From the IMG/VR virus record IMGVR_UViG_3300005613_002514, positions 1-23,380 of that record: 23,380 nucleotides of DNA; one strand, given 5' to 3'. The notes below the pieces were generated by a model. That model was not told where the DNA came from. It did not search any database and saw only the letters and a list, made by a program, of their open reading frames with translations. This document shows positions 1 to 23,380 of this stretch, piece by piece (positions within the stretch are counted from its first letter, which is position 1; each line of letters starts with the position of its first letter). Position numbers and translations under genes: made by a program. This DNA comes from a virus.

Positions 1-55
1 CACCTATCCCTATTGCTTGTATTGCCTCTCCACCTGATCCTGAAATTAAACTCAT
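1..55 (-). CDS. 5' end of an unidentified gene, cut by window edge
   Basis: An ATG on the minus strand at 53-55 opens a frame that stays open to the left edge. It gives only 18 residues, beginning MSLISGSGGEAIQAIG, a Gly/Ser/Ala-rich start. The gene follows the 20-residue peptide gene by 14 bases and is in the same direction, so it is probably the next member of the leftward operon. The upstream AAGG is 11 bases or so from the ATG, a weak ribosome binding site. Too little is visible to assign a function. In related phages terminase or further tail and internal-protein genes can follow the fibres, but nothing here identifies which. Confidence 0.5.
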   Translation of the reverse strand, partial: MSLISGSGGEAIQAIGIG

Positions 56-69
56 ATCTTTATTTTACC

Positions 70-132
70 TTATTTTTTACCTTTGCCTTTGCCGTAACCT
101 TTCTTTGATTTTGATTTACAATTACCCTTCAT
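70..132 (-). CDS. 20-residue Lys/Gly-rich basic peptide
   Basis: A short open frame starts with ATG at 130-132 and ends with TAA at 70-72. It overlaps the end of the preceding 88-residue gene by 11 bases in another frame. The peptide begins MKGNCKSKSKKGYG and continues with alternating Lys and Gly to a double-Lys end: about half Lys, one Cys, one Tyr, no acidic residue. The best evidence that it is translated is a perfect AAGGAG (142-147) exactly 9 bases upstream, inside the preceding gene. That is the same ribosome-binding sequence used by the scaffold gene and by the gene after the capsid. A basic Gly-rich tail of this kind could bind DNA or an acidic virion surface, but this is inference. 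The alternative is a chance frame in Lys-rich sequence. Confidence 0.6.
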   Translation of the reverse strand: MKGNCKSKSKKGYGKGKGKK

Positions 133-388
133 TTGTTAATGCTCCTTTAATTACATTATATAAATCTTGTGAAATCCTTTGCTCTCCAAGGTCTAAATCT
201 AACTGCGCTTTAAAAGCGGTTAATTCTTCCTCAGTCAAAACTCCATCTTCTACTAAATCTTGAATAAGTGGGGATTGTGTAAGCCACTTGTTAAGCTCGT
301 TGAATAAAGGTGTTCCTAGTAGTGCAACGGCAAATGTTCGGGGGTTTAGGGTTATATTTGTATTTATTGGTCTGTATGGGTCTTGCAT
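122..388 (-). CDS. Small 88-residue protein of unknown function after the fibre genes
   Basis: This 88-residue protein has an ATG preceded by AAAGGAA with 8-base spacing, one base after the stop of the upstream beta-rich tail protein, so it belongs to the same operon. The N-terminal 20 residues are Pro/Asn/Thr-rich and polar. The rest reads as three helices with an acidic central stretch (around residues 45-70, LVEDGVLTEEELTAFKAQL), resembling an EF-hand-like or helical-hairpin pattern without a clear calcium loop. There is no membrane segment or signal peptide. I do not recognise the family. Its place at the end of the virion block suggests a virion or assembly role. Its last codons carry the ribosome binding site of the 20-residue peptide gene, so the two are probably translationally coupled. 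Confidence 0.8.
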   Translation of the reverse strand: MQDPYRPINTNITLNPRTFAVALLGTPLFNELNKWLTQSPLIQDLVEDGVLTEEELTAFKAQLDLDLGEQRISQDLYNVIKGALTNEG

Positions 389-389
389 A

Positions 390-2039
390 TTATGTTTCCT
401 TTGCTTGATTTGAATTAATTACTAATACATCATCTGCCAGACAATAGCCTAGATATTCAATATCACCATTTGTATAATCAGAAGCCCATAAACTGATAGA
501 ATCTTTTGTCCCATAATAACTTTCACAAGGTTTGATCCCAGAGCCTATTAGGGTTAATGGTTTCTTCCCTTGCTTAATTAGTTTTACTGAAAACTTATAA
601 GTCTGCCCTGCTGTTACAGCTTGATCTACAACACCTGACGCTATAGGAGTTACCAATTTATTATTATCTGTTTCTATGACCATTTTATAAGAAGTAATGG
701 TTGGTATTATAGTTAAACCATTTACGCAGGTAAGTTTTTGTTCTTCCCTTGGGTAACGATTTTGTAATATAAATCTAGGCATAGAAGCCGAAAAATTACT
801 AAAATCATACTCACCTAAAGAATTTCCGTCATTATCAAATAATTCTATGTAGTTATTGTTTGATTCAAATACACCAAACCCCGTGCCTAGTTTAACGACC
901 TCGTAACTCGGCAACCGAAAAGACTTAACAAGAGTAGCTGTAGATCCGTCAAAAGTGGCAATGTAACCATAGCTTGATCGATTACCACTGCTATCTTGCC
1001 TGTTTACAGCCGCTAAAACCTTCCCAGAGCCTAAATCGAGTATAGTTGTACTGGTATTATAGCCTCCACTGTATGCCGTTTCTAAAGTCAAAGTTACACT
1101 TATATCAGTTGAAGAGCTTGTCATATTTACAAATTCTAAATACAAATCTTCACTTGTGTACTCATCATGCACGTAAGCATAGTAGTCTCCATTACTAAGC
1201 TTAATGGGAACAGAAGGGGAACCATCCCCTGCTTGACTGGTGGCTTTGTGTACAGAAATACTCGCCCCTGAACAATCCACAAAACTAGCAGAGCCGCTAT
1301 TTCCATCTTCTCTATAGACAACAATGAAAGCAGAATGAGTTTCATTAAACAACGCACCACTAACTTCTTGAGTGCCAATACCGTTATTTTCGATTATTTC
1401 CTCTGAGTTCCAAGATATTGAAGTTCCAGTTATAGACCCTACTCTACATACTAGATCATTAGTGCCTCCAGGATAAGCGTACAAGACTTTATCATTTGTT
1501 GAATCATAGGCTACTCCAATTCTACTTGTATTTGTTACCGAACTTACATTTACCCCTGTGCCAAAAGTAGGGATAGTGCTTGAATAATCAATCACTTGAG
1601 TGTATAAATTTGCAGAAGCTTGGTATATAGCTAAAGCTTTATTTGTGCCTATCTTTAGTAATGAACGAAAAGAGCCCCAACTACCACTAAGTCCATAAGC
1701 CCCATTCGTCATGGCATTATAGGTATGCTCTCCAGTGGTTGAATTTACCGTGGTTATACCTGCCCATAAAGTATTCCCATCACCCTTAGCTACTCTTATG
1801 ATTTTATTAGCTACTGGGTCTACCAAGATAGCGTTATCATTAGTTCCAGCACTACCGTAAACGAAACTAGGATAAGCTTCATTCAAGCTCTGGTTCACTG
1901 AAAACTCTTTTCTGTTTTTATAAGCCTTTCCATCAGCACCAAGAAACCAGTTGTCACCAATCGACATGTTTTCGCCCGCCTCTAGCGAAACTGTAGTTTC
2001 TAAGCCCCCCCCACCAACTAAACCTGAATTATCAACCAT
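390..2039 (-). CDS. Beta-rich tail fibre or tail-tip protein, possible beta-propeller
   Basis: This is a 549-residue protein almost without Cys or long helices, rich in Gly, Ser, Thr, Asn and aromatic residues. Repeating blade-like units of about 45-50 residues can be seen from about residue 60 to 430 (for example KIIRVAKGDGNTLWAG, NKALAIYQ, DKVLYAYPGG, SAFIVVYRED, GKVLAAVNRQ), as in beta-propeller or sialidase-like folds. A further beta domain of about 120 residues closes the protein. It directly abuts the preceding fibre gene: its ATG touches that gene's TAA in the same frame, and a GGAGG lies 7 bases upstream. A run of eight G residues (2005-2012) encodes Gly 9-12. The likely role is receptor binding or a fibre tip; no catalytic residues are identifiable. 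Function is inferred from composition and position. Confidence 0.75.
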   Translation of the reverse strand: MVDNSGLVGGGGLETTVSLEAGENMSIGDNWFLGADGKAYKNRKEFSVNQSLNEAYPSFVYGSAGTNDNAILVDPVANKIIRVAKGDGNTLWAGITTVNSTTGEHTYNAMTNGAYGLSGSWGSFRSLLKIGTNKALAIYQASANLYTQVIDYSSTIPTFGTGVNVSSVTNTSRIGVAYDSTNDKVLYAYPGGTNDLVCRVGSITGTSISWNSEEIIENNGIGTQEVSGALFNETHSAFIVVYREDGNSGSASFVDCSGASISVHKATSQAGDGSPSVPIKLSNGDYYAYVHDEYTSEDLYLEFVNMTSSSTDISVTLTLETAYSGGYNTSTTILDLGSGKVLAAVNRQDSSGNRSSYGYIATFDGSTATLVKSFRLPSYEVVKLGTGFGVFESNNNYIELFDNDGNSLGEYDFSNFSASMPRFILQNRYPREEQKLTCVNGLTIIPTITSYKMVIETDNNKLVTPIASGVVDQAVTAGQTYKFSVKLIKQGKKPLTLIGSGIKPCESYYGTKDSISLWASDYTNGDIEYLGYCLADDVLVINSNQAKET

Positions 2040-2834
2040 TTAAGCGCCTCCCATTACGATGTATTGAGTACCATTGCAATACACAGTCATTGGTACATTT
2101 GATGTTATATCTATAGTTGCTGAGGCTGTTTCCACTGAACCATCAGCATTTAAAACAATAATATTACTCCCATTCCCACTTAAAGTATAGTTATCAGTTT
2201 CCCAACTATTAACCCCATCAGGGATTAATTTAATTGGCTTCATTGTTGCACTTGCCGTACTAGGTAAACTTAAAGTTATCCCCCCTGCACTTGGATCAAC
2301 TAAATAAATGCTATTTCCAGCTAAGGTAGAAGTTGTTGTTACAGTTGAAACAGCTGCACTAGGATCACTCCAAGAGCCATCACCTTCTAACCAGTTACCA
2401 GCAGTTCCGCCAGCGGGGATAGGATCAGACCAAGAACCATCACCCTCTAACCATGTACCAGCAGTTCCACCAGAGGGGATATTACCAGTCGTTAAATTAA
2501 CATAACCTTTAGAAGCCACCTCGGTATTATTACTTCCATCAGCATATCTGACCTTCCCTGTTCCGTTCGGGTTTAAAGTAATATCACCATTGGTTACAGC
2601 AGGTTGAATCTGTGTCGCTTTTAGAATATTAAAAATCTGTTCTGCCGTAAAAGTATTAGCTACTGAAAGACTAGGACAATCATCACGGACAAATTGATAA
2701 AGCAAGGTTGATATCTGCAATAATTGCTGGTTATTCGTGTTCTCAATAGAAGCATCTATGATCTCCCCATCTGCAACTATATTTATCGTTGAAGATGTTG
2801 GTATTGAACCTGTAATATCTGCTTTATCGACCAT
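2040..2834 (-). CDS. Tail fibre protein with tandem Gly-Trp-Asp repeats
   Basis: This 264-residue protein has a Thr/Ser/Asn-rich N-terminal part (residues 1-60). A segment of the type DITLNPNGTGKVRYADGS follows, a beta-helix or shaft-like motif frequent in phage fibres. Next come two adjacent 20-residue repeats ending WLEGDGSWSDP and a C-terminal beta domain (residues 165-264) resembling fibre-tip or glycan-facing domains. There is no signal peptide or membrane helix. It follows the 1553-residue internal protein with a 12-base gap and is followed without any gap by the next tail protein in the same frame. It is probably a structural fibre subunit, with the following gene supplying the tip. 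The family is not named with certainty; the repeat motif is typical of environmental phage fibres. Confidence 0.75.
   Translation of the reverse strand: MVDKADITGSIPTSSTINIVADGEIIDASIENTNNQQLLQISTLLYQFVRDDCPSLSVANTFTAEQIFNILKATQIQPAVTNGDITLNPNGTGKVRYADGSNNTEVASKGYVNLTTGNIPSGGTAGTWLEGDGSWSDPIPAGGTAGNWLEGDGSWSDPSAAVSTVTTTSTLAGNSIYLVDPSAGGITLSLPSTASATMKPIKLIPDGVNSWETDNYTLSGNGSNIIVLNADGSVETASATIDITSNVPMTVYCNGTQYIVMGGA
2361..2480. repeat. Two tandem 60-bp repeats inside the fibre gene
   Basis: The segments 2361-2420 and 2421-2480 align without gaps, differing at only a few positions. Each encodes a 20-residue unit containing GGTAG-WLEGDGSWSDP. The 60-bp period is in frame, so copy number could change without breaking the gene. 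Confidence 0.9.
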
Positions 2835-2846
2835 ATCTCTATTTTA

Positions 2847-5800
2847 TCAGTTCTTCCGAAGTTTACTTACAAAATCAACGTAAGATTTATCCTTAATCCT
2901 CTCTGTCTTTCTTTTCGCTCTTTCTCTGTTTTTTAACTCTTCCTGTATTCTCTCAGCGTCATAACCTAAAGCCGCAAAGCTTTCAATCATTCGGTTAGTT
3001 TCTTCATACTCTCTAAGGTCTTTAGCAAGTGGGGTTTGGCTTCTTATTCTCTCTGCATTTCTGTGTATTCTCTCAAACTTAGCCGCACCAACACCTTTAA
3101 TACTAGGGTCAATTATTGATTCATTAATACGACCAGCCCACTTAAATGGTATATCTTTAGCGGACCTATTGTATGTTGGGTCAAGTGGGTTTAAACCTTT
3201 AAGCATAGTCGCTGAGGTATTCCCTACTGTTTGTAATGCCTGTCCACCACCCTTAACGGCTAACATATCAAGAGCCGCTGTTGAAAACCCTTGAATATCT
3301 CCCTTCGTCATTAAGCCAATAGCACTTTCTGAAATTCGACCACCAACAATCCCTAATAGTGGTGAATATTGTCCAACGAAAGAATCCATTAGTAATCTGT
3401 CTTGAGCTTCTACAGTATCGGCTTCATCTAATAATGCTCGTTTACCTTCGCCAGTAATACCAGCCATATCTGCACTTAAACTAACCTCGGCAAGTTTACC
3501 GCCATATCTTAGGTACATAGGAATGATAGAACTCATAATCGCAAAAGAGGCTATGTTCTTTAATGCTCCAACTGGATTCCCTGCCTTAAATTCATCAAGG
3601 ATTTTCTTCCTTAATACACCACCAGCTTTAGCCGTGAAACTCGTAAACCTAGCAAGGTTACGTTTAAGGTTCGCTCCTAAAACTTCTGCCCCTGTTGCAC
3701 CAGAAGCAAAGGTTTTACTCTCTGCTAACGCTGGGGCTACATCAGCTTTAGATAAAGCAAAGCCACCTAAGTCTCGCACCTGTGTTAAGGCTACATTTAA
3801 AGCATCTGCATCAAACTGATGCTTGTCGAATCTATAATCAGGGTTTCCAAACTTTCTCAATAGTCTAAGAGCTTCCTCTTCTCCATGTAAAAGTTTTGTT
3901 CTTTGAATGAAATTTCGTAAAGACGCATCAACCTTGCCACCATTTGCTTGTTGTTTAACGAATCGCTTAGATTTTAAAACAAAATCTTCAAATGCAGAGC
4001 CCATGCCGATAGGTAATTCAACGTGTCCACTTGCTAACTTTAATGGCATAGTAGCGATATCACTAAATACACTAGCCGTTGTTTCTATCCCTGCTTGTGC
4101 TAATCTGCCATACTGTCCAGATTTAACCATGATCGCAATTTCATCAAGCTTTTGGAATATACTTTTTGCACTTAAATCAGAAAATTCACCAACAACCTTA
4201 TTGAAGTCTTGTCCTATAAACTGTTTATTGAATAAATGTTTAAAAGAAGAAAAGAAGGCTCTTAGTTCAAAAGCCGCTCCAAAACGAGGGATGCTTGCAA
4301 GTTGGAGTCCTGCTGTTGGTAGGGCACTAAGAGTAAAAGATGTTACAGCATGATTAAGGGCTCTTCCTAATGAATCCATAGCAGTTACCCCAATTGGGTC
4401 TACTGTAAACAGAGCATGTATTCCGCTAAATAACTCTTGCTTATTGAAGTCCTCTAATCCTGGCACTTCTCTTTCAATAAAGGCTTTAATAGTATCTGAA
4501 ATCGCAGGAGCATTTTCTCCAAGTTTTCCTTCGAAAAACTCTAAATCTGCTAACTGTTTATACATACGTCTAAACTTACGTTCATAAGCATCTCCAACAC
4601 TAGAATAAAATTTCTGCATTTCCGGGGTTACTGTTATGTTTTTTCTAGCCTGGAAGTTCTTAACTACCATTGTCGGGTCTACTCCTTCGGCAAAAGCTTC
4701 ATTCACAGCCCTTATCATTTCCTTGTAATCTTCATTACTAAGCTTCATAGCTTCGAGTAAACCTTCATAATCGGCTACATCTCTTGCTATATAATTTTCT
4801 ATATCTTGCCAACCACCAATAGTTCTAATGTCTGTACCATTATGCTTAATATCTGCTAAAGATGATAACTTAGCATTTAAAGCTTCTATGATCTGAATGG
4901 TTTTTGGATTTAAACCCATATCTTCATAACTAGCATTTGCAAATACTAGATCAGCTTTACTTTCAAACTGTTTGCTTAGATACTTTGATAATTGCTTAAA
5001 GTTTTTAAAGCTTGAGTTTGTTAGATTATTGATTTCAGAAAGAATCTCAATGTCTAATCTTTGATTAATCATCAAGTGTTGGTTAGACCACTTATTAACT
5101 TTAGCCGTCAATTCACTTGCCCCTGACTTTTCGCTAGTGTCCATGATCGGGCGACTTAAATCATTTAAGAATCTTTCAACATATTTAATTCCTGGGGTTT
5201 TATACGTGATAGTATCTCCCTCTTGCTTCATCTCTCCTTCGACAACTTTCTCTGTTTTTGGCTGTGGATTTTTTTCTGCCTGTGAAATTTCTTTATTTAA
5301 CTCAGATGGGTTTTTGACTTTTGCACCAACTGTTTCCCCTTCTGGTGTTTTTGTTATTTCAACTGTAGCTTCTGTACCTTTACCTTTAATCTCTATGATT
5401 TCAAGATCATCCGCTGTAAACGGCTCTCCCTCTGCTGAGATAGGCTCATCAATAACCTTAATCTCAATTTCAGGATTCCCCATTTCATCAATCTGATTCT
5501 TAGGTAATCTTTTCTCGGTTGGTGTTCCTTTAACTAACTGCTCTAATGGTGCTGTCTCTGACTTCTTAATCGCATCTATTTGTTTTTCAGTAGCCGCTTT
5601 TGAGAGTTTAGCAGTCTCTTGTAAAGTACCAAGATATCTGGTCCTTAATTCCTGTAATTGTTTATTGATAGCTTCAACTTCTGCTAATTTCGGTAAGATT
5701 TCTTCTTCTGTTGGCTGTCCATATTTCTTACGAGCCTTAGTTAATTGTCCTTTACGAGTATTAGAGAGCTTTAATTCTTCCGCTGTCATCTTCTCTCTAA

Positions 5801-7508
5801 GGATTCTTTGAACATCATTCCCTTCCACTGGTAAATCCTGTGGTGTTCTAGTATCTCCAATTAATTCTGACTCTAACTTTCTTTGCTGCGCTGTTAGTTC
5901 TTGCAACTGTTGCGCTTTCTGATTATATTCTATTTCTGGGGAAAGCTTCCCTCTTCTCGCTTCATCGTATGAAATCTTAGGTGTCTTAAATTTATTATTG
6001 AAAGTATCGTAATTTTGTTCTTTGATTTTAGCGAGTTCATCTTGTAATTGGTTTATTTCATCTGAAACCTGTGTTAAAGCGGATTGTCTAGCTTCCTTAA
6101 TTGCGATTGCCTGTTGTTCTTTAAGTTCTCTAACAACTGGAATATCTGGCAAATCATCCCCTGCAATAGAGGCTTCGACTACCCTGTTTAATTCATCTTG
6201 AATCTGGCTTATATTTTGTTTTAAACCTTTCTGATATTCTGTTTCTGGCACATACGCTTCTGGGTGAACGGCTTTAAGAATATCCTGTTTTTGTTGTTCA
6301 AGACTCGCCATCCGTCTTTCCATATCTCCAAGAGCTGTTTCCTGTCTTGCTCTCTCCATGTTCTGGCGCATTAAAGTTCTAAACTGTGTTTTCTGTTGAT
6401 TCTGTTTTGCTGTTCTTGCGAAATCTTCACCAACCATCATATCTACAAATCTTTGCACTTCCCCCATGCTTTTATCTTTAAAGATTGTCTCTGCATTTGG
6501 TGCTTCAAGAAGAGCGGTAACTACTTGATCTGAAGTTTTTTGAGCCATCATTTTCGCTTCTAACTCTCCAAGATCATTTAATTCTTGAAAAACTGGTCTA
6601 AGTTCTTCCGCTTGCTGACTACGGATAAGCTCCTGCACTTCCTGTTGCTTTCTCAACTGCCCTTCTTGCACCGCTCGATACTGTGCCTCCATAGCCTGAG
6701 CCTGCGTTTGCATCCTTGTTTGTGCGGCTTGTTCTGCGTTCGCTATTTTACTTTTGACAACTGCTGATTTTTCAAGGATATTCTTTTTCCCTAGATTCAT
6801 TTTAGAAACGATCTCTTGAGCTTTAGACATCATATCGCCTGCATACTGTGGTAGTCGCCCAAGGTTTCCAACAACACCACCAACAACACCACCTAATCCT
6901 GCCCCAACTGCCCCCGTGGTTGCTTTTTCTAACACTGATTGTTCAGGGCTTATACCTTGCCCTGCCATTAAACCACCAAGTCCTGCACCTAATTTAATAG
7001 GAGCTATCTTGCTAATTTCTCCAGATAAACCTGCTGGATTAGTTAAATAGCCAGCGAAAATCCCTGCTTTCTCTGCTATCTCTCCAGCCATAGGGTTACT
7101 AAGCTCAGATTTTAGTTTAGCTTCAAACCCTTCTTGAGCCTGTGTTAATACCTCTCTATTTGCCCCAAGTCCAGCACCAAGCGCAAAACCACCAACTCCA
7201 CCAGCGAGCGCACCTAAAGGACCAGCGGGTAATCCTGCAAGTCCACCCTGTATACCCATTTGAAGCCCAGTAGCGAAAGTATCTAATTCTTCTTTACTTA
7301 AATTAACATTATTAGCCTCTAAAGCCTCAACGATCTGCGCATAAGCTGATGGTCCAAGTGTCCCTTTTATCCATCCACCAGCACCTTTAACTACTTCCTC
7401 TGCCATTTCTGCTGTTCCAAAAGCGGCTTTTTCTAAAACCTCTCCTCCAGCGATTGCGGCAAGTTTACCTGTTTCTTCGATTATACTTTTCGGAATTTCT
7501 CTAACCAT
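2847..7508 (-). CDS. Very large internal virion (DNA-ejection) protein, 1553 residues
   Basis: This is the largest gene of the window. Residues 80-115 and 170-220 are Gly/Ala-rich, mildly hydrophobic segments (for example LAGLPAGPLGALAGGVGGFALGA) that could insert in a membrane. Residues about 240-680 are a long Gln/Glu/Lys/Arg-rich coiled-coil stretch. A Thr/Glu/Pro-rich linker follows, then a mostly helical C-terminal half of about 750 residues ending in a highly basic tail (around RERAKRKTERIKDK). This architecture, with membrane-active Ala/Gly segments, very long helices and a position after the nozzle and just before the fibres, matches the ejectosome proteins of T7-like phages (the gp16 position). 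I see no clear lytic transglycosylase motif, so a wall-degrading activity is not claimed. The start sits 2 bases after the stop of the upstream gene and lacks a strong ribosome binding site, so coupled translation is likely. Confidence 0.8.
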   Translation of the reverse strand: MVREIPKSIIEETGKLAAIAGGEVLEKAAFGTAEMAEEVVKGAGGWIKGTLGPSAYAQIVEALEANNVNLSKEELDTFATGLQMGIQGGLAGLPAGPLGALAGGVGGFALGAGLGANREVLTQAQEGFEAKLKSELSNPMAGEIAEKAGIFAGYLTNPAGLSGEISKIAPIKLGAGLGGLMAGQGISPEQSVLEKATTGAVGAGLGGVVGGVVGNLGRLPQYAGDMMSKAQEIVSKMNLGKKNILEKSAVVKSKIANAEQAAQTRMQTQAQAMEAQYRAVQEGQLRKQQEVQELIRSQQAEELRPVFQELNDLGELEAKMMAQKTSDQVVTALLEAPNAETIFKDKSMGEVQRFVDMMVGEDFARTAKQNQQKTQFRTLMRQNMERARQETALGDMERRMASLEQQKQDILKAVHPEAYVPETEYQKGLKQNISQIQDELNRVVEASIAGDDLPDIPVVRELKEQQAIAIKEARQSALTQVSDEINQLQDELAKIKEQNYDTFNNKFKTPKISYDEARRGKLSPEIEYNQKAQQLQELTAQQRKLESELIGDTRTPQDLPVEGNDVQRILREKMTAEELKLSNTRKGQLTKARKKYGQPTEEEILPKLAEVEAINKQLQELRTRYLGTLQETAKLSKAATEKQIDAIKKSETAPLEQLVKGTPTEKRLPKNQIDEMGNPEIEIKVIDEPISAEGEPFTADDLEIIEIKGKGTEATVEITKTPEGETVGAKVKNPSELNKEISQAEKNPQPKTEKVVEGEMKQEGDTITYKTPGIKYVERFLNDLSRPIMDTSEKSGASELTAKVNKWSNQHLMINQRLDIEILSEINNLTNSSFKNFKQLSKYLSKQFESKADLVFANASYEDMGLNPKTIQIIEALNAKLSSLADIKHNGTDIRTIGGWQDIENYIARDVADYEGLLEAMKLSNEDYKEMIRAVNEAFAEGVDPTMVVKNFQARKNITVTPEMQKFYSSVGDAYERKFRRMYKQLADLEFFEGKLGENAPAISDTIKAFIEREVPGLEDFNKQELFSGIHALFTVDPIGVTAMDSLGRALNHAVTSFTLSALPTAGLQLASIPRFGAAFELRAFFSSFKHLFNKQFIGQDFNKVVGEFSDLSAKSIFQKLDEIAIMVKSGQYGRLAQAGIETTASVFSDIATMPLKLASGHVELPIGMGSAFEDFVLKSKRFVKQQANGGKVDASLRNFIQRTKLLHGEEEALRLLRKFGNPDYRFDKHQFDADALNVALTQVRDLGGFALSKADVAPALAESKTFASGATGAEVLGANLKRNLARFTSFTAKAGGVLRKKILDEFKAGNPVGALKNIASFAIMSSIIPMYLRYGGKLAEVSLSADMAGITGEGKRALLDEADTVEAQDRLLMDSFVGQYSPLLGIVGGRISESAIGLMTKGDIQGFSTAALDMLAVKGGGQALQTVGNTSATMLKGLNPLDPTYNRSAKDIPFKWAGRINESIIDPSIKGVGAAKFERIHRNAERIRSQTPLAKDLREYEETNRMIESFAALGYDAERIQEELKNRERAKRKTERIKDKSYVDFVSKLRKN

Positions 7509-7510
7509 TG

Positions 7511-8158
7511 TTACTCACTGTAAAACGTACTATTACCAAGCCTAGAAAAAATATCTTTCAATCCAGTCCCGACCCCACCAAAAAAAGAATTAGTGATACC
7601 AGATCCTTTCCCAGCTGACTGGTCATTTATAGCTTGCTTTGCTCTTAAAGCCTCATTCTCTGCTCTTAGTTCCGCTTCTACTTTCTGGTTTTTAACACCT
7701 GAATCTTGTTGCATCCTGTTTAAGTTCATCTCTTTTAACCTAAGCATAATATTTCTATAATTTTCCTGTGATTCAATCCTAGTTATAGCTTGCATCATTC
7801 CACTAGGGTCTAAAACTTTGTTCAAGGCTATTTGATTTTCAAAGAAATCATCGACTGTATTAATGTTTAAGTTTGCATTTGCTAAGTCTGCATTTGCGAT
7901 TTGTTGTTCATAAGTAAATCTTTCAATATCACTTAAATCTTCACTTGCTAATTTTTCAGTTGCTGTAGCTACCTGTCTTTTAAGGACATCTTTCATTTTC
8001 CCAACCTGGTTAAGTTTAAATACAATATTAGCCGCTCCACTTGCAAGATCAGCGAGCCCTGATACCCTGGCGTGTCTTCTCATTTGGCTGTCGTAATCAT
8101 TGACAATCCCTTGTGCTTGCCCGATATTTGCTCTTAGTTTCTGTGTGTATTTACCCAT
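7511..8158 (-). CDS. Internal virion protein, helical, 215 residues
   Basis: This 215-residue, mostly alpha-helical protein has a basic N-terminus (MGKYTQKLRANIG), a weakly hydrophobic helix near residues 33-50 (GLADLASGAANIVFKL), Lys/Glu-rich amphipathic helices and a Gly/Ser/Phe-rich C-terminal tail. No enzyme motif is seen. It lies between the 388-residue and the 1553-residue proteins with gaps of only 2-3 bases. The three neighbours form a set with the size order and composition of the inner-core ejection proteins of short-tailed phages. I infer that it is packaged in the capsid and leaves with the DNA. The start codon has no good ribosome binding site, as for the next gene. Confidence 0.7.
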   Translation of the reverse strand: MGKYTQKLRANIGQAQGIVNDYDSQMRRHARVSGLADLASGAANIVFKLNQVGKMKDVLKRQVATATEKLASEDLSDIERFTYEQQIANADLANANLNINTVDDFFENQIALNKVLDPSGMMQAITRIESQENYRNIMLRLKEMNLNRMQQDSGVKNQKVEAELRAENEALRAKQAINDQSAGKGSGITNSFFGGVGTGLKDIFSRLGNSTFYSE

Positions 8159-8161
8159 AAT

Positions 8162-9328
8162 TTAATATAATCCCATCCAACCACCAAGTGTAGTTTTACT
8201 TAAAAACCCTTTTTCGTCCTCTGGCATAATGTTTACAGGTTTCTGTAAGAGGTTACTAAATCCTGCTTGATTTTGCATCATGTTACTTAAATCACCAGCT
8301 CTGACCCCAGCAAGAAGCTGTATAGACTGTGCATCAGTAAGTCCACCAAATTGATTAGGATTAACCATTCCACCAGTAACTGAGCCAATACCTGACATTT
8401 GACCAAGTTGCCCGAATGTTCCAAGTCCAACCTGTTGTCTTTGTGAGTCTCTAGCTAGAGAATCTGACATAAACCTATTCCTAATCTCTGCTAATTTTGC
8501 CGCACTTTGTGTAGCATACTCTGCCGCAGGTTCAGCCGCACCTTCTTTGAGAACATCATCAACAAGTGAGCTTGACATAAACCCAGTATTATAAAGCTGT
8601 GCATAAGCCTGATCTGTTAAATCATCAAAGTACCCTTTAAAATCTTCTTTAAAGTAATCTTCTATAGCTTGCATCCCTTCCATTTCAGGTTGAGACATGC
8701 CACCACTTGCGATCTGCATTCCCTGTTGCATTAGCATTGGGGTCATTACATTACGGACACCAGCCCCTCTTTGTTCTTGCTGTGCATAAAGGAAAGGTAA
8801 ACCTTGAGCTGCCATCATAGCCTGCATGTTCAGCCCTTGCATCATATCTCTAATATTTTGCTGTTGTTCTCCTGCCGTTATTTCAGGTCCAATTGATTTA
8901 GGAGCGGCTTTGATTTTTCCATTTTTTATATCAAGCCCTTCTATATCATTTTTTCGGATATATTTTTTAAACCCTTTATCGTCCGCAAAAGTTAATTTTT
9001 TCTTTCCTGCAATTTTATTTGCTCTAGCTTGCGCCTCTTCTTGAGTAAAACCTTTTTCAGATGTCAAGTAATCAATATAAGCATCTTTCTTTTGTTGCTG
9101 TCCTGAAACTTCTCTCGTTCCAGTAATACTAACTCCCCCTGGTCCAGTTGCTCTTGCTCCTGTAGCCGCACCGAATCGAGCCATATAATCCTCATACTGC
9201 TTAACGGCTGAGGCGTGCATTTCTGGAGTGTACATTGAAACAGGACCACTTGGCGGTGAACCTTGTAAGCCTTTAATAGCTTGTGAACCGATTGAGGCTA
9301 TTGCCGCCATTGTCATTGGATCAACCAT
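8162..9328 (-). CDS. Internal virion protein, Ala/Gln/Met-rich, 388 residues
   Basis: This 388-residue protein starts with a short Ala-rich segment (MVDPMTMAAIASIGSQAIKG). Residues about 95-150 form a charged Lys-rich region, and residues 165-215 a strikingly Met/Gln-rich one (MMQGLNMQAMMAAQGLPFL). Helical Ala/Asp/Tyr segments and a Gly/Gln/Asn-rich tail follow. The composition and the position just after the nozzle gene fit an ejection or inner-core protein. No catalytic motif is visible. A perfect TATAAT hexamer lies 6 bases before the ATG, partly overlapping the end of the upstream gene. It may be chance or an internal promoter. Confidence 0.7.
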   Translation of the reverse strand: MVDPMTMAAIASIGSQAIKGLQGSPPSGPVSMYTPEMHASAVKQYEDYMARFGAATGARATGPGGVSITGTREVSGQQQKKDAYIDYLTSEKGFTQEEAQARANKIAGKKKLTFADDKGFKKYIRKNDIEGLDIKNGKIKAAPKSIGPEITAGEQQQNIRDMMQGLNMQAMMAAQGLPFLYAQQEQRGAGVRNVMTPMLMQQGMQIASGGMSQPEMEGMQAIEDYFKEDFKGYFDDLTDQAYAQLYNTGFMSSSLVDDVLKEGAAEPAAEYATQSAAKLAEIRNRFMSDSLARDSQRQQVGLGTFGQLGQMSGIGSVTGGMVNPNQFGGLTDAQSIQLLAGVRAGDLSNMMQNQAGFSNLLQKPVNIMPEDEKGFLSKTTLGGWMGLY

Positions 9329-9342
9329 ATAGACATTATACC

Positions 9343-11010
9343 CTACAAAGTTGGTCTGTTTGTGTAATATCCCCTGAAACGTACCTCTGATATGAATAAA
9401 TCAAACTTTCCACTTGCTTGAAGTAAACACTGAAGCACCTGTCCTTCACCAGCAGCAACTTCTTTACTTTCTGTATTTATGGGAACACCACCGCTGAAAC
9501 CATATTTGTATTGTGGATCACCGTATATTGCAGTACCAAAGGTAGCTTGAATAGATGGTTTTAATGTAAATGTTATCGGTAAACCTGTAAGAGAGTTATC
9601 CCATTTTAAGGTTAGGACCAGATTAACGTCTCCCTCTGCGATTAATCTATAGTAAAGAATGATATCCGTAATCTTCTTGGTTACATCTCTATCCCCAAAA
9701 TCTAACGGAGCTAGTCGATACTCAAGAGCTATATCGTTTCCATTATAAGCAACCCCTGAATCTGAGACTAGGTATTTACTGATATCCCCGACAATGACAC
9801 TATTTCTATCTTTATCAACAAATACGCTGTGTGCATCAACATTTAAGCCTTTATCAAAACTCCATTCAGGTTCATTCTTTGTTTCTGCGTATGAGTAGAC
9901 ATACCTAGTATTTGCGTAAAATTTATCATCACTTTCAGGAAGCCAGAGTTGTAATTCCCCTTTTACTTTATCATTGACTAAAATCGTTCTTTCTAAAGTT
10001 GAGCATTTAAAAGACTCCAAATCAGGGAATATTAACTCAGATAAGCCTAGTGGTCGTGTATCTTGAAAATTCTGTGAACTAGCTAAAGAGTATAAGGCTT
10101 TATTAGAGGCTAAGAAAAAAATATCACTACTGTTACTTTTAGCAAAGGCTCTTTTCCCAATACATCCAATTTCTCTATCAAGTGGCTTAACCTGTATTGT
10201 TGGTTGTGGTGCATTGACTCTTGGTGCATAAACTCCAGACCAGAGGAATATTTCATTTTTACAGAAGATAACGAGATACTGATTACTTATAACTTCAAGT
10301 CCTGTAATTGGTGAATTTGAGAACAGATTTAAGAAGAAAGGGATATCAATACCCGAACTTGAATTATCCTCAAAATCCAATGACCCTATCTTTGAAGCAT
10401 ATAATCTAGTCGGAGCTATATTGTCGCCACTAAGGACATATCTACCTTCGTTAAACACCCCCAAAGAAGGATAGCCAATATCCCCTCCAAGAGTAGTCGG
10501 ATTATCTTCTTGTGCATATGGAGATTCTGCTAATTCTGTTTTGTTACTATTTGTGTAACTCGGTGGCCATGCTAAAGCCTGCGCTACTTTATCTTTAATA
10601 TGTACTGGTGGGTTTGCCCCATCTACCATTAGACATTCACCAAAGGTAGACTGAACAAGGAAAGGTTCGCCAGATGAAAACCATTCTGAGTAAATCTTTT
10701 CAGGGAATCCTGACTGATTATCTATTAAATAAATATTAGGGTAAGAGACCCCAATGTAACTAGGTTCTTCCCTTGCATTTTCAAAATAGAAGAGTCCATC
10801 CCAGTGAATGTTTTGTAGTTGTCCTGGAAATAAATCTTCTATCCCTCTTTTATTTGCTAAGCCAGAGGCTAGTAAAACTTCATTATTCTTCGCTTGTGAA
10901 GTTTGTCCTTGTTGAAGCTGTAGAGGATCATCTCTTTTATTGAGCCCTCCAAAGAACTTATAAGAATAAGATATTTCTTGCCCTCTTCCTTGTATTGGAT
11001 TTAAGGTCAT
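9343..11010 (-). CDS. Tail nozzle / tail stabilisation protein (P22 gp10-like position)
   Basis: This 555-residue beta-rich protein has an N-terminal segment (residues 17-60, FGGLNKRDDPLQLQQGQTSQ followed by an ASGLANKRGIEDL motif) of the kind found at the start of phage tail-nozzle and stabilisation proteins. A long region then alternates short strands and loops, with repeated aromatic-plus-Gly motifs such as IFFLASNKALYSLA and YLVIFCKNEIFLWSG, which suggests a beta-propeller. The C-terminal 130 residues form a beta domain. In podoviruses this protein closes the tail tube and binds fibres. It comes 3 bases after the Gly/Met repeat gene and downstream of the connector gene, the usual order. 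The assignment rests on fold-like patterns and position, not on a verified homology. Confidence 0.7.
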   Translation of the reverse strand: MTLNPIQGRGQEISYSYKFFGGLNKRDDPLQLQQGQTSQAKNNEVLLASGLANKRGIEDLFPGQLQNIHWDGLFYFENAREEPSYIGVSYPNIYLIDNQSGFPEKIYSEWFSSGEPFLVQSTFGECLMVDGANPPVHIKDKVAQALAWPPSYTNSNKTELAESPYAQEDNPTTLGGDIGYPSLGVFNEGRYVLSGDNIAPTRLYASKIGSLDFEDNSSSGIDIPFFLNLFSNSPITGLEVISNQYLVIFCKNEIFLWSGVYAPRVNAPQPTIQVKPLDREIGCIGKRAFAKSNSSDIFFLASNKALYSLASSQNFQDTRPLGLSELIFPDLESFKCSTLERTILVNDKVKGELQLWLPESDDKFYANTRYVYSYAETKNEPEWSFDKGLNVDAHSVFVDKDRNSVIVGDISKYLVSDSGVAYNGNDIALEYRLAPLDFGDRDVTKKITDIILYYRLIAEGDVNLVLTLKWDNSLTGLPITFTLKPSIQATFGTAIYGDPQYKYGFSGGVPINTESKEVAAGEGQVLQCLLQASGKFDLFISEVRFRGYYTNRPTL

Positions 11011-11013
11011 ATC

Positions 11014-11835
11014 TTATTTACCCTTTTTTCTAATTTGCCTTTGTTGCACTTTCCCTAATTGTCCTTGTGCCGCTTTAACATTACCAGACCTAACAAGTTT
11101 ACGAACCTTGCCATATCCTCCACCTTTAGTGTTAGCTAGAATCTGATTTGCGGCTTTAGTTCTATCTTCTACAGAGTTAAACTTCCCTGCTCCTTGGAAC
11201 TCCATAGGATTTTTAAGTCCATAGGTTGGTGCTGGTGTTTGTTTTGGTAATTGCCCTGCCCCTGTTTGTCCGACTTGATCTGCTGATACGATTTCAGTTT
11301 CTGGCTGCGTTGCTGGTTCTTGTACTGGTGTTTGTTCTACTGGTGCTTGCTGAGGCTTCTGCGCTGGAGTGTAATATTCCTGTTGCATCCTTGCAATGTC
11401 TTCACCTGACACTTCATTCCCTTCTTTGTCATAGTAAATAGGTGCTGACAATATAGCCATACCATAACTGTCTCTGCGACTAGGTTGATCTGCTACTGTT
11501 AGCCCATATTTGTCAAGAAACGCTTGATGCTCTTGCTGTATTGGGCTTTGCTCAGTTGGCATAAACTGATTATTATAGAACTGTTGTCCTAATCCAGATA
11601 AAGCCTGCGGTGAGAACATTGGGTAGTAATTAGGGAACATTCCGCCCATGTCGCCAAAGCCACCCATGCCATAACCCATGCCACCAAAGCCACCCATGCC
11701 ATAACCCATGCCACCAAGGCCACCCATGCCATAACCCATGCCACCAAGGCCACCGAAGCCAGACATTTGTGGACTAACACCATAACCCATCATCATATAA
11801 GGGTCGTAACCACCAAAACCAAATTGCATGTTCAT
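11014..11835 (-). CDS. Gly/Met/Tyr-repeat virion-associated protein
   Basis: This 273-residue low-complexity protein has three parts. Residues 1-75 are built of Gly, Met, Tyr and Phe, with repeated GGMGYGMGG units and an FGFGGYDPYMMMGYG start. Residues 75-140 are more globular (QQEHQAFLDKYGLTVADQ). The C-terminal third is Gln/Pro/Thr-rich and ends strongly basic (QRQIRKKGK). No membrane helix or enzyme motif is seen. Its ATG overlaps the stop of the connector gene by 4 bases (ATGA type), indicating coupling. It lies between connector and nozzle genes, so it is presumably a minor virion protein or assembly factor. The Gly/Tyr/Met repeats resemble adhesive or phase-separating sequences, but that is inference from composition only. 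Confidence 0.75.
   Translation of the reverse strand: MNMQFGFGGYDPYMMMGYGVSPQMSGFGGLGGMGYGMGGLGGMGYGMGGFGGMGYGMGGFGDMGGMFPNYYPMFSPQALSGLGQQFYNNQFMPTEQSPIQQEHQAFLDKYGLTVADQPSRRDSYGMAILSAPIYYDKEGNEVSGEDIARMQQEYYTPAQKPQQAPVEQTPVQEPATQPETEIVSADQVGQTGAGQLPKQTPAPTYGLKNPMEFQGAGKFNSVEDRTKAANQILANTKGGGYGKVRKLVRSGNVKAAQGQLGKVQQRQIRKKGK
11654..11760. repeat. About 3.5 tandem 30-bp repeats in the Gly/Met gene
   Basis: Copies begin at 11654, 11684, 11714 and (partial) 11744. Each 30-bp unit encodes ten residues of the GMGYGMGG(L/F)G type. The period is a multiple of three, so slippage changes repeat number without a frameshift. Copies differ at only one or two bases, which suggests recent expansion. Confidence 0.9.
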
Positions 11836-12536
11836 AATTGTCTATCCCCACTCATAACCCTTACATGGAGTCTACCAGCTTTCCCTTTGCGTTTTGATAG
11901 CCCATTGTTTCTCTCTTGATAAACTTTAAGGGCTTCAACTGCATCAATTAAAGCTTTTTGCGCTCGTGGGTCTTGTTTCTTTTCTAGGTAGTAAGCTTCT
12001 ACAATCTGAACTAGGACAAGATCACCTTCTGCATCAAAAGTCGTGATATTAGTTAAATCTTCCACTTCTAAGAGTGGGGTTACTTTATCGTAATGTATTT
12101 GAAGATCATAAGCTTCTGTTGGTATTGGTAGGATTTTCAAGTCTGTATTCTGAACATAAACATACTGTGGTCTATTATCCGGAAACTCCTGTAATTTAAG
12201 TTGCTCGACTGTCTCCAAGCTGTCAATAACAGTTAGAGGAATCCAAGAGTTACTATCATCAGACTTACGTTTTACGTTCTTAATAACCTTAATATCCCAA
12301 GGAGCATCTTCAATATTCGTTAAAGTACCTACTCCAACGCTCGTTGAGATTGTTCTAATTTCTCTACCAACTACATTTGATTTAGTAGAAGTATTGAATT
12401 TGTATAGAGCTTTCTCTAGTAAAGATGTAGCTTCCCTAGCCTCTGCTGTCGTTGAAGTAAGAGCAGTCAAAGGTAAGTCAGCCGCACCTACCCTTGACCT
12501 AACTTTGTTATAAATTGCTCGGTATGATAAGACTAT
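11832..12536 (-). CDS. Head-to-tail connector (adaptor) protein, likely starting at AUA
   Basis: The protein is helical at both ends with a beta-rich middle (residues about 80-160) and a basic C-terminus (LSKRKGKAGRLHVRVM), like the ring-forming adaptors below portals (P22 gp4 / T7 gp11 position). The first standard start codon is TTG at 12470, but it has no ribosome binding site and leaves a 62-base gap. The same frame is open upstream to a TAA at 12552-12554. The 22 added residues read as a plausible helix (LSYRAIYNKVRSRVGAADLP), typical of adaptor N-termini. The upstream gene's TAG overlaps an ATA at 12534-12536 by four bases, matching the 4-base overlaps of neighbouring genes, and AGGGG lies 7 bases before it. 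I therefore place the start at 12536 (234 residues). The safe minimum is 11832-12470 (212 residues). Confidence 0.7.
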   Translation of the reverse strand: MVLSYRAIYNKVRSRVGAADLPLTALTSTTAEAREATSLLEKALYKFNTSTKSNVVGREIRTISTSVGVGTLTNIEDAPWDIKVIKNVKRKSDDSNSWIPLTVIDSLETVEQLKLQEFPDNRPQYVYVQNTDLKILPIPTEAYDLQIHYDKVTPLLEVEDLTNITTFDAEGDLVLVQIVEAYYLEKKQDPRAQKALIDAVEALKVYQERNNGLSKRKGKAGRLHVRVMSGDRQL

Positions 12537-13099
12537 ACCTTCACCCCTGCCTTAAATATTTCTTCTATCTGTTCAATCTGTTCTTCTGTTATCGCTGGCT
12601 TTTTCGTCAGAATATTCTTCTCAGTTAAAATAAAGTCTATTGCTGATTTCTTTTTATCTGAGGACAATTTCTTATCGTTCATCATCTTCCAGTGTTTAAG
12701 ACTAATATTTCTTTCAGGTTCATCTAGGTTTCTAAAGTCAAAGTTAATATCGCAGACATAGTGAATAGGTGGAATATCTCGTGCAAATTCACGTGTACCA
12801 ATGAAAAAGCGAAGTAATCTTTCCCAGTCGCCATCTCTTGCAAATAAATCTGTCCTTACATAGAACAAGGGATTTGAACTAGCAAAAGAATCAAATTCAC
12901 TATGTTTAACGCCATGGTAGACGTTTTTTTGAAAGCCTGGATTTGGTAATCCATCATCTCCGACTTTATAATCGAACCCTCTTGTTAAGATTAATGGTCT
13001 AAGTCCATTACCTTCAATTAGCTTTCCATCTTCATCTCTATGTGGACTAATAACATCTTGAGATATTGTCAATCCTAATCTGTTTGTAATAAATGGCAT
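12533..13099 (-). CDS. Unidentified 188-residue protein following the capsid gene
   Basis: This 188-residue protein has a strong ribosome binding site (AAGGAG, 7 bases before ATG), and its gene is the first after the capsid gene. Residues 1-110 are mixed beta and loop with many aromatic and charged residues (LLRFFIGTREFARDIPPIHY). Residues 115-188 are helical, Lys/Glu/Asp-rich and end in two amphipathic helices (EEQIEQIEEIFKAG). There is no membrane segment or signal. I do not recognise the family. Its placement between capsid and connector suggests a head-completion or accessory structural role. Its TAG stop overlaps the putative AUA start of the connector gene. Confidence 0.8.
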   Translation of the reverse strand: MPFITNRLGLTISQDVISPHRDEDGKLIEGNGLRPLILTRGFDYKVGDDGLPNPGFQKNVYHGVKHSEFDSFASSNPLFYVRTDLFARDGDWERLLRFFIGTREFARDIPPIHYVCDINFDFRNLDEPERNISLKHWKMMNDKKLSSDKKKSAIDFILTEKNILTKKPAITEEQIEQIEEIFKAGVKV

Positions 13100-13138
13100 A
13101 TTGTTTCTCCTTATGCCTCAATCTTACCATAGAGAAAG

Positions 13139-13168
13139 GGTATCGAGGGGTTATAATTCCCCGATACC
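13139..13168 (-). terminator. Hairpin on the capsid stop codon, probable weak terminator
   Basis: On the minus strand GGTATCG (13162-13168) pairs with CGATACC (13139-13145). An inner GGG/CCC stem lies next to a small bulge and encloses an AATTATAA loop. The 5' arm is the last codons of the capsid gene and the stop lies in the loop. CTTTCTCT follows, a poor U-tract. The place corresponds to the terminator after gene 10 in T7. It could be a leaky terminator or an mRNA-stabilising or processing hairpin. Confidence 0.6.
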
Positions 13169-14392
13169 TGTGATCCAAGCATGTAATTCTGGTCTGTTAA
13201 AGACTGTAGTATAGCCATTTAACATCATCTTAGACTCATAGTTACCATAAACTGGTAAGTCAATTTCTTTCATCAAGTGGAAGATTTCGATAGAGATATC
13301 TTCTTGGTTAGTATCAACGAACATTGATCTTGAACCTTGAAGAGCCTGTGAAGGGCATAAGTAGAAGTTAAAGCCACCTGCCTTGATAATTTCGATCTCA
13401 CCTGAAATAATTGATCTTTCGCCTCTTTCTGGTACTCCACGAGCTACATCTCTGTTTTGCTCAATTCTACCAAGAGCTTCAAAAGTTTCTTCTAAATCTG
13501 GGTCAATGTAAACTTTACACATATTAGACTTACCAAATTGCCTAGACATTTGACCTCTAACTCTGCCTGCACCTCTGTTTCTTAGTGCATGTGCTAATCT
13601 TGACCAGAATCTAAGAGAAGGAGCTTTGTTAGCTAAATCCTCGGTGTACATATTTTTCTGTAAGCCAAGGGTAATAATTCCACCTGCTCTTTGTCCATCT
13701 GAACCTTGAATTGTTCCATCTGGTGTTAAAGTTGCAGGTGTACCTGATCCTTTTCTACGAGGACCAAAGAAACCTTCAACTTCAAAGTTTAAGAACACAG
13801 AAGGCATTTGCTTTTCTGTTTGGTGTTCAAAAGTAAATTCGTTTACATCTGTAACTATGACATTGTCTTTCATGTCATTAGCAAGACTCATTCTGTAAGA
13901 GAAGTAGCTATTGTAATTGTAGTTTGTACTACCAAAACTAATATCATTTCCTGGGTGTGCATCAGAAGTCATGTCGTCATGTCTACTAATTGTGAAGTTA
14001 GTATCTGCCGCTAAGTTACCATCTGAATAACCTGCCGCTACTTCGACTGTTGCTTCGTTTGTTGCCGCATTGAAAGATTTTAAAACAAATCGACCAGTAC
14101 CAGAACCTGTAACAAATTCTGTTCTTCCTGGGATTAAGTGGTTAGAGTAATCATTAAGCGGATCAGTCTTTAAGACAAGGACACCATCACCAGCGGTATA
14201 AGCTGTCTCTAACTCTACCTTGTTCACTGGGTCTCTATCGCTCGCCCATCTTCTAGTACCTGGCGTGCTTGAAACTACTTTCATATTGTCCATGACAAGT
14301 GGCGTATCGACTCTTGAAGCTGATTGCTTGAGCAAGTCAATAGACTGGACTGTCAGTAGTTGAGATTGATCTTGTTGTAAATTATTAACCAT
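13151..14392 (-). CDS. Major capsid protein
   Basis: This 413-residue protein has the size and character of HK97-fold capsid proteins of podo- and siphoviruses: a Gln/Ser/Leu-rich N-arm (LQQDQSQLLTVQSIDLLKQS), a beta-rich Gly/Thr domain with a probable extended loop (residues 45-130), and a long central helical part with Arg-rich motifs (LRFWSRLAHALRNRGAGRVR). The ending, with FNRPELHAWITGIGEL, is well conserved in style. It is preceded by a Gln/Glu-rich scaffold gene and followed by the connector region, the expected order. The frame extends to a TTG at 14416, but that lies inside a hairpin. I use the ATG at 14392, just after the hairpin. Neither start has a good ribosome binding site, which is odd for the most abundant virion protein. 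The resemblance to SU10-type capsid proteins is from memory and unverified. Confidence 0.85.
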   Translation of the reverse strand: MVNNLQQDQSQLLTVQSIDLLKQSASRVDTPLVMDNMKVVSSTPGTRRWASDRDPVNKVELETAYTAGDGVLVLKTDPLNDYSNHLIPGRTEFVTGSGTGRFVLKSFNAATNEATVEVAAGYSDGNLAADTNFTISRHDDMTSDAHPGNDISFGSTNYNYNSYFSYRMSLANDMKDNVIVTDVNEFTFEHQTEKQMPSVFLNFEVEGFFGPRRKGSGTPATLTPDGTIQGSDGQRAGGIITLGLQKNMYTEDLANKAPSLRFWSRLAHALRNRGAGRVRGQMSRQFGKSNMCKVYIDPDLEETFEALGRIEQNRDVARGVPERGERSIISGEIEIIKAGGFNFYLCPSQALQGSRSMFVDTNQEDISIEIFHLMKEIDLPVYGNYESKMMLNGYTTVFNRPELHAWITGIGEL

Positions 14393-14395
14393 ACT

Positions 14396-14441
14396 CTTAC
14401 ATATAGCACCACACAATCAAACGTGCAATGCTATACGCAAA
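14396..14441 (-). promoter_or_regulatory. 19-bp RNA hairpin directly before the capsid start codon
   Basis: On the minus strand the 19 bases 14441-14423 pair without interruption (G-U pairs allowed, 7 of 19) with 14414-14396, around an 8-base loop. The core TATAGCA/TGCTATA is perfect Watson-Crick. The hairpin fills most of the gap between scaffold and capsid genes and ends 3 bases before the capsid ATG. There is no U-tract, so it is unlikely to be a terminator. It may be an RNase III processing site or a translation-control element. Confidence 0.65.
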
Positions 14442-14456
14442 AGATAAGATTTTTTC

Positions 14457-15200
14457 CTAACGCTGGTTTATTATTTTAAGGGCTTCAGATAAGCTTGTAA
14501 CTTGAGGCTTGGTCTCTTTACTTGGTTGAGTTTTACTAGCGTTACTGTCGAGCCCAGTCTTAATTTTAGAGTTTACTTTGTTTTGTCCAAGGTAGTTATT
14601 AACAAAAGATTGATGTTTAGCAATAATCTGATTAGCTAATTGCGTATTCACTTGTCCTTGCGCTTTAGACTCTACTTCGTTTATGGATTCGTAGTATTTC
14701 AGTTTTATTAAAGCCTGCTTTTCCTCTGGTAGAGTTTTAATTTTATTAGCTAAGTAGTTAGCATCATAATCACTTAACACTGTATTGTAATACTGCTTTT
14801 GTTCTTCCTGTTGTCTTTGATATAAGCTTTGTTGTTTATAGTTATCATACTGTTCCAATTGTTTACGTACAATACTAGCGATATCTGATTCAGTAAACCC
14901 TTCATCTGTATAACCCTGGATATCCTGCTGTGCCTGCGTTTCTTCCTGTGTTGGCATATTTTGTAATTGTCTTTGCTCTTCCTGTTGCCTTTGAATATTT
15001 GCAAGAACCCTGTCTCTAACAGTCTCTTGGATTCTAGCTAGAATTTCGGGGTTGTTTAAGTCATAAGTATCTGGCTCTAACTCTACATTTTGAGCATCAT
15101 CTTCTAGGTTTTCCTCTTGAGGCTCTGCTTCGTTTACCTCTGTTTCTTCTTGAGTGTTTACGACTTCTTGTTCTTCTATATTTGTATTTTCTTCTGACAT
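14457..15200 (-). CDS. Capsid scaffolding protein
   Basis: This 247-residue, highly acidic, Gln-rich protein has an N-terminal 50 residues that are almost all Glu, Asp, Asn and Thr. Residues 55-200 are long helices dense in Gln, Glu, Arg and Tyr (RQQEEQRQLQ, YQRQQEEQKQYY), and the C-terminus is a short basic helix (SLSEALKIINQR). This is the classic pattern of phage scaffolds, whose basic C-terminal helix binds the capsid protein. It lies immediately upstream of the capsid gene and has one of the best ribosome binding sites of the window (AAGGAG, 8 bases before ATG), in line with many copies per procapsid. The function is confident from position and composition although sequence conservation in scaffolds is low. 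Confidence 0.85.
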   Translation of the reverse strand: MSEENTNIEEQEVVNTQEETEVNEAEPQEENLEDDAQNVELEPDTYDLNNPEILARIQETVRDRVLANIQRQQEEQRQLQNMPTQEETQAQQDIQGYTDEGFTESDIASIVRKQLEQYDNYKQQSLYQRQQEEQKQYYNTVLSDYDANYLANKIKTLPEEKQALIKLKYYESINEVESKAQGQVNTQLANQIIAKHQSFVNNYLGQNKVNSKIKTGLDSNASKTQPSKETKPQVTSLSEALKIINQR

Positions 15201-15215
15201 GATTGCTTCTCCTTG

Positions 15216-15452
15216 TTAATCAAAAAAACCTAACTCTTGTGCCATTGCGGCATAAGTTGATCTTATAGTATATAATCTTACAACATCTTCCGAGCTTGTA
15301 CCTTCCGTGATTTGATGTGGGTAAGCCTGCGATCGTAAAAACTCTCCGATTACTTGCCATGCGTTTGGACATGAATGTTTAATTTCATCAACCGCTTTTT
15401 CTATTTTGGTCTTAGGTTTTATTACCGAGTCTGTCTTTTTAAAGTGTTTCAT
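15216..15452 (-). CDS. Small 78-residue protein between portal and scaffold
   Basis: This 78-residue protein has a basic N-terminus (MKHFKKTDSVIKPKTK) followed by helices (EKAVDEIKHSCPNAWQVIGEFL and an STYAAMAQELGFFD end). There is no membrane segment. Its ATG overlaps the portal stop by four bases (ATGA), so it is translationally coupled to the portal. I do not recognise it. Small genes at this position in short-tailed phages are usually head-assembly accessories, and that is the inference here. Confidence 0.75.
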   Translation of the reverse strand: MKHFKKTDSVIKPKTKIEKAVDEIKHSCPNAWQVIGEFLRSQAYPHQITEGTSSEDVVRLYTIRSTYAAMAQELGFFD

Positions 15453-17836
15453 CTTTGTGGTGGGTCTGGGTCTTGCGCTCCTGGGTTCTGTAATAGGATA
15501 TCTGTTTTCTGTCTTTGTACTTGCTCTTGAGCTTTTCTCATTTGCTCTTCTCTTTCTAGTTTATCAATATCTTTCATTATTTCACTAGGTTTTATATTTT
15601 CGCCACGAGTAATAAGGGCTAAAACTTTCTCAAAATCTACTTTATTAACTGTTTCTGGCGGTAAAGTTGAGAATAGAGTTAATAGTCTATCAAGTGTACC
15701 ATTTTCTGCCATTTTATTAAATACGGCAAGCGCACCTGAGAATCTAAGATCACCTTGTTTTAAATCTTCAGTTAGCATTTTAAAGTACATAGCATTTGAA
15801 GGTTCTGGTACTTCCATGATTGGTTCAACGGCAAGTGTCATTTGCTTGACCTGTAATTCAAGCTCCCCTGCTCTTTTTGCGGCTTCCTGCCTTTTTTGTT
15901 GTTCCATCATCTGGTACTGTTGCTGGTACATTTTTATTTCTTCTGATGTTGGTGGAACTGTCCCAACTGGTATGCCTTGTTCATTTGCCACTGTTTTTGG
16001 TGGTACGTGTTGAGCTGGATTAAAAGGAGGGATTGGACTTTCAGCGAGATGTGTAAGTCTTAGGACTTCTTCTGCTAGAGCTTGTTGCTCTTTTAAAATT
16101 CTTTCATTGTCTAAAAGCTCTCGTTGTCTTTTTCTGTAGAATCTTTCATATTCAATATTCAAGCCTGAAAAATCTAGGCACTGTTGGAACAGTTCATTAT
16201 TTTGAAGTATAAGTTCTAGTATTTGATCATCTGGTAATTGATCTTGCGGATTAGTTTCAGAGATAGCTTCTTTTGCCATTCCCATATCTTCCATAACCTG
16301 CTCTTTTAATATTCTAATTTTCTCAGTGAGTCTAACAAACCTAGAAGGGATAAGTATTCCTTTAATAAATCTTGCGGCAAGTCTCATAGGTTTAACATCA
16401 CCATTAGCCGAAACTCTAAGCATTTCAGTAGCCGTAGTTCGTCCACCATTTGCGATCCCTTGTGTACTTTTTGTTATGCCAAGACCTTCAAATACTTCTT
16501 GCTCGATCATTTTTAGAGCATTAAAAGCAGGTTGGACTGAGTTCATAACAGAAGCATCAAAGTATGGGTAGCACTTCCCTTTCATAATTTTGAACGGATA
16601 AATCCCGATTGAATCTTCTTCTTCTTCATTCTCAATTGCTCCAAGCATTGACTGTTCTTTAACAATTGGCGATTGTGAGAAATAGGTAGTTGTCCTAACC
16701 GCGGCTGACATAAAAGCATTAGCGGCTCTTTGGTGTTCTAAATATGGATAAAATAATCCTTCATTGTAGAACTCATCACCATTAGATGGGATAACATTTT
16801 GCAGGTAGAAACCTGTATCAAGATCGGCTACATCTTGTTCTATGCCAAGTATATAAAACGGTCTATTTTCTATCGCATTATTATCTAAAAATTCTGGTTT
16901 GATTAAGCCATATACTACGACATTACCTGCGGTGTAGACTTCACCTTGATACTCAAGGTTAATAGACGGACAGCATATTTTGTAAACCCTTATTTTGTCA
17001 AAGGGTACATCATGATCATCTATAACTGAACTTCCATTACTGTGCAGTTGCCTAATATCATTATTAGCGTTATTGTCTTTAACACTCCCCCCTGGTTTCA
17101 GTTGAGCTAATATTTCTTTATCAAAGTCTGGTCTACCTTGGATTAAGTCATATCCAATATCTAAGAATCTAAGTTTATTCGTTCTTTGCGGTGAACTTCT
17201 TTGTGGGTATAATGCGACCTGCTGTGTATTTGGATTAATCGGTCTTACTGTTTTAATTTTATCGTCATACTCATGATCAATTGACCAGAAAGAATGTGCT
17301 AGTCCTTCTGATAAGATTGATTGATATTCTGAAATAAATCCAAACTGTTGATCTTCTGTTTGTAGAATATTTTGAAGGCAAGCGTTAAGAGCTGGCAAGA
17401 AATCCTGTAGATTATTTTCGTTACAGAATCGAGAGTTTGTTCTTTTAATACCAGTCGAATCATCATCTAACGGGAAGGCAATATTATCCATTAGCTCAAA
17501 GAGTGTTCTATGTGCTTTAAGTAGAATTGGTGTATGTAGTGCTGAAAATTCATCTTCTTCTCTCATCCCAATTAATTCTTCTTGCGACTCAGGGAAGGGT
17601 ATATTAAAAGCATTGGTTAGATATTCAGAATCAATACCAAGTTTAGCGGCTGTACCATTAAATAAACCATCTGCCATTGGATGTTGCTTTAAGGCACATT
17701 CAAGAGCAAATCTTTTGTGTAGGTATGGGTTATCATCGAAGCCATTTACAACGAGGTCGTAGAGATGTTCCTCTAGTTTCTCTTTTAGCTCTGGTTCTAG
17801 GTTATAACCGAAATCCGATAAGTCTAGTACGTTCAT
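15449..17836 (-). CDS. Portal protein
   Basis: This 795-residue protein of the podovirus portal type would be a dodecameric ring at the capsid vertex through which DNA enters and leaves. Visible parts are a helical and acidic N-terminus; a beta/alpha body (residues 150-400) with YNEGLFYPYLEHQRAANAFMSAA; and the portal-like segment around residues 445-500 (FEGLGITKSTQGIANGGRTTATEML, then a Met/Arg-rich helix), matching the stem/clip helix region with its typical TATE motif. The last about 200 residues, long Gln/Glu/Lys helices with Pro-rich breaks, are probably a barrel or crown. Longer than T7 portal (about 535 residues) and near P22 size (725). It overlaps neighbours by 4 bases on both sides and precedes scaffold and capsid genes. 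Confidence 0.85.
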   Translation of the reverse strand: MNVLDLSDFGYNLEPELKEKLEEHLYDLVVNGFDDNPYLHKRFALECALKQHPMADGLFNGTAAKLGIDSEYLTNAFNIPFPESQEELIGMREEDEFSALHTPILLKAHRTLFELMDNIAFPLDDDSTGIKRTNSRFCNENNLQDFLPALNACLQNILQTEDQQFGFISEYQSILSEGLAHSFWSIDHEYDDKIKTVRPINPNTQQVALYPQRSSPQRTNKLRFLDIGYDLIQGRPDFDKEILAQLKPGGSVKDNNANNDIRQLHSNGSSVIDDHDVPFDKIRVYKICCPSINLEYQGEVYTAGNVVVYGLIKPEFLDNNAIENRPFYILGIEQDVADLDTGFYLQNVIPSNGDEFYNEGLFYPYLEHQRAANAFMSAAVRTTTYFSQSPIVKEQSMLGAIENEEEEDSIGIYPFKIMKGKCYPYFDASVMNSVQPAFNALKMIEQEVFEGLGITKSTQGIANGGRTTATEMLRVSANGDVKPMRLAARFIKGILIPSRFVRLTEKIRILKEQVMEDMGMAKEAISETNPQDQLPDDQILELILQNNELFQQCLDFSGLNIEYERFYRKRQRELLDNERILKEQQALAEEVLRLTHLAESPIPPFNPAQHVPPKTVANEQGIPVGTVPPTSEEIKMYQQQYQMMEQQKRQEAAKRAGELELQVKQMTLAVEPIMEVPEPSNAMYFKMLTEDLKQGDLRFSGALAVFNKMAENGTLDRLLTLFSTLPPETVNKVDFEKVLALITRGENIKPSEIMKDIDKLEREEQMRKAQEQVQRQKTDILLQNPGAQDPDPPQR

Positions 17837-18285
17837 GTACTTTTATTATAGGCTATATCGACTGTTATGTTTTTAAAAACTGTTGAAATCCCTGATGTCG
17901 AGTATGCCACTCTGACATATCTGTCGCTCACAGCCCCAGTTTCCACAGGATATTTATAAGCCTGTAAAGTAGAAGGAGTTTTAGGATCAGATGCTCTTGT
18001 CGTATTACCAAGTATAGTAGCAAGAGTAGTCGAAATCGTACCATCTGATGGATTAATTAAGTAAATAGGTTTTAAATCTTTTTTATTTTGCGAGTCATCA
18101 TTAGAGTTTGAGGATTCAAGCCAAAGCGTCAAGACATCTGTTCCTGCGCCTGCTAAATCCTCTGCCCCTCTAATAATAAAATTCAAATCTTTTGCTGTAA
18201 CTAACGAGAACCAAGCTCCTTCGCCAGTAGCAGAAACAAGCCCTGTGCCGCCAGTATTAAATATTGTTTGAACTAGGTTTGACAT
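17833..18285 (-). CDS. Beta-rich probable head-decoration protein, 150 residues
   Basis: This 150-residue protein consists nearly only of beta strands and Gly/Ser/Thr loops (FNTGGTGLVSATGEGAWFSL, DRYVRVAYSTSGIS, ITVDIAYN). It has no Cys and no helix of note. The size and predicted beta-sandwich character fit capsid decoration or cement proteins. The ATG has no ribosome binding site and lies two bases after the stop of the upstream gene (TAATAATG), so reinitiation is likely. Its stop overlaps the portal ATG by four bases. A small tail or fibre-base protein is the alternative. Confidence 0.7.
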   Translation of the reverse strand: MSNLVQTIFNTGGTGLVSATGEGAWFSLVTAKDLNFIIRGAEDLAGAGTDVLTLWLESSNSNDDSQNKKDLKPIYLINPSDGTISTTLATILGNTTRASDPKTPSTLQAYKYPVETGAVSDRYVRVAYSTSGISTVFKNITVDIAYNKST

Positions 18286-18287
18286 TA

Positions 18288-18836
18288 TTAATCAACTACA
18301 ACTTTGGTGTAAACTCTAAATTTACCAGCTGTAACCGCACCACCAACAATATTCGCAGTAGGCTTAAATCCTTCTGTAATATTGATGTAAGTCGCTTGGT
18401 CATCAAGCTGAGGAATTGTAGCTTTTGTTCCCGTAGTGTAAGCTGAACCAACTGCCGCCTGTGCATAAATGTCTGCTGTTTCTGTAGAACCAGTACCATC
18501 TGCTGTACCAATTCCGACAGTCGTTGCACCTGTAACCGCTGTTTCTACTTCAATAAATTGACCAACAACAGTAACACCACCAGGGATTTCTGCACCTCTA
18601 AGAGTTGTTGTTCCAATCGCAGTATCATCTACAGCTGCATCATACTCATGGATATAGATACCATCAAGAGGTAGTATCTTGTTATCATTTGCCGAGTATA
18701 GCTTACCATTATTGGATATATCGCATACTAATGTTGGCACTGACTTATCAGTCGTTCCAAGTTTGTAATTGTCTATATCCGCTAGGCTTTGCGCTAGTCC
18801 GATTTTAACATTATCATTAAAAAATAAATCGCTCAT
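18288..18836 (-). CDS. Beta-rich probable decoration or minor structural protein, 182 residues
   Basis: This 182-residue protein is rich in Thr, Gly, Ala and Val, with repeated turn-strand units (TAVTGATTVGIGTADGTGSTETADI; AVTAGKFRVYTKVVVD at the end) typical of phage head fibres, decoration proteins or tail-spike bases. Asp-rich patches near residues 40-60 and 70-75 could bind calcium. No signal or membrane helix is seen. The start has no ribosome binding site: the upstream 15 bases are only A, T and one G, with a TATATA box just before. It is the first gene of the head block after a 47-base AT-only gap, so a promoter may sit there. The family is not recognised; the role is inferred from composition and its place before the portal. 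Confidence 0.65.
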   Translation of the reverse strand: MSDLFFNDNVKIGLAQSLADIDNYKLGTTDKSVPTLVCDISNNGKLYSANDNKILPLDGIYIHEYDAAVDDTAIGTTTLRGAEIPGGVTVVGQFIEVETAVTGATTVGIGTADGTGSTETADIYAQAAVGSAYTTGTKATIPQLDDQATYINITEGFKPTANIVGGAVTAGKFRVYTKVVVD

Positions 18837-18883
18837 ACTTTATATATAGCATATTTTAAAAAATCTACATATTTTTTTTTAAT

Positions 18884-19171
18884 TTATTCACAACCAATTT
18901 TTAAAATTGTGTTGTTTTCTTTAATAATTTCTAAAATTTCATCGTCTGTTTTTCTGATATATCTCGTATCTTCTACCATGTCCGCTAAGTGATGATCTAT
19001 CTGTTTTGTTGATTCTGCTAAACTTCCAACATGATTTACAAAGACTGGCGTATAAGTGAACAATAGATACAACATTGAACCACCTAAAACCGATAAAATA
19101 ACAAAGTTTGACCCTTGGTTAATTAACCATCTGATAATCTCTTTGTCTTTCAACAAATCTTTAGTGTCCAT
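18884..19171 (-). CDS. Small single-pass membrane protein with helical cytoplasmic tail, holin candidate
   Basis: This 95-residue protein has an N-terminus (residues 1-20) that is charged and amphipathic. Residues about 22-46 form one hydrophobic helix (FVILSVLGGSMLYLLFTY). The C-terminal half is an acidic and polar helix (HHLADMVEDTRYIRKTDDEILEIIKENN) that could form a coiled coil. One membrane pass and this size fit class III holins and other small phage membrane proteins, but no endolysin or spanin gene is adjacent, so holin is only a guess. The ATG lacks a ribosome binding site. A TAAAAT sits 7 bases upstream, so the transcript could be leaderless. The gene is divergent from the rightward HNH transcript. 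Confidence 0.6.
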   Translation of the reverse strand: MDTKDLLKDKEIIRWLINQGSNFVILSVLGGSMLYLLFTYTPVFVNHVGSLAESTKQIDHHLADMVEDTRYIRKTDDEILEIIKENNTILKIGCE

Positions 19172-19172
19172 A

Positions 19173-19201
19173 TTTACTATTTTAACGCAATTTGCTAAAA
19201 T
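19173..19201 (+). promoter_or_regulatory. Candidate rightward sigma70-type promoter
   Basis: TTTACT (4 of 6 to TTGACA) is followed after exactly 17 bases by TAAAAT (5 of 6 to TATAAT). Transcription would start near 19207-19209, just before the CTCGG hairpin and the strong terminator. It lies against the start of the leftward membrane-protein gene. Confidence 0.45.
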
Positions 19202-19253
19202 GATTATTACTCGGTTTTTAATTCCTTTGTTGTCCGAGAATCATATAATCATC

Positions 19254-19293
19254 AACCCCTTGGTTTTTATTTTTTTCCCCAAGGGGTTTTTTT
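19254..19293 (+). terminator. Strong intrinsic terminator on the plus strand
   Basis: A perfect 10-bp stem AACCCCTTGG (19254-19263) / CCAAGGGGTT (19279-19288) is followed by seven T residues. The loop is T-rich. There is no T-run on the other strand side, so it acts rightwards. No gene lies immediately upstream on that strand, which makes a short transcript likely. Confidence 0.8.
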
Positions 19294-19396
19294 GTTATAA
19301 TTTTAAATCCAGTCCAGTCGCTGGCTCTGTCGAAGGAGTAGAATAAAAGGGACAAAAGCCTTTTAAAATTCTCATTGACACTAGTGTAGTTACTTA

Positions 19397-19430
19397 GGGG
19401 TTAAAGGCTGGCTAACCCCATTAATTTTTT
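19397..19430 (+). terminator. Second rightward hairpin with T-run before the HNH gene
   Basis: GGGGTTA (19397-19403) and TAACCCC (19413-19419) form a perfect 7-bp stem with a 9-base loop. A T-run at 19425-19430 begins five bases after the stem, so it is a weaker terminator or a leader structure. A palindrome ACACTAGTGT (19378-19387) overlapping a TTGACA box lies just before it. Confidence 0.5.
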
Positions 19431-19472
19431 CTAATAAATATTAACTAAATATTAAGATAGAATTAGGGCAAG

Positions 19473-19925
19473 ATGATTCATTACCCTGAGTATATTCCAA
19501 AGTTTAATCAAAGTAAAAACAGATTATACCCAAGTGAATCCGAACTTTTAGAAACAAATCCCCATTTAAAGGGAATGTCTACGAAGAAAAGAAAAGAGAT
19601 GCAGAGACATCACATTAATTGTGATCGCCAAGATGGAAGAGCAGAGAATATTCATGTTGTAGATTCTTTAACTCATACCCAGCTACATCAACAGTTACAG
19701 CAGATAATTACTGAATTAATTAAGAAAAATATTATCGGTTATGATCGCAGCGATCCTCATTATTATATTAAAGATGAAAAGCTTTTAGAAAAGTTTGTTA
19801 AACCAAAAGTGGTTAAGGATAATTTTAGAGTTGAGAGAGTAGAAAGGGCAATCGGGAATGCTTTAGCTGAGTTTGATCTTAGACCAACTATCTATACATC
19901 TTGGGATAAAGCTAAAATTGAATAA
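19473..19925 (+). CDS. HNH homing-type endonuclease
   Basis: This is a 150-residue protein and the only rightward gene of the window. It carries the HNH nuclease core around residues 46-75: His46-His47 in MQRHHINCDRQDGR, Asn59 in AENIHVV, and His68/His72 in LTHTQLHQQL. The order (H-H, then N, then H) and spacing fit the ββα-metal family, where the first His activates water and Asn and the last His hold the metal ion. A Lys/Arg-rich N-terminal stretch (KKRKEM) and a Lys-rich C-terminus could bind DNA. Its end overlaps the convergent fibre-companion gene by 14 bases. It is inserted against the main transcription direction in a non-coding gap, which is typical of free-standing homing or morphon endonucleases. 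The ATG has only AGGG four bases before it. Confidence 0.8.
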   Translation: MIHYPEYIPKFNQSKNRLYPSESELLETNPHLKGMSTKKRKEMQRHHINCDRQDGRAENIHVVDSLTHTQLHQQLQQIITELIKKNIIGYDRSDPHYYIKDEKLLEKFVKPKVVKDNFRVERVERAIGNALAEFDLRPTIYTSWDKAKIE

Positions 19926-20304
19926 ATTCTTCTGATTCTGGTAATTCTACAGTTTCAACCTCTGTAAACCCTGTAACATCCGTCATAAACTGTTCACGTG
20001 GTTTTTGGATAAACCATTTGCCGTTTGCATCTTCTTTAGGGATATTCCAATCTTCAGTGAAACCTTGATCTTTAACAATTTGACCTTTAGAAATGCCAAA
20101 TAAAGGGAAATCTCTTCTTCCTTCTGTTTTATTTTTTAACTGCTCATCTGTAAGATCAACTAGCAAATGCTTAGTCCCAGTGTTTACATTTTTCAATGAA
20201 CCATCAAAGAAAGGGCTATTGACGATCTCTGCTCGAACAAAATTTATACAAATCTGATCGTTTGCATTTTGTGCTTCTAATTCTGTGTTAAATAGTAAGT
20301 ACAT
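19912..20304 (-). CDS. Fibre-companion protein, 130 residues
   Basis: This 130-residue protein has a strong ribosome binding site (AAGGAG, 5 bases before ATG). It begins MYLLFNTELEAQNAND and has a later NGKWFIQKP motif. The 76-residue neighbour has the corresponding F-T-D/E-x-D/E-A start and DGRWFL motif. The two therefore seem to be members of one family of small proteins that follow tail-fibre genes in environmental phages. A role in fibre assembly or as a fibre chaperone is plausible but not shown. The middle is mixed alpha/beta, and the C-terminus is Glu-rich (VETVELPESEEF). No membrane segment is seen. It ends tail-to-tail with the HNH gene. Confidence 0.7.
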   Translation of the reverse strand: MYLLFNTELEAQNANDQICINFVRAEIVNSPFFDGSLKNVNTGTKHLLVDLTDEQLKNKTEGRRDFPLFGISKGQIVKDQGFTEDWNIPKEDANGKWFIQKPREQFMTDVTGFTEVETVELPESEEFIQF

Positions 20305-20337
20305 GATTTCTCCTTAAACTGTTGGTGGTGTTGTATT

Positions 20338-20568
20338 TCAGGGGGTTTCCTCCGATACGGGTAGCAAAGACTGAATGTTTTCAAACGGCTCTACTAAATA
20401 ACTGACGTTCAATTTGTCCTGAAACAGCCCATCCGGAATCTCCGTCAGGATGTCTTCCATTAAAAACCAACGCCCGTCTGTTAGTTGCACTGGGGCAAGG
20501 CGATGCTGCCCTGTTTGATTGGCGATTAATGTTTGTGCATCTGCATCAGTAAAAATTAGTACGTTCAT
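20338..20568 (-). CDS. Fibre-companion protein, 76 residues
   Basis: This is a 76-residue protein whose ATG overlaps the stop of the large fibre gene by four bases (ATGA), so it is translationally coupled to it. Residues 1-16 (MNVLIFTDADAQTLIA) and the segment PVQLTDGRWFLMEDIL resemble the N-terminus and the NGKWFI motif of the 130-residue neighbour. Small proteins of this kind follow receptor-binding proteins in many phages and may help them fold or trimerise. There is no catalytic motif, signal or membrane segment. The function is inferred. Confidence 0.7.
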   Translation of the reverse strand: MNVLIFTDADAQTLIANQTGQHRLAPVQLTDGRWFLMEDILTEIPDGLFQDKLNVSYLVEPFENIQSLLPVSEETP

Positions 20569-22196
20569 GGTATTGCTGCTCCTATTGCTGTTATTAGATT
20601 AGACACTCTTGTATCAAGAAGTGCGAGGTCGAGTGCTTCGCCGATGGAGTAGAAGGCGAGGCGAGTGTCGGTAAGGGCTCCCGGAGATCCCTCTACTCCA
20701 CGACCATATACCAAGAGATTTCCATTTGTAGGTGTTGTACTATTGCTTCCGTACTGGGTTGTTACTGAATCGTATCTTCCATCAACAGAAGTTGCACTAT
20801 TTCTGCTAACTCCTATAAAACCTGGTACCGCAGTAGAATCAGCCTGAACCGCATCTGTTGCAAAAGCAACTCTGTAGTACCGATTGCTAGCAGTGTATAG
20901 AAGCTGACTGTCCCCAGCGGAGCTACCGCCAAATCCGATGAAAGCTCTGGTAGAACTTCTTTCCTCCGGCTCCGTTCTGTAAACAGCGAGGTGTCGGTTG
21001 TTCTGTGGATCAGCATTGTTATTTCGCTTGCTGCTTAGATATTTAGTTGCAGCATTCCCCTTCAACCCCGTCTTGCGATCATAATCATTAGACACGAAGT
21101 TGAAGTTGGTTGGAGCAGTTCCGACTAACGGCACCAATGCACCAGCCAGCGTTCTCGCACCTGCTAAAATACATGATGCCTTAATGGCGTCCCAGATACC
21201 ATCCGCCTTGCAGTCCAACACAAAATTGTTGATCGCTGTCTTGACGGAGGCTTCTAGCGTCTGACCGTCTGCTGTCTCGACTGCGGTGATGTAGGCTTGT
21301 GCGTCAGAGTCGTACACAGGTTCACCTATATACGGTGGATATAACTTGTAAGGGTGTCCACTCGGTAAATTGCTTTCAAGACCCCATTTCCATGCGAGGT
21401 AGCCTTCGAGCTTCTGGCGGTCCTCAGTCGACAAGTCTGCGTTGCAAACGATGACCTCGCCGATGTGGGCATTTGCCCATCCCGGACCGTCTTGCTGCTT
21501 GCCGCCGATCTGGATTCGCGATGTAACTTCATCTGTTGACCAAGTCTGAGTGGCCTGCGTGATGTATGTAGGCTGCGAAGGACCAGTGGCAGTGACAGTG
21601 ATGGTGCCGCCATTACCATTCGTGCCGCCGTTTCTGCCGACGGTTGCGATACGAGGCTCAAAAAGATCAGTCACTTGCACAGCATATGTATTGCCAGTGT
21701 CTGCTCGGCCAGAGTCGTGAATACCGATTTCTGATCTGTTATTCATGCGCTGTAGTATTAGAGTGCCGACGTTGCGGTCATTCTCGTTTGTGTTGGTTCC
21801 AACAATCGGGCGCCAAACGGCGAAGCCACTCAACATCTGAAACGCTGCCCCATAGAACAGGTCACCCTGCGAGCTGACGTTTGTCGTGGCACACGCCATT
21901 AGGTCATCGCTATCGTCGAAGAACACTGTGGGTTTGCCGACGAACCCAGTCGGCTGATATGTTGGCTGTGCAGATGACGTGGACTGAATAACGTGATGGT
22001 CATTACCACTCTTATCATTCCATTGACTTACGTTAGAACCGTTAAGTATAATTGAAGCTGTGTCTTCAGCATCTAACCACAGGGCAAGCGAAGCACCAAG
22101 TTCATCCGGTCGCCACAGTTTCACACCGCCTACAGCAGTGCCATCCCAACGATAGGGGTGGTCATAAGGTAGTTTGTTTACGAGTTCAAGAACCAT
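20565..22196 (-). CDS. LamG-like receptor-binding / tail fibre protein with C-terminal fibre domain
   Basis: This 543-residue protein begins (residues 1-25) with the tail of a LamG-type unit (LVNKLPYDHPYRW). A full concanavalin-like domain follows (residues 36-280), opening SLALWLDAEDTASI, with VSQWNDKSGN and closing EDRQKLEGYLAWKWG-LPSGHPYK. Residues 285-543 form a different domain, opening YDSDAQAYITAVETADGQ and containing CKADGIWDAIKASCILAGARTL and PLVGTAPTNFNFV; this module recurs in environmental phage fibres as I recall it. The LamG core (about 21350-21950) is visibly more G+C-rich than the rest of the window, indicating transfer or recombination. It probably binds surface glycans. Its ATG directly follows the stop of the upstream LamG gene in frame, and GGAGG lies 7 bases upstream. 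Confidence 0.8.
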   Translation of the reverse strand: MVLELVNKLPYDHPYRWDGTAVGGVKLWRPDELGASLALWLDAEDTASIILNGSNVSQWNDKSGNDHHVIQSTSSAQPTYQPTGFVGKPTVFFDDSDDLMACATTNVSSQGDLFYGAAFQMLSGFAVWRPIVGTNTNENDRNVGTLILQRMNNRSEIGIHDSGRADTGNTYAVQVTDLFEPRIATVGRNGGTNGNGGTITVTATGPSQPTYITQATQTWSTDEVTSRIQIGGKQQDGPGWANAHIGEVIVCNADLSTEDRQKLEGYLAWKWGLESNLPSGHPYKLYPPYIGEPVYDSDAQAYITAVETADGQTLEASVKTAINNFVLDCKADGIWDAIKASCILAGARTLAGALVPLVGTAPTNFNFVSNDYDRKTGLKGNAATKYLSSKRNNNADPQNNRHLAVYRTEPEERSSTRAFIGFGGSSAGDSQLLYTASNRYYRVAFATDAVQADSTAVPGFIGVSRNSATSVDGRYDSVTTQYGSNSTTPTNGNLLVYGRGVEGSPGALTDTRLAFYSIGEALDLALLDTRVSNLITAIGAAIP

Positions 22197-23030
22197 TTAT
22201 ATTCCTCCCCACTTCCATGCAAGATAGCCTTCTAGTTTCTGTCGGTCATCGGTGGTCATTGTTGAGTGTGTCAGTACAATTTCGCAAAGTTGTGAACCTG
22301 AAGGTAAAGGGGTCACTCCGTCAAAAATAGATGTTCGCAGTGAGTCTGTGTCGCTTGTAACGCCAGCAGCTTGAAATGGCTCGCTTGTTAGGTCTTGCGT
22401 TCCATCAGTCCAGTGATTTGCTACACCGTCAGAATATGCCGCTTGAGCCACTTGAATCCACTGGTTGCCACGATTTGTAAGCGAAGCGGTAGAGCTTGAT
22501 ACTGTTTGGTAAGAGTCTCCATCCGATCGTCTTCCAGCGATTGCATATCTGTTTGTTATGCTTGCCGATGGATTAGGCGTAAAAGCAAAACGTGTGTTTG
22601 TTAAACTTGTGCCTGTACTCATATATAACTCGTTCGTATTGCTAGTGAAAGTTGCTCCGAGTGGATGAACGCCGACAATTGCGCATGTGATACCGCTTAC
22701 GTTTCGTCCAAGCGAAGTAGTACCGAGTTCAAGAATGTCGCCTCCGTCGGTTTCGAGCGTAGGCTTTCCATTGAATCCTGTCGGAGAATAGGTGGGTTGT
22801 AACGAAGCCGTTGATTGACTTGCATTTCTATTATTTCCACTCTTATCATCCCATTGGGAGACATGACCAGAACCACCTGGACCAGGACCACCGCCACCTC
22901 CTAGCGTGATCGTGCTTGCATCATCTGCATCTAACCATAAAGCTAACCCCGTAAGCTCCGCAGGAGTCCAAACTACGTTTCGCTGACTTTCAATTCCTAA
23001 TCTTAAATTTAGTTTCAGCCCGAAACTCAT
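22197..23030 (-). CDS. LamG-like (concanavalin-fold) tail fibre protein
   Basis: This 277-residue protein begins with a short basic N-terminus (residues 1-20). It is a LamG-type unit from about residue 21: TPAELTGLALWLDADDASTI, VSQWDDKSGNNRNASQS, then a beta-sandwich, ending DDRQKLEGYLAWKWGGI. It is clearly paralogous to the next gene, and the DNA at the ends of the domains is also similar. A Gly/Pro-rich insert of about nine residues (GGGGGPGPGGSG) sits in a loop where the paralog has only LNGSN. The gene opens the leftward structural operon. The ATG has only AAGG two bases upstream, but a perfect TATAAT lies 7 bases before it. It probably binds host surface sugars or attaches the larger fibre protein. 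Confidence 0.8.
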   Translation of the reverse strand: MSFGLKLNLRLGIESQRNVVWTPAELTGLALWLDADDASTITLGGGGGPGPGGSGHVSQWDDKSGNNRNASQSTASLQPTYSPTGFNGKPTLETDGGDILELGTTSLGRNVSGITCAIVGVHPLGATFTSNTNELYMSTGTSLTNTRFAFTPNPSASITNRYAIAGRRSDGDSYQTVSSSTASLTNRGNQWIQVAQAAYSDGVANHWTDGTQDLTSEPFQAAGVTSDTDSLRTSIFDGVTPLPSGSQLCEIVLTHSTMTTDDRQKLEGYLAWKWGGI

Positions 23031-23098
23031 TACCTTAATTATACCTTAAATTTTAAAACCAGCTAACACCTATCCTTAATCAACCTAGAATCATAAAG

Positions 23099-23117
23099 AA
23101 AGCCGCTCCGCAGCTTT
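23099..23117 (-). terminator. GC-rich hairpin, terminator-like on the minus strand
   Basis: AAAGCTGC (minus, 23117-23110) pairs with GCGGCTTT (23106-23099), 8 bp with one G-U, loop GGA. CTTTAT follows, a weak U-rich tail. It is enclosed by the CTAACAC/GTGTTAG pair. It would end or attenuate leftward transcripts before the fibre genes. Confidence 0.55.
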
Positions 23118-23152
23118 ATCAGTGTTAGGGGATATAGTTAATCACTCTATAC

Positions 23153-23176
23153 CAAAAAGAATAGCTACTGGCTATT
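23153..23176 (-). terminator. Short hairpin plus T-run on the minus strand
   Basis: AATAGC/GCTATT (6 bp, loop CAGTA; 23160-23176) is followed on the minus strand by CTTTTT. The stem has little GC, so it is a weak terminator. Together with the TATAAT at 23253-23258 it would delimit a leftward RNA of about 90 bases. Confidence 0.45.
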
Positions 23177-23262
23177 ACAGGGCACTTAATTGATTAGACC
23201 AAGTATTGCCTCGCGTCCTACGTTTCCACCGAGATTTCAGACGTTCTTTTTAATTATAACTC

Positions 23263-23288
23263 TAATTCCCCCGAATTCGAGGGAATTA
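23263..23288. promoter_or_regulatory. 26-bp near-perfect palindrome, candidate operator
   Basis: TAATTCCC (23263-23270) and GGGAATTA (23281-23288) are inverted around CGAATTCG (23272-23279). Only one pair (C/A at 23271 and 23280) is mismatched. It lies just upstream of a minus-strand TATAAT and next to the tandem repeats, where a repressor or activator dimer would bind. Confidence 0.55.
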
Positions 23289-23292
23289 AAAC

Positions 23293-23359
23293 TATAGGTA
23301 AATATTTGGATATTTTACCCATATACTAGGAATATAGGTAAATATTTAGATATTTTACC
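23293..23359. repeat. Two 27-bp direct repeats, 40-bp period, each an imperfect palindrome
   Basis: 23293-23319 and 23333-23359 are identical except for one base (G/A at the centre). Each is itself nearly self-complementary: GGTAAA...TTTTACC flank the AT-rich centre. Such spaced copies suggest a regulator or replication protein binding site. The TATAGG start also recalls start sites of single-subunit phage RNA polymerase promoters, a weaker alternative. Confidence 0.75.
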
Positions 23360-23380
23360 GATACGGGAATCCCCGTTTCG

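Follow-up and report, generated by a model that had tools for sequence, protein, structure and literature searches.

Where does the head-tail adaptor gene of this virus begin? The window, by which we mean the whole 23,380-base virus record that was analysed, carries on its minus strand an adaptor gene ending at 11832, and the frame of this gene contains no ATG, GTG or TTG from the TAA at 12554-12552 down to the TTG at 12470. The minus-strand sequence of this frame is TAA (12554-12552) GGC AGG GGT GAA GGT ATA (12536-12534) GTC TTA TCA TAC and then CGA GCA ATT TAT AAC AAA GTT AGG ... CCT TTG (12470-12468). A preliminary description of the locus, made from the letters alone, had proposed that translation starts at the ATA, and what it reported seeing is confirmed: on recounting, 27 sense codons are open upstream of the TTG, none of them a standard start, and 22 codons lead from the ATA to the TTG. 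To our knowledge, AUA is almost never used by cells as a start codon. The features at issue are as follows.

11832-12536, minus strand: head-tail adaptor (SU10/T7-gp11-type connector), 234 residues counted from the ATA; assigned by PF24175 and by an AlphaFold model compared with solved adaptors.
12534-12536, minus strand: ATA, the proposed start codon of the adaptor; no standard start lies in frame before the TTG, and the codon occupies the start-methionine column of the alignment.
12471-12536, minus strand: the 22 codons from ATA to CCT, encoding helix 1, which a TTG start would lose; Asn10 is invariant and pLDDT is about 89-95.
12468-12470, minus strand: TTG, the first standard start codon, not accepted as the true one; its Shine-Dalgarno (SD) is badly spaced and its use would delete a conserved helix.

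The identity of the gene product, which the preliminary description had called a connector or adaptor, stands on both sequence and structure. Counted from the ATA, the protein matches Pfam PF24175 (SU10_adaptor) with 30.0 bits, above the curated cut-off of 27, and its residue 5 falls on position 3 of the profile. A structure predicted from the single sequence was uninformative (pLDDT 36.6); the AlphaFold model built with 28 homologues has a mean pLDDT of 83.7, residues 1-20 lie at about 89-95 and helix 1 spans residues 5-15. The model shows the adaptor fold, a helical domain with an N-terminal helix together with a beta domain. Its best Foldseek matches are chains of portal-tail complexes (A4, VP1, KHP30 and SU10, with E down to 2.8e-8), and Foldseek and VIA-align together match it to head-tail adaptors of known structure, from cyanophage A4, VP1, KHP30, SU10, T7 and others (VIA-align against 9k09_d: Z 14.0, rmsd 9.0, 199 aligned; against T7 gp11, 7box_N: Z 11.1, rmsd 6.8, 164 aligned). 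In 9k09_d, 7wmp_m, 8zkk_B and 9d80_B, among others, residues 1-3 of the chain are matched by residues 1-4 of the model, which argues that the ATA is the position where real adaptors begin. The protein resembles the SU10 adaptor and T7 gp11 (PF24175) in sequence family, fold and gene place after the capsid gene; it differs in that the homologues examined start at ATG or GTG.

The neighbouring genes place the adaptor in a familiar order (portal, scaffold-like protein, major capsid protein, 188-residue protein, adaptor), which is kept in two relatives, L117 and G001.

15449-17836, minus strand: portal protein; PHROG 332 (connector), E 2e-6, and 29% over 788 residues to L117.
13151-14392, minus strand: major capsid protein, starting at ATG 14392; weak SU10_MCP match.
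12533-13099, minus strand: upstream gene of 188 residues ending in TAG; an open frame with counterparts at the same place in L117 and G001.
9343-11010, minus strand: downstream structural protein of 555 residues, used to find relatives; 36.8% to L117 and 30.6% to G001.

Several other features of the window were seen in passing. The longest frame of the capsid gene begins at TTG 14416, and ATG 14392 is the better fit to relatives (14392-14416). The 273-residue protein after the adaptor contains a Gly/Met/Tyr-rich 30-base tandem repeat (11645-11761, about 3.9 copies, 94% match, GGMGYGMGGF). The run of minus-strand genes is interrupted for 740 bases (19172-19911); this break holds a single gene on the plus strand (19473-19925), which resembles an HNH endonuclease (weak match to HNH_3) and may be a homing insert. 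The two neighbouring genes at 20565-23030 resemble each other in their N-terminal domain (LWLDAxD...WxDKSGN...PTYxPTGFxGKPT), apparently by duplication; a LamG-like fold for this domain is a guess.

Relatives were needed to locate the N-terminus, and close ones were not found: peptide-pattern scans of viral contigs for the adaptor, portal, capsid and 555-residue proteins gave none, nor did the genome collection or phage DNA at blastn sensitivity. One alignment (A2) was too diverged to serve as a scan query. A degenerate DNA pattern from the 555-residue protein retrieved more than 100 viral contigs, most of them carrying adaptor genes, and a second DNA pattern gave G001/L142. L117 is a true relative (36.8% in the 555-residue protein, 29% over 788 residues in the portal), with its capsid and upstream genes arranged as in the window; G001 is 30.6% identical to the window in the 555-residue protein. 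Five further pattern matches (L143 and L150-L153) were discarded as relatives, since no homologous genes were found in them. One other record, Microcystis phage MaAM05 (L002, MW495066.1, 274 kb), carries pgcA, kimA, lepA, proS and ftsH beside phage structural genes and appears to be a bacterial chromosome with a prophage.

The window adaptor reads (ATA)VLSYRAIYNKVRSRVGAADLPLTALT, that of L117 starts at GTG and reads MVTYLDLINDARGRQ, and that of G001 starts at ATG and reads MASYLDYINKARRHMGMSPLGATDLT; both are syntenic with the window and neither start lies more than one codon away from the ATA, which bears out the position when the start codons of related connectors are compared. Against these two relatives the ATA is the best of 450 minus-strand offsets (score 43, runner-up 15), and the N-terminal similarity exceeds that of shuffled sequences (p = 1.6e-4). 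Alignment A5 joins the window adaptor to 28 homologues. The start methionine lies exactly in the ATA column in 23 of these 28 and within one column in the other five; Asn10 is invariant across all 29 sequences, R15 and L/I8 are conserved at 90% or more, and all three are encoded upstream of the TTG. The claim that the 22 codons read like an adaptor N-terminus is upheld by the alignment, the offset comparison and the model. We note that when all 20 distant adaptors were combined in one profile, the ATA and TTG versions scored equally (24.7 bits each), whereas a narrower set with nearer relatives discriminated between them.

These comparisons bear directly on the possibility that translation begins at TTG 12470 to give an adaptor of 212 residues without helix 1. 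The TTG is the first standard start codon of the frame, and a genuine start there should be matched by homologues that begin at this point and conserve nothing upstream; A5 instead shows a conserved helix with its invariant Asn, and none of the homologues examined, in A5 or in the survey of 106 genes described below, uses such a start. Use of the TTG would also leave a 62-base coding-like gap. It has no usable ribosome binding site, as had been claimed: its best pairing is -6.1 kcal/mol and lies about 13 bases upstream, compared with -11.9 kcal/mol for the ATA site. Because the conserved residues (Asn10, R15, L/I8) all lie upstream of it, we reject the TTG and regard initiation there as very improbable. 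The location of the adaptor N-terminus at the ATA is, on these alignments and the model, well supported.

Whether ribosomes actually use the AUA is a separate matter. In a survey of related adaptor genes, the 106 whose N-terminus could be read had ATG (96) or GTG (10) at the expected place; none of them lacks a standard start, so the window adaptor is a singleton. The other genes of the window all start with ATG (21/21). The non-standard start is not conserved, given the GTG of L117, the ATG of G001 and an ATG or GTG in every one of the genes surveyed. Weaker starts do recur in the adaptor gene: besides L117, the GTG starts belong to a subgroup of HMO-2011-like adaptor genes (L035, L042, L103, L029, L030, L067, L114, L088 and L095). 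A changed genetic code does not account for the ATA. Of the 70 alignment cells opposite internal AUA codons of six genes, 45 hold Ile, Val or Leu and a single one holds Met, and reassignment of AUA to Met is thereby ruled out. As AUA is read as Ile in elongation, AUA at the adaptor start would be an initiation event.

The signals around the ATA are the following.

12541-12554, minus strand: extended Shine-Dalgarno UAAGG-CAG-GGGUGA, within the last codons of the upstream gene; anti-SD duplex -11.9 kcal/mol.
12533-12536, minus strand: ATAG start/stop overlap of four bases, with the same -4 geometry as four ATGA overlaps of the window.

The pairing of -11.9 kcal/mol is the strongest among all genes of the window and is attained by 0.35% of random 20-mers drawn from it; in the relatives it is ordinary (L117, with GTG, -3.6; G001, with ATG, -5.4). 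The AGGGG at 12548-12544 does end 7 bases before the ATA, as had been noted. RNA structure around the start is unremarkable (z 0.33) and gives no sign of hairpin control. Two features expected of an AUA-initiated gene, a conserved N-terminus with no usable standard start and an extended, properly spaced SD, are both found here. The same SD could instead serve codon 2, GTC (12533-12531), leaving the ATA unused, and in Streptomyces sigR a GTC that follows an extended ribosome binding site has been proven to be the start (PMC5472188). When L117 and G001 are each aligned pairwise with the window gene, their starts fall on this GTC and not on the ATA, so a start there deserves mention, and we count this alignment, together with the singleton status of the window gene, against AUA initiation. 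GUC, however, requires first-base wobble as well as a third-base mismatch, where AUA has the third-base mismatch only; its SD spacing is 10 rather than 7; and Met stands in the ATA column in 23 of the 28 homologous adaptors. Initiation at GTC thus seems to us improbable, if less so than initiation at the TTG.

The overlap with the upstream gene carries further information. On the minus strand ATAG reads at 12536-12533, so the ATA and the upstream TAG do overlap by four bases, and the ATGA overlaps reported at 11832, 15449, 17833 and 20565 are all present. The upstream protein has an L117 homologue at the same place (31.7% over 123 residues), and G001 has a similar MPFV...-type open reading frame where the window has this gene. 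Prokaryotic genes seldom overlap over long stretches, and the most frequent overlap is -4 (PMC10666635). The junction shows one of the two overlaps, -4 or -1 nt, expected of a termination-reinitiation pair, but as ATAG and not as ATGA or GTGA. Canonical starts end in G and permit only TGA, so that, judging from the codon sequences, a -4 overlap with TAG would be possible only for ATA.

The geometry also bears on whether the base at 12534 is simply an assembly error, or is carried by a minority in a phage population that has ATG. Standard starts in all 106 related adaptor genes and in the 21 other window genes would fit such an error, as would the fact that AUA is a poor start, and peptide scans of viral contigs and blastn-level comparison with phage DNA found no second assembly of the phage or close genome. 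An ATG, on the other hand, would change TAG to TGG and extend the upstream gene to 12490-12488, giving an overlap of 49 bases, whereas overlaps are at most 4 bases in the window and 17 bases in L117, and adjacent same-strand genes of seven annotated phages overlap by at most 35. The existing base yields exactly the favoured -4 geometry, and no broken genes elsewhere in the contig suggest poor sequence. The neat junction made by ATA, set against the odd overlap made by ATG, argues, short of proof, that the base is real; we judge an error or variant unlikely, although it is the strongest of the alternatives. The context of strongest SD and four-base overlap favours an ATA that is real and used.

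Overlapping frames with an SD-like stimulator upstream might also suggest that the 188-residue protein and the adaptor are fused by -1 frameshifting at the junction. A slippery heptamer of the form X XXY YYZ is absent at GTGAAGGTATAG, and such a fusion is not conserved, since the G001 genes lie 9 bases apart, the adaptor having its own ATG, and those of L117 overlap by 17 bases with a GTG. We give this fusion as little credence as the TTG start. The interpretation put forward in the preliminary description is supported as to position and context, and actual use of the AUA by ribosomes is likely.

We therefore favour, with reasonable though not full confidence, a model in which the adaptor is translated from AUA 12536-12534 by fMet-tRNA, with the help of the extended SD and coupled termination. 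Gene identity, N-terminal position, lack of a standard start, SD strength, overlap and lack of recoding were computed here, and from them we infer AUA initiation, coupling and an effect on dose. Ribosomes on the 188-residue gene would traverse the extended SD (UAAGG...GGGUGA) and terminate at UAG; held by the SD, they would restart with fMet on the AUA that overlaps this UAG, presumably as happens where this genome has ATGA junctions. The poor third-base codon-anticodon match would be offset by the strong SD and the supply of arriving terminated ribosomes. An adaptor ring of the T7/SU10 type has about 12 subunits. The weak AUA probably limits output, which fits a protein required in about 12 copies per virion; little protein suffices for a ring of this size, which may make a weak start tolerable or even useful. 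More speculatively, ATAG may be a dose-setting junction: a single G-to-A change in an ancestral ATGG would have given the upstream gene its stop and, at the same time, the adaptor an AUA in place of AUG. Only ribosomes just finishing the upstream protein could then make the adaptor, and IF3 together with the extended SD would set the level. We put this forward tentatively and think it a good deal less probable than not.

AUA starts are already known in bacteria. The infC, ccpN and citZ genes of Staphylococcus aureus start at AUA, reporter output from the AUA sites tested is about 10-30% of that from AUG, and extended SD sequences are noted at the non-canonical sites of infC, ccpN and cvfC1 (PMC13009471). 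The window adaptor is like infC, ccpN and citZ in its AUA start and like infC and ccpN in its extended SD (PMC13009471); those are cellular genes whose starts were shown by ribosome profiling and/or reporters, whereas ours is a phage virion gene known from sequence evidence, and its AUA, unlike theirs, overlaps an upstream stop. Against AUA initiation, its efficiency in E. coli is given as at most about 1% of that of ATG (Hecht 2017, in the passage of PMC12864459 that cites it). In Streptomyces sigR a GTC start and an extended ribosome binding site hold down the amount of one protein (PMC5472188); the adaptor shares the non-canonical start behind an extended site, but the sigR codon is different and was proven by mutation, with regulation by IF3 shown. 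The junction resembles the -4 nt ATGA and GTGA overlaps of termination-reinitiation pairs (PMC10666635, PMC6728339), including the four ATGA cases of the window, in its four-base overlap and in an SD inside the upstream gene, and differs in pairing a TAG stop with ATA. In the open-access literature, which was the literature searched, we found no report of an AUA start in a phage virion gene or within an ATAG overlap.

Automatic gene callers as a rule take ATG, GTG and TTG alone, and for this reason annotation would leave out the first 22 residues of the adaptor, or overlook the gene. Should AUA be the start in use, non-canonical starts would extend to essential phage virion genes, a strong SD together with a terminating ribosome could support a near-cognate start, and a -4 overlap would be feasible with TAG. 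The adaptor junction would then offer a compact test case for how the choice of start codon sets protein dose.

Follow-up and report, generated by a model that had tools for sequence, protein, structure and literature searches.

To our knowledge, only a few genes, namely, genes 25 and 38 of phage T4, have a split ribosome-binding site whose function is proven. Long stems also occur between the cistrons of phage mRNAs at the RNase III processing sites of the T7 type, which typically contain an internal loop. In T4 genes 25 and 38, an intercistronic hairpin lies between a distant Shine-Dalgarno (SD) element and the AUG, and its folding shortens the spacing from 27 to 11 nt in gene 25 and from 22 to 5 nt in gene 38, as supported by mutational, reporter, and probing experiments (PMC3014915). 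The gene 25 split site is restricted to close relatives among the T4-type phages (PMC3014915). The locus described here has the same layout, with a lineage-restricted intercistronic hairpin between a distant SD-like element and an AUG, and folding would likewise shorten the spacing. It differs from the T4 sites in that it belongs to an unrelated, uncultured phage, precedes a probable capsid gene, has a hairpin of 50 nt and 22 bp that would reduce the spacing from 62 to 12 nt, and has an SD-like element that overlaps the upstream stop codon.

The window, which is the whole 23,380-base stretch of DNA that was analyzed, is a linear virus record with nearly all of its coding on the - strand. The features at and around the junction between the probable scaffold and capsid genes are as follows, in window coordinates.

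17836-15449, - strand: portal gene (phrog_332 connector match, E 2e-6)
15452-15216, - strand: gene for a 78-aa protein (p78), between portal and scaffold
14457-15200, - strand: gene for the probable scaffold protein, 247 aa, Glu/Gln-rich, with its own normal SD, AAGGAGA
14457-14459, - strand: scaffold stop codon TAG
14455-14458, - strand: AGGA, the nearest plausible SD element for the capsid gene, with a duplex energy of -4.2 kcal/mol
14444-14454, - strand: 11-nt spacer AAAAAUCUUAU between AGGA and the hairpin
14394-14443, - strand: intercistronic RNA hairpin from fold prediction, with 22 uninterrupted pairs and a 6-nt loop (UUUGAU), -27.9 kcal/mol
14390-14392, - strand: ATG of the probable capsid gene
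13151-14392, - strand: gene for the probable major capsid protein, 413 aa, assigned from a weak C-terminal SU10_MCP match and its position after portal, the 78-aa protein, and scaffold
13139-13168, - strand: second hairpin of 10 bp, whose 10-nt loop holds the capsid stop codon TAA; no strong U-tract follows it

Downstream of the capsid gene on the - strand are genes encoding a 188-aa protein (p188), an SU10_adaptor protein (PF24175), and a nozzle-like protein that is about 24% identical to its counterparts in HMO-2011-type podoviruses. A + strand gene at 19473-19925, located amid the late genes, shows a weak HNH match (PF13392, below the cutoff) and perhaps encodes a homing endonuclease. The reading frame of the adaptor gene (12536-11832, - strand) is open upstream of the called TTG start (12470), and extending it to an ATA at 12536-12534 increases PF24175 coverage from profile positions 39-185 to 3-185 and the score from 27.8 to 30.0 bits. 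A strong SD (AGGGGTGAA) precedes this ATA, which overlaps the p188 stop codon and is possibly an AUA start codon or the result of an assembly error. A 14-bp stem (12499-12465, - strand, -19.1 kcal/mol) would be part of the adaptor coding sequence if translation does begin at the upstream start. In addition, a 19-bp hairpin (23296-23255, - strand, -20.1 kcal/mol) and repeats of TAAATATTTACCTATA-like motifs occur in the noncoding region at 23380-23255 (- strand, z = -4.5), which is close to the contig end and may have a regulatory role or represent an origin.

The 413-aa protein is probably the capsid protein on the basis of gene order and a subthreshold match to PF17236 (SU10_MCP), in which it scores 15.9 bits and misses the cutoff of 24.1 bits. 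An hhalign comparison with nine SU10-type capsids recovered the same C-terminal stretch only, at a weak E value of 0.06. The order of portal, a protein of about 78 aa, scaffold, and capsid is common to phiEco32, LUZ24, PhiCHU, Lyrsu03, LAh_8, YP1, and EBPR podovirus 2. A DTP motif seen by eye, which alone is without statistical significance, occupies residues 29 to 31 of the 413-aa protein and residues 30 to 32 of the phiEco32 capsid, and these nearly matching positions suit the ATG at 14392 as the true capsid start. Structure prediction of the capsid from the single sequence yielded a mean pLDDT of 29.9 and no usable fold.

The hairpin consists of 15 Watson-Crick and 7 G-U pairs, spans 50 nt of the 64-nt gap between the scaffold and capsid genes, and has the longest stem in the window. 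Every pair of the stem is predicted with a probability of at least 0.83 in three context lengths. The 64-nt gap is far more stable than its dinucleotide shuffles (z = -7.43), none of 200 being equally stable, and the gap region ranks as the most stable among 11,658 sliding 64-nt windows from both strands. A 22-pair stem was reached in none of 400 Markov sequences of window length, whose longest stems usually had 11 to 14 pairs and never more than 20. The hairpin is strand specific: when folded, the + strand of this region reaches just -9.0 kcal/mol because each G-U pair turns into an A-C mismatch there. By our own estimate, the G-U share is about that expected for random pairing at this base composition, and this share alone is no evidence of selection. 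A DNA-level palindrome or inverted duplication is unlikely, since 7 of the 22 pairs are G-U and would be mismatches in DNA. An earlier note on this DNA had described 19 pairs with an 8-nt loop, ending three bases before the capsid ATG. The hairpin is indeed present, but those 19 pairs are a subset of the 22 and omit two pairs at the base of the stem and a G-U pair at its apex; the loop has 6 nt, and a single nucleotide separates the stem end from the ATG. The 3' arm also includes a start-stop pair, AUG-UAA (14402-14397, - strand), which is preceded by GGUG and lies 4 nt before the capsid AUG. No Rfam family matched above threshold, the match to mir-249 being far below the cutoff. A single 9/12 promoter match was found near the gap (14501-14473), and such matches are no commoner than expected by chance.

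The capsid gene has no good SD at 4 to 10 nt upstream of its ATG, in agreement with the earlier note, and the best candidate nearer the AUG is GGUG, which is located 12 to 13 nt upstream within the 3' arm of the hairpin. Recognizable SDs precede most genes of this phage, with duplex energies of -8.5 kcal/mol for scaffold, -9.0 kcal/mol for p188, and -10.9 kcal/mol for p543. The genes for p78, portal, p182, p95, and p264 are likewise without a good SD, and the p78 and portal starts overlap an upstream stop codon. AGGA lies where the note had placed it, upstream of the hairpin at the scaffold stop, and it overlaps the TAG (14459-14457). The linear distance from AGGA to the ATG is 62 nt, and it decreases to 12 nt when the 50-nt hairpin is folded out; the note's figure of about 16 bases fits the 19-pair version of the stem. 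The note had already pointed out that folding would bring the two elements close, but had not linked this to the T4 gene 25/38 arrangement. The duplex energy of AGGA is similar to those of SDs that other genes of the phage seemingly use, including those of nozzle (-4.5 kcal/mol), IVP (-3.9 kcal/mol), and p277 (-4.0 kcal/mol), which counts for the use of AGGA. AGGA is predicted to be paired with a probability of 0.51 to 0.92, mostly with UCUU of the spacer, in a mini-hairpin of just -1.1 kcal/mol.

Relatives were sought in the viral_contigs collection using the capsid, its C-terminal half, portal, p188, adaptor, and nozzle as queries, along with a profile of nozzle and a degenerate pattern of the hairpin, in the genome_contigs collection using the capsid and a 1553-aa protein, and in the phages collection by tblastn and blastn. 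These protein, profile, nucleotide, and hairpin-pattern searches revealed no close relative of the phage in the three collections, from which very near records may have been withheld. The only relatives came from the nozzle query, which hit HMO-2011-type phages at about 24% identity, and weakly from the adaptor query, and all are too distant for RNA alignment. A set of 38 distinct capsid starts served for comparison with the junction; named phage records supplied 16 of them and IMG/VR loci the other 22, and all are distant. Many of the SU10/LUZ24-type and HMO-2011-type junctions share a short gap before the capsid gene with the window, and the SU10/LUZ24 type also shares its gene order. In contrast to the window, a normal SD is close to the ATG in all 38 comparators (counted for HMO-2011 at the second in-frame ATG, six bases on), and a hairpin between SD and ATG occurs in none of the 38. 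The longest uninterrupted stem listed upstream of a comparator capsid gene has 12 bp (YP1) and is located upstream of the SD; YP1 and LAh_8, which have phiEco32-like capsids, both carry a hairpin in the scaffold-capsid gap in this position. The window is an outlier among the comparator capsid starts. Because the comparators are distant, the missing hairpin shows only that it is not common to the wider group. In the marine phage Octadecabacter Antarctic DB virus 2, an 18-bp stem (2204-2249, -24.3 kcal/mol) includes the gp4 start codon in its 3' arm. Another record, "Microcystis phage MaAM05" (MW495066, 1-29458), carries tRNA, ftsH, lepA, proS, and other bacterial genes around phage-like structural genes and resembles a prophage-containing bacterial contig.

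The hairpin is a real, strand-specific, and unusual RNA structure, which would most simply be read as a known translational device in enlarged form. The earlier note had offered either an RNase III site or a structure that sets the scaffold-to-capsid ratio. A functional structure at the RNA level is well supported by the stability, strand specificity, and position of the hairpin and by its outlier status among the 38 comparator capsid starts, and the sequence does not decide between the functions. We tentatively rank first a split, or "accommodated," ribosome-binding site as in T4 genes 25 and 38. The hairpin would then act in cis within a polycistronic late mRNA and set the initiation of capsid translation. 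The 30S subunit would pair with AGGA where the scaffold gene stops; folding of the 50-nt hairpin out of the path would shorten the distance to the capsid AUG from 62 to 12 nt, with the folded form presumably the active one; and initiation would occur at that AUG, probably linked to ribosomes finishing the scaffold gene. Capsid synthesis would thereby be coupled to scaffold synthesis. The split-site reading is favored by the position of the hairpin, exactly between the capsid AUG and AGGA, the one SD-like element close by that is not part of the stem. AGGA is too distant from the AUG in the linear RNA, and a stable hairpin would reduce the spacing to one close to that of T4 gene 25 (12 versus 11 nt). 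The lineage restriction of the T4-type split site also matches the absence of the hairpin from distant relatives. On the other side, AGGA is a weak element with a predicted pairing of 51 to 92%, a 12-nt spacing is long, the hairpin spans roughly three times as much as those of T4, and the capsid AUG is partly paired in longer folds. Since a few other genes of this phage are also SD poor, the capsid gene may simply start without an SD. Bypassing of the T4 gene 60 type was rejected: the last scaffold codon, CGT, occurs again within the hairpin, where its frame leads to a stop and not into the capsid frame.

If the hairpin is instead a substrate for host RNase III, which we rank a close second but still consider somewhat unlikely, cutting near the middle of the stem would part the scaffold mRNA from that of the capsid and give the latter a short leader. 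Together with the hairpin at the stop codon, this would delimit the capsid cistron as a unit that decays on its own. RNase III needs at least two helical turns (PMC2956633), which the uninterrupted 22-bp duplex provides. The intercistronic location and the presence of hairpins at both ends of the capsid gene also fit such processing, as do an annotated terminator after the capsid gene in LUZ24 and a hairpin there in HTVC115P. The stem resembles the T7-type sites in its length and its place between cistrons; unlike them, it is uninterrupted, has no internal loop, and lies 1 nt from a start codon. Moreover, a cut would strip AGGA and leave an SD-less leader of about 13 nt, which is odd for a protein that is presumably highly made. 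Because cutting parts AGGA from the AUG, the split-site and RNase III readings predict opposite effects of removing RNase III.

A hairpin that stabilizes or regulates the mRNA, as a 5'-end protector, a block to 3' exonucleases, or a binding site for a phage protein (such as scaffold or capsid feedback on their ratio), with neither a spacing nor an RNase III role, is in our view less probable again. A strong stem at a cistron boundary, the 10-bp hairpin around the capsid stop codon, and the YP1 and LAh_8 gap hairpins upstream of the SD would all suit it, but no further copy of the motif was seen, no Rfam family matched above threshold, and a protective hairpin need neither adjoin the AUG nor occupy the SD position. 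We give little credence to a chance or nonfunctional structure: a G-U share of 7/22 is about what we estimate for random pairing, and the searches of the three collections revealed no conservation, but the simulations (0/400 at 22 pairs), the z score of -7.4, the top rank among 11,658 windows, and the location in a gap adjoining the start codon all speak against it. An intrinsic terminator or attenuator between scaffold and capsid is very improbable; it would account for a strong intercistronic stem, but the sequence after the stem (UAUGGUUAAU) has no U-tract, the hairpin is absent from the terminator scan, and termination here would cut off the capsid gene.

Capsid production in this phage is thus probably controlled through RNA structure, in a manner resembling that of two T4 genes. 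A stronger version, which we regard as doubtful, is that the normal capsid SD was lost and replaced by a 22-bp folding bridge over 62 nt, such that the capsid gene is translated mainly by ribosomes that have just completed scaffold and the ratio of the two proteins is fixed by RNA structure. Should the hairpin turn out to be an RNase III site, it would be a routine though clean example of one. If it is a split site, its 62-nt extent in front of a capsid gene would reveal the distance over which structured RNA can be bridged by a ribosome. It would also represent a simple RNA means of tying capsid output to scaffold output, the ratio of which is important in phage assembly.
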